Assembly (NCBI GenBank): GCA_017993055.1
Contig: JAGONM010000017.1
Coordinates: forward strand, 1-64,000
Source: Armatimonadota bacterium
Lineage (GTDB): Bacteria > Armatimonadota > UBA5829 > DTJY01
Length of the DNA stretch: 64,000 nucleotides
Reading direction: 5' to 3'
In this document: piece after piece, positions 1-64,000 of the stretch
Layout of the letters: each line of letters begins with the position of its first letter
How positions within the stretch are numbered: position 1 is the first letter of the stretch
Position numbers and translations under genes: made by a program
Notes under the pieces: generated by a model
Databases searched by the model: none
What the model was told of the DNA's origin: nothing
What the model saw: the letters and a program-made list of their open reading frames with translations, nothing else

Positions 1-112
1 CCTCCTTGGTCGGTTTGTCGGTCAACAATACCCATACCAGAGAGCGTCCTTCTCCCGCAACCCCAAGTGTGACATATGTATGGTAAACCCAGACTGTTTT
101 TGGCGCGATGAC

Positions 113-141
113 TTGACGAAACGCCGATTCTCGGGTAGTAT
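113..141 (+). promoter_or_regulatory. sigma-70-type promoter of the PEP-CTERM gene
   Basis: TTGACG (113-118) and TAGTAT (136-141) are separated by 17 bp. Transcription would start near 148, giving a leader of about 128 nt before the ATG at 276. Nothing else is recognisable in bases 1-275. Confidence 0.5.
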
Positions 142-275
142 CTATCGTACAGGCACTGCGTGTACACGCGCCGCGCTGTAGCCCTCCGCGCCGAGAAGGA
201 CTCCCGGTCCGCAGGCAGGGAATGGCGAATGACAGCCATTGGAGGGTTGGATTTTACTGCGAAAGGAGTGACAAG

Positions 276-782
276 ATGAAGCGTGGAGTATTTTCGCTTC
301 TCCTGATCGGCCTGCTTGCGGTCGTCAGTACCGCAGCGTTGGCTCACGATCAGTCCATCGAGTGGACTTTCTCATCGTGGGATCAGCAGACGGCAGACCA
401 CCAGGACGCCTTCCCGTGGAAGGGATTGGCGACATTGACAGTCACGAACAGCTCGACCCAGCCGTGGGGGGACTTCCACTTCGGCATCGGCTACGGCACG
501 GGTGTCATCATTACCGCGACGCCCGCACCGACGGCCACCCGCCCGAGCTATTCGTGGGTGATCGGTGCCGGTCAGACCACCCTCGACTACTACTTCTACA
601 GCAACCCGGTTCTGCCGGGCGGAACGGTGTCGTTCACGTTCTACACGGATAACACCGCGAACCAGAACGCGTTCTTCGGGCTGTGCGGGTATCCTACCCC
701 TGTGCCCGAGCCGTCCAGTATGCTCGCTCTGTCCGCGGGCCTCATGGGCCTCGTCGGATTCGTTGCGAGGAAGAGGCGCTAG
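276..782 (+). CDS. PEP-CTERM sorting domain protein
   Basis: A 168-aa exported protein with a signal peptide (residues 1 to about 24, ending AALA) and a C-terminal PEP-CTERM signal: VPEPSS near residue 143, a hydrophobic helix, then the basic tail RKRR. In this family an exosortase removes the tail and the protein is delivered to the envelope or extracellular matrix; no exosortase gene is in the window. The middle is a small beta-rich domain that I do not recognise. I chose ATG 276 because GAAAGGAG lies 7 bp upstream and the signal peptide begins there; an in-frame ATG at 222 would put 18 hydrophilic residues in front. A strong terminator follows, so it is probably a single-gene unit. Confidence 0.85.
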   Translation: MKRGVFSLLLIGLLAVVSTAALAHDQSIEWTFSSWDQQTADHQDAFPWKGLATLTVTNSSTQPWGDFHFGIGYGTGVIITATPAPTATRPSYSWVIGAGQTTLDYYFYSNPVLPGGTVSFTFYTDNTANQNAFFGLCGYPTPVPEPSSMLALSAGLMGLVGFVARKRR

Positions 783-820
783 GTCAGACTAACGCACCCA
801 ACTAACATAGCGTGAATTGC

Positions 821-860
821 GAGAGGCCGGAGGAGTGTACAATCCTCCGGCCTCTCTTTT
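821..860 (+). terminator. Rho-independent terminator
   Basis: A perfect 14-bp stem (821-834 with 843-856) with an 8-nt loop is followed by TTTT (857-860). It sits 38 bp after the stop of the PEP-CTERM gene. Confidence 0.9.
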
Positions 861-881
861 CGTCTGGGGAAGACCCCGGCC

Positions 882-944
882 GTCATGCTGAACTCGATTC
901 AGCATCCGGAGCGGGGCCGGGCCCTGAATCAAGTTCACGGTGAC
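882..944. repeat. 63-bp double-hairpin dispersed repeat, copy A
   Basis: Starts GTCATGCTGAACTCGATTCA and ends with TGAC. It has two short inverted repeats: TGCTGA/TCAGCA in the left half and CTGAA/TTCAC in the right. Further copies lie at 25683, 41384, 41478 and 54412, all 62-63 bp with GTCA and TGAC termini. The centre is not conserved. It is intergenic. Confidence 0.85.
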
Positions 945-946
945 GA

Positions 947-1083
947 GTTCGCTGCCCCCCTTATCAAGGGGGACCGGCCTCCGGGCCGAGGGGGTTCTCC
1001 GGGGAGCTCTACCGGTCCAGCGTTTCCTGCAGCCTCGAGCCGGGAACCTCCCCCAACCCCTCCTTGATAAGTAGGGGAGTCCG
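947..1083. repeat. CCCCCTTATCAAGGGGG-type composite palindromic repeat, long copy
   Basis: Contains a CCCCCTTATCAAGGGGG palindrome (about 955-972), a shared block ACCGGCCTCCGGGCCGAGGG, and a second palindrome with CTCCTTGATAAG near 1059-1070. A shorter copy lacking the middle of about 45 bp lies inside a coding region at 29660-29749. It fills the gap downstream of the isocitrate dehydrogenase gene, where no other terminator is evident. Confidence 0.8.
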
Positions 1084-1088
1084 GCCTG

Positions 1089-2240
1089 CTACCCGAGCGC
1101 CCTCACGATCGCTTCGGCCATCTCCCGCGTGCCGACCGCCGTCGGGTCGTCGCGGTGGGGCTTCATGTCGTACGTGACGTCCTTGCCCTCGGCGATCACC
1201 TTCGCGACGGCGTTCTCGAGGCGGTAAGCGGCGTCCGTCTCGCCGATGTGCCGCAGCATCAGCATCCCGGAGAGGATCAGCGCGGTCGGGTTGACCTTGT
1301 TCATGCCCTTGTACTTCGGCGCGCTCCCGTGAGTCGGCTCGAAGAGCGCCACGCCGTCGCCGATGTTCGCGCCGGGAGCGACCCCGAGCCCGCCGACGAG
1401 CCCCGCGCACAGGTCGGAGAGGATGTCGCCGTAGAGGTTCGGCAGGGCGATCACGTCGTAGAGTTCAGGCTTCTGGACGAGCTGCATGCACATATTGTCC
1501 ACCAGCCGCTCCTGGTAGACGAGGTGCTTGCCCCTGCCCGCGGCCTCGGCGGAGATCAGGGGGTCCGGCTCGACCTCACCGAGCTTCGGGTCCTCGAACT
1601 GCGCGCCGTATGCTTTGGCCACCTCGCGCGAGACCCGGTAGAAGAGGCCGTCGGTGTACTTCATGATGTTCGCCTTGGCGACCGACGTGACGATCTTGCG
1701 GTCGTTGGCGATCGCGTACTCGAAGGCGAACTTCACGATCTGCCTGGTCCCGGTGATGGAGATCGGCTTGATCGAGATCGCCGAGTCATCCCTGATCTTG
1801 CCGTCCGCCATCGCGATGATCTGCTTCGCTTCCGGCGAGTCCAGCTCATACTCGACTCCGGCGTAGAGGTCCTCCGTGTTCTCGCGGACGATGACGAGGT
1901 CAACGTCCTGATACTTGGAGCGTATGCCGGGGTAGTACTTGCACGGGCGCAGGCACGCGTAGAGGTTCAGTTCCTTGCGGAGCGCCACGTTGACCGAGCG
2001 GAAGCCCTTGCCGATCGGGGTGGTGATAGGGCCCTTCAGCGCGACCTTGTTTCTCCCGATGCTCTCCAGCACGTGCTTGGGCAGCGGCGTGCCGTACTGA
2101 TCCATGACGTCTATCCCGGCTTCGAGTACCTCCCATTCGATGTCCACGCCGGTCGCGTCAATAACCCTCTTCGCGGCGGCCGCCTGCTCCGGCCCGACCC
2201 CGTCGCCGGGGATAAGTGTGATCTCGTGTGCCAACTTCAT
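1089..2240 (-). CDS. NAD-type isocitrate dehydrogenase family protein
   Basis: A 383-aa beta-decarboxylating dehydrogenase of the isocitrate/isopropylmalate/homoisocitrate family. It shows the N-terminal GDGVGPE loop (about residues 12-18), a substrate loop [12 protein letters not shown] typical of isocitrate rather than isopropylmalate enzymes, the metal-binding segment [10 protein letters not shown], and the nucleotide loop HGSAPKYKG. The likely reaction is isocitrate to 2-oxoglutarate plus CO2. ATG 2240 is preceded by AAAGGAG and overlaps the TGA of the upstream glycosyltransferase in the TCAT/ATGA arrangement, so the two are translationally coupled. The longer open frame upstream only reads through the glycosyltransferase gene in another phase. 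Homoisocitrate dehydrogenase cannot be excluded by sequence alone. Confidence 0.85.
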
Positions 2241-3163
2241 GTTCTCCTTTCGGACCGGCGCAGGCCGGCTATCACTCCGACGCAGTTTCCGGCCCCCCGC
2301 GCGAGCAGGGAGCGGTCGCGCCGGACTATTCCTCGTGCGAAGGTCCTCGCGGTCCTCAACGCTATTCCCGCAAGGCACGCGGGCATCGAGAGCCCGTGTT
2401 TCCGGACGAAGTATATGCGGTTCTTCGTTTCGAGCTGGCCGAAACGGTAGCGCGACGGCCTTGCCTGCATCGTGCGGTTGTGCACGAACTTCGCCCCCGC
2501 AAGCTGGGTGAGCCTGTACCTGCGGCTGACTCCGTAGCTGAAGTCCGCGTCCTCCATGAAACCGTAGCCGACCAGCGACTCGTCGAAGCGGAACTCGTCG
2601 AGTATGCGCCGCCGCCAGAACGCGCGTCCTCCGCCGAGCCATTCCACGTCGGTATCCGCGTCCACCCTGGTAGCTAGCGTGTGAACGCCGCCCCGGGAGA
2701 CGCTACCCGGCTTCAGGGAGCAGAGCCCCAGCCTCTCGCCGAGCCGCATCCACCACTCGGTCCACCGGCTCCTCACCGGCGGATCGTAGTTCACCTGGGA
2801 GCAGCCGGTCCCGGCCTGATCGTCCGGTGCGGTCTTCCAGAACTCGAGCGTCTTCTCGATCATGTCCGGGTAGGCCGTCTGATCGTCGTCGAAGAAGCAG
2901 ACCAGTTCGGCGTCCCGGCTGAGGGCCTCCACGCCCGCGTTCTTCTGCCTGGTCGTCGCGGGCACGCCCGTCCAGTGAACATACTTGATCGGCAGCCGGT
3001 TCGAGAACGACTCGACCATTTCTCTCGCCGAGCCGTCGCCGGCGTCCACGATGACGACTTCGTCCGGACGGCGCGTCTGGTTCGCGAAGGACTCCAACAT
3101 CCGCTCCAGGAACTCGGGGCGGTCCTTCGTGGGGCAGACGACCGCTACGGTCATGTCGCTCAT
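2237..3163 (-). CDS. GT2 family glycosyltransferase
   Basis: A 308-aa GT-A-fold transferase. It begins with the nucleotide-binding strand [11 protein letters not shown], has [10 protein letters not shown] near residue 36, and carries the metal-binding DDD at residues 92-94 in [12 protein letters not shown] later [13 protein letters not shown] supplies the acceptor-side ED pair. It has no membrane segment strong enough to call and probably works on the cytoplasmic face on an envelope glycan; the acceptor is unknown. It overlaps the aconitase gene upstream by 4 nt (3160-3163) and the isocitrate dehydrogenase gene downstream by 4 nt (2237-2240). It therefore sits between two central-metabolism genes in one coupled operon, an unusual place for it. 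Confidence 0.85.
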
Positions 3164-5085
3164 CCGCCCGCGTGCCCCCTGGCGTAGTTCAGCATCCCGC
3201 CGGCGAGGATGATCTCGGTCTGCCTCGGCGTAAGGTCGTGGCGTACCTCGAACTCCCAGCCGCAGGTCTTGTTCTTCATCGCGACGATCGCGCCTTGCCG
3301 GAGGGCTTGTCGCAGGTTCTCGATCTCGATCTCATCCTCGAAGCCGATGTCGTCGTAGTCGCCGGGGTTCACGAAAGTCAGCGGCAGTATCCCGAAGTTG
3401 ACGAGATTGGCGCGGTGGATCCGGGCGAACGACTTGACGATGACGGCCTTCACGCCGAGGTACATCGGGGCGAGCGCGGCGTGCTCCCGGCTGGATCCCT
3501 GCCCGTAGTTCTCGCCGCCGACGACGAATCCTCCGCCCACCTCCCTGGCGCGGTCGGCGAAATGAGGGTCTATGCTCTCGAAGACGTGCTCCGCTATCGC
3601 CGGGATGTTCGACCTGAGCGGCAGTATCCGCGCCCCCGCCGGCATGATATGGTCGGTAGTGATGTTGTCCGGCACCTTGAGCAGCACCTGCCCGGAGAGG
3701 CTGTCCGGCAGCGGCTCTCGTACCGGCAGCGGCTTGATGTTCGGGCCGCGGACGACCTCGACCTCGTCGGGGCTCTCCGAGGGCGGGACTATCATCTCGT
3801 CGTCAATGATGTATTTCTCGGGCGGCTCGACGCTCACGGGATCGCCCAGCTTCCGCGGGTCGGTCAGCTCCCCGGTTATCGCCGCCGCCGCCGCGACCTC
3901 CGGGCTGGCGAGGAAGATCTGGCCGGTCGGGGTGCCGCTCCTGCCCTCGAAGTTGCGGTTGAACGTCCGAACGCTCACGCCGCCGGACGGGGGCGCCTGC
4001 CCCATGCCGATGCACGGCCCGCAGGTCGTCTCCAGTATCCGCACGCCCGACTCGATCAGGTCCGCCAGCGCGCCGTTCCGGGCGATCATCTCGAAGACCT
4101 GCCTCGATCCGGGGGAGACTCCCACGCTGACCGAAGGATGGACTACCTTGCCCTTCAGCGCGCCGGCGAGGGTCATCAGGTCGCGGTAGGATGAGTTGGT
4201 GCAGCTTCCGACGAGCACCTGGTCAACTTTCATGCCCTCGACATCCTTGACCTTGACCACGCGGTCGGGCTGATGCGGCTGGGCGACCATCGGCTCGAGT
4301 TCGGAAAGGTTGATCTCTACCACCTCGTCGTACTTGGCGTCCGGGTCGGCCTCGATGCGCGTCCAGGCGTCCTCCCGCCCTTCGGCCTTCAGGAACTCAA
4401 GGGTCTGCTCGTCGCTCGGGAAGACGGAAGTCGTCGCCCCGAGCTCCGCGCCCATGTTCGCGATCGTCGCGCGATCCGGGACCGAGAGCGTCCGGACTCC
4501 CTCGCCGCCGTACTCCATGATCTTGCCGACGCCGCCCTTCACGCTCAGCCGCCTGAGCAGTTCCAGGATCACGTCCTTCGCGGAGACCCACGGGCCGAGG
4601 CGCCCGGCGAGCCTGACGAGGACGACGTGGGGCATGTTGAGGTGGAACGGCTCTCCCGCCATCGCCACCGCCACGTCCAGCCCGCCCGCGCCGATCGCGA
4701 TCATCCCGATCCCTCCGCCGGTAGGCGTGTGGCTGTCCGATCCGAGGAGCGTCTGGCCCGGCACGCCGAACCGCTCGAGGTGGACCTGGTGGCAGATGCC
4801 GTTGCCGGGGCGGGAGAAGTATATCCCGTGCCTGGCGGCGACGCTCTGGAGGAAGCGGTGGTCGTCGGCGTTCTCGTATCCGGTCTGAAGAGTGTTGTGG
4901 TCCACGTAGCTGACGGAGAGCTTCGTCTTCACGCGGGGGACGCCCATCGCCTCGAACTGGAGGTACGCCATGGTGCCGGTCGCGTCCTGTGTGAGCGTCT
5001 GGTCAATGCGGATCGCGATCTCTTCACCTGCCTTCATCTCGCCGGAGACGAGATGCTCGGAGAGTATCTTCTGCGTGACGTTCAT
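3160..5085 (-). CDS. acn: aconitate hydratase, Aquifex type
   Basis: A 641-aa single-chain aconitase with the catalytic domain first and the swivel domain at the C terminus. The three [4Fe-4S] ligands are visible: Cys295 in GSCTNSS, and Cys355 and Cys358 in TCGPCIGMG. GSDSHTPTGGG (about 115-125) and the swivel motif GENYGQGSSREHAA are also intact. The length of about 640 aa and the domain order match the Aquifex-type putative aconitase family rather than the roughly 900-aa AcnA or the two-subunit LeuCD and homoaconitase forms. Its neighbours (synthase upstream, isocitrate dehydrogenase downstream) support citrate-to-isocitrate isomerisation. No clear promoter is visible in 5086-5160. Confidence 0.9.
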   Translation of the reverse strand: MNVTQKILSEHLVSGEMKAGEEIAIRIDQTLTQDATGTMAYLQFEAMGVPRVKTKLSVSYVDHNTLQTGYENADDHRFLQSVAARHGIYFSRPGNGICHQVHLERFGVPGQTLLGSDSHTPTGGGIGMIAIGAGGLDVAVAMAGEPFHLNMPHVVLVRLAGRLGPWVSAKDVILELLRRLSVKGGVGKIMEYGGEGVRTLSVPDRATIANMGAELGATTSVFPSDEQTLEFLKAEGREDAWTRIEADPDAKYDEVVEINLSELEPMVAQPHQPDRVVKVKDVEGMKVDQVLVGSCTNSSYRDLMTLAGALKGKVVHPSVSVGVSPGSRQVFEMIARNGALADLIESGVRILETTCGPCIGMGQAPPSGGVSVRTFNRNFEGRSGTPTGQIFLASPEVAAAAAITGELTDPRKLGDPVSVEPPEKYIIDDEMIVPPSESPDEVEVVRGPNIKPLPVREPLPDSLSGQVLLKVPDNITTDHIMPAGARILPLRSNIPAIAEHVFESIDPHFADRAREVGGGFVVGGENYGQGSSREHAALAPMYLGVKAVIVKSFARIHRANLVNFGILPLTFVNPGDYDDIGFEDEIEIENLRQALRQGAIVAMKNKTCGWEFEVRHDLTPRQTEIILAGGMLNYARGHAGG

Positions 5086-5107
5086 GACTAGCTCCTACTC
5101 ATACTCC

Positions 5108-5150
5108 CATGTCCCGTACGACCCATGGGTCCCATAGGACTCACAGGATC
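5108..5150. repeat. 9-bp-period tract (CATNNGTCC type)
   Basis: Units CATGGGTCC (5124), CATAGGACT (5133) and CACAGGATC (5142) follow CGTACGACC (5115). It lies in the leader between the synthase terminator and the aconitase gene. Seven other tracts with the same period occur in the window. Confidence 0.7.
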
Positions 5151-5160
5151 TATTCAGACT

Positions 5161-5190
5161 AAAAGGGCCGATGGCACATGCCACCGGCCC
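5161..5190 (-). terminator. Rho-independent terminator after the Re-citrate synthase-like gene
   Basis: Read on the minus strand, GGGCCGGTGGCA (5190-5179) pairs with TGCCATCGGCCC (5176-5165), with one mismatch, and is followed by TTTT (5164-5161). It separates the synthase from the aconitase operon. Confidence 0.85.
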
Positions 5191-5227
5191 ATATTGTACA
5201 ACGGTATCGCCTTTGAATACCAGAGGT

Positions 5228-6457
5228 CTACGGCGTGACGGTCATGATCTTCGCCGCCTGCTCGGGGTAGGCCGCGATGAACCGCAGTTCCTCGTCGTGG
5301 AGGGGCTTGCCGGTGTGCAGGTTCGCATACTGGCACAGCTCCAGTCCGCGGCTCGTCTGTTCCGACGTCTCGAACTGGACGCCGAGGTCCTCGTAGACCT
5401 TCAGGAAGCCCCGTATGCCGCCGTACTCGCCGGTCGTGATGATCCGGCCTGTCTCGCACATCTCCGGCTCTCCGCGCCCGAGTTCCTCGTAGTCGTACAG
5501 CTCGTAGTTCTTGCGGTCCTTCAGCGCGCCGTCGGCATGGATGCCGGACTCGTGCGCGAAAGCGTTGTTTCCGATGCCCGGCTGGGTGATCGGGATCGGC
5601 AGGCCGAACGCGTAGGACGCGTACTTGCAGATCTTCCAGGCCTTCGAGAGGTCCGTCCGCTCGTCGAGCAGGCCGAGGTCCTTCAGACCGCTGGAGTAGC
5701 GTAGCGCCAGGATGACGGAGACGATGTCCGCGTTGCCCGCCCGCTCGCCGACGCCGTTCACGGTGGTGTTGATGTACGCGTCCACGCCCGCGTCAATCGC
5801 TCCCTTCGCGCCCATGACGGAGTTCGCGACCACCATCCCGAGGTCGTTGTGGCAGTGAAGCTCGATCGGGATGCCGACCTCCTTCGCGACGTGGTTGATG
5901 CGGTCGTAGATCGTCTTCGGGTCGTCGTAGCCGAGCGTGTCGCAGTATCGCAGCCTGTCCGCGCCGGAGTCCTTGACCGCCTTGGCGAACCGGATCAGAT
6001 AGCCCATGTCGGTGCGCGAGGCGTCCTCGGAGTTGACGCCGACCGTGCGCGCGCCGCCCTCGCGAGCGGCCTTCACCGCCTCGGTCATCTCGGAGATGAT
6101 ACTGTCGCGGTCGAGCTTGCCCTTGAACTTGTTCGCGATCATCTGGTCCGACGTGGATATCGAGAGGTTGAAGTCGCGGATGTTCGTGAGCCTGAACGCG
6201 TCCTCCACGTCCTTCACGATCCCTCTGCACCACCCCTCGAGGACGATCGGCTTCAGCAGCCCCTTCTCCTGAAGCTCGAGGTTCGCGTTGATGTAGTTGG
6301 ACTCGTGCGGAGTGAACGGGAACCCGAGCTCGGACTGGTAGACGCCCATCTCATTGAGCATGATGTTGAGCATGGTCTTCTGCAGCTTGGACAGCCCGAT
6401 CCTCGACGTCTGCACGCCGTCCCTGTTAGTCACGTCTATGAGACGAATCTTTGGCAT
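5228..6457 (-). CDS. Re-citrate synthase / homocitrate synthase family protein
   Basis: A 409-aa DRE-TIM metallolyase-fold synthase. Asp8 and Arg12 lie in LIDVTNRDGVQT, the divalent-metal histidines are His201 and His203 in ELHCHNDLG, and NGVGERAGN (234-242) is the usual acyl-CoA-site motif. The family covers isopropylmalate, citramalate, homocitrate and (Re)-citrate synthases. Because it lies beside an Aquifex-type aconitase and an isocitrate dehydrogenase, I favour (Re)-citrate synthase: oxaloacetate plus acetyl-CoA to citrate. Homocitrate synthase is the main alternative. ATG 6457 has GAAAGGAG upstream; the longer frame lacks such a site. It has its own promoter (6576-6605) and terminator (5161-5190). 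Confidence 0.65.
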   Translation of the reverse strand: MPKIRLIDVTNRDGVQTSRIGLSKLQKTMLNIMLNEMGVYQSELGFPFTPHESNYINANLELQEKGLLKPIVLEGWCRGIVKDVEDAFRLTNIRDFNLSISTSDQMIANKFKGKLDRDSIISEMTEAVKAAREGGARTVGVNSEDASRTDMGYLIRFAKAVKDSGADRLRYCDTLGYDDPKTIYDRINHVAKEVGIPIELHCHNDLGMVVANSVMGAKGAIDAGVDAYINTTVNGVGERAGNADIVSVILALRYSSGLKDLGLLDERTDLSKAWKICKYASYAFGLPIPITQPGIGNNAFAHESGIHADGALKDRKNYELYDYEELGRGEPEMCETGRIITTGEYGGIRGFLKVYEDLGVQFETSEQTSRGLELCQYANLHTGKPLHDEELRFIAAYPEQAAKIMTVTP

Positions 6458-6575
6458 TGAGTGGCTCCTTTCGTGAGCCCGCCGACGGGCGCGTGGATGA
6501 CGCAAATCCGTCATGACAGGCCAAAAACGGGGAGCGATCGGCCGCGCGCGCGAGCCTGACAATCTCCCCGCGCCA

Positions 6576-6605
6576 AGTATATTACAGCCCTTCGCATCTT
6601 GTCAA
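6576..6605 (-). promoter_or_regulatory. sigma-70 promoter of the Re-citrate synthase-like gene
   Basis: On the minus strand TTGACA (6605-6600) and TATACT (6581-6576) are 18 bp apart. The predicted start lies near 6569, leaving a leader of about 110 nt. Confidence 0.7.
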
Positions 6606-6654
6606 CCGGCATGTCTGCCATATATTCATAGCCGATGTATATTCTCGCCGCACA

Positions 6655-6670
6655 CCGGCAGTATTGCCGG
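6655..6670. promoter_or_regulatory. palindrome between divergent promoters, possible operator
   Basis: CCGGCAGTATTGCCGG is a perfect 6-bp inverted repeat with a 4-nt spacer. It lies 16 bp upstream of the plus-strand -35 at 6686 and 50 bp upstream of the minus-strand -35. A regulator-binding role is inference. Confidence 0.35.
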
Positions 6671-6685
6671 TTTTGTGATATTCGC

Positions 6686-6714
6686 TTGACAATAATGACC
6701 GTTCGGGTTACACT
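6686..6714 (+). promoter_or_regulatory. sigma-70 promoter of the C1 protease gene
   Basis: Consensus TTGACA (6686-6691) and TACACT (6709-6714) are 17 bp apart. The start would be near 6721, about 57 nt before the ATG at 6778. Confidence 0.75.
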
Positions 6715-6777
6715 CTATTCAAGCACGGTTGAGCTTCGGGCTGCCCTGAGTGCGAGTTCCGCAGAGTGAGGTCCTCG

Positions 6778-8835
6778 ATGAAAAGCCGCAGGACGCACGG
6801 CAGACGTGCCGGTCTTGCCTTCCTGCTACTTCTCGCCACCGCCTGTGCGGCGCCGATCTGCTGCGCCCAGACCCTGACGCTCGCCCCGGTCAACCCGGAG
6901 TTCGAGGAGTACCTGAAGCAGGCCTCGAGTGGTTGGACCCAGGCGTACGACTTGGACGGCCACTCGCTCGGCGCCGTGCCCCCGCGGGTTGATCTGTCCC
7001 ACATGAAGAACGAAGCAGTCCCCGGCCGCCAGGTCCTCGCGCTCCCGGCGTCCTACGACCTGCGCGCCACCGGCAAGCTCACGGCGATCAGGAATCAGGG
7101 CGGCTGCGGAAGCTGCTGGTCGTTCGGGACCTTCGGCTCGATGGAGTCCTGCCTCATGCCCGGCGAGGCATGGAACTTCTCCGAGAACAACCTGAAGAAT
7201 CGAAGCGGCTTCGACGTCCCCTGCTGTGACGGGGGCAACCACTACATGTCCGCCGCGTATCTCGCCCGCTGGGACGGCCCGGTCAACGAGTCGAGCGACC
7301 CGTACAGCGACAGCAATTGTACCTCTGCTGCCGGACTGCCCGTCCAGAAGCACGTCCAGCAGGTCCTGTTCCTGCCGAATCGGAGCAGTTCGACCGACAA
7401 CGCCGTCATCAAGCAGGCCGTCATGGACTACGGCGCCGTCTACACCCACATGTACTGGGTAAGCACGAGCTACAACAGCTCCCAGGCCGCCTACTACTAC
7501 TCCGGCACCGCCGCGATCAACCATGCGGTCTGCATCGTCGGATGGGACGACAACTATGACAGGCTGAAGTTTCCCACTACGCCGCCCGCGAACGGCGCGT
7601 TCATCATACGGAACAGCTGGGGCACGAGCTGGGGGCAGAGCGGATACTTCTACATATCCTACTACGACTCGAAGGTCGGCCGTGACAACGCCGTATTCTG
7701 CGGCAACTCGCCGACCGACAACTTCGACCGCATCTATCAATACGACCCGCTCGGCTGGGTGAGCAGCCTCGGCTACAACAGCGAGACCGGGTGGTTCGCC
7801 AATGTCTTCACCTCCGCCCAGCACGGGGAGATCGCTGCGGTCTCGTTCTACGGAGGCGCGCCGGGCGCGACATACGAGGTCTACGTCTACCTGAGCCCGA
7901 ACTCCGGTCCGATCAACACCACCGCGGGTTGGAGCGCCTTCAAATCCGGCACGCTGACATTCGCCGGCTACCATACGGTCAGCCTTGACGCGCCGGTGAC
8001 GGTCGCCGCCGGAGAGAAGTTCTCCGTCGTCGTCAAGATGACCACCCCGGGCTACAAGTACCCGATACCGTTCGAGACTCCGGTCGTCGGTTACAGCAGC
8101 GGGTCAACCGCAAGCTCCGGACAGAGCTATATCAGTTCCAAGGGGACTTCGTGGACCGACATCACATCGTCCTACGCGAACGCCAATGTCTGCTTGAAGG
8201 CATTCGTGAACGACGTCCAGCCGGTTGTCTCGATCGCCGCCGCGAAAGTCCTGCCGAACGGAAGTACGGCGGCCGTCCAGGGGGCGGTAGTCACGGGCGT
8301 ATTCAGCGCCACGTTCTACATTGAGGCCGATGACCGCTCCACCGGCATAGCAGTCTACAAGGTCGGGCACGCGCTGACGCCGGGCATGAGGGCAGACATC
8401 CTAGGCACGCTCTCCACCAACGCGGCCGGCGAGAAGTACATCAACGCCGTCTCCGCGACGCAGAACGGGAGCGGCTCCGTGGGGGCTCTGCTGCTGTCCA
8501 ACTGCCTGCTGGGCGGCGATGACTGGGCGTATGATGCGGTTACCGGCGCGGGGCAGCAGGGCATCAAGGATGCCATCAGCCTGAACAACATCGGTATGTC
8601 GGTCTGCACATCGGGAGAGGTCACCCAGGTCGGGAGCAACTACTTCTACATGGACGATGGGTCGGAGTGCCGTGACAACACGACATACGTGGGGGTGAAG
8701 GTCTCGACCTCGACCGGAATGAGCATTCCGCAGGTCGGAAAGTACGTGAAGGTCATCGGGGTCAGCTCATGCTCAAAGTCCGGGAGCGACCTCTACCGCC
8801 TGCTCCGCGCCACGAGCATCACGGTAATGAACTAG
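6778..8835 (+). CDS. secreted papain-like (C1) protease with tandem OB-like C-terminal domain
   Basis: A 685-aa protein with a basic N terminus and signal peptide (about 1-30). The mature C1-type domain is complete: oxyanion Gln107 and nucleophile Cys113 in NQGGCGSCWSFG, His249 in INHAVCIVGWDD, and Asn279 in RNSWGTSWG. A beta-rich lectin-like domain follows (about residues 310-470). Residues about 480-685 form two repeats resembling OB folds, and the same module ends the protein at 59379-62048. It is probably exported and active on extracellular protein. I chose ATG 6778 (GAGTGAGG upstream) over GTG 6766. Its stop overlaps the stop of the convergent gene in a shared CTAG (8832-8835). Confidence 0.88.
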   Translation: MKSRRTHGRRAGLAFLLLLATACAAPICCAQTLTLAPVNPEFEEYLKQASSGWTQAYDLDGHSLGAVPPRVDLSHMKNEAVPGRQVLALPASYDLRATGKLTAIRNQGGCGSCWSFGTFGSMESCLMPGEAWNFSENNLKNRSGFDVPCCDGGNHYMSAAYLARWDGPVNESSDPYSDSNCTSAAGLPVQKHVQQVLFLPNRSSSTDNAVIKQAVMDYGAVYTHMYWVSTSYNSSQAAYYYSGTAAINHAVCIVGWDDNYDRLKFPTTPPANGAFIIRNSWGTSWGQSGYFYISYYDSKVGRDNAVFCGNSPTDNFDRIYQYDPLGWVSSLGYNSETGWFANVFTSAQHGEIAAVSFYGGAPGATYEVYVYLSPNSGPINTTAGWSAFKSGTLTFAGYHTVSLDAPVTVAAGEKFSVVVKMTTPGYKYPIPFETPVVGYSSGSTASSGQSYISSKGTSWTDITSSYANANVCLKAFVNDVQPVVSIAAAKVLPNGSTAAVQGAVVTGVFSATFYIEADDRSTGIAVYKVGHALTPGMRADILGTLSTNAAGEKYINAVSATQNGSGSVGALLLSNCLLGGDDWAYDAVTGAGQQGIKDAISLNNIGMSVCTSGEVTQVGSNYFYMDDGSECRDNTTYVGVKVSTSTGMSIPQVGKYVKVIGVSSCSKSGSDLYRLLRATSITVMN

Positions 8836-10880
8836 AACCCCCGCCCGCCGAGTTCCAGCCAGAGCCGCCTGTTCCGGTTGATGCCGTAGTTCTGCCCGTC
8901 CGGCGACCACGCAAGCCCGACCTCGTAGTACCCTATCGGGCGGTAGATTCCCACCTTCAGGTACGAGTTCTCGTAGCTGTACCGCCTGTCGTTGAAATCG
9001 TAGGAGTACCGATACAGGTTGTAGCTCGTCCGCACCTGCCACATCCGGTCAATGCGGTAGTTCAGCGAGGAATACAGGGTCAACCTGTTGGTGTCCAGGC
9101 CGTATGTCGCCCACGAGTAGAGGTTCCACTTCCCCCGGCTGCTCAGGAACAGGTTCAGCCCGAGTTGATGCGTCGAGAGAGCCGGCGCGCTGTCGGTCGC
9201 CCCGTCCTGAAGGCTCAGTGTGTAGCTGAGCGACGCGTTTCCCCCGTTCCAGCTCTTTCGAAGGGTGGGGCGCAGGCGGAACGACGCGCCGGTCTCTCCG
9301 TCGAGCGCGGTAGTGAGCGCGATTCCGCCGTCAAGGATCAGCGTCGTGACGCGATTGAGCCTCTCGCTCCGAATGCCGCTCAGCCCGAGCGACTGGTAGA
9401 CGCTCTCCGAAGCAGGCTGGCCCGACGGGTCCCATAGGTTCTTGTAGCCGACGCTGAGGCTGGGGGTGAGCGTCATCCCCGCCGTGACGATCCGCCTCTT
9501 CGGCCTGAAGATGGTCTCTATCGTGCCGTAAGACTGGTCCATGTAGCGTACGCTCTCCGGGTCGAGCGGGTCGTACTGCTCGTTCCGGCTCCCGCCGAGG
9601 TAGCCGAAGATGGAGTAATCGTACTTCCGCAGGCTGCCCATCACGCTTAGCGAGGCGTTGTAGTTGTTCTTCGCGTAACTAGACGACGGTTGATATCGTG
9701 CGGAGAAGTCGGCCCTGCCGCCGGTCAGCACGGAGCCGTACTCCAGGTGGTGCGCCAGCTCGTAGGCCATGCTCGAATGGGCGATCGAGTCCACAAAGAC
9801 CCGACCCTGGCTTCTCTCTCCCAGATAGTAGTCCTGTTCCAGACCGAGGCTGATGCCTTTCCTGGGCCTGTAGTAGCTGCCGTAGTCCGTCCCGTCGCCC
9901 GCATACCTGAGCTTCAGCGCGCCGGTGCCGGTGTCCGTCATCCGGTAGTAGTAGGGCAGGTCCACCAACATGCCGTCCCTGGACGTGTAGCGCACCTGCT
10001 GGAGGATGGACTCCCGCTTCTCGTAGCTGTACGAATAGTAGGGAATCGCGAGCACCTTCATGTCGCCGACGTAGATGGAAGCTCCGAAGAACAGTATCCT
10101 CTGGCCGGGGATCAGCGTCAGGCGCTCACAGACGATCCACGTCCGGCCCTGCACGTACATCAGCGGTTCCGACAGACGGGTATCAGCCCGAATGACCCCT
10201 GGACCGATCGGCTTGAGTTCGTCCGGCTCGAGCACGCGCATCGTTTCGTCGTCGTAGTTCAACAGGCTGATGCGGTCCGTGCCGGTATCGTGAGCGAACG
10301 CGTCGGCGGTCAGGGTCTGATCGCCCCTCCGCACGACCACATCGCCCTGCGCGCGTATCTGGCCGTACATCTGGCACACCTGCGCGCTGGCCGCCTCGAT
10401 CGTCATTCCCCTGTATTCCATGGTGACGCCGCCGCTTGCGAGGACGGTGTCCATCTCGACCGAGTATGCCAGGGAGCTGCCCTCCATGCGGATCGTCCTC
10501 GCGCGGGGCGACAGGTCGCGGTAGTCCGAGGCTGCGAACTCGACCTGAGCCGAGCCGGAGGTCCCCTCGGCGTAGGCGTTGATCACTGCTGTCTGAGGGA
10601 AGGTCGAGGAAGTCAGGATGCCGACCGCTCGGCCGCCGGTGGTGTAGACGGCAGGGGTGATGTCGCCCGCAGTGGTGGTGAGGCGAACCTCGGTGTTGTC
10701 GGGCGCCGGGGCGCCGAATGCGTCGAGAACGGTAACGAGTATCTGAGAGTAGCTTCTACCGTCGGCCGGGATGCTTATCGGCGTGACGTCAACGGCGATC
10801 GAGGCTGCCCGGCATGTTCCTGACGAACACACGGCGATCAGCCCTGCCAGCAATGTGAGGAGCACTCTCGAGGGAGACAA
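8832..10880 (-). CDS. LptD/OstA-like outer-membrane barrel with N-terminal Ig-like domain
   Basis: A 682-aa protein with a signal peptide (about 1-25). Residues about 27-115 form an invasin-type Ig-like domain (DVTPISIPADGRSYSQILV, then AVGILTSSTFPQTAVI). An OstA/LptA-like beta-jellyroll repeat follows (about 130-240), with alternating phrases such as GGVTMEYRGMTIEAASAQV. The remainder is a long aromatic-rich beta-barrel ending in Phe, the usual outer-membrane signature. LptD inserts lipopolysaccharide in the outer leaflet; an Ig-like domain in front of the OstA domain is not typical of it, so this may be a specialised paralogue. The start is uncertain: TTG 10880 is the best in-frame choice, with GTG 10865 as the alternative. 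It is probably co-transcribed with the Big_1 gene upstream. Confidence 0.75.
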   Translation of the reverse strand: MSPSRVLLTLLAGLIAVCSSGTCRAASIAVDVTPISIPADGRSYSQILVTVLDAFGAPAPDNTEVRLTTTAGDITPAVYTTGGRAVGILTSSTFPQTAVINAYAEGTSGSAQVEFAASDYRDLSPRARTIRMEGSSLAYSVEMDTVLASGGVTMEYRGMTIEAASAQVCQMYGQIRAQGDVVVRRGDQTLTADAFAHDTGTDRISLLNYDDETMRVLEPDELKPIGPGVIRADTRLSEPLMYVQGRTWIVCERLTLIPGQRILFFGASIYVGDMKVLAIPYYSYSYEKRESILQQVRYTSRDGMLVDLPYYYRMTDTGTGALKLRYAGDGTDYGSYYRPRKGISLGLEQDYYLGERSQGRVFVDSIAHSSMAYELAHHLEYGSVLTGGRADFSARYQPSSSYAKNNYNASLSVMGSLRKYDYSIFGYLGGSRNEQYDPLDPESVRYMDQSYGTIETIFRPKRRIVTAGMTLTPSLSVGYKNLWDPSGQPASESVYQSLGLSGIRSERLNRVTTLILDGGIALTTALDGETGASFRLRPTLRKSWNGGNASLSYTLSLQDGATDSAPALSTHQLGLNLFLSSRGKWNLYSWATYGLDTNRLTLYSSLNYRIDRMWQVRTSYNLYRYSYDFNDRRYSYENSYLKVGIYRPIGYYEVGLAWSPDGQNYGINRNRRLWLELGGRGF

Positions 10881-10900
10881 TGGTTTCTCGCATTTATGAC

Positions 10901-10926
10901 ACGAGGCCCTCCAGGGAGGGCCTCGT
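10901..10926. other. 12-bp perfect hairpin between the two surface-protein genes
   Basis: ACGAGGCCCTCC (10901-10912) is followed by AG and its exact complement (10915-10926). There is no T tract on the minus strand, so it is more likely an mRNA stability or attenuation element between the Big_1 and LptD-like genes than a full terminator. Confidence 0.55.
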
Positions 10927-10955
10927 TCGCTGATGATATCGTGCGCGCGCCGGAC

Positions 10956-13016
10956 CTACGGCGCGGTGACTACCGTGAAGGGAAGGGTTATCGGGAAGCC
11001 GTCCGTGCTTCCGCCCACCGTCACGCTCACAGTCCCCGCTCCCGTCGGTGTCGGCGTGTCCGGATCGGTGCTGGTGCTGAGGGTCAACGTGCACACTCCG
11101 CCGGTGATGCTTCCATTTCCACTGTTGCTTATCGTGCCCTTGTCGGTGCTCACGGTCACGGTGGTGCCGTTCGCTACCGGGTTACCGTTCGTGTCTCGTG
11201 CGATGACCGTGACCAATGCCTGTCCGCCGACCGATGCAAGCGAGGACTGCGACAGATTGGCCTCGGACTCGCCTCCGACCGCCGGGCCTGAGAAGATCAG
11301 CAAGCAGTCTGCCGGGGGAGCGCTTCCGGACGTCGCCGTGACCGTCACGTCGCCGTACCAGGTGACGTTGGCTGTGAGCGTCGCGGTGGCGATGCCGTTG
11401 GACGTTCTGCTCAGGTTGCCGCTGTCGGTACCCACGATGGTTCCGCGGTTCGTCGTGAAGTGGACCGCCGTGCCGTCAGGGACGGGCTGTCCGTCGCCGT
11501 TCTTGACCTCGGCAGTGATCGTGCTCGTGTTGCCCGAGGTGTTCCAGCCCTTGATGTTCGACGGCTGGGCCGAGAGATTGATCTCAGCGGCTTCCGGCGA
11601 GACGAACTGGACGGTCGTGGACTGGTTCACGATGTCGCTCACGGGAAGAGGCACGTCGTCGGGCTGATTGGCCCTAAGTACCTCGACCTTGATAGTCGCG
11701 GTCCCGGACTCGCTCGGGTCTCCGGACGAATCTCTGCTGTAGAGATAGGCCGTTGCCACCCCGCTCACGGTCGCCGTCTGGACCGGCACAATGGTTCCGT
11801 TGCCTCCGCCTCCGCTGTCGGGTATCACGGAGAAGTTCACCACTGTGCCGTCTGTGACGTTGGCGCCCTTGGAGTTCTTCACGGTCGCAGTGATCCGGGC
11901 GAACGAGTTGCCGTCCGCCTGAACCGAGTTGGTGTCCGTCGCAACGGTCATGGAGTGCGGAGGCCCTGCCGTTACCGTGACGGTCTCGGTCGCCTTGCTC
12001 GTGCCCCAGGTCGCGGTTATCGTTGCAGTGCCCGCGGTCAGGCTGCTGTAAGTCGTCGAGGCGACGCCTCCCGCCCCGATCGGCACCTGTGCGGGAGCCG
12101 GGATCTGTCCGAGAGTCGCCGTGAACGTGACGGAGCCGCTCGTCGCGGGGACGCCCATCGCGTCAAGGCAGGTCGCCGTGATGGTGGCCGTCTGAACGCC
12201 CGATCCCGTGTCCTTCGCCTCGATGGTCAGCGGCTCCACCACGAGGTTGATGCTCGATATCAGCGACACGACCTTGGTGGCGGTCTTGTTCAGAGATTTC
12301 ACCGTGATCGTGGCGGTGTCGGGGTCCACGGACACGTCGTAGCTGAGCGTCGAGGTCGCCCTTCCGGCGGATGTCGATGCCTGGGTGCGGCTGAGAGTTC
12401 CGGCGGTGGATGCGAACGTAACCGGCGTGCCGTCTGGCACGGGGAAACCGTCCTTGTCGTTCACCGCGGCGGTAATCGAAATCGTTCCGGTCGTGCCGGT
12501 TGGAGAAGTGTTGCTCGTCTTCTGCGCGGTGATGAGGATCTCGCCCGCCGAGTCGCCGGATCCGCCGCTGCCGCCAAGACCGTCCGCCAGGAAGTAGATC
12601 GCGGCGCCCAGGGCCAGAACCGTGAGTATCTTGGTGGTGTTCCAGGCCTTGCTCTTCTTCTTGGGCGGCTCCGGCGGGACGGTCGTGATCGGAGCGCTGT
12701 CACCCGGGCGGACAGTGAATCCTTCGACGACGTTCGTCAGCGTGATCCGGGAGAACCCCCAGTTGACCTGCTGGACGACATACTCGGCTATCTGCTTGCC
12801 GTCACGGGTGACGACGCCCTTGTAGCCTTCCTTGATGTTCTCGCCCTTGCCGACGTTGATGTTGATGCTGCCCATGGCGTCGGTGACGCTCGAAATGGAC
12901 ACAGGCAGATCGGTGGCCTTTTCGGCGGCAAACAGCGGCGCGCCGATGGCCAGCACGAGGGCCGCCGCCAGTATGATGGACAACTTGCCTGCAAATCCGT
13001 GACTTATCGTTCTCAT
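10956..13016 (-). CDS. surface protein with multiple Big_1 (invasin/intimin-type) Ig-like repeats
   Basis: A 686-aa protein. It has a signal peptide (about 1-31), a small beta domain (about 32-105), a Pro/Lys linker PPEPPKKKSK, a hydrophobic helix (about 130-148) and a Gly/Ser hinge. About five Ig-like repeats of roughly 100 aa follow. Each carries the Big_1 pattern of the type GDGQPVPDGTAVHFTTNRGT, then a GIATATLT strand. Such rods present adhesive or structural domains at the cell surface. The anchor here is an N-terminal helix rather than the C-terminal barrel of intimins, while the next gene encodes a barrel that carries the same type of Ig domain. A GGAAAGGTG site precedes ATG 13016, and a good promoter lies at 13090-13118. 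Confidence 0.85.
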   Translation of the reverse strand: MRTISHGFAGKLSIILAAALVLAIGAPLFAAEKATDLPVSISSVTDAMGSININVGKGENIKEGYKGVVTRDGKQIAEYVVQQVNWGFSRITLTNVVEGFTVRPGDSAPITTVPPEPPKKKSKAWNTTKILTVLALGAAIYFLADGLGGSGGSGDSAGEILITAQKTSNTSPTGTTGTISITAAVNDKDGFPVPDGTPVTFASTAGTLSRTQASTSAGRATSTLSYDVSVDPDTATITVKSLNKTATKVVSLISSINLVVEPLTIEAKDTGSGVQTATITATCLDAMGVPATSGSVTFTATLGQIPAPAQVPIGAGGVASTTYSSLTAGTATITATWGTSKATETVTVTAGPPHSMTVATDTNSVQADGNSFARITATVKNSKGANVTDGTVVNFSVIPDSGGGGNGTIVPVQTATVSGVATAYLYSRDSSGDPSESGTATIKVEVLRANQPDDVPLPVSDIVNQSTTVQFVSPEAAEINLSAQPSNIKGWNTSGNTSTITAEVKNGDGQPVPDGTAVHFTTNRGTIVGTDSGNLSRTSNGIATATLTANVTWYGDVTVTATSGSAPPADCLLIFSGPAVGGESEANLSQSSLASVGGQALVTVIARDTNGNPVANGTTVTVSTDKGTISNSGNGSITGGVCTLTLSTSTDPDTPTPTGAGTVSVTVGGSTDGFPITLPFTVVTAP

Positions 13017-13089
13017 TTCCGCACCTTTCCGACAGATCCGAGAGGACCTTGCGCCTCATGCGCGTGATGGCGATGGATGACCATACAGT

Positions 13090-13118
13090 ATTATAGGGCT
13101 TCTGCCTGCGTTTCTCAA
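13090..13118 (-). promoter_or_regulatory. sigma-70 promoter of the Big_1/LptD-like operon
   Basis: On the minus strand TTGAGA (13118-13113) and perfect TATAAT (13095-13090) are 17 bp apart. It lies just downstream of queC, so the surface operon is transcribed independently. Confidence 0.75.
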
Positions 13119-13137
13119 TACCCCTTCGGCACCGCCC

Positions 13138-13845
13138 TCAACCCGGATGCCCGCGGGTCGCCGGATCGGCCGCGCCCGCCTCCCGGAACCCCTCCGCCCG
13201 CAGGATGCACGAGTCGCACCGCCCGCACGGCGCGTCGAGGCCCTGGTAGCAGCTCCACGTCAGGGAGTAGTCCACCCCTAGCCCGATCCCCCGCCGGATG
13301 ATCTGTGCCTTCGTCATGTCGAGCAGGGGCGCGTAGATGCGGACGCGGCGCCCCTCGGAGACGGCTGCCTTCGTCGCCAGGTTCGCCATCCGCTCGAACG
13401 CTTCCAGGTACTCGCCACGGCAGTCGGGATACCCGCTGTAGTCGAGCTGGTTCACGCCGATCACGATCGTGTCCGCGCCGACGACCTCCGCGTATCCGAG
13501 CGCGAACGACAGGAAGATCGTGTTCCGCGCGGGGACGTAGGTCGCGGGTATGTCGGAAGGCATCGCGGCCGCGTCGCGGTTGACTGGAACCTCGAGGTCG
13601 TCCGTGAGCGCGCTGCCGCCCCAGACGCGCAGGTCGAACTCGGTCACGACGTGCCTGGCCGCGCCGAGCGACTCGCCGACCCTGCGGGCGCACTCGATCT
13701 CTTTCGAGTGGCGCTGGCCGTAGGAGAACGATATGGCGTAGAGCTCGAAGCCCTCCGCCTTCGCTATCGCCCCCGCCGTGGCGCTGTCCAGCCCGCCGGA
13801 GAGCAGTACGACCGCCCTCGGCTTTTCACCCGCGCTGCTTTTCAT
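13138..13845 (-). CDS. queC: 7-cyano-7-deazaguanine synthase QueC
   Basis: A 235-aa enzyme that converts 7-carboxy-7-deazaguanine to preQ0 using ATP and ammonia, in queuosine tRNA modification or 7-deazaguanine DNA modification. The PP-loop SGGLDS is at residues 16-21, and [18 protein letters not shown] is the conserved QueC core. Four C-terminal cysteines (SCYQG, then CGRCDSC) form the zinc site. It overlaps the 3' end of the GH99-like gene by 20 nt, so it is translated from the same message. No queD, queE or queF is in the window, so whether the product serves tRNA or DNA is open. The restriction-modification genes nearby do not by themselves argue for DNA modification. Confidence 0.95.
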
Positions 13846-15595
13846 AGTACCGGTAGTTGAAACGCCCGTTCGGTGCCGCGTCGCCGTTCACCGTAAACTC
13901 CATGATGTCGCCATCCGCCTGCATGTTGTCCGCCCATTTGAACTCGAAGTCGAGCGGCTTCTTCGGATCGGCCGACCCCAGCGCCGCCCGGGGGACAGCC
14001 AGTTCGATCTGGTTTCCGGAACACGCATAGGTCACGCTCGCGACATGCGTCCCATCGGCCCCGGCCGAGAGCCGCTCCAGCATCGTCGTTCTCTCGTCGA
14101 GCACCCTGCGGTTCACCGCGAAGTCGTAGCCCTCCCAGCCGGTCTTCGGATCGCGGTCGGCGTTGATGAAGAGCGTCATCCAGCGCGGGTCGGTGTGCGG
14201 CGTGATCGGCTCACGCGTCCGGGCGTAGAAGTAGATGAACTTCGTGTCGCGCGCGACCTTCATGAGGACGAAGTCGTTTCGACCGGTCGTATTCGCGTAC
14301 CGTCCGACGTCGTCGTACGCGGGGTGGTCGCGGTGCATCGTGTCGCCGATCTCGTCGCGGTACTCGGGGCTCACCCGCTTCCAGTCGTCGAAGCCGTTCC
14401 CGATCAGGATCGTCTTCCTCGGGCCGGCGGCCGGGGCCTCCCGGGCGCCCTTGAACTTGCGGATGTAGTCCACCATCTGGTAGTAGTAGGCGTCCGAGTG
14501 GCCGCCCTTCATCGGCTCGATGTCGCGGCTGTACTCCTGAGTATACTGGTCCACGAACATGACCGGCTCCCGCTCTCCCGCGAACTCGTCGAGCCGCATC
14601 GCGATCCACTCGTTCCATCCGGTGATGAAGATGAACTCCGGGTCCACCTCGAGCGCGCGCTTCCACTGCTCTGTGACGTTCAGCCCCAGGTTGACCGCCC
14701 CCGGCCGCTCGTCCTTCTTTCCGTCGTGCCAGGATCTGCCGTATGTGTTCGGGACGCTGAATGCCGAGAGCCGCCCGTCGTGGCCGTTCTGCCCGATGCC
14801 CACTACCATCTGTTCGGGCCTGCCGTCCTCGTCGTAGAAGACATGCTGGGGGTGCTTCTCCAGCCAGCCCCACTGGTTCGGTCCGGTCGGCCCCTGGAAG
14901 TAGTCCGGCTGAGGCTTGCGGAAGGTGAAGAAGTCGCGGTACTTCTCCTCGACCTTATCCGGGTCGGCGAGGATCAGCGGCTTCCCCTTCCACTGGAACC
15001 AGAGGTCCTTGTAGAGGCCCGGCTCATACAGATCCTTGTACAGCTCGGCTGTCACTCTCGGAGGGTCCCAGAACGGGGTCAGGAACGCGATCTGCGGTGT
15101 GCGCCCGCCCTGCGCCCGGACCTCGGAGAAGACGCGGCACAGCTCCATGTAGCACTTCCTGTACGTAAACTGGTTCGTCACGTCGAAGACGACCATGTCC
15201 ACGCCCGCGTCCGCGAGCATCTGCGCGTGCTTCCGCAGTACCCAGGCGTCGTCCGAGAAGTAATACCCGAACAGCGGCTCGCCCCAGAAGTGGAACTTGT
15301 GGAGCGCTCCCCAGGGCGGGCTCGTCGGCTTCTTCATGGCGTCCGGGTCGGCGGCTAGAATCCTCGTGACATCATACGGCCCATCCGTCCCATGTTGTCC
15401 CATCCACAGGAAGTAGAAGATGCCCACGAACTTGCCGTCCCTGGGCGCCCCGACGTCCTCGTGCGTCGAGACCTTCCGACCGAGATGATCCGTCGCGACC
15501 CACGTGTCCGATTGCCGGTCCCACTGGGCCGACTGAGCGACGGATGCAACAGCGAATATGGCGGACAGCACAGCGATCCAGCACGGTATGTTCAT
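13826..15595 (-). CDS. secreted GH99/GH71-like glycoside hydrolase with C-terminal DOMON/CBM9-like domain
   Basis: A 589-aa protein with a signal peptide (about 1-22). Residues about 50-370 form a TIM barrel with [29 protein letters not shown], and ITGWNEWIA near the end of the barrel. These features are seen in endo-alpha-mannanase-type GH99/GH71 proteins. The last 180 residues form a beta-sandwich resembling a CBM9/DOMON domain ([31 protein letters not shown]). The substrate is not determinable. AGGAGGA precedes ATG 15595. A 9-bp-period tract (15373-15405) is translated in frame as part of [13 protein letters not shown], near residues 64-76. The gene overlaps queC downstream by 20 nt. Confidence 0.7.
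15373..15405. repeat. 9-bp-period tract inside the GH99-like gene
   Basis: CATACGGCC (15373), CATCCGTCC (15382) and CATGTTGTCC (15391) are followed by CATCC. It has the same motif and period as the tracts at 5108, 30504 and 40530, and here it is translated in frame. Confidence 0.55.
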
Positions 15596-15621
15596 CTGTT
15601 CCTCCTGAGAGCTGCCGCCCG

Positions 15622-16707
15622 CTACAACAGGGCAAGTTGTGCGTCTTGTCGTGGCAGTAAGGATGCTAGACTATCGGACATGTCGTGCCGAGTGACGACG
15701 TAAAGGAACTCCTTGTTTCGCAGGTGGCTGACCCTTCCCACGCGTTCGCCCTCCGGGTTGTAGATTCCAATCTGCGCCCCCACGTACCTCTTGAAGTCGT
15801 TCTCCAATGTGGTGACGCGGGCCCGCCCCTCCCACAGTCCGCGCAGCATGGTTTCCATCTCGGACTGAGACAGATATCCTTCGTTGTTGAACGATACCAC
15901 GATGATCCCCGCGCGGACCGAACCCAGCAGTCGGCGCATGGCGTCGGCAAATCGCGGGCGGGAGTTGAAGACACTCTGCCTCTGTCTGCAGTCAATGCGC
16001 TTGCATGCCACCCCGTAGACTGGCGGCTTGTCCCATCGCACGAGTGACTCCCAGACGTGGTAGTTGCCCAGATAGGAATGCTGGTTGTACGGCGGGTCTA
16101 TGTAGGCCACGTCCGCCTCCAGGGCCCGGGCCGCGTCGAACGCGTCCATCATGTGCGCCTCGCCCTTGCCGTGCCTGGCACGCGGAAGCACGTCGGGCAC
16201 CCGCAGATGGAGGTCGTTGTTTGCCCGTGGCGCCCATGTCTTCAGGTAGGCCATCTGCAGGCCGGTGGTGGAATCCACGCGGTCGGCGGCTTCGACCAGC
16301 GAGACGAGAATGACCGATTCGAGCTCCGGCGGGAGTCCTTTGGCCGCGATCGCCTCGCGGATGGCGTCTATGCGCTCTCCGTTCTTCGGCTGAAAGAAGC
16401 GCGACTTCACGCAGAACGTCTCGGTGAAATACCCCGGCGCGCCCTTCAGCTCGTTGAACTCGTGAACCAAGCGCTCTGCGTCGCGCAGAACATCGTCGCG
16501 GTCTGCCTGCACATAGCATCGCGCCAGTGCTGCCGCATATGCGTTATGGTCGTTCGCCAGCACGCGATACCCGTCCGCCTTCAGAGCGTGGCCGACGCGA
16601 GAGGTTCCTGAGAACAGGTCAATGACTGACTCGGCCTCCGCGAATCTCCGCACTACTCCCATGATTACCGGGACCAGCGTGCGCTTCGACCCGATGTACT
16701 TTATCAT
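15622..16707 (-). CDS. D12-class N6-adenine DNA methyltransferase (type II modification)
   Basis: A 361-aa methyltransferase. It opens with MIKYIGSKRTL, has the AdoMet motif DLFSGTSRVG (30-39) and the catalytic motif DPPY (204-207). The order FxG before DPPY places it in the alpha or D12 class that methylates adenine N6. It starts at ATG 16707 within the TGA of the upstream endonuclease-like gene (ATGA overlap), so the two are coupled. It should protect the host sites recognised by its partner. The recognition sequence cannot be read from the sequence; similar IGSK-type enzymes occur in several type II and IIS systems. Its base composition looks less GC-rich than the neighbouring genes. Confidence 0.9.
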   Translation of the reverse strand: MIKYIGSKRTLVPVIMGVVRRFAEAESVIDLFSGTSRVGHALKADGYRVLANDHNAYAAALARCYVQADRDDVLRDAERLVHEFNELKGAPGYFTETFCVKSRFFQPKNGERIDAIREAIAAKGLPPELESVILVSLVEAADRVDSTTGLQMAYLKTWAPRANNDLHLRVPDVLPRARHGKGEAHMMDAFDAARALEADVAYIDPPYNQHSYLGNYHVWESLVRWDKPPVYGVACKRIDCRQRQSVFNSRPRFADAMRRLLGSVRAGIIVVSFNNEGYLSQSEMETMLRGLWEGRARVTTLENDFKRYVGAQIGIYNPEGERVGRVSHLRNKEFLYVVTRHDMSDSLASLLPRQDAQLALL

Positions 16708-17522
16708 CTTACAGCCTCGGCCTGGCGCGGTGTGCCGTCAAACAGCCACGACCAGAGCCCCTCGATGAATTGAAAATACTCGGTTGCGGCGGACGTGTGT
16801 TCCATAGAGAACCATGAGAAGTTCCGAAGGCGCTCTGCCTGGATGTGGAAGTTGGGATGATACTTATTCCTATAGCGGGCAAACGCTCCGTTCGCAATAA
16901 CCACAAACGAGCACCTGGTGTATCGCGTCGCCACCTCAAGATACTGCATGATCTGGAAGGACAGACGCTCGTGTGCATTGCCGTCAATCTGTACGCCTCT
17001 GCTCGACTTCGCAGTCTTGTACTCCAGCAGTATCTTCTCGTGCAACACGCCGTTGGCAACAAGCACAACGGTGTCATCAAACCTGGTTGTCAGTCCGCCA
17101 TACATTTTCGGGTAATCAGTTCCTGCGAAAGGGCCGGCACTCGGTGCATACCTCGATATCGCCTCCCCTGTGCCCGGATATGAATCTATGAGTGTTGGCA
17201 CCCCAAAAGCTACCTCGAGCCAGCGGAGCTGTCTACAGGTCGGTTCATCTGAGTGGGATGCTGGCACGAACAGGGATCGCCCATCGCTGGTCAGTCTAGC
17301 GTACCGACGTCTGCCCTCGCTCGCGACGATTGTTAAGGCTGCACCATTCGACTGCGCCGCTTCGCGGAATGCAACCCAGAGTTCTGCGACCAAATGCTCA
17401 AAACCTTCGCCCTCTCTCCTTGCCCCAGTTCCGGTATTGGCAACCGACTCTGACGCCTCGTAGCGGTCCATGCGTTCCAGGATCCTTCTTGTCGCGTCCA
17501 TTAGCAATGCTCCGTCTGTCAT
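16704..17522 (-). CDS. putative type II restriction endonuclease
   Basis: A 272-aa protein that I do not recognise by family. A PD-(D/E)XK-like centre is visible: acidic pair Asp149-Asp150 in TTRFDD, then a hydrophobic strand ending Glu167-Tyr-Lys169 in EKILLEYKTAK. That motif and its 4-nt overlap with an adenine methyltransferase make it the likely cognate restriction enzyme. It would cut unmodified incoming DNA. ATG 17522 has GAAGGAGAAGGA just upstream; the longer frame to 17612 adds 30 residues without a better site. It has its own promoter (17584-17612) and lower GC than its neighbours, consistent with acquisition by transfer. Confidence 0.65.
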   Translation of the reverse strand: MTDGALLMDATRRILERMDRYEASESVANTGTGARREGEGFEHLVAELWVAFREAAQSNGAALTIVASEGRRRYARLTSDGRSLFVPASHSDEPTCRQLRWLEVAFGVPTLIDSYPGTGEAISRYAPSAGPFAGTDYPKMYGGLTTRFDDTVVLVANGVLHEKILLEYKTAKSSRGVQIDGNAHERLSFQIMQYLEVATRYTRCSFVVIANGAFARYRNKYHPNFHIQAERLRNFSWFSMEHTSAATEYFQFIEGLWSWLFDGTPRQAEAVR

Positions 17523-17583
17523 TCCTTCTCCTTCATGTTGTAGTAGTTCCACTGCTTGTCGGCAGTACCAAGAACCGACCAGG

Positions 17584-17612
17584 TGTATATGTGCTATGTC
17601 GGTTGACTGCAA
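17584..17612 (-). promoter_or_regulatory. promoter of the restriction-modification operon
   Basis: On the minus strand TTGCAG (17612-17607) and TATACA (17589-17584) are 17 bp apart. The start would be near 17577, giving a leader of about 55 nt. I see no obvious C-protein operator. Confidence 0.55.
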
Positions 17613-17657
17613 TTTCCGATGCCTGGTTCGTCCAGAGACCTTCGTGCCGGCGAATCC

Positions 17658-18890
17658 CTAGTCTCGGTCCTCTATCACGTAGACCCCGCCGGACATCAGG
17701 GTCGCGGGGGCGTTCTCCAGCACCACGGTCGAGCCGTCGTCCCCGTAGACCGCGAAATGCCCTGTGACGTTCCTGCCCGTCGGTACGCTGAGGAGTTGAC
17801 GGTCCGGGCCGAGCGCGGCGGTCGGCTCATACGTCGTGCCGTCGTCGCCCACGAAGACGACCTTCTTCTGCAGCCACCGCGCGAACAGCCGGTTGCGGTT
17901 CAGTTCGCCGACCTCGCCCGCGCCGTAGACGAACCCCAGGAGCCGGTCGCCCTTCACGACCCATCCGATCGCCACGATGTACCTGTCCGACTGGTCCCGA
18001 TTCTTGATCAGTTCCTGCGCGGGGCTGAAGGCCATCCCGTCGGTCGAGAGCGCGTACCAGAGCGTGTCGCGGTTCATGTGCAGACCCATGAGGTACCAGG
18101 GCTTCCCGCCGATGACGAACTTCTTCACGTCGTTGACCACCGCGCCCACCTCGAGCGACTTGCCCTCGAACCTGTAGTTCTTGCCGTCCTTCGATGTCGC
18201 GCGGTAGACCCTGCCGAAGTCCGTGAAACTGTTGAAATAGAGGCGATAGACACCGTCCTCGTAGAAGACGACGTTCATCCCGTTGATGTCGGCGTCGGCG
18301 TACTTCTCGTAGCCGTCGATCGCGATTATGTCGCTCATCCTGGCGGGGTAGGGCGCCTTGACGCCGTTCCAGGTCAGGCCGTCGGGGCTGGAGTAGGTGG
18401 ACGGCTTGTTCTTGCCGAGCGCGTCCGGGTATGCGGTGCACATCAGCCTGAACGACCCGTCGGGGAGCCGGACGGCGCTCACGTTGCAGACGTGTATGAA
18501 GTCGCCGTGCTCGATGACGGTCTGCCGATTGTCGAAGTCGAGGAAGTCCTTCGTCTCGACCGAGTAGATGCGGTCGTTCCCGGTCGGGACTCCGTCCCAA
18601 GCGCCGTAGAAGAGCCGCCATCCGTTCTCCATTTCCACCGCGGCGGGCGCGTAGATGTTGCGGTAGACGCCGCTCAGCCGCGGGGCGATCATCGGGTGGC
18701 GCGCATCCGGCAGGATGTTCAACCTGCCGGACTTCCACAGCTCGGGGTCGAACCTGCCCGCTCCGACGCCGTGTATCTCAGCGGTGCCGAGTTCCGCCTG
18801 CCCGCCGACCTGCCGGATGGAAGGCGCCGCCATGCACATCACCTCCGTCACGAGAACCAGCGCACACATACCGATCAGTCTGAGCGTCAT
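17658..18890 (-). CDS. secreted five-bladed-propeller glycosidase-like protein (GH43/GH130-like)
   Basis: A 410-aa protein with a signal peptide (about 1-22). It then shows propeller-type blades with repeated surface motifs: YAPAAVEMENGWRLFYGAWD, STYSSPDGLTWNGVK, YEDGVYRLYFNSFTDFGRVY and DTLWYALSTDGMAFSP. These are typical of GH43, GH68 and GH130-related five-bladed propellers that hydrolyse or phosphorolyse arabinose-, xylose- or mannose-containing glycans. I cannot assign the three catalytic acids with certainty, so activity is unproven. GAGAGGAG precedes ATG 18890. The next gene downstream is the endonuclease-like gene, 135 bp away with its own promoter. Confidence 0.6.
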   Translation of the reverse strand: MTLRLIGMCALVLVTEVMCMAAPSIRQVGGQAELGTAEIHGVGAGRFDPELWKSGRLNILPDARHPMIAPRLSGVYRNIYAPAAVEMENGWRLFYGAWDGVPTGNDRIYSVETKDFLDFDNRQTVIEHGDFIHVCNVSAVRLPDGSFRLMCTAYPDALGKNKPSTYSSPDGLTWNGVKAPYPARMSDIIAIDGYEKYADADINGMNVVFYEDGVYRLYFNSFTDFGRVYRATSKDGKNYRFEGKSLEVGAVVNDVKKFVIGGKPWYLMGLHMNRDTLWYALSTDGMAFSPAQELIKNRDQSDRYIVAIGWVVKGDRLLGFVYGAGEVGELNRNRLFARWLQKKVVFVGDDGTTYEPTAALGPDRQLLSVPTGRNVTGHFAVYGDDGSTVVLENAPATLMSGGVYVIEDRD

Positions 18891-18919
18891 TCCGCAACTC
18901 CTCTCTGCGCTGCATGAAC

Positions 18920-19486
18920 TCATTCACCGGAATCCTCAGGGTTGACGAGCTTGTGCCGACCCCTCACCGGCGGCTTCACCAGGCAGTTCACGATCTCCCC
19001 GACGTACATGCGGTGGTAGTCCTTCTCCGGGTACCACTGCGTGTCCACCAGCGGATCGAGGAAGCGCGTCGGGTCGAGGTCCTGGAAGTAGATCTTGCGG
19101 CACTCCATCACCATGTGCGCCTCCGCGAACGACGTCGTGCCCTCGAGCATCCCCGGTATCGGAGTCAGTCCCGACTCGGCGACCTTGTCCCCGTCCCTGC
19201 CCGACTTCTGGCCGAGGAGTTGGAGCGCGCGCTTGTGCTCGTTCTCGAAGAAGGCGCAGGTGAAGGTGTCGTTACTCTCGAGGAACTCGTATGTGTATCT
19301 CGTCGGCCTGATAACGATCATCACGACGTCTTTGTTCCACAGCACGCCGAGCCCGCCCCAGCCGGCGGTCAGCGTGTTGAACGAGTCCGGCGGCCCGGCG
19401 GTGACGAGAAACCAGTCCTTGACTATCAGCGTGAACGGGTTGAACTGCAGTTCCTTGGGGTTTATCTTTCGGAAAGCCGACTTCAT
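18920..19486 (-). CDS. flavin reductase-like FMN-binding split-barrel protein
   Basis: A 188-aa protein of the flavin reductase/FMN-binding split-barrel family. FLVTAGPPDSFNTLTAGWGG, WNKDVVMIVIRPTRYTYEFL and FTCAFFE are the usual core strands. Such proteins reduce FMN with NAD(P)H or carry FMN in small reductases. I prefer ATG 19486 because CGGGAG lies just upstream. ATG 19507 overlaps the TGA of the upstream lipoprotein gene and would add seven residues; it is the alternative if translation is coupled. It lies between a lipoprotein gene and a secreted propeller gene. Confidence 0.8.
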   Translation of the reverse strand: MKSAFRKINPKELQFNPFTLIVKDWFLVTAGPPDSFNTLTAGWGGLGVLWNKDVVMIVIRPTRYTYEFLESNDTFTCAFFENEHKRALQLLGQKSGRDGDKVAESGLTPIPGMLEGTTSFAEAHMVMECRKIYFQDLDPTRFLDPLVDTQWYPEKDYHRMYVGEIVNCLVKPPVRGRHKLVNPEDSGE

Positions 19487-19503
19487 TGCGTATCTCCCGG
19501 CCG

Positions 19504-19932
19504 TCATTTGACCGCGGCCTTCGTAACGGTCACCGCGATCTTCGTGGGGCCCTGCGCGGGCTGCTCGATCACGATCAGGCTCGACTCCTTGCCCGCGGCG
19601 CGGGTGAAGCCCGCAACCCGCGACTTCCCGATCTTCTTCTCTGCGCGCGCCTTGTAGCCCGTGAGGTTCTTTCTGTAGAAGGCAGCAACCTCGTCCAGGC
19701 CGTCCTCGGTTACGAAGCTGACCATCATCACCTCGCCGCCGAGGTCGTTCGTGCCGGTCGCGAGGTCCCCGTCCAGGTCCGCCCCAGGATATATCGGCAT
19801 CCCGAGTTCCGCCTGCATCGCCTTCAGGGTCTCGGACTGCTCGTCCGCCGCGGGCGGCGGCGCGCTCTTCCCGCACCCGACTACCCCCAGCACTATGACG
19901 CACAATGTCAGCATCAGGCTGATGACTCTCAT
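19504..19932 (-). CDS. small lipoprotein of unknown function
   Basis: A 142-aa protein with a lipoprotein signal peptide: the hydrophobic stretch MLTLCVIVLGVVGCGKS contains a lipobox with Cys20. The mature part has a short Pro/Ala-rich linker, then MPIYPGADLDGD and LDEVAAFYRKNL. That pattern is seen in small exported proteins with a strand-helix-strand fold that compare a state or level variable. I do not recognise the family. GGAG precedes ATG 19932. It is followed at once by the flavin-reductase-like gene and preceded by nadE at 36 bp, so the three are probably one operon. Confidence 0.75.
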   Translation of the reverse strand: MRVISLMLTLCVIVLGVVGCGKSAPPPAADEQSETLKAMQAELGMPIYPGADLDGDLATGTNDLGGEVMMVSFVTEDGLDEVAAFYRKNLTGYKARAEKKIGKSRVAGFTRAAGKESSLIVIEQPAQGPTKIAVTVTKAAVK

Positions 19933-19967
19933 GTCGTTCTCCTTGTCGAACGGCACCGCGCCGCCCC

Positions 19968-21689
19968 CTATTCCTGATACCTGTTCGTAATCGGCAGCCT
20001 GCGGTCCTTGCCGAACGCCTTCGGGGTGATCTTCACCCCCGGGGGCGCCTGACGCCGCTTGTACTCGCTTCGGTCCACCATCCGGGCTACGCGCTCGACG
20101 GTCGCGCCGTCGAAACCCATCGCGGCGATATCGGCCGCGCACTTGTCCTCCTCGACGTACGCATGGAGTATCGGGTCGAGCACGTCATACGGCGGTAAGG
20201 AGTCCTCGTCCCTCTGGTCCGGGCGAAGCTCGGCGGACGGCGCGCGCTCGATGATGCTCTGCGGGATGACCTGGCCCAACGAGTTCCGGTAGTTCGCCAG
20301 CTCGTAGACCAGCGTCTTGGGAACGTCCTTCAGGGGGTTGAACCCGCCGGCCATGTCGCCGTAGAGAGTGCTGTACCCCACCGATATCTCGCTCTTGTTC
20401 CCCGTGGTGAGCACCAGCCAGCCGAACTTGTTGGAGAGCGCCATCAGGATGTTTCCCCGCGCCCTCGCCTGAAGGTTCTCCTCCGCGATACCCTGCCCGG
20501 TGCCCGCGAAATCATCGGCCAGCGTCTCGAGGTACGCCTCGAAAACCTGCTCGATCGGTATCAGGCGATGCTCGATGCCGATGCGCTCGGACGTCGAGAC
20601 CGCGTCGCTCTGGGTGCCTTCCGACGAGTACCTGGAAGGCATCACGACGGCGACCACCCGCTCCTTCCCGAGCGCGTCTGCGGCGATCACGGCCGTCAGC
20701 GCGGAGTCAACCCCCCCGCTCATCCCCAGCACGACCCGTTCGAACCCGTTCTTCTCGACATAGTCCCGCGTGCCGAGCGTCAGCGCCTTGTAGATCTCCT
20801 CGAGCCGCTCAGGCGGCTCGGTCAGACAAGACGGGAGCGCCGGCCGCTCCTCGCTTCGCATGAGGCTGGGGGGAGGGGTCCGTACCTGCACCCGCTCGAC
20901 CGCCGCATCGCTCAGTTCGGACGGAGCCTCGTCCCCCCGCAGATGCCGCGCCTCCTGCGGGTCGAGGTCGACGAGCACCAGTGCCTCCTCGCACGAAGGC
21001 CCCCTGCAGATCGTCCGGCCGTCCGGGCCGAACACCATCGAGTGGCCGTCGAACACTAGTTCATCCTGCCCGCCGACGAGGTTTCCGTAGACGAAGAAAC
21101 ACCGGTTGTCCGACGCGCGGGACGAGAGCATCTCCTCGCGGGTCTTCCACTTCCCGGCGTGGAACGGGGACGAGTTGACGACGATGATGATCTCGGCGCC
21201 GGCCGCCGCCATCGGCTTGTGGGGGCCGTCGGGGTGCCAGCTGTCCTCGCAGACCTCGACGCCGAACACCGTGCCGAGCGCCTCGAAGACCCTCAGGCTG
21301 CCGCCCGGCTCGAAGTAGCGATCCTCGTCGAAGACGCCGTAGTTCGGCAGGTGGACCTTGCGGTGGACGCCGATCAGTTCTCCGTCCGAGATGACCGCCG
21401 CCGAGTTGTAGAGCCTCACGTCCTGCTCGACGAAGCCGACGATCGAGATGATGCCCCTGGACGCGGCGACGATCCGTTCGAGGCATTCCATGTTGCCGCG
21501 GACGAACCCGTTCTTGAGCAGCAGGTCCTCAGGCGGGTAACCGGTGATCGCAAGCTCGGGAAACGATACGACTTCCGCCCAGGCTTCCCTCGCGCGGCCG
21601 ATGCAGTCTGTGATCCTGCGCGTATTCCCGTCCAGATCGCCGACTGTAGCGTTGATCTGGGCGATTGCGATCCTCACCGGCGCGCTCAT
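19968..21689 (-). CDS. nadE: glutamine-dependent NAD+ synthetase
   Basis: A 573-aa two-domain enzyme that amidates nicotinic acid adenine dinucleotide to NAD+ using glutamine. The N-terminal nitrilase-type glutaminase has Glu45 (FPELAITGYPPEDL), Lys111 (HRKVHLPNYG) and Cys147 (VCEDSWHPDG). The C-terminal synthetase has the ATP pyrophosphatase loop GMSGGVDSALTAV near residue 316, and SEISVGYSTLYGDMAGGFNP. The size and domain order are normal for the family. ATG 21689 is the only start that keeps the conserved RIAIAQINATVGD opening close to the N terminus. The promoter is at 21723-21752. Confidence 0.97.
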   Translation of the reverse strand: MSAPVRIAIAQINATVGDLDGNTRRITDCIGRAREAWAEVVSFPELAITGYPPEDLLLKNGFVRGNMECLERIVAASRGIISIVGFVEQDVRLYNSAAVISDGELIGVHRKVHLPNYGVFDEDRYFEPGGSLRVFEALGTVFGVEVCEDSWHPDGPHKPMAAAGAEIIIVVNSSPFHAGKWKTREEMLSSRASDNRCFFVYGNLVGGQDELVFDGHSMVFGPDGRTICRGPSCEEALVLVDLDPQEARHLRGDEAPSELSDAAVERVQVRTPPPSLMRSEERPALPSCLTEPPERLEEIYKALTLGTRDYVEKNGFERVVLGMSGGVDSALTAVIAADALGKERVVAVVMPSRYSSEGTQSDAVSTSERIGIEHRLIPIEQVFEAYLETLADDFAGTGQGIAEENLQARARGNILMALSNKFGWLVLTTGNKSEISVGYSTLYGDMAGGFNPLKDVPKTLVYELANYRNSLGQVIPQSIIERAPSAELRPDQRDEDSLPPYDVLDPILHAYVEEDKCAADIAAMGFDGATVERVARMVDRSEYKRRQAPPGVKITPKAFGKDRRLPITNRYQE

Positions 21690-21722
21690 CTCGCGGTTCC
21701 TCCTGTTCGGGCGTGCATGATG

Positions 21723-21752
21723 AGTATACCTGCATGGGGCGGGATTGTTCAA
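21723..21752 (-). promoter_or_regulatory. sigma-70 promoter of nadE
   Basis: On the minus strand TTGAAC (21752-21747) and TATACT (21728-21723) are 18 bp apart, with the start predicted near 21716. I saw no NadR- or NrtR-like palindrome. Confidence 0.65.
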
Positions 21753-21783
21753 GCGGGCGCGGCTCCTTCGGGGTTCGCGCCGT

Positions 21784-23076
21784 TCAGATCTCTCGGAAGG
21801 TCTCGTGAATCAGTCGGCGTGTGCTCTCCACGATGATCTCGCCCGCGTTCTCCGCGAGTTTGCTCGACCATGCCGGCCACACGGAGTACCCACCGTGCGC
21901 AAACGCCTCTTTCGTCGGAACGTAGCCGACATGTCCGTCGGTCAGCTCGCTCACGATGGTGACGCGCACGGGCGACGAATCCTTTATCGCGATGCCGAAC
22001 TCGACGTAGAGTTCCGCCGGGTTCGTGCAGATGACGGCGTCCCCCAGCCGCAGGACGTTCAGGCGGACCTCAACGGGGCTCTCCTCGCGGAGCATCCGGG
22101 GCCAGTCGTCACGATACGGCGCGAAGTAGTCCCTGCCCCACGCGAGCTTCTCCGGGTCGAAATCGGTCGGATACGGGCGGATCGGGATCTTCTCGACCGT
22201 CTGTGCGAGGCGGATCATCGGGTCGGCCATCGGCTCGGTCGTCGAGGTGATCACCTTCAGGACCTCCGCGCCGATGTAGGTTCCACACCGCTCCCAGCCC
22301 TCCTCGCCGTACCAGGGCCGGTCGCGCTCGGGGTTGTTCTCGAGCTGCATGGGCGAGGTGTTCCCGGCAGCACCTGTGAGATACACGACACCGACCGCAT
22401 CGCCCAGGTTTCGCCGGAGAAACGCGCGCAGTGAGCCGGGGATATCGGCGCTGTAGAAGCAGTCGCCTTCCATGGTCGTCGGATGCGTGGCGAATGAGGG
22501 TATCACGACCTTCAGCCCGCCGTCTGAGGACCTCCGCGCGAAGATCACCGGCAGCCGCCCGTCGCGCGGGCCTTCGAGGCCGTCGAAGTCGTCGTTCCAG
22601 CTCCCGTGGTACATATCCGCCCGGCCGTCGGAATGGCATCCCCGGCGGTTGAACCCGAGTTCGTCGAGCCAACCGGTCCCAGCGTATAGATTCACCTCTT
22701 CCAGGTCATTGAGCGCCCGGCCGATCACCTCGATGAGCGACGCCCGCAGCCCGTCCATATACTCCGGGCTCACCTCGCCGACGGAACGGGTGTTGGTGCA
22801 GGGACCGACGTGCGTGTGCGTGCAGGCGATCAGGACCGAGCGTGCCGCGATGCCGAACTGCTCGCGGCAGAGCGCCTGCACCTCGTCGGTGAACTCGATC
22901 GGCAGGTAGAGCAGGTCGCACGAGACGATCACGACCTGCTGCGAGCCGTCATCGAAGGCGGCGGCATTGGCGGTCAGCTGATCGTGCGTGTATTCCCCGA
23001 CCCTCCGGTGAAGCTGCCCTGCGACGCAAAGCGGCTTGTCAGGGGTGATGTCCACCCAGGCGGTTCCCGCTCGCAT
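21784..23076 (-). CDS. neutral/alkaline ceramidase-like protein
   Basis: A 430-aa protein resembling the N-terminal catalytic part of neutral ceramidases. It begins MRAGTAWVDITPDKP, has VIVSCDLLYLP, the metal-site phrase ACTHTHVGP, and YLTGAAGNTSP. ITGAAGN/THTH-type motifs are diagnostic of this superfamily. Zn-dependent amidase activity is likely, but many bacterial members lack the C-terminal Ig-like domain of true ceramidases, as here, and their substrates are unknown. No signal peptide is visible, so it is probably cytoplasmic. AGGAGG precedes ATG 23076. A palindromic repeat separates it from the GH78 gene. Confidence 0.8.
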   Translation of the reverse strand: MRAGTAWVDITPDKPLCVAGQLHRRVGEYTHDQLTANAAAFDDGSQQVVIVSCDLLYLPIEFTDEVQALCREQFGIAARSVLIACTHTHVGPCTNTRSVGEVSPEYMDGLRASLIEVIGRALNDLEEVNLYAGTGWLDELGFNRRGCHSDGRADMYHGSWNDDFDGLEGPRDGRLPVIFARRSSDGGLKVVIPSFATHPTTMEGDCFYSADIPGSLRAFLRRNLGDAVGVVYLTGAAGNTSPMQLENNPERDRPWYGEEGWERCGTYIGAEVLKVITSTTEPMADPMIRLAQTVEKIPIRPYPTDFDPEKLAWGRDYFAPYRDDWPRMLREESPVEVRLNVLRLGDAVICTNPAELYVEFGIAIKDSSPVRVTIVSELTDGHVGYVPTKEAFAHGGYSVWPAWSSKLAENAGEIIVESTRRLIHETFREI

Positions 23077-23097
23077 GGTTGTCCTCCTTCATCTCCC

Positions 23098-23221
23098 TAG
23101 TCCACGAAGGTGGACTTCGTGCACTTGTAGCCGTGGTTTCAACCGCCCGGTAGAAACATCCCCCCGGCGACTGAAGTCACGGCAACAACTGCACGAAGTG
23201 TCCCTGCGGACACTGGGACTA
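23098..23221. repeat. about 124-bp imperfect inverted-repeat element
   Basis: The outer ends are TAGTCC (23098) and GGGACTA (ending 23221). The left arm contains ACTTCGTGCACTTGTAGCCG and the right arm its near-complement, with TCACGGCAACAACTGCACG. The arms pair over roughly 55 bp with mismatches. It occupies the whole gap between two minus-strand genes and ends 2 bp before the GH78 stop codon. It codes for nothing and resembles a MITE or a large REP-like element. Confidence 0.75.
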
Positions 23222-23223
23222 AC

Positions 23224-25596
<2,373 letters not shown>

Positions 25597-25616
25597 TATG
25601 TCACTCCTTGGCTCGA

Positions 25617-25654
25617 TTTTCCATTTTGCACTCTGCATTTTTCATTTTGCATGT
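25617..25654. repeat. AT-rich reiterated CATTTTGCA tract
   Basis: CATTTTGCA, CTCTGCATTTTT and CATTTTGCAT follow each other within an otherwise GC-rich region, upstream of the GH78 gene. It is a short low-complexity tract of a type often seen as dispersed intergenic repeats. A single copy is visible here. Confidence 0.6.
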
Positions 25655-25682
25655 CGCCTTTCCCTGCCTGGCGGTACCTACG

Positions 25683-25745
25683 GTCATGCTGAACTTGATT
25701 CAGCATACAGGGAAAGGATGGATGCTGAATCAAGTTCAGCATGAC
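25683..25745. repeat. 63-bp double-hairpin dispersed repeat, copy B
   Basis: Begins GTCATGCTGAACTTGATTCA and ends CAGCATGAC. Both halves are of the TGCTGA/TCAGCA type, so the element is nearly a full palindrome. It lies between divergent genes (GH78 and the esterase). Confidence 0.85.
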
Positions 25746-25816
25746 AACGGTGTGCGAGGCAGGAACAGAAGATACCCATCGGGAAATGGTAAGTCAGCAC
25801 CACACGGAGGAAACAC

Positions 25817-26560
25817 ATGTATCACACGCCACTGATTCTTCTGCTAATCATAGTTCTGCTTGCCGGCACTGCCCTCAGCGCCGTCGCCGACACCCCGACG
25901 AAGGACGTCGCGAAGGGCTTCATCGCCAAGACGATGACCATCGCCGACAAGGAGATCAAGTACGTCGTCTACGTCCCAACGACCTATGACCCCAAGAAGC
26001 CGATGCCCACAATCATCTTCCTGAATGGCGCGGGCGAATGCGGGCAGGACGGTTGGCGTCAGGTCTTCCACTTCGGCGGAGCGATCATGCTGAACCCGGA
26101 GAAGTGGCCGTTCATCGTCATCTTTCCGCAGAAACAGAACAAGGAGTCGTTCTGGGAGGACGAAGGGCCGGTCGTGATGACCGCGCTCAAGCAGACCGTG
26201 AGGGAGTACAATGTGGATCTCACGCGGCTCTATCTGACGGGACTCTCTCAGGGCGGACACGGCACTTGGGCGATCGCATCGAAGCATCCCGATATGTTCG
26301 CGGCGATCGCGCCGGTCTGCGGCTGGGGCGACGAGAAGATCGCTGCCAAGCTCGCGAAACTGCCGATATGGACGTTCCACGGCGACGCGGACCAGGCGGT
26401 TGACGTCGAGCGCTCGAAGGATATGAAGAAGTGGGTCGAGGCCGCCGGCGGCGAGGTGAAGCTGACCGTCTACCCCGGAGTCGGGCACAACTCGTGGGAC
26501 AACGCCTACCGGAACGAGGAACTCGGAGCGTGGTTCCTACAGTTCAGCAAGAAGGAGTGA
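25817..26560 (+). CDS. secreted alpha/beta-hydrolase esterase (CE1/polyhydroxybutyrate-depolymerase-like)
   Basis: A 247-aa protein with a signal peptide (about 1-25). The alpha/beta-hydrolase core is complete: oxyanion segment IIFLNGAGECG, nucleophile elbow GLSQGGHG, acid in FHGDADQAVDVE, and His in YPGVGHNSWDN. Single-domain secreted proteins of this shape include feruloyl and acetyl-xylan esterases and other polysaccharide deacylases, which fits the many glycosidases around it. The substrate is inferred, not shown. GGAGG precedes ATG 25817. It is followed by the direct-repeat-flanked HicBA pair, which looks like an insertion between this gene and the large glycosidase. Confidence 0.8.
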   Translation: MYHTPLILLLIIVLLAGTALSAVADTPTKDVAKGFIAKTMTIADKEIKYVVYVPTTYDPKKPMPTIIFLNGAGECGQDGWRQVFHFGGAIMLNPEKWPFIVIFPQKQNKESFWEDEGPVVMTALKQTVREYNVDLTRLYLTGLSQGGHGTWAIASKHPDMFAAIAPVCGWGDEKIAAKLAKLPIWTFHGDADQAVDVERSKDMKKWVEAAGGEVKLTVYPGVGHNSWDNAYRNEELGAWFLQFSKKE

Positions 26561-26568
26561 GCAGCAAC

Positions 26569-26584
26569 CAGTTGGGGCGGGAGT
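26569..26584. repeat. direct repeat, left flank of hicBA
   Basis: CAGTTGGGGCGGGAGT is identical to 27048-27063. It is embedded in a longer, less similar repeat that includes GCTCC about 20 bp further on. Confidence 0.75.
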
Positions 26585-26628
26585 AGCACACCTGCGCTCC
26601 GGTGGTATAATGGTGGGAGGTGGACAAG

Positions 26629-26835
26629 ATGACGTTCAAAGCGATAATCCACGATGCCGAAGAAGGCGGCTTCTGGGCCGAAGTCCCCGCTCTTCCAGGC
26701 TGTGTCACCCAGGGCGAGACTCTTCAGGAACTTCACGATAACTTGCGAGAGGCCATCCGAGGCTGCCTCGCAGTCCTGAACGACCGGAAGGGTTCGCCCG
26801 AGCGCGTTCGCGAGGTCGTGGAGATCTCGGTGTGA
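26629..26835 (+). CDS. hicB: HicB-family antitoxin
   Basis: A 68-aa protein of the HicB/UPF0150 family. It has FKAIIHDAEEGGFWAEVPAL and PGCVTQGETLQEL, the partial RNase-H-like fold that masks the toxin's active site. It is short and lacks an added DNA-binding domain, so autorepression would need a separate determinant. ATG 26629 is preceded by GGGAGG at a spacing of 8; the in-frame GTG at 26620 overlaps that site. The gene ends in TGA overlapping the GTG start of hicA, so the two are coupled. The order antitoxin then toxin is common in non-enteric hic loci. Confidence 0.88.
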   Translation: MTFKAIIHDAEEGGFWAEVPALPGCVTQGETLQELHDNLREAIRGCLAVLNDRKGSPERVREVVEISV

Positions 26836-27032
26836 AGGCCTACTCGGGCAGAGAGATCATCAGGCTCCTCAGATCTCACGGTTGGCAAATCGCCCGCGTC
26901 GAAGGTAGCCACCACATCCTCACCAAGCCCGGGCGTGACGAAACGATCTCCGTGCCGGTTCACGGGAATCATAGCCTGAAGAGCGGCATCGTGCACTTCA
27001 TCCTGGGAACCGCCGGTATCAGACCCGAGTAA
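26832..27032 (+). CDS. hicA: HicA-family mRNA interferase toxin
   Basis: A 66-aa double-stranded-RNA-binding-domain toxin. SGREIIRLLRSHGWQ opens the fold, and the catalytic region is VEGSHHILTK, with the conserved GSHH histidine. HGNHSLKSG completes the family pattern. It would cleave mRNA and slow growth when HicB is lost. It starts at GTG 26832 overlapping the hicB TGA (GTGA). The pair of genes together with both direct repeats spans only 495 bp, between an esterase and a glycosidase gene. Confidence 0.92.
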   Translation: MKAYSGREIIRLLRSHGWQIARVEGSHHILTKPGRDETISVPVHGNHSLKSGIVHFILGTAGIRPE

Positions 27033-27047
27033 CCGGTTGCCGGTCAT

Positions 27048-27063
27048 CAGTTGGGGCGGGAGT
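27048..27063. repeat. direct repeat, right flank of hicBA
   Basis: An exact second copy of CAGTTGGGGCGGGAGT, 479 bp from the first. CCCGCTCC follows at 27068-27075, as a similar CTGCGCTCC follows the left copy. Confidence 0.75.
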
Positions 27064-27124
27064 TGTACTCCCGCTCCTTCGCGGGTCTGAAGGAAGCCTC
27101 TGCCCATCCGCCGAAGGAGACAGC

Positions 27125-30100
27125 ATGAGAATATGCATGCTCGTCATCTTCGCAGCCCTTCTCGCCGTCCCCGGCTTCGCGTACACGCCGCCGGACTACC
27201 CGCAGAGGCCGATGCTCGTGGAGTCGGTTTCGGTGAGGATGCCCTCCCGGGCTGCGCTCGGCTCCAACATCAGGGCGCAGTTCGACATCCGGTCGAAGGA
27301 GCCGTTGCCGGCGGACGCGAGGGTATTCCTCTACCTGAGCCTGGATGATAGAACATATGTGTCCCATGTGACCCATCCGTCGCGTTCCGTCTCCGTCGCC
27401 GTACCGAAGGACATCCCCTCAGGCGAGTACTCCGTCGAGGCCGGCGTCTTCGGCGAGAAGGCCGCTTGGAGCGGTACGATCCGCATCACCGGCGCGCCGT
27501 CGCCGGTTCTGCGCAAGATCATCACTCGCGGCACGTTCACCGACAAGTACGGCGTTCCTCACCGCTGGCACATCAACGACGCGCACGCCCTGGTCTGGGA
27601 CGGCGTACCCTGGATTCCGGCAGGCGGCATGTTCATCTACGACCGCGACTGGAACCTCGTGCAGGCGCAGCTCGAACTGCTCGAGAAGTATGGGGTCAAG
27701 GACATCTACCTCCACCTCGGAGTGAATCAGCCCTACCTCTGGAAGGACTACTCGGACGACGACTACGCCTACTTCCAGAAGACCATTGACTACCTCGACG
27801 AGCACGGTTTCCGCTACGGTGTCGAGTTCCAGGCGCTGGAGTCAAAGGGATACGGCTACCCCTATGTCGCGGGCGGCCCGAGGGTCGAGGTCACGGAGAG
27901 CGGGAAGGTCCGCGCCGAGGATAAGGACGTCAGAGGCGGATACTTCATGGTGGAGAATCAAGCGACCGGGGAGATGGTCCAGCACGGGTCGGTCACCGTG
28001 AGCGACAACAAGACCATGGAGGCCGACGTGAAGGTTCCGGGTACGGGCAAGTACAAGGTGATCTTCCTCCCCGACAAGATCGACGACGGTTTCGTCATGT
28101 ACTACTGGGGCGGCGTCTACGAGAAGTACCGCGACAAGGTGCTCGCTCACTACAGCAAGGTGAAGCTCGGACCCGGATTCCGGTTCGTGGTAGATCCGCT
28201 CTGGAACGAGATGAACACGCGGCACGGCCTCATTCCGAGTACCGACGACTACCGGCAGGCCTTCGGGAAGTGGCTCCGCCAGCGGTACGGCACGATCGAG
28301 AAGCTGAACGCCGCGTGGAAGCCTAGGGACGGCGCGTTCCCCGACTTCGCATCGGCCGCGAGCGCGGTCTCGATGGAGCGGACCGACGACCGGAAGACGA
28401 AGAAGCTGATCCAGTGGGTCTATGCCCCGAAGGTTGACAAGCTATATGCCCTCGATGCGACCACCAGCCAGTTCAACTACGACATCCGCGAGTATCACGG
28501 CCGGGCGATCCTTGAGTTCTGCAACCGGATCGCGGACGACTTCGGCCGGATCGCCGACGTGCCGGTGATCTACAAGTGCTTCTCGGACGTGGACTGGTGG
28601 CACATCAACGACACGGGCTCTGCCGGCGGCCACGACGGACTGGGGATGGAATCATACGGCACGGGCGAGCCGATGCTCCTCTTCATGGGCGTCCATGCAT
28701 ACGGCGAACTCAAGCAGGCGACGAAGACCACCTGGCTCGTCGTTACCGAGACCGGCGAGGGCAACCATCAGGACGCGTCTCCATCGCGCAACAAAGGCAT
28801 CGGCTACACCAGCCGCATGGGTACGATGTACGCCAACTACAATGCCCTGCTCTCCGGCGGCGCGAAGGGTGTCTTCCAGTACTACATGATAGGTGGGCGG
28901 GGTGTAGACCAGCCGTGGACCGACGCCGTCTCGCGCGATCCCCGGCAGCTCGAATGGCTTGCGACCTACGGCCGGATTCTGGCAAATGCGGACAAGCTCG
29001 TAGACTACAAGCCGCCGATCTACCTCAGACTGCCGGCGCACTTCAACCAGCACAGCATGGAGATCTACTCCGAGCCGAACTCCGATTTCTCGAACTACGG
29101 CGGCTGGTGGTGGCGCGAGCCGATCGGCCGCTCGCAGAACAACATCTGGATCGTGCCCGAGGTCAGCATGAAGGCCGACGTTGCGATGCATATCGTCAAC
29201 CTCGAGAAGCAGCCCGCGAGCGAGCGGTTCGCCGACGAGCTGACTCAGGCGATCGAGGACGGCAAGCGAGTGACGATGATCGGCTTCAGATATGACCTCG
29301 GGACTATACCCATAGTCGATCGGTACTACACCGACCGGTTCTCGACCGACAAGGACGGCCGCAAGTTCCAGGTGCTCCTCCCATCGCCCTCCGGGAGAGG
29401 GCCTGGGGGTGAGGGGGTCAAAGTCCTCGGCCAAAACGAGAAGGGCGAGGTCTGGAACCTAATCGTCGGCAACCTCCAGATCAACAGCAAGGAAGTCTTC
29501 CCCAGGCACGGCTACCAGCCGCAGGACCTGGCGGTCGGCAGGGAGAAGGCGCTCGATCCATACTACGGGATGTTCGATCTGCTCGGGGTGAAGCTCTTCG
29601 ACGGCGGGTTTGCCTACAGGGATGGCGGTGACTACGTGACGGTTGTGGAAACCGCAGAAGCTGTCCCCCTTGATAAGGGGGACCGGCCTCGGGGCCGAGG
29701 GGGTTCCGGAACCTCCTCCCAGCCTTCCTTATCAAGGAGGGGAGTTGCAGATGCCTTTGCGATCCCCGTGAAACCGGGCGAGAAAGTGGATGCGCGGTAC
29801 CCGGACGGAACTCCGGCGGGTGAGGTGAGGGATGGGAAACTGCACGTCTATCTCGAGCCGGTGTACATGAAACTCGTCCGCGCGAACCTCCCGTGGGCGC
29901 CGGAGGGAATCATGGTGGACTCCCTGGCGGCCCGGGATGCGGTTATCATCAAGAGTGCAGACCGAATACAGCCGAGTAAGCTTACGAGTAGGAGTACGAG
30001 TACGGGGCCTTACTCTGACTCCTCCATCACAGTCGAGGGCGAGAACCCCGTCGCCCACAACTGGAACTACAGCCGGATGGGCGCGATGCCGAACCTCTCC

Positions 30101-31048
30101 GGCGCGGCATGCCTCGCACTCGAGACCGCAGTCCCTCCTCCGGCGGACACCGGCTGGTACGCGAAGTACAGGTTCCGCGCCGACAAGCCGGGCGAGTATG
30201 CGATGTGGATCAGGGAGAACCTGCTCGGCTACTCGTCACCCTCTTCCTGGAGGATAGACGTCGGCGAGTGGCATGACTCGCCGAACACGCTCGTGCCTAG
30301 GGACGTCGAGGTCGTCACCCTGTACAACGCGCTCGAGGACACCCGCCAGATCTTCGCATGGTATCACTACGCCAACGTGAAGCTCCCAGCGGGCGATCAC
30401 ACGCTCACGATCAAGGTCAACGAGCCGCGCGGGAAGAACATGCTCGTCACCATGGCCGACGACCGCCCCTACGCCAAGATGATCGACTGCATCCTCTTCG
30501 GCCCGTCCCATCCGTCTCATCCGTCCTATCCGTCCCACAATCTCCTGGCAGACAACAGCCTCGAGTTCGATGAGGACAAGGACGACAAGCCCGACTACTG
30601 GACGAAGTCCGAGGACTCGGACAAGCTCGCGTGGACGAAGCCGGGCTGGGGCAACTACAAGATCGAGGGCCTGGTGGACATCAACTGCGGGATGCGCGAC
30701 TCGTACACCGGCCAGCGCGCCCTCCGCATTGATCCCGGCCCGTCCGAGCGGTCGTGGAACAGTGTCAGGCTGCCTGTAAGGCCTGGGGTGGAGTACGAGC
30801 TGGCGGGGTTCGTGCGCTCGACGAGCACCGATGCCCTGGGCATGTTGAGCGTCACATGGTACGACTCCGCGGGAAGAAAGATCGGGCGCACAGACACCAC
30901 TACCGTGGGAAACTCCGACTGGAAGCGGGTGGAGGTCACGGATGCCAGGAAAGCGTCGCACGCCGTCATATCCTGCGTGGTAACTCCCGGCACCAACGGC
31001 AGCGTATGGTTCGACGAGATCGTCTTCGCCGGGAGAGCGAAGCCGTAA
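27125..31048 (+). CDS. very large secreted glycoside hydrolase (GH42-like barrel, C-terminal CBM modules) carrying repeat insertions
   Basis: A 1307-aa protein with a signal peptide (about 1-19). An Ig-like domain (about 28-120) and a TIM barrel (about 135-720) follow, with GMFIYDRDWNLVQAQLELLE, DPLWNEMNTRHG (a probable acid/base Glu) and WLVVTETGEGNHQD (a possible nucleophile Glu). This arrangement resembles GH42-like beta-galactosidase-type barrels. A beta domain and two carbohydrate-binding-like modules occupy about 970-1307; the last contains NLLADNSLEFDEDKDDKPDY. At least five segments look like translated DNA repeats (27354-27384, 29379-29420, 29660-29749, 29968-30010, 30504-30538), all in frame. 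They lie mainly between domains, so function may be retained. GAAGGAG precedes ATG 27125. Confidence 0.75.
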   Translation: MRICMLVIFAALLAVPGFAYTPPDYPQRPMLVESVSVRMPSRAALGSNIRAQFDIRSKEPLPADARVFLYLSLDDRTYVSHVTHPSRSVSVAVPKDIPSGEYSVEAGVFGEKAAWSGTIRITGAPSPVLRKIITRGTFTDKYGVPHRWHINDAHALVWDGVPWIPAGGMFIYDRDWNLVQAQLELLEKYGVKDIYLHLGVNQPYLWKDYSDDDYAYFQKTIDYLDEHGFRYGVEFQALESKGYGYPYVAGGPRVEVTESGKVRAEDKDVRGGYFMVENQATGEMVQHGSVTVSDNKTMEADVKVPGTGKYKVIFLPDKIDDGFVMYYWGGVYEKYRDKVLAHYSKVKLGPGFRFVVDPLWNEMNTRHGLIPSTDDYRQAFGKWLRQRYGTIEKLNAAWKPRDGAFPDFASAASAVSMERTDDRKTKKLIQWVYAPKVDKLYALDATTSQFNYDIREYHGRAILEFCNRIADDFGRIADVPVIYKCFSDVDWWHINDTGSAGGHDGLGMESYGTGEPMLLFMGVHAYGELKQATKTTWLVVTETGEGNHQDASPSRNKGIGYTSRMGTMYANYNALLSGGAKGVFQYYMIGGRGVDQPWTDAVSRDPRQLEWLATYGRILANADKLVDYKPPIYLRLPAHFNQHSMEIYSEPNSDFSNYGGWWWREPIGRSQNNIWIVPEVSMKADVAMHIVNLEKQPASERFADELTQAIEDGKRVTMIGFRYDLGTIPIVDRYYTDRFSTDKDGRKFQVLLPSPSGRGPGGEGVKVLGQNEKGEVWNLIVGNLQINSKEVFPRHGYQPQDLAVGREKALDPYYGMFDLLGVKLFDGGFAYRDGGDYVTVVETAEAVPLDKGDRPRGRGGSGTSSQPSLSRRGVADAFAIPVKPGEKVDARYPDGTPAGEVRDGKLHVYLEPVYMKLVRANLPWAPEGIMVDSLAARDAVIIKSADRIQPSKLTSRSTSTGPYSDSSITVEGENPVAHNWNYSRMGAMPNLSGAACLALETAVPPPADTGWYAKYRFRADKPGEYAMWIRENLLGYSSPSSWRIDVGEWHDSPNTLVPRDVEVVTLYNALEDTRQIFAWYHYANVKLPAGDHTLTIKVNEPRGKNMLVTMADDRPYAKMIDCILFGPSHPSHPSYPSHNLLADNSLEFDEDKDDKPDYWTKSEDSDKLAWTKPGWGNYKIEGLVDINCGMRDSYTGQRALRIDPGPSERSWNSVRLPVRPGVEYELAGFVRSTSTDALGMLSVTWYDSAGRKIGRTDTTTVGNSDWKRVEVTDARKASHAVISCVVTPGTNGSVWFDEIVFAGRAKP
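27354..27384. repeat. 9-bp-period tract inside the glycosidase gene
   Basis: CATATGTGTCC, CATGTGACC and CATCCGTCG follow each other and are translated as YVSHVTHPSRS in the Ig-like domain. It has the CAT-NNN-TCC pattern of the intergenic tracts. Confidence 0.5.
29379..29420. repeat. CCCTCCGGGAGAGGG-type palindromic repeat, in frame
   Basis: Contains CCCTCCGGGAGAGGG and GGGGGTGAGGGGG. It is translated as PSPSGRGPGGEG, a low-complexity phrase unlike the surrounding domain. A related CCCCTCTCCCC/GGGGAGAGGGG palindrome is intergenic at 45134-45163. Confidence 0.7.
29660..29749. repeat. CCCCCTTGATAAGGGGG-type composite repeat, in-frame copy
   Basis: Shares the left palindrome (29665-29681), the block ACCGGCCTCGGGGCCGAGGG and the right CTTCCTTATCAAGGAGG end with the intergenic element at 947-1083, but lacks the middle. 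It is 90 bp, a multiple of three, and is read as VPLDKGDRPRGRGGSG and onward without a stop. Confidence 0.85.
29968..30010. repeat. ACGAGTAGGAGT reiterated tract, in frame
   Basis: TTACGAGTAGGAGTACGAGT then ACGGGGCC is translated as LTSRSTSTG. A similar GAGTATGAGTAGGAG phrase occurs on the minus strand just upstream of the aconitase gene (about 5091-5106). Confidence 0.5.
30504..30538. repeat. 9-bp-period tract, in frame
   Basis: CCCATCCGT (30507), CTCATCCGT (30516) and CCTATCCGT (30525) are followed by CCCAC. Because the period is three codons, it is read as SHPSHPSYPSH, between two carbohydrate-binding-like domains. Confidence 0.8.
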
Positions 31049-31083
31049 GGGAGTCCCTAACGCCCACCTCTACGCCAGAGCGC

Positions 31084-31112
31084 TTGATTCCCGGACTGAA
31101 ATCGGGTACAAT
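31084..31112 (+). promoter_or_regulatory. sigma-70 promoter of rsgA
   Basis: TTGATT (31084-31089) and TACAAT (31107-31112) are 17 bp apart. Transcription from about 31119 gives a leader of nearly 190 nt, long enough to contain the short reading frame at 31148-31216. Confidence 0.65.
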
Positions 31113-31147
31113 ACGACTGCAACTACTTCAAGAAGAGGAGGGGCCGT

Positions 31148-31216
31148 ATGGTCGCTGTAGCAACTACATCCGAGATATGGGGATCGGCGTCGCTCCTCGG
31201 AGAGCCCGCGAAGTAG
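31148..31216 (+). CDS. possible 22-codon leader peptide upstream of rsgA
   Basis: An ATG preceded by a strong GAAGAGGAGG site 7-8 bp upstream opens a 22-codon frame (MVAVATTSEIWGSASLLGEP, then AK). It begins about 30 nt after the predicted transcription start and ends 94 nt before the rsgA ATG. The peptide resembles nothing I know. The ribosome-binding site is better than that of rsgA itself, so it could be a regulatory upstream frame. Chance is possible. Confidence 0.3.
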   Translation: MVAVATTSEIWGSASLLGEPAK

Positions 31217-31310
31217 GTTTCGCCACTACTCGTTCGCCGCAGTTACTCATCGGTTTCTCCGAGGCACAAGCGCTGCTCCCCCGCTGTTTCCGCACTCGTA
31301 TTGTGTCTGA

Positions 31311-32390
31311 ATGGAGGAACTCGAATTGACACTGGAAGATCTCGGATTCGATGATGAGTTCGCCGATCGCTTCGGCGCATACGCATCCGAGGGTTACCGC
31401 CCAGGCCGGATCAGCCTGGAACACAAGAACCTGTATACAGTCCTTACCGGGAATGATGAGATGATGGCCTTCCCGACCGGGAGGATGTACTACGACGCAC
31501 TCGGCAGGGAGGACCTGCCCGTCGTCGGCGACTGGGTGGCCGCGCGCATCTTCGACGAACAGCCGCCCAAGGCCGTGATCCACGCGATCCTGCCCAGGAG
31601 GAGCAAGTTCTCCCGCAAGCAGGCCGGGAAACGGATCGCCGAACAGCCGCTCGCGGCGAACATCGACACTGTGTTTGTGGTCATCGGCCTCGACGGCGAC
31701 TACAGCGTGCGAAGGGTCGAGCGCTACCTTACGCTCGCCTGGGAGAGCGGCGCCGAGCCCGTCGTGCTGCTCACGAAGTCCGACCTGTGCCCGGAGGTCG
31801 AGGAGCGCCTGGCTGAGGTGGAGGCATCCGCGCCGGGAGTGCCGGTGCACGCGCTGAGCGTGATCGAGCAACAGGGGCTGGAGCAGTTGCCGAGATACCT
31901 CGTGAGGGGGAAGACGGTGGCCCTGCTCGGCTCATCGGGCGTGGGGAAATCGACGATTCTCAACCATCTGCTCGGCAAAGAGGTCCAGCGCACCCAGGAG
32001 GTTCGCGAGGACGACAGCCGGGGCCGCCACACGACGACCCACCGGCAGATGTTCGTGCTCCCGTCCGGCGGGCTGGTGATAGATACGCCGGGGATGCGCG
32101 AACTCCAGCTGTGGAACGCGGAGGGCGGGCTGGCCGACGCGTTCAGCGACATCTCGGCGCTGGCGGAGGGATGCCGGTTCGCCGACTGCCGACACGAGAA
32201 CGAGCCGGGATGCCGGGTGCAGGAAGCGCTCTCCACGGGGGTGTTGAGTGAGGGACGCTTCGAGAGCTACCGGAAGCTTCGGAAGGAACTGAGCTACCTG
32301 GAGCGCAAGCAGGATGTCGAGGCCGCGCAGATCGAGAAGGAGAAGTGGAAGAAGATCCACAAGCAGATCAGGCAGATGGAGAAGAAGTAG
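31311..32390 (+). CDS. rsgA: ribosome small-subunit-dependent GTPase RsgA
   Basis: A 359-aa circularly permuted GTPase that assists late 30S maturation. An N-terminal OB domain (about 30-110) is followed by the permuted GTPase order G4 (LLTKSDL), G1 (GSSGVGKST), then G3 (DTPGMREL). The C-terminal zinc site is CRFADCRHENEPGC. The C terminus is a long Lys/Glu-rich helix. Two starts are possible: ATG 31311, or TTG 31326, which has GGAGG at a spacing of 8, formed by the first codons of the longer frame. The promoter is at 31084-31112, and a GC-rich hairpin follows at 32403. Confidence 0.95.
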   Translation: MEELELTLEDLGFDDEFADRFGAYASEGYRPGRISLEHKNLYTVLTGNDEMMAFPTGRMYYDALGREDLPVVGDWVAARIFDEQPPKAVIHAILPRRSKFSRKQAGKRIAEQPLAANIDTVFVVIGLDGDYSVRRVERYLTLAWESGAEPVVLLTKSDLCPEVEERLAEVEASAPGVPVHALSVIEQQGLEQLPRYLVRGKTVALLGSSGVGKSTILNHLLGKEVQRTQEVREDDSRGRHTTTHRQMFVLPSGGLVIDTPGMRELQLWNAEGGLADAFSDISALAEGCRFADCRHENEPGCRVQEALSTGVLSEGRFESYRKLRKELSYLERKQDVEAAQIEKEKWKKIHKQIRQMEKK

Positions 32391-32402
32391 CGATGCGTGG
32401 TT

Positions 32403-32434
32403 GATGGGTAGGGAGGCCCAGGTCCCTACCCATC
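32403..32434. terminator. terminator-like hairpin after rsgA
   Basis: GATGGGTAGGGA (32403-32414) and TCCCTACCCATC (32423-32434) form a perfect 12-bp stem with an 8-nt loop. No T run follows, so termination strength is uncertain. The rest of 32435-32629 has smaller stems, discussed as a finding. Confidence 0.5.
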
Positions 32435-32629
32435 GCCGGTTCACTTCATGATACGACTACTTACCGCCACCTCGGGTGGACCCATCGGCGGGTAGGAATC
32501 CGGATCGCACTCGACAAGGAGTGAGTCTGCGAACGGAAATCCCGAAACATCATGGAAGGGTTCGAGGCAGAGCCGGGTTGAAGGGATTGCGATCGCCGAT
32601 ACCGAACGTTCCGGCAACGAGGATCGCCC

Positions 32630-34300
32630 ATGCTGTTCGATTTCGATCGCTATTCCGCCGACGTTTCAGACGAGAAGATATCCATATCCCTCGACGGACG
32701 GCGCTATGCGGCGCTGAAGGTCGGCTCCTCGCTCGACAGCATCGAGGCGTCGGACCTCGACACGTCGCTCTCGCCTCCACAAATGGTTCGGGAAGCCGAC
32801 GCGGCGACTATCACCTGGCGGGCGGAGAGCGCGCTCTGGCCGGAGAAGATATACACCCTGCGCCTCGATCCGCACTCGATTCGATATCAGGTCCGCGTCA
32901 AGGGAAACAACACTCTTCGAAGCCTGCGGTACTTCAACGGCGCGGCGGACGACCGGGAGAAGTGGTCGTTCGCCGATTACTCCCGCTTCTTCACGCCGGA
33001 GTGCTCGCTGCTCGACCAGCGGTACTACAAATCCATGCAGTACGGATGCATTGACGCTTCCAGCGGCCGGATGTCCGACGAGCCGACCGACTGGCATGCC
33101 GACTTGCACTGGATCTTCACGCCGCCGCCGTTCTGTTACAGCCTCGGGTTCAACAACGGGCCGTGGCTCGGGGCGGGAGTCGCTCCACAGAGCGGCCAAT
33201 ATGGTTTCTCCCGGTTCGAGCATATCACCGCCCCGAACTGGTTCTGCTTTCGGTTGATGTACGACGGAATGACGGAGGTTGCCGGCGAGTGGGCGTCGCC
33301 CGAGTTTGTCTTTCATCCCGCGAACGACGAGTACGAGGCGATCCGCCTGTACTGCGACTCACTGCGCGACCGAGGGATTGTGAATCCGAACCGGCATCCG
33401 CGGGCCGAGTGGTGGTCACGGCCGATATTCTGCGGATGGGGCGAGCAGGGCGTACAGCGGATGAAACGCGGCCTTGAAACCTCGCAGGAACTCGCGACCC
33501 GGGAGATGTACGACGAGTTCCTCGCTTTGATACGCGAGAAGGGGCTTCGGCCCGGAACCGTCGTCATTGACGACAAGTGGCAGAAACAATACGGCACGTG
33601 CGAGGTTGACTCCGCCAAGTGGCCGGACCTGCGCGGCTGGATAGACGCCCGGCACGAGGAGGGGATTCGCGTGCTGCTCTGGTTCGGCGCGTGGAACCCC
33701 GAGGGACTCTCGCCGGAGGAGACGGTCAAGGACCGCGAGGGCAAGACCGTCTGCGCCGACCCGTCGAGCCCGGCGTATCAGGCGCGCATCCGGGCGATGG
33801 TTCGACGAATGATCTCCGACGAGCCGGGGTGCTGGAACGCGGACGGCATCAAGTACGACTGGACGAACATGGTCGTCGGCGAGGGGTTCAGTACGCACAG
33901 CGGCGTCTGGGGCATCGAGATGCAGAAGTCCCTGGCGAAACAGGTCTACGACGCGCTCAAGGCCGCCAAGCCGGACGCGCTGATGGTCACGCACCTTGCG
34001 AACCCCTACTTCGCCGATTGCACCGACATGCTCCGGCTGAACGACATCTACGCGGGCTGTCGCGAGGTCTCGGACATGATGGCCCACCGCGCCCGGATCG
34101 CCCGCATCGCCTGCCCGCACGCGCTCATTGACTGCGACAACTCTAGCGCGCCGAGCCACACGGAGTGGCTTCAGTACACGAAGGCGCAACCGACCCTCGG
34201 CGTCCCGAGCCTCTACTTCCTGACGGCCGTAGACGGCACGATGGAGCCGATCACCGACGAGGACTGGGACGCCCTCGCCCCGATCTGGCGCGATGGGTAG
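32630..34300 (+). CDS. alpha-galactosidase/alpha-glucosidase-like glycosidase (clan GH-D, GH36/GH31-like)
   Basis: A 556-aa protein with no signal peptide. An N-terminal beta-sandwich (about 1-230) is followed by a TIM barrel starting near WWSRPIFCGWGEQG. GTVVIDDKWQKQYGTCEVD and VLLWFGAWNPEG are the early strands. DGIKYDWTNMV holds the probable nucleophile Asp, and DMLRLNDIYAGCREVSDMM lies where the acid/base Asp is expected. This pattern fits retaining alpha-galactosidase-type enzymes of clan GH-D or related GH31 proteins; the substrate is uncertain. The upstream site is weak (GAGGATCG). Its leader region may be structured. Confidence 0.7.
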   Translation: MLFDFDRYSADVSDEKISISLDGRRYAALKVGSSLDSIEASDLDTSLSPPQMVREADAATITWRAESALWPEKIYTLRLDPHSIRYQVRVKGNNTLRSLRYFNGAADDREKWSFADYSRFFTPECSLLDQRYYKSMQYGCIDASSGRMSDEPTDWHADLHWIFTPPPFCYSLGFNNGPWLGAGVAPQSGQYGFSRFEHITAPNWFCFRLMYDGMTEVAGEWASPEFVFHPANDEYEAIRLYCDSLRDRGIVNPNRHPRAEWWSRPIFCGWGEQGVQRMKRGLETSQELATREMYDEFLALIREKGLRPGTVVIDDKWQKQYGTCEVDSAKWPDLRGWIDARHEEGIRVLLWFGAWNPEGLSPEETVKDREGKTVCADPSSPAYQARIRAMVRRMISDEPGCWNADGIKYDWTNMVVGEGFSTHSGVWGIEMQKSLAKQVYDALKAAKPDALMVTHLANPYFADCTDMLRLNDIYAGCREVSDMMAHRARIARIACPHALIDCDNSSAPSHTEWLQYTKAQPTLGVPSLYFLTAVDGTMEPITDEDWDALAPIWRDG

Positions 34301-34324
34301 CCGAAACGCTCCTGCCCTGAGGCG

Positions 34325-34534
34325 CTAGGAGCCTGCGGCCAGCTTGTTCATCCAGACGAGAATCCAGATCGCATAGATTCCCGCAATGCCCACCAGAGTG
34401 TAGACTATACGGGACAATGCGCTCTTCTCGCCGAAGATGGCGGCCACGAGGTCGAACTTGAACAGCCCGACCAGCAGCCAGTTGAGCGCTCCTACGATGA
34501 CAAGGATCATCGCGATCATTTGTGGTGCAGCCAT
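34325..34534 (-). CDS. DUF378 small membrane protein
   Basis: A 69-aa protein with two transmembrane helices: MIAMILVIVGALNWLLVGLF, then a short loop FDLVAAIFGEKS and a second helix LVGIAGIYAIWIL. GALNWLLVG and the LSRIVYTLVGIAGIY segment are typical of the DUF378 (YuzA-like) family, whose function is unknown. ATG 34534 has AAGGAGGGAAAC just upstream. The longer frame to 34594 is out of line with the family length. Confidence 0.9.
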   Translation of the reverse strand: MAAPQMIAMILVIVGALNWLLVGLFKFDLVAAIFGEKSALSRIVYTLVGIAGIYAIWILVWMNKLAAGS

Positions 34535-34570
34535 GTTTCCCTCCTTGGATTGGATTGCTCCGGCGGGAAT

Positions 34571-34591
34571 ATACCCATAGTTGATGGGTAT
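34571..34591. promoter_or_regulatory. palindrome within the promoter region of the DUF378 gene
   Basis: ATACCCAT (34571-34578) and ATGGGTAT (34584-34591) form an 8-bp inverted repeat. On the minus strand TATATT overlaps its edge with a TTTGAT about 16 bp upstream, so the repeat would lie inside the promoter. An operator role is inference. Confidence 0.35.
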
Positions 34592-34627
34592 CAAACCGGT
34601 CGCCCGTATGCCCGCTGAGACAGAGGT

Positions 34628-34656
34628 TTGTCGAACAGACGGTTTCGTGGTATGCT
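34628..34656 (+). promoter_or_regulatory. promoter of the secreted PHP-domain gene
   Basis: TTGTCG (34628-34633) and TATGCT (34651-34656) are 17 bp apart. The start near 34663 leaves a leader of about 48 nt. Confidence 0.55.
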
Positions 34657-34710
34657 TGGCAAACGCGGCGGGCGCCGCCGCTTCGAACGCGGGAAGAAGG
34701 AGATTGCACG

Positions 34711-35784
34711 ATGAACAGAAACCTCAGAACTATCCTTGTCGGGCTTGTTGCCCTGTGTCTTTTTGCATCATATCCGCTCCAAGCGGCCCTCGCCCGCCCG
34801 ATGCACGAGTTCCCGCGCGTCGGCAAGTACGAAGTCCTCTGCGGCGATTTCCACATGCACACGCAGTACTCCGACGGCAGGTTCAAGCCCCGTGAGCGAG
34901 TCGTCGAGGCATGGCAGCACGGGTACGATGCCGTCGCCATCACCGACCACGGAAGCTGCAAGTCCTACGCCGAGGCTCTTCCCCTCGCTCAGTCGCTGGG
35001 TATCGTCCTCATCAGGGGCATGGAGAGCGGCATGGCGATAGGCGAGCACTACGTGCTGATAGGTTTCTCCGACAAGTACGAACCGCAGAACTCCCACAAG
35101 TGGGCCGACAAGCCCGGCGCGGAGACCGCCTTCTACCAGGACCAGATGCGCGAGGTGAAGGCGAACGCCGGACTCATCATCTGGGCGCACCCGCACACCG
35201 GCTTCCGCGACCCGACCAAGTGGGGCATCGCTCAGGGTGTCATCCAGGGCGTCGAGGTCAAGAACGGCGTCGTCGGCCAGGGCTGGAACACGACCCTGAC
35301 CCACGGCTCCTGGTGCTATCCGAACGGCTTCGACTGGGGGCTGGAGAACAACCTTGCCGTCTTCGCCAACTCCGACGAACACGGTGCGAGAGGCGCCGAA
35401 CAGGGGCCGATCACCCTGCTGCTCGTCGAGAAGCGCACGGCGAAGGGCGTGATGGACGCTGTCCGCGCGCGAAGGACCGTCGCCTGGTTCGACGGCATGC
35501 TGTGGGGCCGGAAGGAGCTTCTGACGGACCTCGTGGGCGGCATGGTGAAGGCTCGGCGCACCGAAGACGGAAGCGGCGCGACACAGTTGCGCCTCGAGAA
35601 CCTCGGCCCGGTTCCGCTGAAGGCGAGGCTTCAGGCGAAGTGCGCGCCGACCGACCCGATCTCCATCGGCCCGTATGAGAGCGTCCTCATCGAGTGTCCC
35701 GACCTTCCGCAGAACCTCAATGTTCAGTGGGACAACATCTGGATCAACCCCAGGGAGAATCTCTTAACGCGGTTGGGAGAGTAA
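34711..35784 (+). CDS. secreted PHP-domain metallophosphoesterase-like protein
   Basis: A 357-aa protein with a signal peptide (about 1-29). The PHP metal-binding motifs are present in order: CGDFHMHTQYSDGR, AITDHGSCKS, IIWAHPHTGF and FANSDEHGARG. PHP domains bind three metals and hydrolyse phosphoesters; secreted CehA/McbA-like forms may act on phosphate esters in the periplasm. The C-terminal 90 residues form a beta domain. A second PHP protein, without an export signal, is encoded at 50976. GAAGGAG lies about 10 bp upstream of ATG 34711. Confidence 0.85.
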   Translation: MNRNLRTILVGLVALCLFASYPLQAALARPMHEFPRVGKYEVLCGDFHMHTQYSDGRFKPRERVVEAWQHGYDAVAITDHGSCKSYAEALPLAQSLGIVLIRGMESGMAIGEHYVLIGFSDKYEPQNSHKWADKPGAETAFYQDQMREVKANAGLIIWAHPHTGFRDPTKWGIAQGVIQGVEVKNGVVGQGWNTTLTHGSWCYPNGFDWGLENNLAVFANSDEHGARGAEQGPITLLLVEKRTAKGVMDAVRARRTVAWFDGMLWGRKELLTDLVGGMVKARRTEDGSGATQLRLENLGPVPLKARLQAKCAPTDPISIGPYESVLIECPDLPQNLNVQWDNIWINPRENLLTRLGE

Positions 35785-35805
35785 CCGGTAACCAGTGGAC
35801 TTGAC

Positions 35806-35829
35806 TGGTCACTGGACACTGATCACTGG
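35806..35829. repeat. 7-bp-period tract (TGGTCAC type)
   Basis: TGGTCAC, TGGACAC and TGATCAC are followed by TGG, just before the ribosome-binding site of the PPC-domain gene. A similar ACTGGTCACTACC occurs at 41547-41559. Confidence 0.65.
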
Positions 35830-35836
35830 AGGCGCC

Positions 35837-36292
35837 ATGGAATACACGCAGGGCACGCTGGGCAGAGTCTTCCTCGCGAGGTTGAGTGACGGCGATTCGA
35901 TATACGACGCGGTGACCGAGATCGCTTCGAAGGAGAACGTGCGGGTCGGCGCGGTGATGGCGATGGGAGGCATGAGGAGCGGCAAGGTCGTCATCGGCCC
36001 CGAGAGTCCTCACGGCACGGTGGTCCCGATCGTGAAGGAGTTCGACGACGCCCGGGAGCTCGTCGGCTTCGGGACGCTCGTCTGGATTGATGACAAGCCC
36101 TCGCTCCACTTCCACGGCGGGATCGGCAACCACGAGGAGGTCATGATCGGCTGCCCCCGGATCGCGATGTCGGTCTACCTGGTGCTCGAAGTGGTCATCA
36201 TCGAGCTGCTAGGCATCGAGGCGACCCGCGTGATGGACCCGGAGTACGGGGTGCACGTGCTTTCGCTTGTTAGCCCCGTCGGACGCGTCTGA
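35837..36292 (+). CDS. PPC (DUF296) domain protein
   Basis: A 151-aa single-domain protein of the PPC/DUF296 family. VFLARLSDGDSIYDAVTEIA, AVMAMGGMRSGKVVI and PSLHFHGGIGNHEE are the usual blocks, the last supplying the metal-site histidines. Bacterial stand-alone members form trimers; some are annotated as DNA-binding because plant homologues carry AT-hooks, but none is present here. CTGGAGG precedes ATG 35837. Its last residues (SPVGRV) and stop lie inside a 9-bp-period tract (36277-36312), so the original 3' end may have been altered. Confidence 0.88.
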   Translation: MEYTQGTLGRVFLARLSDGDSIYDAVTEIASKENVRVGAVMAMGGMRSGKVVIGPESPHGTVVPIVKEFDDARELVGFGTLVWIDDKPSLHFHGGIGNHEEVMIGCPRIAMSVYLVLEVVIIELLGIEATRVMDPEYGVHVLSLVSPVGRV

Positions 36293-36312
36293 CTCGTCGG
36301 ATCGGTCGGCCG
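36277..36312. repeat. 9-bp-period tract (CGTCGGAC type) spanning a stop codon
   Basis: CGTCGGACG (36277), CGTCTGACT (36286), CGTCGGATC (36295) and GGTCGGCCG (36304). It contains the TGA of the PPC gene (36290-36292) and ends 2 bp before the stop of the convergent fusion gene. Confidence 0.75.
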
Positions 36313-36314
36313 CG

Positions 36315-38315
36315 CTACAGTTCCAGGTTCAGCCACTTGACCTCTTCCGGCGTGAGTTCGATGTCGAGCGCCTCGGTCGAGACGCGCATCTCGTGCAGGT
36401 TCCCCGGCCCCACCAGCGCCCACGTCGGGAACGGCTGATGAAGCACCCACGCGAGCGCGATCTGCACCGGCTGCGCGCCCTTCTTCACCGCCAGTTCTCT
36501 CGCCCGATCGAGCCGCAGGAAGTTGTCCTCCGCGTACCAGCAGTTCACCAACTCTCCCTCGGTCACCCGGTTGCGGTCGCCCCGCACGAAGAACCCCTTC
36601 GCCAGGCTCGACCAGGCCAGCAGCGGGGTCTGAGTCTTCTCGAACCAGGACTTGGAGTCCTCGTCGGCCGATGCGATGCATCCGCCCCATGGCGCCTCGA
36701 CCATCCGCGCGAGGCTGAAGTTGTTGTTCAGCCCGACGAACGGCATGAGGCCCTTCGACTTCGCGTATGCGTTGGCCGCCTCGAAGCGCTCGATGCTCCA
36801 GTTCGAGCCGCCGAACACTCGGATGCGCCCGGCGTTCTTGTGCTCGTTCAGGACATCCACGAACTCGCCGACCGGCACCTCCGGGTTGTCGCGGTGCATC
36901 ATGTAGATGTCCACGTAGTCGGTCTGCAGGCGTTCCAGGGTCTCCATGAGCTGTGAGGTGAGGCTCTCGGGGTAGCAGTGAGGGGTGTGCGCCCCCTTCG
37001 CCAGGATGCTCACCTGCCCGCGAACTCCGCGATTCCTGATCCACTGGCCGAGGGTCCGGTCCACCTGCCCGCCGCCGTAGATGTACGCAGTGTCGAAGCA
37101 GTTGCCGCCGCATCGGAAGAACTCGTCGTACAGGACCGATGCGTAGGGCGCAAGATACGGCGTCGGCGCGACGGGGATGCCCATGATCTCCCGTGAGACC
37201 GGCTTGTCGAGGCCGGGGAGCCGCCCGTACTTCATGCGGTTACCCGGCCGTGCCTCCAGCGGCCGTCCGTCGGCGGTCGGGAAGTCGGCGTCCGGCTTCT
37301 CGATGTCGTATATCTGCCCGATCCCCGCGCGCCACAGGTCGCAGGTCCTCATGTTTCCCAGCGTCTCCTCCGGCGTCATGCACGGATGCGCCGCCTTCCC
37401 ATCGGCAATCCCGGCGGCGAACGCGTCGGCCTCGTAGGAGTAGAGGAACTTCGCCGCCTCCGTCGTCACCTCCTCGGGTTCCTTGCCCGCCCGGTTGACG
37501 ATGAACTTCGCGGTCCCCGGGTCTCTCGTCGGGTTCCACGGGGACGGGACGAAGATGTTCCCGTCCGTGCCGTAGATGCGCACCACGTTGTCCTGGCTCA
37601 GCCGGACGCCCGTGTAGACCCTCGCCAGGATGTCGTTCTCGAAGCGCATCGTGGCGACGGCGTATTCGTCCGCGCCGGTCTCTCCGATGTGGCCCATCGC
37701 CTTGATCTCGGTCGGCTCGTCGTAGGGCTTGCCGTTTGCGGCGCCGGCGATCAGCCGCGCCATGGACGTGCAGTAGCATCCCACGTCGAGGATGCCTCCG
37801 CCGCCGAGCGCGTTCTTGAAGAGCCTGCCCTCCGGGTTGTATCCCGCGTTGAAGCTGAAAGTCGCCTGGATGATGCGCACCTCGCCGATCGCGCCTCCTG
37901 CGACGGTCTCGTAGAGCTTCGCGGTGTGCGGGTGGCTCAGGTACATGAAGGCTTCCATGAGGAATACGTCGTGCAGGCGCGCGGCGTCCACCACGGCGGC
38001 GGCCTGGGCGTAGTCGAGCGTGAGCGGTTTCTCGCAGAGGATGTGCTTGCCGGCCTCCGCCGCCTTGATCGCCCACTCGGAGTGCATCGGATGGGGTGTG
38101 GCGATGTAGACGGCCTGGACGTCGCGGTCTGCGAGCAGGGCCTCGTAGCTCGCGTAACGGCGCTCGATTCCGTGCTCGCCGCCGAACTCGTCGGCCTTCT
38201 CCTGGTTGCGGCTGGCGACCGCGAGGAGTTCTCCGGTCTCCGATCCCTTCACGCCGTTTGCGAATACCCCCGCTATCCGGCCGGTGCTGATGATTCCCCA
38301 TGCGACTCTGCTCAT
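36315..38315 (-). CDS. Gfo/Idh/MocA oxidoreductase fused to an aldo/keto reductase
   Basis: A 666-aa two-enzyme fusion. Residues 1 to about 345 are a Gfo/Idh/MocA dehydrogenase: Rossmann start WGIISTGRIAG, Lys-containing EKP at 95-97, and GGGGILDVGCY near 171-181, as in dihydrodiol and anhydrofructose-type reductases. Residues about 370-666 are an aldo/keto reductase with a full catalytic tetrad Asp408, Tyr413, Lys440 and His474. Both halves look intact. The fusion suggests consecutive or reversible oxidation and reduction of a sugar intermediate with shared NAD(P). It is probably cytoplasmic. GAAAGGAC lies upstream of ATG 38315. Confidence 0.9.
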   Translation of the reverse strand: MSRVAWGIISTGRIAGVFANGVKGSETGELLAVASRNQEKADEFGGEHGIERRYASYEALLADRDVQAVYIATPHPMHSEWAIKAAEAGKHILCEKPLTLDYAQAAAVVDAARLHDVFLMEAFMYLSHPHTAKLYETVAGGAIGEVRIIQATFSFNAGYNPEGRLFKNALGGGGILDVGCYCTSMARLIAGAANGKPYDEPTEIKAMGHIGETGADEYAVATMRFENDILARVYTGVRLSQDNVVRIYGTDGNIFVPSPWNPTRDPGTAKFIVNRAGKEPEEVTTEAAKFLYSYEADAFAAGIADGKAAHPCMTPEETLGNMRTCDLWRAGIGQIYDIEKPDADFPTADGRPLEARPGNRMKYGRLPGLDKPVSREIMGIPVAPTPYLAPYASVLYDEFFRCGGNCFDTAYIYGGGQVDRTLGQWIRNRGVRGQVSILAKGAHTPHCYPESLTSQLMETLERLQTDYVDIYMMHRDNPEVPVGEFVDVLNEHKNAGRIRVFGGSNWSIERFEAANAYAKSKGLMPFVGLNNNFSLARMVEAPWGGCIASADEDSKSWFEKTQTPLLAWSSLAKGFFVRGDRNRVTEGELVNCWYAEDNFLRLDRARELAVKKGAQPVQIALAWVLHQPFPTWALVGPGNLHEMRVSTEALDIELTPEEVKWLNLEL

Positions 38316-38334
38316 TGATGTCCTTTCCTTCGAT

Positions 38335-38398
38335 AGGGCGAAGCATTGGCTGCCGGTTGCCAACAAGTGACGCCTTCGGAAGCCAATGCTTCGCCCCT
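38335..38398. repeat. inverted-repeat element with 17-bp arms
   Basis: AGGGCGAAGCATTGGCT (38335-38351) and its near-complement AGCCAATGCTTCGCCCCT (38381-38398) flank 29 bp. It lies between two minus-strand genes and could fold as a terminator for the agarase-like gene upstream, but there is no T run. Confidence 0.8.
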
Positions 38399-38404
38399 AC
38401 GCGT

Positions 38405-40447
38405 TCACTTCGACTTCATGTGCCGCTCGTACACCTCGGCGTTGACTTCCCTCGCGGCGGAGATCAGCTCCGGGTACGGCGTGTCGGTCACGTCCACCAG
38501 CCCGATGTTGTAGTTCTCCCCGTCGTAGACGCGCCCCGTCAGCGGCTCGTCCACGTACTGGAACCAGTGGCATCCCACGAACGCCGGGCAGTCCGCGACA
38601 CTCTCGACGTAGCGCTTGAAATGCGCCGCGCGGTCGGCCTGGCTCTCCGTGGCGACGAGCCCCGTGTGCAGCATTCCCCTGTCCAGCGCCCCGAAGTGAA
38701 ACTCGCCGATGATGAGCGGCTTCTTCAGGCCGCCCGACCACTGAAGGCAGTCCACCTCGCGCCGATAGATGTTGAAACTGACGACATCCGACACGTCGTC
38801 GCAAGCTCTGACCGCCGCGGGATGGCTCCAGGCGAACCGGCATCCGAGGTAAAGCTGGTTCGGCGCGTGCTTCTTCACGGCCGCGCTGATGGTCTCGAAG
38901 TACCGACGCGCGAAGGCGTACACCCACTCTTCGAGGTACCTCCTGCACGCCTCATTCGGCCTGTCGGGTACTCGGAGCGCCTCCCAGGACGACGCGTCCG
39001 TTCCCCACGCCTCGTTCAGGGCTTCGAGCGATCCGTGCTTCGCCGCGAGCCTCTTGACCATCTCGACGCGGCACGGCTGATCAGGAGGGCTGGCGAGCGG
39101 CCCGCGCTCGACGGCGTCCCAGGCGATCTCGTTGTCCACGAAGTACCCGATGCAGAGCGGGTTTGCGGCGAAACCCCTGATCCCCGCGATGGACGCGTCC
39201 GCCGCGACGGCGTACCTGGGGTCGAATACGTCCGGCATCTTGCCCCAGTAGCCTCCTCCGCCCTCGATGCGCCGGAAGTCGCCGGACACGGATGCGTTCG
39301 CGGTGAAAGGCATCGGGCTGTGCTCGAGCACGTCCGCCGCCGACCAGTTTGCGACCGTGTTGAATCCCCACGCCCTCAGCCGCGCGTAGGAGTTCTCCCG
39401 CCACTTATCGTTCCAACCGTCGCCGTACTTGCGTATCAGGTTCGCCTTGTAGAAGTTGAACGTCCGGCCTCCTCCGCCGATCGCCTCTGCCATGCTGTGC
39501 GCGCCGGAATAGCGTCCGTAGGCGGCCTTGAACTCGCCCTCCGGGTCGGGCAGCCACTCGAACCAGGCCTCGCGCTTCTCGATGAAGGTCTGCTCCCAGT
39601 TGTTCACGCAGTCCGCGCCGATCGAGAGAAAGACGTGCCCCTCCGGCGTGACGAGCCACCAGCGCCCGCCGACCTTCTCCGCGCGGAACCATCCCGTCGC
39701 TTCCAGCTTCGGGCCGCCCATCCACCCGCCGAACCTGTCCCGGCCCGGGAGTTCAGGCGCAGCCCTGAGCGCTTTCTCCTCCTGGATTCGCCTTTCGGCA
39801 GGTTCCTTCTCGTCCACCAGCTTGCCGGGGTAGTCAGCGTGCTTGTACTGGCCGAACCTGTCAACGAACGGCAGGGCGGCCTTCTTGGCCGCCGGGCCGA
39901 ACGTCCTGAAGTTGCTGAGCAAGAGGGTGTGCTCCTTCGCCGGGCGAGGGAGAAACACCTGGAAGGCGGTGATCTTCGCCGGGTCTATCGGCCGGTCCTG
40001 CGAGCCGGACCCGCCGGGGATTCCGCGCATCCCCCAGAACGTCGCCTTGTCGCCGGTGCTGAGCCTCAGGCGGAGGGTCGTCCACTCTCCGGGAGCGGCG
40101 GTCGCGGTGCCGGTGTTGCAGTTGTTCGCCCCGTCCGCGCCCGCGTTGTCCACGCGCATCGAGACGGCCACCGGCTCCTCCTCAGGGTTGAAGACGTCCA
40201 CCGCGAGCCCCGGACTGGCGCTCCAGTCCCAGAGGCCTTCCGGGGGAGTGAAGTACACGTTCGGCCAGTCCACCTTATTGAAGCGAACCCGGAGGGCGGT
40301 TCTGCCGTCCTTAGTGGTAGGCGCCGCCTCGGTATTGACCTGCGCCATGTTCCCCGGCAGCGCGCTCGGGCTGAGCGTCACCGCCGGGGTCTCGTCGGCC
40401 GTCGCGCCGGCCGCCAGGATGCCCGCTATGACCAATGCGGAAACCAT
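38405..40447 (-). CDS. secreted agarase-like glycosidase (GH50-like)
   Basis: A 680-aa protein with a signal peptide (about 1-18). A CBM-like beta domain (about 20-180) precedes the barrel, which starts at GGRWWLVTPEGHVFLSIGAD. FVDNEIAWD holds a candidate acid/base Glu and KPLIIGEFHFGALDRG a candidate nucleophile Glu, and CHWFQYVDEPLTGR follows. The organisation resembles GH50 beta-agarases and related clan GH-A enzymes, so beta-linked galactan or agar-like polymers are plausible substrates, without proof. GGAGGAAACGGGC precedes ATG 40447. Confidence 0.75.
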   Translation of the reverse strand: MVSALVIAGILAAGATADETPAVTLSPSALPGNMAQVNTEAAPTTKDGRTALRVRFNKVDWPNVYFTPPEGLWDWSASPGLAVDVFNPEEEPVAVSMRVDNAGADGANNCNTGTATAAPGEWTTLRLRLSTGDKATFWGMRGIPGGSGSQDRPIDPAKITAFQVFLPRPAKEHTLLLSNFRTFGPAAKKAALPFVDRFGQYKHADYPGKLVDEKEPAERRIQEEKALRAAPELPGRDRFGGWMGGPKLEATGWFRAEKVGGRWWLVTPEGHVFLSIGADCVNNWEQTFIEKREAWFEWLPDPEGEFKAAYGRYSGAHSMAEAIGGGGRTFNFYKANLIRKYGDGWNDKWRENSYARLRAWGFNTVANWSAADVLEHSPMPFTANASVSGDFRRIEGGGGYWGKMPDVFDPRYAVAADASIAGIRGFAANPLCIGYFVDNEIAWDAVERGPLASPPDQPCRVEMVKRLAAKHGSLEALNEAWGTDASSWEALRVPDRPNEACRRYLEEWVYAFARRYFETISAAVKKHAPNQLYLGCRFAWSHPAAVRACDDVSDVVSFNIYRREVDCLQWSGGLKKPLIIGEFHFGALDRGMLHTGLVATESQADRAAHFKRYVESVADCPAFVGCHWFQYVDEPLTGRVYDGENYNIGLVDVTDTPYPELISAAREVNAEVYERHMKSK

Positions 40448-40529
40448 GCCCGTTTCCTCCGGGGAGAGGATAGCACTTCTCTCGCCGAAGGGTCAATGGA
40501 GGGAGAACCCGGCAGTCGGCGAATGAGAA

Positions 40530-40562
40530 CATACGTCCGATGAGTCCCATCCGTTACATTCC
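40530..40562. repeat. 9-bp-period tract between divergent genes
   Basis: CATACGTCC (40530), GATGAGTCC (40539) and CATCCGTTA (40548) are followed by CATTCC. It lies 16 bp upstream of the cupin gene start. Confidence 0.75.
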
Positions 40563-40577
40563 CGGAGAGGAATCGCC

Positions 40578-41393
40578 ATGAAACCGATCACGATGCTGCT
40601 TCTGATACTGACCGCGCTCGCTCCCGCCCTGGCGGAGAGCCCCCCCGCGGGGATCATCGGCGGGGTGGGGCTGACGCATCTGACCGTCTACGAGCAGCGC
40701 CCCGCGCCGGACGGCCTGAACTCAGGCTGCCCGCACGTCCATGCGATTACCGACGAGGCGTACTACGTCCTGAGCGGGAGCGGCAGGGCCGAGCTGCACG
40801 ATATGCAGAACGGCTTCCGCACCGTCGAGCTGAAGCGAGGGGAGTACCTGCAGTTCCCGCCCGGAGTCGTGCACCGCATCGTCAGCACCCGGCGGCTCGT
40901 CATCCTCGCGCTGATGGGCAACGCGGGCCTCGCCGAGCGGGGCGACGCGCGGATCTACTTCGGCAAGGCGGTTGACGACAACCCGGACGAGTTTGCGCGG
41001 CTCGTCGGCCTTGCGAAGGCGAAGGGCCTCGACGGGGCGCTCGAGCGCCGTGACGCGGCGGTGAAGGCGTACATCGGCCTGATGAAGCTCTGGGAGACCG
41101 ATAGGGAAGCGTACTTCCTGGAGTTGAAGCGGTTCGTCGGCGCGCATCTCTCGGCGATGGAGAAGATCAAGCCGAAGTTCGCCGACGCGGTCGCGCAGGG
41201 CCCGCTCCACTGGGGTCAGGTCTCCCAGCAGCGGATCGAGGCGCTTCCGGGCTCCAGGCCGACCTACGACGCAGCCTTCCACGACGGGACGTCCGACTTC
41301 GCCTACGGGATGTGCGGGGTTCTCCGCCCGTTCCTCTCGCTCAAGCCGATTCCCGACGGCAGCGGGAAGGCCTCACCACCGCCGTCACCCTGA
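40578..41393 (+). CDS. secreted cupin-domain protein, 3' end formed by a repeat
   Basis: A 271-aa protein with a signal peptide (about 1-20). A cupin fold follows: CPHVHAITDEAYYVLSGSG supplies two His and a Glu, and LQFPPGVVHRIVS the last His, so a metal site is likely. The C-terminal half is helical (about 140-230) and of unknown role. The reading frame runs into the dispersed 62-bp repeat at 41384, whose CCCTGA provides the stop; the last residues PPSP therefore belong partly to the repeat. The original end may have been different. GAGAGGAATCGCC precedes ATG 40578. Confidence 0.75.
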   Translation: MKPITMLLLILTALAPALAESPPAGIIGGVGLTHLTVYEQRPAPDGLNSGCPHVHAITDEAYYVLSGSGRAELHDMQNGFRTVELKRGEYLQFPPGVVHRIVSTRRLVILALMGNAGLAERGDARIYFGKAVDDNPDEFARLVGLAKAKGLDGALERRDAAVKAYIGLMKLWETDREAYFLELKRFVGAHLSAMEKIKPKFADAVAQGPLHWGQVSQQRIEALPGSRPTYDAAFHDGTSDFAYGMCGVLRPFLSLKPIPDGSGKASPPPSP

Positions 41394-41445
41394 ACTCGAT
41401 TCAGGGTCCACGCCGGTCTGGATGCTGAGTCAAGCTCAGCATGAC
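41384..41445. repeat. 62-bp double-hairpin dispersed repeat, copy C
   Basis: Begins GTCACCCTGAACTCGATTCA and ends CAGCATGAC. The left half is of the CCCTGA/TCAGGG type and the right half TGCTGA/TCAGCA. Its bases 8-10 are the stop codon of the cupin gene. Confidence 0.9.
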
Positions 41446-41477
41446 GGTCTGCGACCGGCGGGACGGCATATCCACGC

Positions 41478-41539
41478 GTCACCCTGAACTCGATTCAGGG
41501 TCCACCCCGGCCTGGATGCTGAAACGATATCAGCATGAC
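41478..41539. repeat. 62-bp double-hairpin dispersed repeat, copy D
   Basis: A tandem partner of copy C, 32 bp downstream, with the same half-types. The right loop differs (AACGATAT instead of GTCAAGC). This is the only tandem pair in the window. Confidence 0.9.
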
Positions 41540-41556
41540 GGTCTGCCCACTGGTCA

Positions 41557-43425
41557 CTACCCCTCCAGCAGCGGGAACTCCGTGATCCGGAGCTTCGCGC
41601 ACCCGTAGGGGATCAGCGTCAGATCCTCGGCCGGCTCGGACGACTTCGCCGGGCTCTGAGGGAGCGGGCCGGCCTGGTTGTCGGCGAGCGTCCACTCCGG
41701 GATCTTGCGGCCCTTGACTCTCAGCTCGACCGGCGCGAACTCCGGGCCGTAGACCGTCCGGCCGACCGACTTCTTCACCACCTCGACCTCCGGCTTCTCG
41801 GGATCGAGCAGCAGCCCGTAGTTCCACGCCGTCGTCGGATGCACCGCGTAATCCGGGCACGGGTCCTCGCCCCTGATCTTCTCCCACCGCTCGCCGATCT
41901 TGAGCGAATACACAATCGGCCCGCGCCTTAGCGTGACCGAGTCGTTGAAACGCCGCTCGACGCGCACCTTCATCGGAAGACGCAGCTCGATGACGTCGCC
42001 GTTCTGCCACTCGCGCTCGATGGCGAGGAAAGTTCCCGGCTCGGCATGGTCCGCCTCGCCGTTGATGTGGACGCTCACTTCCTCGGCCCACGCGGGGATA
42101 CGGAAGCGAAGCGGGAAGGCGGCCGGCTTCGACAGACGCAGCGTTGCCTTGATCGTCTCATCCCACGGATAGTCGGTCTCCACGTCAATGCTGATCTCCT
42201 GGCCGCCGCGAACCTTCGCTCCAACCTGGCACGGGCCGTATGCCACCGCCGCGAGCCCCTCGTCCGGCGTCGCCATCCAGAGGTTGGCGGCGAACTTCGG
42301 CCAGCCCTGGTGGAAGTTCGCCGTGCAGCACCCGTAGTTCGGCTCGAGGCCGAAGAGGTTCGCGTCGTCGCCGTTGTTGGTCCAGTGCCGTTTCGCGATC
42401 GTGCAGAGCACCTGGTTCGCCTGCTGATCGTACTGATGCTGCCACATATCGGCCGTAAACGTGCCTGGGAGCGCGTTGTATGCTATCATCTCCAGCTGGT
42501 CGCCGAACGCGGGATCGCCGAACATCTGCATCAGGTTCTCGAGCGAGAACATGTACTCCACGACCGCGCACAGCTCCGTGCCCTGAGTCGGATTCCTGCC
42601 CGCGTAGTGCTCGTCGCCGGTGAAGATGCCGGCCGCCGTCCCATGGAACTTGTCGAGCATCTCGATGGTCTTGCCGACCGCATCCTTGTGCTCCTGCCAG
42701 CCGGTCAGGACGTACTGCACGCCGGGAGTCTTCGCCGCCATGCCGTTGTTCACGACGTGCGTCCGCATGGGGAAGTTCAGCGCCTGCTTCTGAGTGTGGC
42801 CGAAGTCGGTGAAGTGCCAGCTCCAGTCGTAGCCCTGACGCATGATGTCGTTAGCCAACTCGATCAGCTCGGGGTCGCCGTTCCGATTGTAGAGCCAGAT
42901 GATGCTCAGGATCGTGTCGGCCCACCGGACCTTCGCCCATGAGTGCATCCGGTTGTTCGGAAGCTCGCGCTTCATGTACTTGAAGAACCGCTCCATCAGC
43001 GGGATCACGCGCGGGTCGCCGGTGGCCTCGTGGTACTGCGTGAGCGCCTTCAGGATGACCCCGAACGGCCACCAGTCGCTGAGCGACTTCGGCCCGAAGT
43101 GGCCGCTCTCGTCCTGGCTGCCGAGAGTCCACTCCGTGAACCTGCGCGCGATGCCGATCAGCTTCTCGTCATCGAGCAGGTACGCGAGCGGGATCAGCCC
43201 GTCGAGGTAGTACGGCCCGCGTTCCCAGCTCTCGCCGGTACCGCCGAGCCACCCGCTGTTCGGCCCTAGCGAGTCCCAAAACTCCGGCAGGTGGCCGGTC
43301 TGGCCGTTCGCCTGGACCGTGAGCTGCTGCTTGAGCCATCCTCGGGGCTTCACGCTCCCGAGCGGCAGGAAGTCGAATGCGGCATCCTGAAGCGGCGCGC
43401 GGTTCGATGCATAAAGTCGGTTCAT
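41557..43425 (-). CDS. beta-L-arabinofuranosidase, GH127
   Basis: A 622-aa enzyme with an (alpha/alpha)6 barrel. The unusual zinc-thiolate active site is complete: Glu284 and Cys286 in GTELCAVVEY, and Cys366 and Cys367 in NYGCCTANF, matching the Glu, Cys, Cys, Cys ligands known for GH127. It should remove beta-L-arabinofuranose from hydroxyproline-rich or pectic arabino-oligosaccharides by a cysteine nucleophile. C-terminal beta domains span about 420-622. No signal peptide is visible, so it is probably cytoplasmic. ATG 43425 has GGAG upstream; the GTG one codon earlier is an alternative. GH146 is a related possibility. Confidence 0.92.
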   Translation of the reverse strand: MNRLYASNRAPLQDAAFDFLPLGSVKPRGWLKQQLTVQANGQTGHLPEFWDSLGPNSGWLGGTGESWERGPYYLDGLIPLAYLLDDEKLIGIARRFTEWTLGSQDESGHFGPKSLSDWWPFGVILKALTQYHEATGDPRVIPLMERFFKYMKRELPNNRMHSWAKVRWADTILSIIWLYNRNGDPELIELANDIMRQGYDWSWHFTDFGHTQKQALNFPMRTHVVNNGMAAKTPGVQYVLTGWQEHKDAVGKTIEMLDKFHGTAAGIFTGDEHYAGRNPTQGTELCAVVEYMFSLENLMQMFGDPAFGDQLEMIAYNALPGTFTADMWQHQYDQQANQVLCTIAKRHWTNNGDDANLFGLEPNYGCCTANFHQGWPKFAANLWMATPDEGLAAVAYGPCQVGAKVRGGQEISIDVETDYPWDETIKATLRLSKPAAFPLRFRIPAWAEEVSVHINGEADHAEPGTFLAIEREWQNGDVIELRLPMKVRVERRFNDSVTLRRGPIVYSLKIGERWEKIRGEDPCPDYAVHPTTAWNYGLLLDPEKPEVEVVKKSVGRTVYGPEFAPVELRVKGRKIPEWTLADNQAGPLPQSPAKSSEPAEDLTLIPYGCAKLRITEFPLLEG

Positions 43426-43557
43426 CACTCCATCACCTCACCAGTCCAATACTCCGTTCCCATGCCGGAAACCTGTTCTTAACCTCTGCGCAATATGGAT
43501 GAAACCCGACTCCGTTAGCATACAGGAGCGCGAACATACTCCAAGGAGGCGACACTC

Positions 43558-44208
43558 ATGACGGCAAGAACGATCTTCGCGGCTCTGATCATTCTCGCTC
43601 TGGCGGTCACGGCCCACGCCACGCCGTCCACGCTCATCTGGATTCCTTCGACCGATATCCAGACCGGCTCGGTGCATCTCGGCATTGATGCCTTTCTCGC
43701 GGAAGGCGGCGCGGACGACCCCGCCACCGACTTCGGCCTGACCTTCGGCGACGGGAAGATCGAGTACGGCTTGGACTACTTCGAAGGGATTGACGACCCG
43801 CTCTACCTGAACGCCAAGGCTCTCCTCAAGGACGAGTCACCGACATCGCCCCGACTGGTCGCGGGCGTCTACGGTCTCGGCACGGACGGCGATACCTCGT
43901 CCAGCATCGTCTACCTGCTCGCGAGCAAGACGCTCAGCTCTGGCCGGTTGACCGCGGGCTACGGAGTCGGACGGAAGCGGGCGCTCGGCGGCGACAACGC
44001 GATGGTCCTGCTCGGCTACGACAAGATGATCAGCGACAAGTGGTGGGCGGCCGTTGACTACCAGGGCGGCGAGAGCGCGTTCGGGGCGCTCAGCGCCGGA
44101 GTCGCATATACCTTCAGCCCGACGACCAGCCTCATCGTCGGGTACGACTGGTTCAACGACTCCTCACTCGCCGACTGCGTCACGATCCAACTCGATATGA
44201 ACCTCTGA
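43558..44208 (+). CDS. exported beta-rich protein, possible small outer-membrane barrel
   Basis: A 216-aa protein with a signal peptide (about 1-21, ending AHA). The mature part alternates hydrophobic and polar residues with frequent Gly and aromatic residues: LTAGYGVGRKRALGG, MVLLGYDKMISDKWW, SLIVGYDWFNDSS. It ends QLDMNL. That is consistent with an 8- to 10-strand barrel, though the final residue is Leu rather than Phe. I do not recognise the family. AAGGAGG precedes ATG 43558. A redox-regulated ferredoxin gene follows in the same direction with its own promoter. Confidence 0.75.
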   Translation: MTARTIFAALIILALAVTAHATPSTLIWIPSTDIQTGSVHLGIDAFLAEGGADDPATDFGLTFGDGKIEYGLDYFEGIDDPLYLNAKALLKDESPTSPRLVAGVYGLGTDGDTSSSIVYLLASKTLSSGRLTAGYGVGRKRALGGDNAMVLLGYDKMISDKWWAAVDYQGGESAFGALSAGVAYTFSPTTSLIVGYDWFNDSSLADCVTIQLDMNL

Positions 44209-44250
44209 TGGCAGAGGCGAGAGTGAAATAAAACCGGCAAAAGCGCATAT

Positions 44251-44293
44251 CTTGACCTGCGTCAAGGATTCGTCGGCCTCTCGAGGCTATAAT
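44251..44293 (+). promoter_or_regulatory. FNR/CRP-family-type palindrome centred at -41.5 with consensus -10
   Basis: CTTGACCTGCGTCAAG (44251-44266) is a perfect palindrome of the TTGAC-N4-GTCAA type, centre 44258.5. TATAAT lies at 44288-44293, predicting a start near 44300, exactly 41.5 bp from the centre as in class II FNR activation. There is no usable -35 hexamer at 17 bp, as expected for an activator-dependent promoter. The gene served is a two-cluster ferredoxin. Confidence 0.65.
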
Positions 44294-44326
44294 ACAGATG
44301 AATCCTGACAAAGCGAGGTAGACCGG

Positions 44327-45118
44327 ATGACGAGAGTGATGCGGAAGGTTATCAAGATTGACGAGGATCTGTGCAACGGATGCGGCGATTGCGTGCCGTC
44401 CTGCGCGGAGGGCGCGATCCAGATCATTGACGGCAAGGCGAAGCTCGTGGCGGACAAGTTCTGCGACGGGCTCGGCGCATGCCTCGGCGAGTGCCCGATG
44501 GATGCAATCTCCTTCGAGGAGCGCGAGGCCGAGGAGTTCGACGTGGAGGCGGTCGAGGATCACCTGACCTCGATGGGCCGGTCTCTCGAGGAGCACAGAG
44601 CCCGCCAGGCCAAGCATGCCGCTCCGGCAGCCGGATGCCCGAGTTCGGGCGGAGGCGGTGGATGCCCGTCCGCCCGCATGTTCGACTTCAGCGACGTTGA
44701 AGAGGATGAGGACGAGGCCGACGCGCCGAAGCTCCGAAGCGCGCTCCGGCAGTGGCCGGTCAAGCTGAATCTGGTCAGCCCGAGCGCCCCATACTTTGCG
44801 GACGCCGATCTGGTGCTTGCCGCCGACTGCACCGCGTTCGCCTATGCCTCGATGCACCCCGACTTCATGAAGGGGAAGGCCCTGGCAATCGGCTGCCCGA
44901 AGTTCGACGACGTGAACGCCTACAAGGAGAAGCTGAAGGGGATCATCCTGCAGGGCGGGATCAGGAGCATCACGGTCATCCACATGGAGGTCCCGTGCTG
45001 CCTCGGACTCCTGTTCGCGGCACAGCAGGCGGTGGCGGAGTCAGGCGCGGATATCCTGCTCAAGTCCGTGGTCATCGGCATCCGCGGCGAGGTCAGGGAG
45101 CCGTCGGTGTTCGCGTAG
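44327..45118 (+). CDS. ferredoxin-domain protein with two [4Fe-4S] clusters and cysteine-rich C-terminal domain
   Basis: A 263-aa cytoplasmic protein. The first cluster motif is CNGCGDCVPSC (near residue 16) and the second is spread as CDGLGACLGECP. A Cys/Gly linker (AAGCPSSGGGGGCPSA) and an acidic stretch lead to a C-terminal domain (about 130-263) with AADCTAFAYAS, AIGCPKFDD and EVPCCLG, which suggests a further metal or redox site. Proteins of this build are common in anaerobes; the partner is unknown. ATG 44327 has GAGG upstream; ATG 44339 is an alternative. Its promoter carries an FNR-type site, fitting induction when oxygen is low. Confidence 0.88.
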   Translation: MTRVMRKVIKIDEDLCNGCGDCVPSCAEGAIQIIDGKAKLVADKFCDGLGACLGECPMDAISFEEREAEEFDVEAVEDHLTSMGRSLEEHRARQAKHAAPAAGCPSSGGGGGCPSARMFDFSDVEEDEDEADAPKLRSALRQWPVKLNLVSPSAPYFADADLVLAADCTAFAYASMHPDFMKGKALAIGCPKFDDVNAYKEKLKGIILQGGIRSITVIHMEVPCCLGLLFAAQQAVAESGADILLKSVVIGIRGEVREPSVFA

Positions 45119-45133
45119 ACGGAACACGGGCAG

Positions 45134-45163
45134 TCCCCTCTCCCCAGTTGCGGGGGAGAGGGG
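45134..45163. repeat. CCCCTCTCCCC palindrome between convergent genes
   Basis: CCCCTCTCCCC and GGGGAGAGGGG flank about 7 nt. It lies in the 68-bp gap between the convergent ferredoxin and heparinase-like genes and may serve as a bidirectional terminator. It is related to the in-frame element at 29379. Confidence 0.65.
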
Positions 45164-45186
45164 GTTGATCCGGTTCGCACCGCACC

Positions 45187-47898
45187 TCAACTCGGCTGCC
45201 CGGTCGCCCTGATCTCGATCCGGTGCTCGCCCGCGGGGATCCTAAGCGTGATCGTGTGGGTATTCGGGTCGAACGAGAACCGCGCGCGGGAGAGCGCTCT
45301 CCCGTCGAGCTCCACCGTCCCGCGGAACCACTTCGGGTCCTCCATGTCGTCCGTTATTGGCGACCTGAGCATCTTGCCGACGGGATAGTCAATCAGAAGC
45401 CTCGCCGCCGCCTCGGGCACCGCCGCCGAGATCGCCGCCGGCCTGTCGGACTGGACGATCAGCTTCCTCGCGTCCTTCCGCACCTCCATGCAGGCCGTCA
45501 CCTTCGCGTCGGCGCGCAGCGAGTCCCTGCCGCAAGTCAGGTAGGTGCCCTCCAGCATCAGCGCAGTCGTCAGGGCGCCGGCTTTCTCCCTCAGAGCGAC
45601 GATGTGCCCGTCCGACTTGACCGGCAGCCCGGCAATCACGCCGCCCAGTCGGTTGAGTATGACCGTATCGGTCGAACCGCCGCACCGCACCCGCGCGCCG
45701 ATTGCCCCGGGCGCCTCGATGCGCTCGATAAGCGGCTCGGTCGTGTCATCGGCGCGGTACGGGCGCAGAACCGTCACGAACTCCTGCGTTCTGGACGGGT
45801 CGGTAGTCGAGGCCGTCAGGTGCCACTGGTTCACTGATCCCGGCCTAGTGTCCGGCACGGAGAACTGGTCGGTCTGGCTGATATCGAGACCCGCAGGCCA
45901 CACCCATTCCGCGAGCAGGCGCGCGTCACCCCTGCTGATCGTCGCGGTCTGACCGTCCAAAGCCATCTTCTCCCACGAGTGCAGGAGCCACTGGAACGTC
46001 GAGGCCGCCGGGGCCCCGAGTTCGTCCACGAGCACGAAACACCCCGGCCGCAGGAAGATCACGTGGCGCAGGTACTTCGTGAGCTTCCCGTCATACGCCT
46101 TCGATGCGTCGCCGCAAGCGTACTCGATCCCACCAGTCAGGACCGCCGAGACGATCCGTCCCTGGGCCGACCGCGACTGGATCGGCTGGCCCTCGCCGTT
46201 CACCAGGATCGTGTTGTGCGCCTTCGTCTGCTTCGTCCACCGCATGTGGTGCGGCGCGCCGTAGTACGGCCGGTAGCCGGACGGGATCGCCAACGCCTCG
46301 CCGAACGCCTGCAGATAGAACGAGTTCTGATCGGCAAGCGCATGGCTCGACGAGCCGGCGGGGCTGCTCCTCATCTGAAACTGAACGTCCTCCTTTCCGT
46401 CGGCCAGATCGGTGTGCATCGCTACGAGCCCGGCGTCGTAGAACACCTTCGACTGCGGGATGTCGGTCGGGGCTCTCGGCTTGACGGTGTCGTCGTGCCA
46501 GAGGAAGTTCGGGATGTTGTTCGAGAGGGCCATCGGCATGGCGTCGACGTACCACCGGTAGTACGGGTTGCGGTAGAACGTGGCGAACCGGTACATGTTC
46601 GTCTTGTGGAGAGACCCCGGCTTCAGCCAGATGCCGTCGCCGAAGGGCATCATCTGGTTGAACGGCGAGACGCAGTAGAGTAGATAGTCGCCGGTGCGGC
46701 GGAAAAAAGGCTTGCCGTAGAGATCTACTCCCGTAGCGCCCTGGAGGGCATCTATGAACTGCAGGGCGAAGCTCATGTAGCTCGACCAGTACCACGGCCC
46801 CTCGGAGTAGCTGCCGTCCGCGCCGCCCCACGGCGGATAGAGGCACGAGTAGCAGGTCAGCACGTACTCCAGCCACTCGTCGCACTCCGGTATCTCGCCC
46901 ATGAACGCGATGCTCGTCTCCCCGAGAAACATCATCGCCCGCTGCGAATGGCTGCCGTAGGGCTTCGACTCGTAGGGCATCCTGCGCAGGACGCCGTACA
47001 TCTCGGCCGCGCGGGTACGCATCATGGCGACGACCCGGGCCCGCTCGGCCGGCGTCAGGGTGTCGTAGATCCAGTCGTACGCCCGCGCGGTGTTCAGTGC
47101 GATCGGCATCCCGGTCTCGTCGTTGTACTTGTAGCTCGTCGTGCCGGCCGGGTCCCAGGTCGTGAGATGGAGCATGATGCGCTTTGCCTCGTCCGCGTAC
47201 TCCCGCTTGCCGGTCATGAGGTAGCCGAACGCCAGGTACTCCATCGCCGTGGTCTGCACGCGGATGTCGGCGTAGAACTTGCGCCACATCTCGATGTCGC
47301 GCACGTCGTCGGGATATCGTTCAGGCTCCTGCATGAGCGGGAGTCCGCGCCTCGCCTCGATCTGCTCCAGGAGGCCTTCCCAGAGACCCTTGCGCGAGGC
47401 CAGGAGCGACTCCCGGACCGCCTCTAGTTCACCCTGTCGGACGAACAGCCTCGGTCTGCCGCTCAGCACATTCGCCCTCACCTCGGGAAACGGCGGAAAC
47501 CTCAGCGGGAGCGAGTCCTTCGTCACCTGGAACGAGCGGACGACGCTCCACTCGGACGTCTCACAGTCCGCGAACACGGCCCGGTAGCGCCAGTGCCACT
47601 TGCCGGCCAACAGCGCATCAGTAGGCTGGTGGATGTTCATCCTGAGACCGTCGCGCACGACGGCGTCTGAGAAGTCGGCGCGGCGGGCATACTGCAGGGT
47701 GTAGGAGATCGCCCCGGCCTCGGGCAGCCAGACGAAACCGGGCGGGTTGGTGGCGGCGATCGAACCGTCGGCGGGTGACGGTCGGACCATGTCGTCCGGG
47801 ATCGGTGCCTTCCCGTCCAGGTATGACACCGGCGCATCCTGGGCGAAGCCGATTCCGGCGGCCAGGAGCATGAGAACGGCAAATATCCGGCAGCGCAT
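45187..47898 (-). CDS. secreted heparinase II/III-like polysaccharide lyase
   Basis: A protein of about 903 aa with a signal peptide (about 1-20). A fibronectin-like domain (about 35-130) precedes the alpha/alpha toroid (about 145-480; SYKYNDETGMPIALNTARAY, PPWGGADGSYSEGPWYWSSY). The heparinase II/III beta-sandwich follows (about 490-900; SSSHALADQNSFYLQAFGE, TKAHNTILVNGEGQP). Such enzymes cleave uronate-containing polysaccharides such as alginate, heparin or ulvan by beta-elimination. SSSHALADQN carries the His expected near the active site. The substrate is unknown. ATG 47898 is chosen over the GTG one codon upstream. Confidence 0.82.
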   Translation of the reverse strand: MRCRIFAVLMLLAAGIGFAQDAPVSYLDGKAPIPDDMVRPSPADGSIAATNPPGFVWLPEAGAISYTLQYARRADFSDAVVRDGLRMNIHQPTDALLAGKWHWRYRAVFADCETSEWSVVRSFQVTKDSLPLRFPPFPEVRANVLSGRPRLFVRQGELEAVRESLLASRKGLWEGLLEQIEARRGLPLMQEPERYPDDVRDIEMWRKFYADIRVQTTAMEYLAFGYLMTGKREYADEAKRIMLHLTTWDPAGTTSYKYNDETGMPIALNTARAYDWIYDTLTPAERARVVAMMRTRAAEMYGVLRRMPYESKPYGSHSQRAMMFLGETSIAFMGEIPECDEWLEYVLTCYSCLYPPWGGADGSYSEGPWYWSSYMSFALQFIDALQGATGVDLYGKPFFRRTGDYLLYCVSPFNQMMPFGDGIWLKPGSLHKTNMYRFATFYRNPYYRWYVDAMPMALSNNIPNFLWHDDTVKPRAPTDIPQSKVFYDAGLVAMHTDLADGKEDVQFQMRSSPAGSSSHALADQNSFYLQAFGEALAIPSGYRPYYGAPHHMRWTKQTKAHNTILVNGEGQPIQSRSAQGRIVSAVLTGGIEYACGDASKAYDGKLTKYLRHVIFLRPGCFVLVDELGAPAASTFQWLLHSWEKMALDGQTATISRGDARLLAEWVWPAGLDISQTDQFSVPDTRPGSVNQWHLTASTTDPSRTQEFVTVLRPYRADDTTEPLIERIEAPGAIGARVRCGGSTDTVILNRLGGVIAGLPVKSDGHIVALREKAGALTTALMLEGTYLTCGRDSLRADAKVTACMEVRKDARKLIVQSDRPAAISAAVPEAAARLLIDYPVGKMLRSPITDDMEDPKWFRGTVELDGRALSRARFSFDPNTHTITLRIPAGEHRIEIRATGQPS

Positions 47899-48032
47899 CA
47901 CGCAGTGAACACCTTTCCGAGTCCATCTCGAAGGGATCGTCGTCGGGGATATGTTCGGTGCGACAAGCCTCAGAGTCCTGCCCGCATGGAGATACGTTCG
48001 CGGAAATGATATACTGTCGCGGGAGAAAAGCC

Positions 48033-49607
48033 ATGCTTGACAGAGCTTCGATGCTTCAGCGCATGCGCGCGGGAGATACGTGGGATATCGTCATCATCGG
48101 CGGCGGCGCCACCGGCGTCGGCATCGCCATTGACGCCGCCTCGCGCGGGTACAAGACCGTGCTGGTCGAGAAGTACGACTTCGGCAAAGGCACGTCGAGC
48201 CGCAGCACGAAGCTCGCGCACGGCGGCGTCCGATATCTCCAGCAGGGCAACATATCGCTCGTCCTCGAGGCGCTCCGCGAGCGCGGACTCCTGCGCCGGA
48301 ACGCCCCGCACCTCGTCCACGACCTCGCGTTTATCGTCCCGCGCTACGACTGGTGGGAGGGGGGATTCTACGGCTTCGGGCTGAAGGTCTACGACATCAT
48401 GGCCGGCCGCCAGGGGTTCGGCCGCTCGAGCCTCCTCTCGCAGGAGCGGACGCAGGAGCTCATCCCGACGATCGAGACGAACGGCCTCCGCGGCGGAGTC
48501 ATGTACTACGACGGCCAGTTCGACGACGCCCGCCTGATCGTGAACATGGTTCAGACCGCCGCCGAGCAGGGTGCCGTTCTCGCCAACTACTTGGGGGCGA
48601 CGTCTCTGCTCAAGACCGATGACGTCGTCAGCGGGGTCATTGCCGAGGACGCCGAAACCGGGGAGCGGTTCGATATCCGGGGCAAGATAGTGATCAACGC
48701 CACCGGCCCGTTCACCGATTCAGTGCGCCGCATGGACGACCCCGACGCCAGGCCGATGATAGACCCCAGCCAGGGCGTCCACATCGTGCTCGACCGATCG
48801 TTCCTCCCCGGCGACACCGCGATAATGGTCCCGCATACGGACGACGGCCGCGTGCTCTTCGCGATCCCCTGGCACGACGCAGTCGTCGTCGGCACGACCG
48901 ACACGCCGGTGAAGAGCATCGAGGTCGAACCGAAGCCGCTCAGGGAGGAACTCGACTTCCTGCTGACCCACGCCGCGCGGTACCTGGCCAAGGACCCGAC
49001 CGAGAGCGATGTGCTGAGCGCGTTCGTCGGCATTCGGCCGCTCGTCGGCTCATCGGGCGCCGAGAACACCGCCGCGCTCTCCCGCGACCACACCGTTCAC
49101 ATCTCCAACACCGGGCTGATCACCGTCGCGGGCGGGAAGTGGACGACCTATCGGAAGATGGCGGAGGACACGGTGAACCAGGCGGCGCTCCTCGGGCAGT
49201 TGGATCCCGAATCGAGTCCGGCACGGTCGTGTATCACTACCGGCCTCCACATCCACGGTTTTCACAAGAACGCGGAGCGATTCGGCGACCTGGCAATCTA
49301 CGGCTCCGACGCACCCGCGCTCGAGGCGCTCGTCCGCCGGAAGCCCGAGTATGCCGAGCGCATCCATCCGGACGCGCCGCACGTCGTCGGCGAGGTGGTC
49401 TGGGCGGTTCGTCGGGAGATGGCCCGCACGGTGGAGGATTTCCTGTCGCGCCGCACGAGGGCGCTGCTGCTCGGGGCGAAACGAAGCGTCGAGATGGCCC
49501 CTGCGGTTGCGCGGATCATGGCAGGCGAACTGGGTAGGGATGCCTCATGGGCAGCGCGGCAGGTCGAGGAATACGCATCGCTCGCTCAGGGATACATCGT
49601 CGGTTAG
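48033..49607 (+). CDS. glpD: FAD-dependent glycerol-3-phosphate dehydrogenase
   Basis: A 524-aa flavoenzyme that oxidises sn-glycerol 3-phosphate to dihydroxyacetone phosphate and passes electrons to quinone at the inner membrane. FAD-binding IVIIGGGATGVGIAIDAASRG is near the start, KGTSSRSTKLAHGGVRYLQ is the second nucleotide motif, and TVAGGKWTTYRKMAED lies near the end of the FAD domain. The C-terminal helical domain is complete. ATG 48033 has GGGAGAAAAG upstream; the frame before it has no recognisable site. No glpK or glpF is adjacent. It is divergent from the heparinase-like gene. A TATACT at 48009-48014 may be the -10, without a good -35. Confidence 0.95.
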   Translation: MLDRASMLQRMRAGDTWDIVIIGGGATGVGIAIDAASRGYKTVLVEKYDFGKGTSSRSTKLAHGGVRYLQQGNISLVLEALRERGLLRRNAPHLVHDLAFIVPRYDWWEGGFYGFGLKVYDIMAGRQGFGRSSLLSQERTQELIPTIETNGLRGGVMYYDGQFDDARLIVNMVQTAAEQGAVLANYLGATSLLKTDDVVSGVIAEDAETGERFDIRGKIVINATGPFTDSVRRMDDPDARPMIDPSQGVHIVLDRSFLPGDTAIMVPHTDDGRVLFAIPWHDAVVVGTTDTPVKSIEVEPKPLREELDFLLTHAARYLAKDPTESDVLSAFVGIRPLVGSSGAENTAALSRDHTVHISNTGLITVAGGKWTTYRKMAEDTVNQAALLGQLDPESSPARSCITTGLHIHGFHKNAERFGDLAIYGSDAPALEALVRRKPEYAERIHPDAPHVVGEVVWAVRREMARTVEDFLSRRTRALLLGAKRSVEMAPAVARIMAGELGRDASWAARQVEEYASLAQGYIVG

Positions 49608-49681
49608 CTGGTGCACGGATGGAAAGGGCGAGGCCCTTGCGAGCCCCGCCCTGTAATGTTCCCGACGACGGGTTGCCGCGA

Positions 49682-50830
49682 CTACTGCGGGCCCGCGTGA
49701 TCCGCCGGACCCTTCTGCACGTCGCTCTGTATCTGCGCCTGAACGTCTCTGCCGACGACCCTCTCTCCCATCTTCTCCAGGATCTCTTCCGGCTTGTCCG
49801 CTGCGCGCAGCATCTCGGATCTGTCCAGTTGGCCCCTTTGATACGCGTCGAACAGCGATGTGTCCAGCGTCTTCATCCCCAACTGCTGGCCGGTCTGGAT
49901 CGCCGATACGATCGAGTGCGTCTTCTTCTCGCGAATCATGTGCGCGATCGCCGGTGTGGAGAGCATGACCTCGAACACGGCGACTCGTCCCTTTCCGCCC
50001 TTCTTAGGCAGAAGAAGCTGGGATATGACCGCAATCAGGTTGCCGCTGAGCTGGGTTCGGATCTGCTCCTGCTGGTCGAATGGGAAGACGTCCACGATTC
50101 GGTCAACGGTCCTCGCCGCGCCGGTGGTGTGCAGAGTGGAGAAGACGAGGTGTCCGGTTTCCGCCGCCGTCACGGCCGCGGAGATCGTCGCCAGGTCTCG
50201 CATCTCGCCGACCAGGATGACGTCCGGGTCCTGGCGCAGTGCCTTGATGACTCCGGTCGCGAAAGTCGGCACGTCGTTCCCGACCTCACGCTGGGATATG
50301 ATGGATTTCTTTGCCGAGTGATAGTACTCGATCGGGTCCTCGATGGTGATGATGTGGCAGTCCCGGTTCTCGTTGATGAAGTCAATCATCGTGGCGAGTG
50401 TCGTGGTCTTACCACTTCCGGTCGGCCCGGTGACGAGCACCAGCCCTCTCGGCGCGTAGAGAAGCCTCTGCAGCTTCTTGTCCAGCCCGATCTCCTCGAA
50501 GGACAGGAGCGTGAATGGGATCAGGCGCATGTTGATCGCCACGGTGCCCTTCTGCATGAACACCGCGACACGGAAACGCGCCCTGTCTCCAAAGGAGTAG
50601 CCGAAGTCCGCGCCCTGGACCTCTTCCACCTCGGCGAGCGACCTCGCGGGGGCGATCTGGTGCATGAGGGCGTCCGTCTGCTCGGCATCGAGCGTGCCGA
50701 ACTGCTCCAGCCGCTCGAGCCGTCCGTGCAGCCGGAGAGTAGGGGGCTCGCCGACCACCATGTGTATGTCGGACCCGCCCAGGTTCACCGTCACGTCGAG
50801 GATATCGTGGATGTCTATGTTGCCTGCCAT
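49682..50830 (-). CDS. pilT: type IV pilus retraction ATPase PilT family
   Basis: A 382-aa hexameric secretion ATPase that depolymerises type IV pili for twitching and DNA uptake. Walker A GPTGSGKT is at 135-142, the Asp box is EDPIEYYH, Walker B is VILVGEMRDL, and the His box is GHLVFSTLHTTGAARTVDR. The C-terminal part includes a family helix LPKKGGKGRVAVFEV. Its length is normal for PilT or PilU. No other pilus gene is in the window. GGAGGTCC precedes ATG 50830, and the consensus promoter at 50873-50901 makes it a single transcription unit. Confidence 0.95.
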   Translation of the reverse strand: MAGNIDIHDILDVTVNLGGSDIHMVVGEPPTLRLHGRLERLEQFGTLDAEQTDALMHQIAPARSLAEVEEVQGADFGYSFGDRARFRVAVFMQKGTVAINMRLIPFTLLSFEEIGLDKKLQRLLYAPRGLVLVTGPTGSGKTTTLATMIDFINENRDCHIITIEDPIEYYHSAKKSIISQREVGNDVPTFATGVIKALRQDPDVILVGEMRDLATISAAVTAAETGHLVFSTLHTTGAARTVDRIVDVFPFDQQEQIRTQLSGNLIAVISQLLLPKKGGKGRVAVFEVMLSTPAIAHMIREKKTHSIVSAIQTGQQLGMKTLDTSLFDAYQRGQLDRSEMLRAADKPEEILEKMGERVVGRDVQAQIQSDVQKGPADHAGPQ

Positions 50831-50872
50831 GCGGACCTCCAGTCCCCGGAGCCGCGCGCTCCCGTTTGGTCT

Positions 50873-50901
50873 GGTATAGCACAACGGGCGGTCATTGTCA
50901 A
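50873..50901 (-). promoter_or_regulatory. sigma-70 promoter of pilT
   Basis: On the minus strand consensus TTGACA (50901-50896) and TATACC (50878-50873) are 17 bp apart, with the start predicted near 50866. Confidence 0.75.
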
Positions 50902-50975
50902 CGCGCAGGCGGTCCCGGAGGATTGCGGCGCCGGCCCGGGGAACTAAGATACATGCCGTTCAACGACCGCCGTCC

Positions 50976-52064
50976 ATGGCCAATGTGAAAGAGATGAATC
51001 TCCCCGGCTCAACGCGACGCAGGACCTATCGCGGGTGCGTGCACGTCCACTCCACTTTCTCCGACGGAAGCGGCTCGATACCTGAGATAGCGGAGGCCGC
51101 GAACGACGCCTCGCTCGACTTCGTCATCCTGAACGATCACAACACCCTCCGGGCGCTCGAGGACGGATGGGAGGGTCGGCGCGAGGGCGTGCTGCTACTG
51201 GTCGGCGCCGAACTGAGCACCACCGCCGGGCACTACCTCGCATTCGACCTGCCGCCGGGCTTCCGATGCGACAGGACGGGCCCCCAGGAGACCATTGACC
51301 GCGTGAACGCGAGCGGGGGATTCGGGATTCTCGCGCATCCGACCGCCCAGGAAACGTGGAAGGACTGGAGCGTATCGGGCTACGCCGGGGTCGAGATATC
51401 GAACCTGGTGAGCCTTTTCGATACCGCAGGCCGGAAGAACGCTGCCGGGGTGCTTCTGGACTTCGCGAGGACGGGCTTCCGGGAGTGCGGGAACGGCATC
51501 AGGCGAGTCATGTCTCGGGGGTCGGGCGAGTCCAGGGCCCTGTGGGCCGGTCTGCTGGCCGAGGGAAAGTGCGTCGGTCTGGGTGGGACGGACGTACACG
51601 CGAATCTCCGGCTGGGGCCGTTTCGCCTGCATATCCCGTCCTACCGCGAAGCGTTGCGGTCGCTCCAGGTGCATGTCCAGTCGCCGGACGAGATGGCCGG
51701 CGATCTCGAGCGCGACAAGCGGCTCGTCTACGGCGCGCTCCGCGAGGGCCGATGCTTCACGGTCTACTCCGCCTGGGCAGATCCCGAAGGGTTCGATTTC
51801 GCGGCCGAGAGCGGTGGAATGGAGGCGGCTATGGGCGAGTCCGTCTCGCTGAACGGCGGCGTTGTGACTCTGAGTGCGGAGGCGCCGGCGGGTGCGCCGG
51901 CCGAAATCAGGTTTCTGCGCGACCGGGCGCTCGTTCATTCCCATGAAGGAAACTCGGCATCGTTCGAGGTCCGTGAAGCCGGGGCCTATCGCGCGGAGGT
52001 ATGGCTGCGCGTCGGTAAGGGTCTCGTTCCCTGGATCGTCGGCAACCCGATCTACGTGGGCTGA
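50976..52064 (+). CDS. cytoplasmic PHP-domain phosphoesterase-like protein
   Basis: A 362-aa protein with the PHP motifs CVHVHSTFSDGSG, VILNDHNTLRA, ILAHPTAQE and LGGTDVHANLR, and a C-terminal beta domain (about 265-362) with GGVVTLSAEAPAGAPAEIRF. It has no signal peptide. It is a metal-dependent phosphoesterase by family; the substrate is unknown. The start is poorly defined: ATG 50976 lacks a clear ribosome-binding site, and an upstream in-frame ATG at 50895 is possible but would begin inside the divergent pilT promoter. It is convergent with the RseB-like gene, whose stop lies 2 bp beyond. Confidence 0.8.
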   Translation: MANVKEMNLPGSTRRRTYRGCVHVHSTFSDGSGSIPEIAEAANDASLDFVILNDHNTLRALEDGWEGRREGVLLLVGAELSTTAGHYLAFDLPPGFRCDRTGPQETIDRVNASGGFGILAHPTAQETWKDWSVSGYAGVEISNLVSLFDTAGRKNAAGVLLDFARTGFRECGNGIRRVMSRGSGESRALWAGLLAEGKCVGLGGTDVHANLRLGPFRLHIPSYREALRSLQVHVQSPDEMAGDLERDKRLVYGALREGRCFTVYSAWADPEGFDFAAESGGMEAAMGESVSLNGGVVTLSAEAPAGAPAEIRFLRDRALVHSHEGNSASFEVREAGAYRAEVWLRVGKGLVPWIVGNPIYVG

Positions 52065-52066
52065 GG

Positions 52067-53074
52067 CTACTTGACCGAGTTCCTGATCTTATCGGGCTCG
52101 CCCGCGGGCAGGTTTCCGACGAGCGTCAGGCTCAACGGGCCCTGCCGCCAGGAGAACACGCCTTGTTTCGGCCGAACAGGCCCGTCGTGCAGCCGCTCGA
52201 TGAACCTGCGGTCGAGCGTCCGCTCGGGCGTTTGGAAGAGCGTGAACGAGTTCACGTTGTTGGTGTAGCGCAGGCCGAGGATATGGCTCCCACGAAACGG
52301 CTCGACCGCCGCGCCGACGAGTTTGTACCCGGCGGGCACGTAGCCCGGCTCCACCATGCGGAAGCGGATCATGCTCCTCGCCTTGTCCACGGGCACTAGC
52401 CCCCCGACGCCTCTATCGTGCCGTACCCGGTATCCCGGCGGCGCCTCGATGCGGAACTTGCTCTCCGGTATGCTGTCCAGGAACTGCACGCGGGTGTAGT
52501 ACGACGTGGACACGACCGCGCCGTTCGGGCCGACGTCCTCGGTCTTCAGCTTGACCCACTTGTTCGTGTCAACCCAGAACTTGCGCGTCGGTCCCTGATC
52601 GCCGCCGCGCGGGCGCACGACGATCACGTAGGTGGCCTGGTCCGCGATCCTGTCGTTTCCCACGAGTTCCGCTCTCAGCTGCCCGCGGGAGAGCGCCTGG
52701 GCGGCCTGCTCGGTCCGCTGGCGCAGGACTGCAAGCCTCGACGGGCGTATTCGCAGCACCTTCTGCTGAGGCACGAGGTGGGCCATCATCCGGCCGTCGT
52801 CGGCCATGACTTCGCCTTTCAGGGCCGGAGGGGCGATATACTCCGTGCGCATACCGTTGAAGCCGTCCCGATAGACTATCTGCTCCGAGGTGACCGACGG
52901 CCCCTTGGAGATCGTTGTCACCTGGTGGGCCGTGAACGCGACGCGCCCCTCAGAATCCAGCATGTTCCGGAGGATGGAGACCGCGTCCGGCGCGGCGCAG
53001 AGGCTTCCCGCCGCCATCACCAGGCCCGCGGAGAGGGCGCCGCTCATGATTCCGGTTATTCTCAGCTTGATCAT
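52067..53074 (-). CDS. RseB/MucB-like periplasmic regulator with DUF4367-like C-terminal domain
   Basis: A 335-aa exported protein with a signal peptide (about 1-28). Residues about 30-220 match the MucB/RseB N-terminal fold: VAFTAHQVTTISKGPSVTSE, KVLRIRPSRLAVLRQRTEQA and KFWVDTNKWVKLKTED. The C-terminal 100 residues have a DUF4367-like pattern (GYVPAGYKLVGAAVEPFRG). RseB-type proteins bind the periplasmic part of the anti-sigma factor and sense outer-membrane lipid or protein stress. It is the third gene of an ECF sigma operon, 29 bp after the anti-sigma gene, which supports that role. Confidence 0.82.
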   Translation of the reverse strand: MIKLRITGIMSGALSAGLVMAAGSLCAAPDAVSILRNMLDSEGRVAFTAHQVTTISKGPSVTSEQIVYRDGFNGMRTEYIAPPALKGEVMADDGRMMAHLVPQQKVLRIRPSRLAVLRQRTEQAAQALSRGQLRAELVGNDRIADQATYVIVVRPRGGDQGPTRKFWVDTNKWVKLKTEDVGPNGAVVSTSYYTRVQFLDSIPESKFRIEAPPGYRVRHDRGVGGLVPVDKARSMIRFRMVEPGYVPAGYKLVGAAVEPFRGSHILGLRYTNNVNSFTLFQTPERTLDRRFIERLHDGPVRPKQGVFSWRQGPLSLTLVGNLPAGEPDKIRNSVK

Positions 53075-53103
53075 AAGTCACTTGCGAGCCGGCGCGCCGC
53101 CGA

Positions 53104-53598
53104 CTAGAGCTGCCCGCCCAGGTCCCTCGCGCGCTCTCCCAGGATGACCGCCGAATCGTCGGCAAGCGGGTTCGCCGATGCAAACGTCGCATGCTCCGAC
53201 CGGCACTTCTCGATATACTCCCAGTCCATGGCATTCCGACCGTCGCGGGCCCTGTGCGTCAGCGTCAGCGCCGAACCGACTATGAGCAGGCAGACGGCCA
53301 GCGCCGCGATAACCGGCCGGAGGAAATGCGGCCTGCCGAAGAGCCTCTCCCGCAGGACCTTCTTCTCACCGCGAGCGGGGACGGACGTTATCCGCGATCT
53401 CAGGCGCGCCTCGAAACCCTCCGGGGCCGCGAGCCTGTCGAGAGACCGTATGAGCGACGAGGTGTTCTCGAGTTCCGTCACGAGCGACCGGCAGTCACGG
53501 CAGAGGCTCATGTGAGACTCCATCTCCCCCGCGACGCCCTTCTCGAGGGCTCCGTCCACGTAATCGGTTATGTACTTCGCAAACTGATTGCAGTTCAT
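53104..53598 (-). CDS. transmembrane anti-sigma factor with zinc-finger (ZAS) domain
   Basis: A 164-aa protein. The N-terminal anti-sigma domain has the zinc pattern His29-x3-Cys33-x2-Cys36 (SHMSLCRDC) with Cys3 as a likely fourth ligand. It also has a helical region that would clamp sigma. A single membrane helix (about 95-113) is followed by a short 50-residue periplasmic tail, shorter than in E. coli RseA. It should hold the ECF sigma factor at the membrane until regulated cleavage. It lies 12 bp after the sigma gene and before the RseB-like gene. Confidence 0.9.
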   Translation of the reverse strand: MNCNQFAKYITDYVDGALEKGVAGEMESHMSLCRDCRSLVTELENTSSLIRSLDRLAAPEGFEARLRSRITSVPARGEKKVLRERLFGRPHFLRPVIAALAVCLLIVGSALTLTHRARDGRNAMDWEYIEKCRSEHATFASANPLADDSAVILGERARDLGGQL

Positions 53599-53610
53599 GC
53601 CGCTGCCTCG

Positions 53611-54201
53611 TCACGCTTCCACATAGGCCCTCAGCCAGTTTCTCAACTGCATCCGCGCGTTGAACAGGCGGGACTTCACCGTGCCGACCGGCACGCCGAG
53701 CGCCTCAGCGATCTCCTCGTATGACATGCCTTCCATGTCGTAGAGCAGTATCGCGGCCCGCAGCTTGTCCGGCAACCGGGAGAGCGCCGCCCGCACCTCC
53801 TGCTGAAGCTCGGCCCTCTCGCACACGATCTGCGGGTCGTGCGTGGTGTCCGGCAGGTCGGTCTCGCGCGGTCCCTCGTCGCCGTCCCGCACTCTTTCTG
53901 GAGTCGCGAGCAGCCTCCGCTCGGTCGCCCAGCGCCGGTACTTGTCAATGCAGAGGTTGTTCGCGATCCTGTAGAGCCACGTCCGGAGGTTCGACTCCTG
54001 GCGGAATGATCTGAGCCCCGAATACGCGCGAACGAACACCTCCTGGGCGAGGTCTTCCACCTCATCCCGGTTCGATATCATCCTGCTGATATAGTTGTAG
54101 ATCCCGTCCTTGTATCGCGCGACGATCTCCTCGAAGGCGGCAGTGTCGCCTTCCTGACATCGAAGCACGAGGACGGCATCGGCGCTGATCAAACGGTCCA
54201 T
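53611..54201 (-). CDS. ECF RNA polymerase sigma factor (RpoE/SigW type)
   Basis: A 196-aa sigma-70 factor with regions 2 and 4 only. Region 2 has EVEDLAQEVFVRAYSGLRSF and LRTWLYRIANNLCIDKYR. A linker of about 40 aa is rich in Asp and Glu. Region 4 is LPDKLRAAILLYDMEGMSY, with the helix-turn-helix EEIAEALGVPVGTVKSRLFN. GAGGGGAGG lies directly before ATG 54201. The gene heads a sigma, anti-sigma, RseB-like operon, and its own promoter (54236-54262) matches the sigma-E consensus, pointing to autoregulation in response to envelope stress. Confidence 0.95.
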   Translation of the reverse strand: MDRLISADAVLVLRCQEGDTAAFEEIVARYKDGIYNYISRMISNRDEVEDLAQEVFVRAYSGLRSFRQESNLRTWLYRIANNLCIDKYRRWATERRLLATPERVRDGDEGPRETDLPDTTHDPQIVCERAELQQEVRAALSRLPDKLRAAILLYDMEGMSYEEIAEALGVPVGTVKSRLFNARMQLRNWLRAYVEA

Positions 54202-54235
54202 CCTCCCCTCGGCGCGAGATGGAGAATCATTGCTG

Positions 54236-54262
54236 ATAGACGGATACGGATCGCAAAAGTTC
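54236..54262 (-). promoter_or_regulatory. sigma-E-type autoregulatory promoter of the ECF operon
   Basis: On the minus strand GAACTT (54262-54257), a 16-bp spacer and TCTAT (54240-54236) match the E. coli sigma-E consensus GAACTT-N16-TCTGA closely. The start would be near 54230, leaving about 28 nt to the ATG. Confidence 0.7.
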
Positions 54263-54411
54263 AGTTCGATCGGCCTGATGCGTCGGATCAGTCTCTACAT
54301 CCAGAATAGTCGGAACAGGTGTGTCAATGCAATAGAGGAGGTCTGTCTGAGCGGTCCCGAATCGGTCTTGGCGCGGCGGCTCTGGAGTATGCCCGGCGGT
54401 GGGCGCGACGC

Positions 54412-54474
54412 GTCATGCTGAGCTTGACTCAGCATCCAGGAGAGCGGTGGACCCTGAATCAAGTTCAGGGTGAC
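54412..54474. repeat. 63-bp double-hairpin dispersed repeat, copy E
   Basis: Begins GTCATGCTGAGCTTGACTCA and ends CAGGGTGAC. The left half is of the TGCTGA/TCAGCA type and the right half CCCTGA/TCAGGG, the reverse order of copies C and D. It lies in the 314-bp gap upstream of the ECF operon; the rest of that gap shows only the promoter at 54236. Confidence 0.9.
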
Positions 54475-54515
54475 GGGCGGTCGTCCCAGGTGACAGGCGC
54501 GGCGGAGGAAGGCCG

Positions 54516-54842
54516 CTAGCTCTCCTCGAGTTCCTTGAAAAGCGACATGAGCTTGTCCTCGTGCTGAAGCTCGATAGCGGAGAATGAGAGGTCGAATGCG
54601 AGAAGCCAGAGAAGGGCTACCGCCTCATCCCTCGGCATGTCCAGCACCCTGACGAAGAAGTCCTTGAGTATCCCTTCGTACGACGCCGCCTTCTCTTCCA
54701 GGATTATCCTGCCCGTCGAGCCGGGGCCGGGAACGCCCAGTTCCATGCGGTCGAGGAACTCCCGGACGTTCGCCGGCGTGGCATGCTCCAACGCCGCGCC
54801 AAACTCCTTCGTGATGAGCTGTCTGAGTTCTCTAGTGTCCAA
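54516..54842 (-). CDS. hypothetical 108-aa helical protein
   Basis: I do not recognise this protein. It is short, predicted helical, with an amphipathic N terminus (TRELRQLITKEFGAALEHA) and a hydrophobic stretch DEAVALLWLLAFDLSFSAIE that is too acidic at its ends to be a sure membrane helix. It begins at TTG 54842 in another frame 11 nt before the end of fruK, so it is probably translated from the same message. It ends 38 bp from repeat E. A link to sugar metabolism is inferred only from position. Confidence 0.6.
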   Translation of the reverse strand: MDTRELRQLITKEFGAALEHATPANVREFLDRMELGVPGPGSTGRIILEEKAASYEGILKDFFVRVLDMPRDEAVALLWLLAFDLSFSAIELQHEDKLMSLFKELEES

Positions 54843-55788
54843 TCTTGTGACCGTCCTGGGAAATCCTCATCGTTTCAACCCTGTCGAGCAGTTCGAGCAC
54901 CTGGGTCCGGCTGCATATCCCGGTGCCGTCGGTCATCGCCGTCGCCGCTCCCGCCGCCGAACCCCAACGCAGCGCTTCGCCCAGGTCGCCGCCCTGCAAG
55001 AGGATGTGCAGGATTCCTGCGACCATCGAGTCGCCCGAGCCGATAGTGCTGACCGGCCTCACGTCGGGCGGCACGGCCTGCCACGCGCCGTCATCGTTTG
55101 CGGCGATAGCGCCCTTCGCGCCCATCGAGATCACAACCAGTTCGATCCCCTTGTCCCGCAGCAGCTTCAAGGCCGCAAGGGCATCGTCCTGCCCCTTGAT
55201 ATCTATACCCACAAGCCGCCTTACCTCATCCCTGTTCGGCTTGATCATGAACGGCCTGCACTCCATGCCGCGAACCATCGGTTCGCCGTCGCTATCGAGT
55301 ACGATCCCGGCCCCGCCGGCCCGGGCGATCTCGCCGAGGTCGCAGTAGACGTCGCTCGGCACTCCCTGCGAAGGGCTGCCCCCGAACAGCACGAAGTCCG
55401 CCCTGGACGCCGCGTCGCGGACCTTGAGCCGAAGCTCCTGCAATTCGTCGGCCGAGATCGTCGGCCCCGGCTCGTTGAGCATCGTCGGCGGCGAACCGGA
55501 TGCTTCCTGCACCGAGATGTTCGTCCGCGTCTCGCCCGATATCCGGACGAAGTCGGCAGGCACGCCCTCCAGCCTCAGCTCGTTCTCGATCTGACGGCCG
55601 GGCCGGTCGCCGAGAAAACCCAGCGCAAGGGTCTCGGTGCCGAGTTCCTTCAGTACGCGCGAGGCGTTGATACCCTTGCCGCCGGCGTCAATCTCGATCC
55701 TCTCGATTCTGTTCGTGTCGTGGGGGAGAAGACGATCCAGGTAGATGGTCTTGTCCAGCGCCGGGTTGAGCGTCACGGTTGCTATCAC
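54832..55788 (-). CDS. fruK: 1-phosphofructokinase family kinase (PfkB)
   Basis: A 318-aa PfkB-fold kinase. The opening ATVTLNPALDKTIYLDRL and GGKGINASRVLKELG are typical of FruK/LacC, which phosphorylate fructose 1-phosphate or tagatose 6-phosphate. The catalytic base lies in the C-terminal anion-hole motif STIGSGDSMVAG (Asp in GSGDS). It starts at GTG 55788 with AGGTGAG upstream. It follows the aldolase gene beyond a terminator, so it may be only partly co-transcribed. No PTS gene is visible; 6-phosphofructokinase activity, known for some PfkB members, is an alternative. Confidence 0.85.
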   Translation of the reverse strand: MIATVTLNPALDKTIYLDRLLPHDTNRIERIEIDAGGKGINASRVLKELGTETLALGFLGDRPGRQIENELRLEGVPADFVRISGETRTNISVQEASGSPPTMLNEPGPTISADELQELRLKVRDAASRADFVLFGGSPSQGVPSDVYCDLGEIARAGGAGIVLDSDGEPMVRGMECRPFMIKPNRDEVRRLVGIDIKGQDDALAALKLLRDKGIELVVISMGAKGAIAANDDGAWQAVPPDVRPVSTIGSGDSMVAGILHILLQGGDLGEALRWGSAAGAATAMTDGTGICSRTQVLELLDRVETMRISQDGHKIGH

Positions 55789-55843
55789 GGTCTCACCTGT
55801 CGAGGCTACATTCCTTTAGACGAGATTTCGGGTTCAGTGTTCC

Positions 55844-55886
55844 CTCGGACCTGTCCGACTCGGCTGACGTGTCCGGCAAGTCAGGC
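55844..55886. repeat. 9-bp-period tract (GTCCGAC type) upstream of fruK
   Basis: CTCGGACCT (55844), GTCCGACTC (55853), GGCTGACGT (55862) and GTCCGGCAA (55871) are followed by GTCAGGC. It lies in the leader between the aldolase terminator and fruK. Confidence 0.75.
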
Positions 55887-55900
55887 GCTGCCATACAGAC

Positions 55901-55930
55901 AAAAAGGGGCGAGGTGCAATACCCCGCCCC
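55901..55930 (-). terminator. Rho-independent terminator after fba
   Basis: On the minus strand GGGGCG (55930-55925) pairs with CGCCCC (55911-55906), closed by a GC-rich bulged stem, and is followed by TTTTT (55905-55901). It lies 21 bp after the aldolase stop. Confidence 0.8.
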
Positions 55931-55951
55931 TCTCACTCGCTTCAAGCGAGA

Positions 55952-56902
55952 CTACTTGCCGAGCGCCGCTCTCACGGCGTCGAGCTGGCCTGCCGAGCCG
56001 AGCAGTTCGTTGCGGCTGGCGATGAACTTCGCGTACTCTTCCATGAACACCTTGCCGATCGGGCGGAAGTCGAAGACTTCCGGCTTGTCGCGGAAGAACT
56101 CGCGGTGAACGCGCGTCCACACCAGGCGGCCGTCGGTGTCAATGTTGATCTTGCAGACGCCCAGCTTGGCTGCGGGCAGATACTGGGCCGGGTCCACGCC
56201 CTTCGCGCCCTTCAGGTTCCCGCCGGCGGCGTTGATCCGCTCGACCTCATCCTGAGGCACCGATGACGAGCCGTGCAGGACGAGCGGGTATCCGGGCACG
56301 AGTTCCTGGATGCCCTTGACGATCTCGAAGTGGAGGCCCTGCGATCCGCTGAACTTGAACGCGCCGTGGCTCGTGCCGATGGCGCATGCGAGGCAGTCGC
56401 AGCCGGTCCGCTGTATGAACTCCGCCGCCTGCTTCGGGTCGGTCAGGTGAGCCTGGTCCTCGGACACGCTGACGTGCTCCTCGACCCCTCCGAGCTGTCC
56501 CAGCTCGGCCTCGACGCTGATACCCTTCGCGTGGGCCGCGTCAACGACTCTCTTGGTCGTGGCGATGTTGGTCTCGAAGTCCTCGTGGCTTGCGTCAATC
56601 ATGACGGACGAGTAGAAACCGGACTCGATGCAGTCGTAGCAGGTCTGCTCGTCGCCGTGATCCAGGTGGACGGCGAAGATGGCGTCCGGGAAGATCTGAT
56701 CCGCCGCGCGGATCATGCCCTCGAGCATCAGCTTGTTGGTGTACGAGCGGGCGCCTTTGGATATCTGGATGATGAACGGCGCCTTGGAGTCCAGGCAGCC
56801 TCGGAAGAGGCCCATGGTCTGCTCGGCGTTGTTGATGTTGTACGCGCCCAGGGCGTACTTGCCGTATGCCTGTGCGAACAGCTCCTTGGTGGTTACGATC
56901 AT
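55952..56902 (-). CDS. fba: class II fructose-bisphosphate aldolase
   Basis: A 316-aa zinc aldolase that interconverts fructose 1,6-bisphosphate with glyceraldehyde 3-phosphate and dihydroxyacetone phosphate. Zinc-binding HLDHGDEQT, SVMIDASHEDFETN, VEAELGQLGG, AIGTSHGAFKF and LHGSSSVPQDE are all intact. CKINIDTDGRLVW contributes the phosphate site. The length is typical of the shorter FbaA/GatY-like group; tagatose-bisphosphate aldolase is a related alternative. AAGGAGAAG precedes ATG 56902. It has a clear promoter and terminator, and with fruK it forms a fructose entry point into glycolysis. Confidence 0.94.
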   Translation of the reverse strand: MIVTTKELFAQAYGKYALGAYNINNAEQTMGLFRGCLDSKAPFIIQISKGARSYTNKLMLEGMIRAADQIFPDAIFAVHLDHGDEQTCYDCIESGFYSSVMIDASHEDFETNIATTKRVVDAAHAKGISVEAELGQLGGVEEHVSVSEDQAHLTDPKQAAEFIQRTGCDCLACAIGTSHGAFKFSGSQGLHFEIVKGIQELVPGYPLVLHGSSSVPQDEVERINAAGGNLKGAKGVDPAQYLPAAKLGVCKINIDTDGRLVWTRVHREFFRDKPEVFDFRPIGKVFMEEYAKFIASRNELLGSAGQLDAVRAALGK

Positions 56903-56976
56903 TCAAGCTTCTCCTTGATTTGAGTTTGTTTCGGGAAAGCCCGCGCCTTCTGCCGGCCGGGCCGCACGCAACCGCT

Positions 56977-57006
56977 AGTATACCCCCAACAGGCGCGCAA
57001 AGTCAA
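56977..57006 (-). promoter_or_regulatory. sigma-70 promoter of fba
   Basis: On the minus strand TTGACT (57006-57001) and TATACT (56982-56977) are 18 bp apart, giving a start near 56970 and a leader of about 68 nt. Confidence 0.7.
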
Positions 57007-57095
57007 AGTTGCGACCCCTGACGGACCAAGGTATCGTGCCAGTGCGCGTCGAAAACTCCACACGACGGAGCGCCGTCCGAGAAACGGGGGATACT

Positions 57096-59378
57096 ATGAG
57101 AAGCCGCGTGATTCCTTTCTTGCTGGTTCTGATGCTGGGCGCGCCGGTGTGGGCCGGCGGAAACATGGTCGCAAACCCGGGGTTCGAGGCCGGCTCCGGG
57201 GAAGACTCGCTCCCCGCCGGGGGCTGGTGGGTTTACAAGACCGAGGAAGGTCGGCCCGACGTGACGGTGGACACCGCCGTCGCTCACCAGGGGGCCGCCT
57301 CCGTCAGGCTCGCTTCCAGGGAGTCGGGCCGTTTCACCGTCGTCAGCGCGCCGTTCCCCGTCACCCCGTACGACGACATCCGGTTCGAGGCCTTCGTCCG
57401 CGCGCAGAACCTTCGGGGCGGCAAGGAGTGCGTCGGCGTTGCGCTGAGCTTCCGCGATGCCGACGGCAGGGTCTTCGACCGCAACTTCGTCTATCCCGGG
57501 AAGGCCCTCTCAGGGAAGTGGACCTGGCTCACGGGTATGGCCGACGTGCCCGCCAACGCCGCGACCGGCGAGATCTTCCTCCAGTTCAGCCGGGCGTCGG
57601 GCGCGGTCTGGTTCGACAGCGTGTCGGCCGTCACGGACAACCTTATATCCCTCACTCTCGCCGAGGCGCCGAAGACTTACGTCGGCGAGCAGACGATCAC
57701 GGCCGTTGTCGAGAACCGGGGCGGTTCTCCCCTGGCGGGGTCGCTCAGGCTGACCGTCGGCAAGCAGGTATCAGACACTCCCATCTCGGTCGCAGCCGGG
57801 TCCGCGAGCCGGATACCGCTCAAGATCGAGACGAAGTCAGTCGGCAAGCACGACTACACCCTGGAGTTCCTCAACGCATCCGGCGCGACCGAGAGGAAGA
57901 TCGCAGGCAGCTTCAACACCGCCGCGCCGCTGACCGTCTACCCCGCGTGCCCCTGCTACCACGCCGTCGGCGAGGGCGACGGCTCGACCCGCGTGGATGT
58001 GCTGGTCAACGTGCATCCCGACCGTCTGCCCGGCGCGAAGCTGGAGGTCCGCGTCGTGGATTCCGGCGGCAACACGCTCGACACGGCCTCCGTGGACGCG
58101 TCGAAGGGCGGTTTCGTGGGGCATGAGTTCAAAGTGCTGGTGGATTCGGCGGGGGTCTTCACGGCGTCCGTCAGGCTGGCCGACTCCGAGGGCCGCGATA
58201 TCGGCGGCGGGCAGGAAACGATCCACGTCCGGCCGAGAGATGAGTCGCGGGTGCTCATGGGTCCCGACGGCTTCCCGATCGTCAACGGCAAGCCCGAGTT
58301 CCCGCTCGGCCTGTACAGCGCGGGCAGGTTCCCCGAGATGGGAGAGGCCGGGTTCTCGTTCAACCACAGCTATCAGATCGTGACCGGAGACGCCGATGAT
58401 CCCATCAACGTGAATGACATCCGTCTTAAGGACCTGCTCGACCGAAGCGCCGAGGCCGGTCTGAGGATGATGGTCGAACTGCCCCGGAAGGCGATCGAGC
58501 AGGGCAAGTGGGAGCAGGTCGGCCGCCGCATCGAGACCTTCCGAAACCATCCCGGTCTCGGCTTCTGGGGCTCGGAAGAGCGCGTGGCCAGGGGCGAGGG
58601 CCCTCTAAAGAACATCGCCGGCGTCTATCGGATCGTCAAGGAGATGGACCCCAATCACCCGTTCGTCCTCGGCGACACCTATGATGTGATCACGGAAGTG
58701 CCCAAGGACCGGAGCTTCTTCTTTCCAGATGGCATGATGGACGTCGGCATCTGGTGGTACTATCCTATTCCCATGGAGCCGAACCCGGAGGCTCCTGCCC
58801 CGGCGGTGAAGAAGGACCCGACTTTCATTCCGCCGACCTGGCTCACCAACTACAACGGAGTCAAGCCGCTCTGGATCGCCATCCAGTGCTACAAGCAGCC
58901 GCGCATTGACGGGCGATACCCAACCCGGGCCGAGTACCGCCAGATGTGCTACATGCCGATCGTCTACGGCGCGAAGGGTGTCGCCTTCTACACCGGCTCA
59001 GGCCAGCTCGACTACAACAAGAAGCCCGCGGGAATCCTCAACAACCCCGAGGAGGGCGACTGGGAGTACATCAAGCAGTTGATCCGTGAGATGCGCGACC
59101 TGAACCCCGTCCTCACGGCTCAGACTACCGACAGCTTGATCGAGAAATCGCCCGTAGACGCCCCTGTGGACTTCATCGTCAAGGATGTCGGAGGGAAGTT
59201 CGTAATGATCGCGGTGAACCGGGCGAAGAAGGCGATCACGATACGCTTCGCCGGGCCGGGAGTCACCGGCGCGAAGGTCGAGGTCCACGGCGAAGGCCGC
59301 ACATTGCCCGTGAAGGACTTCGCATTCACCGACACATTCGCGCCCTACGCGGTGCACATCTACATGCTCGGGCGGTGA
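57096..59378 (+). CDS. secreted glycosidase-like protein with CBM and Ig-like domains
   Basis: A 760-aa protein with a signal peptide (about 1-21). Residues about 24-190 form a CBM4/9-like jellyroll (NMVANPGFEAGSGEDSLPAG, SVRLASRESGRF). Two Ig-like domains (about 195-400) precede a TIM-barrel-type domain starting at GFPIVNGKPEFPLGLYSAG. It continues with HPGLGFWGSEERVARGEGPL and GIWWYYPIPMEPNPEAPAP, and ends in a small beta domain. It resembles clan GH-A-like barrels, but a clear pair of catalytic Glu is not obvious, so activity is uncertain. ATG 57096 is chosen for the signal peptide; the ribosome-binding site is weak (GGGGG). Its TGA abuts the stop of the next gene (TGATCA). Confidence 0.65.
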   Translation: MRSRVIPFLLVLMLGAPVWAGGNMVANPGFEAGSGEDSLPAGGWWVYKTEEGRPDVTVDTAVAHQGAASVRLASRESGRFTVVSAPFPVTPYDDIRFEAFVRAQNLRGGKECVGVALSFRDADGRVFDRNFVYPGKALSGKWTWLTGMADVPANAATGEIFLQFSRASGAVWFDSVSAVTDNLISLTLAEAPKTYVGEQTITAVVENRGGSPLAGSLRLTVGKQVSDTPISVAAGSASRIPLKIETKSVGKHDYTLEFLNASGATERKIAGSFNTAAPLTVYPACPCYHAVGEGDGSTRVDVLVNVHPDRLPGAKLEVRVVDSGGNTLDTASVDASKGGFVGHEFKVLVDSAGVFTASVRLADSEGRDIGGGQETIHVRPRDESRVLMGPDGFPIVNGKPEFPLGLYSAGRFPEMGEAGFSFNHSYQIVTGDADDPINVNDIRLKDLLDRSAEAGLRMMVELPRKAIEQGKWEQVGRRIETFRNHPGLGFWGSEERVARGEGPLKNIAGVYRIVKEMDPNHPFVLGDTYDVITEVPKDRSFFFPDGMMDVGIWWYYPIPMEPNPEAPAPAVKKDPTFIPPTWLTNYNGVKPLWIAIQCYKQPRIDGRYPTRAEYRQMCYMPIVYGAKGVAFYTGSGQLDYNKKPAGILNNPEEGDWEYIKQLIREMRDLNPVLTAQTTDSLIEKSPVDAPVDFIVKDVGGKFVMIAVNRAKKAITIRFAGPGVTGAKVEVHGEGRTLPVKDFAFTDTFAPYAVHIYMLGR

Positions 59379-62048
59379 TCAGTCGAGCAGCGTGACCTGG
59401 GTCGCCTCGATCTGCCTGTAGACATCGGTGCCAGATTCGAAGCAGGAGCTGATGCCGGTGAGCCTCACGTGCTTACCGATGGGAGCCGTGCCGAGCGCCT
59501 TCACGCCCAAGTGTCCGGAGTTGTCGGTCACGCCCGATCCGTCATCCACGTAGAAGTAACCCGTCCCCGCGAAAGTGACCGCGCCGATGGTCGAGATCAA
59601 CAGCCCAATGTTGTTCAGGCCGATTCCGCCGGCGACCCCATCGGTATAGTCGTTCAGCCTTCCGCCGCCGACGGCTCTGCCGACCATGAACAGCGGCTCC
59701 GGGGCTCCCGGCCCGACGCTCGCGGCTATGGTGGGGAAGATCAGGACTCGCTCGCCGTCCATAGTGTTCAGCGTGCCGCTGACGTCGACAAGGCTGCCTT
59801 CCGCCGGAGGAGTACCGCTCACTCGGATGCCCGAAACCTGGTCCTCTCTGCCCTCGCAGATGTAGAAGTGGTCGCCGAAGCATGCGCTCGCGACCTTGCC
59901 GATCAGCACGATCTCACTGCCGTTCGGGCGGCGCTTCGCCGCAGGTATGGTGATTCCCTCGAACACGAACTTGACCGCGTCGGCGATGATGACCATGGTG
60001 GAGGTGTCGCCGGTGTCGCTGTAGGTTGCCACGTAGCCCGCCGATCCGCATGAGAAGGGCTTGTTCACGGCCAGCAGGACCCACTTTCCGCCGTTGACCT
60101 GCTCGTTCACGCGGGACTCCTGCATCCCGCCGTCGCAGTAGACGCGCCATTTCGCCTGAGCGCTCCGGTTGCTCGACTGGGTGTACCAGATGTATACATC
60201 GTAGAAGCCGGCGCTGAGGATGGTCGGCGTGAAGGTTGCGTATCTCGTCGGATCGGCGGTGGTGGCATAATAGTAATCCGTTCCGTACTTGCCCGCGATC
60301 GAGCCGGTCCACCAAGTACCATAGGTCGAGCAGCCCGGGTCGAGGTTGTCAATCACGATATCGGGAATGAGATCACCGGCGGTTGTGGTGAAGGTGTAAT
60401 CCGAGGACTCGGCGACATTCCTGGCCGCATCGTACGATCTGACCCGGAAGTGGTAGGTCGTGAGCGGCGTCAGGTCTACTAGTTGAACAGAATGTGAGGT
60501 TGCGCGAAGCATGTCCTCCGCCGTCACCGCGCCATAGGCCGTTGTCGGTCCATACTCCACCTGGCTCGTGGACTCGTCGTCGGTATCCCACTTGATCTGC
60601 GCATGCGTTCCCTGCACGTTCTCGGCTCGAACGTTCGAGATGACCGGGGCGACCGAGTCTCGCACGAGCGTGAAATCGAGTGATGCCACCTGGCCCGCCG
60701 TGATCGTGACCTGGCGTTCGGCAGGGATGCACCCGGGAGAAGTCACGCGGACCGTGTACGTCCCCGGCGCGACTTCCGAAAAGCCGTAGAATCCGGTGCC
60801 GGAGTTCTTGTCACTCAGTCCCAAGCCTACTACAGTCGCCGTGGCCGGGTATACCGCCGCGCCGCCCTCATCTCGGATGAAGCCCTTCAGGAAGCCCTTG
60901 GTCGGAGTGATGAGCCAGGGCATGGCCGGAACGGACACCTGGGTTGGGAATGGGCCCGCGAGCAGCGCATCCCTGAAGCCATCCTGGTTTGGCATCCCTG
61001 CGTCCGGCTGTGCGTAGTTGTAGAAGTGCATGCCCGGGAATCCGATGCTCTGCTCGTCCTCGATCTGCCAGATCGTGGTGCTGATCGGGTTCTCACTGCC
61101 GCTCATTCCCATGTAGATGTGGTGGCCATAACCGCGCGACAGGCTGTCAAGGGCGTTGGTGTGGAAAGTCGCGTTGTCCCCTGTGTAGTTCATCGGGGAG
61201 GTGTAGTCCAGCCAGTGATTCGTCATCCAGCGGTCCCAGTCCTGGAGAACGTCGGAGTATCCCGAGGCCGCCGTCTTCCACACGAGCGCCCCGACCTTGA
61301 GTTGCGGCTTCACGGACTTGACCTCGAGGTAGAGGCGCTTCACCAGGTTCGATACCTGGTCTCTGCGCCACTGGCACCAGACGGGATCGGTGCTGGAGGG
61401 AAGGCCGGTCCGGCCGTATTCCGCGTTGAACCTTGCGACCGCGGTGGGATTGTACCCCCACGCGGTGTTGTAGTACCTGATGTAGTCGAGCATGAAGCCG
61501 TCTATGTCGTAGCGCTGGACGATGTCCATGAATACGCCGATCAGGTAGTCCTCGACGGCCGGAATCCCTGGATCGAGGCTCGAATAGCGGCCGTCCCAGA
61601 GCGTGTCGCCGTTCGCATACTGGCTGAGCCATTCGGGGTGCAGGTAGTATACCTGCTCGGGCGTGGTGTGCGGAGGAGGCGTCGCGTACGTCCAGGCTCT
61701 GTACGGCACGACCCACGTGTGGACCTCCATGCCCTGCGCATGCGCCTTCGCCACCATGTCCGCCAGAGGATCGTAGCCGGGATCGGGGGAGGGTTGAGTC
61801 CCTGTCGGTTCGAGCGACGATATGTAGTAGGCGTCACACCGCTTGCGGACCTGCATCAGGATCACGTTGCAGTTCCAGGACTTGATCCTGTCCACCGTGT
61901 CCTGAGTCGCGGTCGGGCTGACGATCGCGTACCCCGACGCCCAGTACCATGCGTCCACGAGTATCGATCGGAACTCGTCGGCGGGCGCGGGCGTCGGCAG
62001 GAGCGCTGCGAACAGAAGAACAAGCGCGGTTGTGTATCTGTGGCGCAT
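59379..62048 (-). CDS. secreted GHL10 (DUF187-like) glycosidase with multidomain tail and tandem OB-like module
   Basis: An 889-aa protein with a signal peptide (about 1-23). A GHL10-type TIM barrel (about 27-365) contains HTWVVPYRAWTYA, DGFMLDYIRYYN and ASGYSDVLQDWDRWM. It is followed by a carboxypeptidase-regulatory-like domain (about 380-450), a fibronectin III-like domain (about 460-545), a golvesin-C-like domain (about 555-690; IVIDNLDPGCSTYGTWW) and the tandem OB-like module (about 699-889) that also ends the C1 protease at 6778-8835. GHL10 enzymes are thought to act on peptidoglycan or glucan-like polymers. GAAGGTGATCGAGA precedes ATG 62048. Confidence 0.8.
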   Translation of the reverse strand: MRHRYTTALVLLFAALLPTPAPADEFRSILVDAWYWASGYAIVSPTATQDTVDRIKSWNCNVILMQVRKRCDAYYISSLEPTGTQPSPDPGYDPLADMVAKAHAQGMEVHTWVVPYRAWTYATPPPHTTPEQVYYLHPEWLSQYANGDTLWDGRYSSLDPGIPAVEDYLIGVFMDIVQRYDIDGFMLDYIRYYNTAWGYNPTAVARFNAEYGRTGLPSSTDPVWCQWRRDQVSNLVKRLYLEVKSVKPQLKVGALVWKTAASGYSDVLQDWDRWMTNHWLDYTSPMNYTGDNATFHTNALDSLSRGYGHHIYMGMSGSENPISTTIWQIEDEQSIGFPGMHFYNYAQPDAGMPNQDGFRDALLAGPFPTQVSVPAMPWLITPTKGFLKGFIRDEGGAAVYPATATVVGLGLSDKNSGTGFYGFSEVAPGTYTVRVTSPGCIPAERQVTITAGQVASLDFTLVRDSVAPVISNVRAENVQGTHAQIKWDTDDESTSQVEYGPTTAYGAVTAEDMLRATSHSVQLVDLTPLTTYHFRVRSYDAARNVAESSDYTFTTTAGDLIPDIVIDNLDPGCSTYGTWWTGSIAGKYGTDYYYATTADPTRYATFTPTILSAGFYDVYIWYTQSSNRSAQAKWRVYCDGGMQESRVNEQVNGGKWVLLAVNKPFSCGSAGYVATYSDTGDTSTMVIIADAVKFVFEGITIPAAKRRPNGSEIVLIGKVASACFGDHFYICEGREDQVSGIRVSGTPPAEGSLVDVSGTLNTMDGERVLIFPTIAASVGPGAPEPLFMVGRAVGGGRLNDYTDGVAGGIGLNNIGLLISTIGAVTFAGTGYFYVDDGSGVTDNSGHLGVKALGTAPIGKHVRLTGISSCFESGTDVYRQIEATQVTLLD

Positions 62049-62188
62049 TCTCGATCACCTTCTCAGACAGTACCATTGTACCACACGCGAACGGTCCTTC
62101 CAGACTGGTGATCGAGAACAGGTATTTGTACCGGGGTCACGGGATGAGTCGCAGCTGTGCACAATCTTCCGACTAGCCGTTCTTGGGC

Positions 62189-62217
62189 TTGACAGTCCAC
62201 TTATTAGCAGATAGACT
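62189..62217 (+). promoter_or_regulatory. sigma-70 promoter of the zinc-ribbon gene
   Basis: Consensus TTGACA (62189-62194) and TAGACT (62212-62217) are 17 bp apart. The start near 62224 leaves a leader of about 51 nt. Confidence 0.7.
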
Positions 62218-62274
62218 GCAGTATAGAACAAGTGTCTGAAATAATCTCGCGCTCTAGGAAGGGAGTGACTGACC

Positions 62275-63216
62275 GTGGCTCAGATGCTCATCTGTCCGAA
62301 CTGCAAGGCCCCAAATCCGGCACGTATGAATGAATGCTACAGCTGTCGGGCGTCACTGGCTCCCGCTAACGCAGTTCCGGTAGGTGGAGGGTGTATCTAC
62401 TGCGGAGAGAAGGTCGGATGGCTGAAGGATCGGCACCCGGAGTGCCAGCGCCGAGCTGAGGCTGCTTGGCAGGAGATGGTCAGGACGGCAACACAGGCAG
62501 CGTTATCGGGTAGTGGCACTAGCGGACTTGAGACTGCGATTCGGGGTCTGGCCACGTCCGCGTGTGTTCCCAACGACTGGGTACAGCGTGCGCTTCTCGC
62601 TGGTTGGGAGGCCGGCGTCGAGCATAGTCTGGAGGACGGGCTTCTTTCTGAACAGGAGGAGTCTGCCCTGCTTCAGTATGCCAATCAACTAAAGCTTAGT
62701 CGCGCAGAGCTTGATGCCAACGGATGGGTCACCAAAGCCACGAGGGCACGTGTTCTTCGGGAGATTGCCGAGGGGCGTATGCCCCCCTCCGGGAGTATAC
62801 CGATTCCTGCAGGGGTAAACCTACAGGCCAGCGAGACAGTCGCGTGGGCCTTTCCAGGCACACAATACTATGAAGAGAAGACTACCAGAACCTATGTCGG
62901 GGGCACTGCTGGTGTGAGCTTTCGTGTAGCCAAAGGAGTGTACCTTCGGACGGGAGCCTTCCGGGGTCATCCCGTGGAGAAGGCCGAGATGCGGCTGGTT
63001 GATGAAGGGACACTCATCCTGACCAATCGCCATCTTTACTTCGCTGGCGCAGGCAAGTCACTCAGAATCCCCTATCCCAAGATTGTCAACGTGGTACCCC
63101 ATGAGGACGGAGTGGGCATCTGCAGAGACGCCGCCAGCGCCAAGCCACAGACATTCGTTACCGGGGATGGTTGGTTCGCGTACAATATGCTCTCTTCCCT
63201 TATGAAACTAGCGTAG
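62275..63216 (+). CDS. zinc-ribbon protein with helical and GRAM/PH-like domains
   Basis: A 313-aa cytoplasmic protein. Two N-terminal zinc ribbons are visible: CPNCKAPNPARMNECYSC (about 7-25) and CIYCGEKVGWLKDRHPEC (about 40-57). A helical domain (about 60-170) resembling TerB/EF-hand-like bundles has DGLLSEQEESALLQYANQL. A beta-rich C-terminal domain (about 180-313) with EMRLVDEGTLILTNRHLYF and KSLRIPYPKIVNVVPHEDG matches the GRAM/PH-like fold. I do not know the function. It starts at GTG 62275, with GGAAGGGAG 9 bp upstream. Its base composition is clearly lower in GC than its neighbours, a sign of possible transfer. Confidence 0.75.
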   Translation: MAQMLICPNCKAPNPARMNECYSCRASLAPANAVPVGGGCIYCGEKVGWLKDRHPECQRRAEAAWQEMVRTATQAALSGSGTSGLETAIRGLATSACVPNDWVQRALLAGWEAGVEHSLEDGLLSEQEESALLQYANQLKLSRAELDANGWVTKATRARVLREIAEGRMPPSGSIPIPAGVNLQASETVAWAFPGTQYYEEKTTRTYVGGTAGVSFRVAKGVYLRTGAFRGHPVEKAEMRLVDEGTLILTNRHLYFAGAGKSLRIPYPKIVNVVPHEDGVGICRDAASAKPQTFVTGDGWFAYNMLSSLMKLA

Positions 63217-63262
63217 TACCCACGCAGCGTTCTGATGGACGGTAATTCCTATCCTTGGAGGT

Positions 63263-64000
63263 TCAACCCCGCATCAGTCGCTCGACATCCTCCCGGTTCG
63301 GGAGCGCGGTGATCGCGCCGGGCTTGGTGGTGGTGAGGCCCGCGACGGCGTTGGCGAACCGGAACGTGCGCAGCAGGTCGTCCCGACTGAGGCCGGCGAT
63401 GTCGTCAGGCTTCGAGATGAGATTGAGCAGGCGCGAGAGCATCCCCGCCACGAATCCGTCGCCCGCGCCGGTCGTGTCAACCACTTCGACGGAGAATGCC
63501 GGCACGCTCCCCTCGGCCTGCGCCGTGCGGAAGTAGCTTCCCTGAGCGCCGAGGGTCACGGCGATCATCTCAATATTCGGGAAGGCCTTCATCAAGCGGT
63601 CGGACCCGTCCGACAGGTCGGACGTGTCGGACAGGAATGCGAGTTCCTCCTCGCTGACCTTCACCACGTGCGGCCAGGCCATCGCCTCGAGCATCTGCTT
63701 CTTCGCCTCATCGAGGTCGGGCCACAGCGGCTTCCTCAAATTCGGGTCGTAGGAGACCAGCAGGCCGCCCTCGAGCGCGAGTCTCAACGCCGCCTCGGTC
63801 GCGGACTTGCTCGGCTCGCTGATCAGGGTGATCGAGCCGTAGTGGAACGCCCGCGCCGACCGGATGAACGACGGCTCGATCTCCTCCGGGCGGAGGAGCA
63901 TATCCGCGCTCGGTCTGCGGTAGAACATGAACTCCGGCACACCCTCCGCGCTCAGCGATACGAACGCGAGGCCTGTCAGCGCGCTCCCGTCGAAGATCAT
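63263..64000 (-). CDS. PfkB-family sugar kinase (fructokinase-like), 5' part beyond the window
   Basis: The last 245 residues of a PfkB sugar kinase. ALTGLAFVSLSAEGVPEFMF, YDPNLRKPLWPDLDEAKKQM and the catalytic DTTGAGDGFVAGM (Asp in GAGD) identify it; the pattern is that of fructokinases or ribokinase-like enzymes. It continues past base 64000: fructokinases have about 80 more residues before this point, so the ATG at the edge is internal. In the EEELAFL region, where relatives have a short loop, a 9-bp-period repeat adds SDTSDLSDGSDR in frame (63601-63636). Confidence 0.9.
   Translation of the reverse strand: MIFDGSALTGLAFVSLSAEGVPEFMFYRRPSADMLLRPEEIEPSFIRSARAFHYGSITLISEPSKSATEAALRLALEGGLLVSYDPNLRKPLWPDLDEAKKQMLEAMAWPHVVKVSEEELAFLSDTSDLSDGSDRLMKAFPNIEMIAVTLGAQGSYFRTAQAEGSVPAFSVEVVDTTGAGDGFVAGMLSRLLNLISKPDDIAGLSRDDLLRTFRFANAVAGLTTTKPGAITALPNREDVERLMRG
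63601..63636. repeat. 9-bp-period tract (TCGGACNNG type), in frame
   Basis: CGGACCCGT (63601), CCGACAGGT (63610), CGGACGTGT (63619) and CGGACAGGA (63628). On the coding strand it is read as SDTSDLSDGSDR, a three-residue period, within the sugar-kinase gene. Confidence 0.85.

Follow-up and report, generated by a model that had tools for sequence, protein, structure and literature searches.

In-frame copies of several short-repeat families in a probable glycosidase gene of an uncultured Armatimonadota bacterium

A probable glycosidase gene in a 64-kb stretch of Armatimonadota DNA (the whole stretch analysed, here called the window) contains segments that resemble DNA repeats, which raises the question of how a long protein-coding frame came to hold them and whether they serve the protein. 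The original prediction had counted at least five in-frame segments derived from repeats and had proposed that the lineage tolerates such insertions at domain borders and may use them to lengthen linkers. The observation was partly confirmed and the interpretation partly supported, and two points were corrected: site 1 does not represent an insertion, and linkers are not lengthened in general. Very probably, several families of short repeats are involved, whose in-gene copies survive in tolerant loops through near-neutral tolerance and not through linker engineering. The features discussed are listed in the table.

Table. Repeat-related features of the window and of the glycosidase gene.
Feature	Position	Strand	Evidence
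GH42-like glycosidase gene, 1307 aa, holding the repeat-derived segments	27125..31048	+	open frame; relatives at 50-72% identity; weak GH42 match
Site 1, two 9-mer-like units	27354..27384	+	length equal to nearest relatives, flanking residues conserved; odd codon usage
Site 2, hairpin-like repeat G, reads LPSPSGRGPGGEGV	29379..29420	+	gap in 5/5 relatives; diverged genome copies; low codon score
Site 3, A half of dispersed palindromic element	29660..29706	+	~36 genome copies at 87-98%; 89% to 951-997
Site 3, B half, usual spacer to A missing	29707..29749	+	B halves in genome at 79-89%
Site 4, 6-bp units GAGTAC/GAGTAG, linker ahead of carbohydrate-binding-like region	29968..30010	+	pattern search
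Site 5, 9-bp units CCATNNGTC, reads SHPSHPSYPSH, linker ahead of last domain	30499..30538	+	
Intergenic A + spacer + B copy, originally predicted partner of site 3	947..1083	+	outside called genes
Family D copies	881-945, 25682-25746, 41383-41452, 41477-41546, 54411-54475		

The frame runs through 1307 residues without a stop, in agreement with the claim that all segments keep the frame. The only Pfam match of the protein was Glyco_hydro_42 (19.4 bits against a cut-off of 21), and 33 residues matched solved beta-galactosidases. Because the Pfam match falls slightly under the family cut-off, the assignment as a glycosidase is likely but not certain. Two structure predictions, with mean pLDDT of 44 and 37, were too poor for placing the sites. 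For comparison, five proteins from other genera were aligned over nearly their full length, one of them (G002) stopping at a contig end. G004 and G002, from the same family, shared 70-72% identity with the glycosidase, and G005, G009 and G007, from the same class, 50-52%. The named relatives are from Armatimonadetes assemblies. A homologue scan with the single glycosidase protein gave no match, and an alignment-based scan gave three, two of which apparently coincide with G007 and G009.

The gene was also compared with its own genome, an 82-contig draft, without preselecting sites; 40 of the 163 candidate places were scored, and weaker repeats may escape at this depth. Multi-copy matches were returned for site 3 (query 2534-2626) and site 4 (query 2840-2882), and site 5 was found at one place (query 3380-3411), with many more by pattern search. 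A conserved coding motif (query 1158-1194) was returned as well.

Site 3 consists of an A half and then a B half of a dispersed element. In other copies a short spacer separates A (47 bp) from B, which gives an element of about 108 bp with related ends AAGCT...AGCTT; the order B-A is also seen, as is intermixing of A and B with two more families, C and D. A 108-nt consensus-like A+B copy folded 3.85 standard deviations better than shuffled sequences (z-score -3.85), and its ends paired in the fold. The predicted match of the whole 90-bp segment to the intergenic copy stood for the A half (89% over 47 bp). Compared with G004 and G002 the stretch is 11 residues longer, and compared with G005, G009 and G007 21-23 residues longer; G004 and G002 carry an unrelated extra segment where site 3 sits. 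At site 2 the protein gains a net 8 residues (29396-29419) as a clean insertion: where all five relatives have PTPTS-K/R, the glycosidase has PSPSG-RGPGGEGV-K. The exact pattern of site 2 has one genome copy; a looser search added 2-3 diverged ones (80%, E 0.001 to 0.7), two of which lie inside other genes. Site 2 is real, at low copy number. That the segments entered by insertion is suggested by comparison with relatives at 70% identity.

The remaining sites behave differently in length. The 6-bp pattern of site 4 had 54 matches in the genome against 1 for a reversed-pattern control, and 4 in the window against 0.01 expected; there was no net length difference from G004 and G002, and the more distant proteins had 48 more residues at this place. 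The 9-bp unit CCATNNGTC of site 5, which has two free positions, gave 66 genome matches against 0 for the reversed pattern and 10 in the window against 0.71 expected. The site 5 array, originally placed at 30504-30538, lies in a linker that is 10 residues shorter than that of G004 and 13 shorter than those of the other relatives. Several 9-bp arrays continue into their own inverted copy around GTCCCATGGGAC, as in CopA. Site 1 showed no more than a pair of 9-mer units, which carry one mismatch among the fixed bases. An insertion was rejected there, with no length change against the nearest relatives; the site is unproven as a repeat and possibly arose by chance. The count of at least five segments is thus safer as four, sites 2-5. 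The expected gap in homologues appeared as a gain of length at sites 2 and 3 and was missing at sites 1, 4 and 5, while the expected further genome copies were found for sites 2-5. For these four sites, neither the same residues in distant homologues nor a lack of genome copies was seen, either of which had been named as evidence against repeat insertion. The linkers of G004 gave no match when searched against the repeats of the G004 and G002 genomes.

Codon usage provided a separate line of support. A model was trained with 35 long frames from the window, the glycosidase gene included, and stretches of 15 codons were slid along the gene. The lowest scores fell, in order, in site 3 (29696-29740, within the B half), site 4, site 1, site 2, an unrelated stretch and site 5, so that the five sites take ranks 1, 2, 3, 4 and 6 among the most foreign stretches of the gene. 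The repeat-derived stretches therefore look non-native for genes of this organism.

In-frame copies were found in other genes as well, in several frames and both orientations. In a GH2 beta-mannosidase, A occurs three times, spread over two places, and the protein exceeds a solved homologue by roughly 45 residues at the first of these; a complete A+B copy lies in a GltD-like oxidoreductase. The peptide read from A varies between genes or copies (AVPLDKGDRPRGRGG, TPSAQRPVPLIKGDS and NPLGPEAGPPWQGGQL). G-type segments lie in frame in a type ISP enzyme and in HemW (313 bits against a curated cut-off of 205), where the segment adds 9 residues relative to four relatives. 9-mer arrays occur in PurL, with length unchanged against four orthologues, ahead of the C-terminal domain of MetG, and in an ABC ATPase and others. 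In CopA, an in-frame 9-mer array (L170, ~718-775) lies in the nucleotide-binding domain of this copper ATPase and runs into its own inverted copy at CCATGGGAC; the protein has nearly the same length as its solved homologue. Together with sites 2-5, these genes agree with the proposal that this genome tolerates in-frame repeats in loops and at domain borders. In G003, from another genus of the family (L188), the same loop of HemW is occupied by an unrelated, repeat-like array whose units resemble CAGTGAG and ACTCCCATA, and is 17 residues longer than usual.

Most copies lie outside genes. In 452 kb of the genome (about 87% coding by model and chosen partly as repeat-rich), supplemented by search matches, 29 of 33 A copies, 22 of 25 B copies, 52 of 53 C copies, 51 of 54 D copies and 19 of 21 6-mer arrays were intergenic; about 8 of 40 9-mer arrays lay in genes. 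With so much of the sequence coding, this distribution means that genes are strongly avoided. Apart from those in this gene, about 11 intragenic sites were found; the glycosidase gene makes up about 0.12% of the coding DNA. By rough estimate, four families in this gene are far beyond an even scatter, even as the best of ~3300 genes; the estimate is a guide and not a test, because the families were picked for their presence in the gene. A 17-bp C match within a gene in L171, and matches such as L115, probably reflect chance and were set aside. Family D is a dispersed palindrome (CGTCATGCTGAACTTGATTCAGCATCC...GGTGACG) with none of its 54 copies in the 452 kb fully within a gene; two copies, 90% identical, lie 94 bp apart.

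These patterns suggest the following scenario. The genome harbours a ~108-bp palindrome of two hairpin halves (A/B), the hairpin-like G, and 9-bp and 6-bp arrays. Their copies, as mobile or copied DNA, would land roughly at random. A copy within a gene would survive only where it brings no stop into the reading frame, does not shift that frame and occupies a loop or linker irrelevant to folding; selection would purge copies that are not frame-neutral or lie outside tolerant loops. The glycosidase, with its weakly constrained linkers, may thus have retained copies of four families, which would owe their persistence to near-neutral tolerance and not to selection for longer linkers.

Could the repeats instead be useful, with selection turning existing repeat DNA into new or longer flexible linkers of large enzymes? 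The presence of four families in one gene would fit, as would the position of sites 4 and 5 at domain borders and the two places hit in the GH2 glycosidase. We nevertheless regard this as improbable, since only sites 2 and 3 are lengthened, whereas the site 4 linker is of equal length and that of site 5 is shorter than in the relatives. Housekeeping enzymes, HemW and PurL among them, have repeats in their loops too, and tolerance alone explains the placement. The suggestion that repeats generally serve to lengthen linkers accordingly fails, and no adaptive use was shown. Several insertions in a single gene might also betray relaxed selection on a gene becoming a pseudogene, a very improbable reading given that the 1307-codon frame is intact, codon usage between the sites is native (mean +0.36) and about 300 columns are invariant among the six aligned proteins.

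S-, H-, P-, G- and T-rich linkers are common, and site 1 may be one of them, so the likeness of these low-complexity linkers to repeats could have arisen at the protein level by chance. Against such convergence, the same DNA occurs between genes and within them in varied frames and orientations, and the reversed-pattern controls gave 0-1 matches; it is contradicted for sites 3-5, the case against it being weakest for sites 1 and 2, and overall we think it extremely unlikely. Misjoining at repeats is a known hazard of a draft in 82 contigs, yet both flanks of every site are collinear with the relatives in a single frame and the pattern is seen again in many genes, which makes an assembly artefact scarcely credible. 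Near-neutral tolerance of repeat copies therefore remains the preferred reading.

In-frame mobile palindromes in bacterial proteins have been described mainly from Rickettsia and enterobacteria. The closest known systems are the Rickettsia palindromic elements (RPEs) and the enterobacterial RU elements. As portrayed in the reviews PMC2229807 and PMC10969869, RPEs (Ogata et al. 2000) are small dispersed palindromes, intergenic and in frame in conserved genes, apparently tolerated by the host; they are reported there to encode a conserved peptide and to be nearly half intragenic. The A+B element resembles them as a palindrome in the range of ~100-150 bp with terminal inverted repeats (108 nt, AAGCT...AGCTT), and in-frame copies in conserved genes were likewise found in the glycosidase, GH2 and GltD-like genes (A/B) and in HemW (G). 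Unlike RPEs, however, the families here do not each encode one conserved peptide, A being read in several frames and both orientations. Several unrelated families occur in one gene, most copies are intergenic, and short-unit arrays sit in loops without lengthening them. Judged by these features, the repeats were not filed as RPEs, because there is no single peptide per family and the arrays are another kind of repeat. The MITE-like RU-1/ERIC, RU-2 and RU-3 elements of enterobacteria are roughly 100-170 bp long and mostly intergenic, with some in-frame fusions in conserved genes (Delihas 2007, PMC2759123). By description the present elements are alike in size, in being mostly intergenic and in having some in-frame copies in conserved genes, but differ in host phylum and in their mixture with 6-bp and 9-bp arrays. 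A further likeness to MITEs is seen in the terminal inverted repeats of A+B, which pair in the folded copy.

REP/REPIN elements, which are moved by RAYT transposases, are short GC-rich palindromes and largely intergenic, and the palindromes described here share these traits. They differ in that neither of two IS200/IS605-type Y1 transposase genes (Y1_Tnp; L156 and L157, one possibly a fragment), the only type sought, is flanked by repeats A-D. Among transposases of this type none tied to A/B was found and, with no repeat-flanked RAYT gene, a RAYT origin is unsupported. Element A was absent from four family members searched and had matches, mostly as B-like halves, in only 3 other genomes of 120. 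Its pattern gave no match in viral contigs and one weak partial match in plasmids, and the window contained no Rfam family. Short tandem repeats whose unit is divisible by three cannot shift the frame when their copy number changes. The 9-bp and 6-bp units at sites 5 and 4 share this property, but they are scattered over the genome in short arrays, some of which continue into inverted copies, and are mostly extragenic. The system is like that of the Rickettsia elements, yet it has several unrelated families, is free in frame and orientation, and includes tandem arrays by which loops are replaced and not lengthened. It adds another phylum, in which the reading frames of glycosidases, a tRNA synthetase and purine enzymes take in repeats from several families.

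Length is added by the hairpin elements (A/B and G), while the arrays at site 4 and in PurL and CopA fill a loop with little or no net change. Sites 4 and 5 gain no length, and plain insertion therefore does not explain them. Such arrays go beyond simple insertion; in-place templated copying and insertion followed by trimming are both possible. A wider reading is that arrays throughout the family overwrite enzyme loops and linkers in frame and at constant length by copying, the same loops being hit again across genera by unrelated repeats. We hold this to be rather unlikely; if true, constant-length overwriting would amount to a lasting way in which linkers evolve, over and above tolerated transposon insertion. 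The HemW loop, hit in two genera, allows the comparative question of whether such DNA is merely tolerated or shapes linkers.

Two further observations concern the surroundings of the repeats. Contigs C15, C26 and C70 of G000 are crowded between genes with mixed A, B and C repeats, and coding density drops to 67% at the end of C26. In L050 (~1501-1519), a 6-mer array ends in GAGTATGAAAGAGGAG, and the repeat seems to provide the ATG of a downstream glycosidase-like gene.

Follow-up and report, generated by a model that had tools for sequence, protein, structure and literature searches.

Glucose-fructose and aldose-aldose oxidoreductases have tightly bound NADP, and oxidise one aldose while another sugar is reduced. 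The protein described here joins a Gfo/Idh/MocA dehydrogenase (the Gfo half) to an aldo/keto reductase (AKR), and its Gfo half is similar in fold to both enzymes. The likeness of the Gfo half extends to dihydrodiol dehydrogenase and KijD10, with identities across these relatives of 22-28%. Furthermore, the lysine of its EKP motif and the tyrosine of its DVGxY motif align with dihydrodiol dehydrogenase and KijD10. Unlike the fusion, such Gfo-type relatives are chains of no more than 433 residues and have no AKR half. The AKR half is a TIM barrel, like DepB and the IolS-type AKRs (26% identity to PDB entry 7utf and 24% to 8hwn). Unlike the fusion, these are separate proteins with no dehydrogenase attached. 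In the deoxynivalenol system, oxidation to a ketone is reportedly followed by AKR-catalysed reduction to the other epimer, which resembles the chemistry we propose below. Briefly, DepB reduces 3-keto-deoxynivalenol in this two-step epimerisation (PMC9427786). For the first step, one paper names a quinone-dependent dehydrogenase, not a Gfo enzyme (PMC10146952). The deoxynivalenol system also differs from the fusion in using two separate proteins.

Counterparts in architecture are encoded by rhizobial plasmids. Among the full-length matches listed, these proteins share the complete two-domain arrangement of the fusion with about 44-48% identity. They are annotated after one half, as either 'aldo/keto reductase' or 'Gfo/Idh/MocA family oxidoreductase'. 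Many database proteins share the fusion architecture, and those annotated among the records inspected carry names of this kind. Queries of the openly licensed literature, several of them narrow, found no published description of a Gfo-AKR fusion or its reaction, which is a weak negative.

The fused gene lies in a 64,000 nucleotide stretch of DNA, from an Armatimonadota bacterium, that we refer to as the window (Table 1). On the minus strand, the open reading frame starts with ATG at 38315, stops at 36315-36317, and has no internal stop codons. The assigned start is sound since a ribosome-binding-like AAAGGA sequence is found five bases 5' of the ATG. Matches to the Pfam families GFO_IDH_MocA (residues 5-121, E 1.4e-22, 81.1 bits against a cut-off of 24) and GFO_IDH_MocA_C3 (residues 132-253, E 4.2e-20, 72.4 bits, cut-off 27) are followed by Aldo_ket_red (residues 388-659, E 4.5e-45, 154.4 bits, cut-off 24). 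The last of these is near full length, covering profile positions 18-284 of 291. The linker, residues 341-360, has the sequence PDADFPTADGRPLEARPGNR. An earlier, sequence-only reading of the window had described a complete Gfo/Idh/MocA-AKR fusion with proline and glycine in the link region. Both descriptions hold; there is one intact frame with both sets of Pfam domains, and the linker contains several residues of each kind. In the 3.7 Mb genome from which the window derives, one or other half has 47 matches at E <= 0.001, and only the window fusion spans both halves. These 47 matches represent a large set of sugar-type oxidoreductases.

Table 1. Positions of the fused gene and its parts in the window.
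Feature	Coordinates	Strand	Evidence
Fused gene, Gfo/Idh/MocA dehydrogenase + aldo/keto reductase, 666 aa	36315..38315, stop included	-	ORF and Pfam
Gfo/Idh/MocA half, residues 1-340 (Rossmann and C-terminal domain)	37296..38315	-	Pfam, structure match 2o48
Linker, residues 341-360, Pro/Gly-containing, predicted ordered	37236..37295	-	Sequence, AlphaFold model
AKR half, residues 361-666 (TIM barrel)	36318..37235	-	Pfam, structure matches 7utf, 8hwn (DepB)
Met361 (ATG), probable fossil start of former AKR gene	37233..37235	-	Conservation, separate AKR starts
EKP motif, residues 95-97	38025..38033	-	84/84 rows
Tyr181 of DVGxY motif	37773..37775	-	84/84 rows
Asp408 and Tyr413 of AKR tetrad	37077..37094	-	84/84 rows
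Lys440 of AKR tetrad	36996..36998	-	84/84 rows
His474 of AKR tetrad	36894..36896	-	84/84 rows

Both halves appear equipped for catalysis. Across 84 aligned rows of fused sequence (83 distinct, because one, L001, is the window again) the residues E95, K96, P97, D177, G179, Y181, D408, Y413, K440, H474, S504, and N505 are identical throughout. A group of 8 closely related fusions from rhizobia also has every one of these residues. This bears out the earlier proposal that the catalytic residues of both halves (EKP at 95-97; D408, Y413, K440, and H474) are kept, since all are identical in the 83 distinct fusions. R36 of the Gfo half is also identical in 84/84 rows, and occupies what we take to be the usual position for holding the NADP phosphate. 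The second catalytic residue of Gfo/Idh/MocA enzymes is presumably tyrosine or histidine, here Y181. When aligned with KijD10, K96 corresponds to Lys102 and Y181 to Tyr186, where numbering is by counted offset. According to the entry titles, Lys102 and Tyr186 are the residues altered in PDB entries 3rc9 and 3rc7. The AKR tetrad aligns with that of IolS. Because the catalytic residues of both halves are strictly conserved, and those of the Gfo half match KijD10, it is unlikely that one half is dead and kept as a scaffold.

The fusion can be placed in both families. The Gfo half has a Rossmann and a C-terminal domain above the Pfam cut-offs, together with the EKP lysine and Y181, as expected of the Gfo/Idh/MocA family. 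The AKR half is a TIM barrel with the Asp-Tyr-Lys-His tetrad of the AKR superfamily (Pfam, 84/84 rows, and a Z score of 33.2 with 7utf). The fusion does not reach the curated NCBIfam scores for the specific activities inositol 2-dehydrogenase (105.4 against 355 bits), D-xylose dehydrogenase Gfo6 (95.4 against 350), levoglucosan dehydrogenase (85.3 against 650), or methylglyoxal reductase YdjG (54.8 against 550).

AlphaFold, supplied with 65 fused sequences, produced a confident two-domain model (pLDDT 95.5, pTM 0.93). The two ten-residue blocks of the linker have pLDDT values of 93 and 95, so the model does not support a floppy linker. The Gfo half best resembles dihydrodiol dehydrogenase (2o48; Z 43.4, rmsd 1.6, 317 residues aligned), followed by KijD10 (Z 40.0), aldose-aldose oxidoreductase (Z 39.3), and glucose-fructose oxidoreductase (Z 38.2). 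Its best structure matches also include 1,5-anhydrofructose reductase. For the AKR half, matches include 7utf (Z 33.2) and DepB, 8hwn (Z 33.1); they are few, because the Gfo half fills the list of the best 50 rows. Among those 50, no PDB match spans both halves and each covers essentially one. Similarly, the 50 PDB sequences matched by a profile of the fusion at 1e-20 are all 433 residues or shorter.

To be an artefact, the fusion would have to result from an assembly or sequencing error joining two genes, a possibility that gains no support even though separate gene pairs occur in relatives (see below). We scanned one genome per species, confirmed 371 relatives, and kept the best 80 of the 371. 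Both halves are in one open frame in 78 of these 80 contigs, the exceptions being loci L064 and L084. One of the 78, L083, runs off the contig end within the AKR half. By record title, fused contigs derive from Armatimonadota, Chloroflexota, Planctomycetota, Verrucomicrobiota, Actinomycetota, and others. Many are metagenome bins, and named strains of Ktedonobacter, Kribbella, and Actinopolymorpha are also represented. Of 203 public plasmid records with a match, mostly from Rhizobium and Sinorhizobium, 195 have 80% or more of the query covered at a single place. With so many independent contigs fused, an assembly error is excluded for practical purposes. The case that the sequence-only reading had named as refuting, a stop or frameshift at the junction, is absent from 78/80 contigs.

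Two loci in this set deserve comment. In L064, an otherwise fused-type Verrucomicrobia sequence, an in-frame TAA (7099-7101) directly follows the methionine that matches Met361. This may be a nonsense change, a split, or a sequence error. An Omnitrophota contig, L036, has a second Gfo gene (7421-8461), lacking an AKR half, near its fusion. This gene is sister to the Gfo half of that fusion, and may reflect domain loss after duplication.

Next, we consider where the fusion came from. The sequence-only reading had suggested looking in relatives for the two halves as separate adjacent genes. We surveyed 291 Armatimonadota genomes, of which 135 have a match at E <= 1e-60; our hand counts are lower bounds. 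Sequences fused across the junction occur in at least 25 genomes, the window's own included. Four of these are cut by contig ends, and one is in two pieces of one open frame. Adjacent, separate halves were indeed found, in at least 25 of the 291 genomes, always with the Gfo gene before the AKR gene. At least 11 of these genomes have both halves in one match row split by a stop, and at least 14 have two adjacent match rows on one strand. In fetched DNA, 24 of 25 separate pairs were seen again, and two more pairs were added by L107 and L136. We conclude that descent of the fusion from neighbouring Gfo/Idh/MocA and AKR genes, in that order, is well supported by these comparisons.

The organisation of the separate pairs is informative. 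In 9 of 25 that were examined, a possible AKR start overlaps the Gfo stop by 4 bases. Note that L113-L115, among these nine, are near-copies. A 4-base overlap of stop and start is typical of translational coupling, and neighbouring Gfo and AKR genes in many relatives are probably coupled. Of seven loci inspected, L104 and L107 have AGGAG preceding the next start, and L109 has no AKR after the Gfo gene. A start reading M/V-K-Y-G is offered in 12/25 pairs, and residues 361-364 of the fusion are MKYG. The ATG at position 361 is kept in 77/84 rows (76/83 distinct); the rhizobial fusions lack it, with proline or valine there. An internal translation start at Met361 is not supported, since a Shine-Dalgarno-like motif precedes it in 8/77 rows, compared to 114/1339 for other internal Met codons. 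Separate AKR genes offer starts at the matching place, the ATG is kept, and there is no ribosome-binding excess. Hence, Met361 is probably the fossil start codon of a former AKR gene.

Trees of each half, both of the quick type and made without bootstrap, speak to the number of fusion events. In the AKR tree, a single clade (support of 100) unites the halves of 82 fused rows with L064 and L084. Outside this clade are 27 separate AKR genes. Because L064 and L084 fall within the fused clade they are probably later splits, or perhaps, for L064, a sequence error. The Gfo tree has a group of 14 separate Gfo genes outside the fused rows. A further 12 separate Gfo genes, most of which pair with a separate AKR gene, are among the fused rows, as are L036_S, L064, L084, and L139. 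The free tree did not yield a single fused Gfo clade. A constraint grouping the 83 fused Gfo rows with L036_S, L064, L084, and L139 cost 6.2 log units and was not rejected (p-AU 0.43). From these sequences, one fusion event is most likely; the AKR tree supports this and the Gfo tree fails to reject it.

Transporter genes adjoin the fusion in some lineages. In three Rhizobium loci (L140, L141, and L149), a divergent regulator is followed by genes for a solute-binding protein, two permeases, an ATPase, and then the fusion. The order is the same in Sinorhizobium sp. B11 (L144). In Rhizobium johnstonii 3841, the fusion is RL_RS27245 and the solute-binding protein is RL_RS27265. At least 80% of the 7.2 kb Rhizobium block is held by 123 plasmid records, many of closely related strains. 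S. meliloti L150 has a different ABC set, which faces a ROK regulator and ends in the fusion; the start of the fusion overlaps the ATPase gene by 4 bases. Two Kribbella loci have a binding protein, two permeases, and the fusion in a row. These transporters were found by tblastn alone, since at high GC content, as in the Kribbella loci, the gene caller missed genes or called ORFs on the antisense strand. Actinopolymorpha has permeases upstream of the fusion on the opposite strand.

Most loci are less telling. In tblastn searches of flanks up to 6 kb, permease matches were found, as a raw count, in only 3/80 best contigs (L068, L085, and L086). The remaining 77 had no permease or binding-protein match in these flanks, and two had an ATPase match only. 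No transporter adjoins the fusion in S. medicae (L143) or in some S. meliloti strains (L142); 13 records hold the regulator next to the fusion. In L142 (8452-12022), compared with L150 (3334-11074), the ABC transporter is missing between the ROK regulator and the fusion, with both flanks kept. Where the target was recognised, and with crude gene calling, no neighbour on the same strand lies within 120 bp in 48/100 loci. The Pfam hits of 96 partner ORFs are scattered. Note that this tally covers 96/98 ORFs; it excludes the L064 AKR frame and one L130 frame, and uses the L139 frame in shortened form. Where a cluster of flanking genes recurs in five or six loci, most of the contigs involved are also near neighbours in the trees, and we rejected the neighbourhood as a guide to function.

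In the window, a beta-agarase homologue (38405-40447, minus strand; 4bq2, E 4.6e-115) is encoded on the same strand, 89 bp upstream of the fusion. We take 4bq2 to be a family GH50 enzyme. At E 0.001, Pfam detects no domain in this homologue. Across loci L011-L139, the window's agarase has a single, distant match, in L054 (28% identity). Since the fetched relatives have no agarase beside the fusion, we rejected an agar-specific role. Elsewhere in the window, 41557-43428 (minus strand) encodes a GH127-type protein, a relative of beta-L-arabinofuranosidase and aceric acid hydrolase. A 1307-residue protein (27125-31048, plus strand), with a very weak GH42 match below the cut-off, may be an undescribed glycoside hydrolase. 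Separately, an Enterococcus plasmid (L148, 5893-7610) has a lone AKR of the same branch (36.6% identity), adjoining a sugar phosphate isomerase/epimerase and an ABC transporter.

What, then, might the fusion do? In what follows, we infer the substrate, direction, and channelling. With a little less than even confidence, we favour a reading in which the fusion takes an imported sugar through two NADP(H)-dependent steps, perhaps oxidation and then reduction, so that the outcome is redox-neutral. The Gfo half would use NADP+ to oxidise a hydroxyl of a carbohydrate, with Lys96 and Tyr181 as catalytic residues. The AKR half would then use NADPH to reduce a carbonyl via Tyr413, Lys440, His474, and Asp408. 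Acting in sequence on one carbohydrate, the halves would achieve a net epimerisation or isomerisation, converting an unusual imported sugar or polyol to a common one. A dehydrogenase and a reductase in one protein fit oxidation then reduction, as reported for deoxynivalenol with DepB-type two-step systems. Where an uptake operon ends in a single enzyme gene, that enzyme should be able to feed the imported sugar into ordinary metabolism unaided, and a net redox-neutral conversion would explain why it can be the only enzyme gene in such operons. The ABC-transporter operons of rhizobia and Kribbella also fit the role in sugar metabolism that the sequence-only reading had claimed. That reading is thereby supported in part, while the channelling, oxidation-first order, and epimerisation that it proposed are hypothetical. 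Several observations count against our reading: the uninformative neighbours at most loci, the S. meliloti and S. medicae fusions without an adjoining transporter, and the 12 separate Gfo genes inside the fused Gfo group. Close relatives of both halves include enzymes called reductases (KijD10, 1,5-anhydrofructose reductase, and DepB), which counts against oxidation followed by reduction. In its strongest form, the fusion would be a 'redox isomerase', a single polypeptide in which a keto sugar, perhaps with NADPH, passes internally between a dehydrogenase and a reductase site, so that no cofactor is consumed overall. A fusion of two enzymes need not channel, and we regard this form as doubtful.

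Carbonyl reductases are among the nearest structural matches of both halves, so two reductions are possible. A serious rival, to which we give an appreciable minority share, is that each half reduces one of the two carbonyls of a dicarbonyl or keto-aldose, such as a compound of the deoxyosone or anhydrofructose type, and NADPH is used twice, in salvage or detoxification. The structure matches of the Gfo half (dihydrodiol dehydrogenase, the 3-ketoreductase KijD10, and 1,5-anhydrofructose reductase) and of the AKR half (IolS, general stress protein 69, and DepB) are consistent with this, as are genes that often stand alone and transporter matches in only 3/80 contigs. However, a detoxification enzyme is not expected as the sole enzyme gene ending a sugar ABC-transporter operon. 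Rather less probable again is that the halves carry out separate, non-consecutive steps of a single pathway, or serve two partners, one sugar being oxidised and another reduced, with fusion providing for equal dosage or cofactor recycling alone. The aldose-aldose (Z 39.3) and glucose-fructose (Z 38.2) oxidoreductases that match the Gfo half point towards two partners. For non-consecutive reactions, the difficulty is that the transporter operons have just one annotated enzyme gene and therefore do not encode a longer pathway.

If the two-step conversion of an imported sugar is correct, a single enzyme assay could assign a catabolic step common to Armatimonadota, Chloroflexota, Planctomycetota, Actinomycetota, and rhizobia that nodulate plants. 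Hundreds of database entries that at best bear the name of one half (371 relatives and 203 plasmid records, with the fusion confirmed for part of them) would gain a function. In the rhizobial operons, the substrate is open to direct test, since the ligand of the transporter should be the substrate of the enzyme. Were the fusion also a redox isomerase, it would replace the conventional isomerase or epimerase pathway for imported rare sugars across many phyla.
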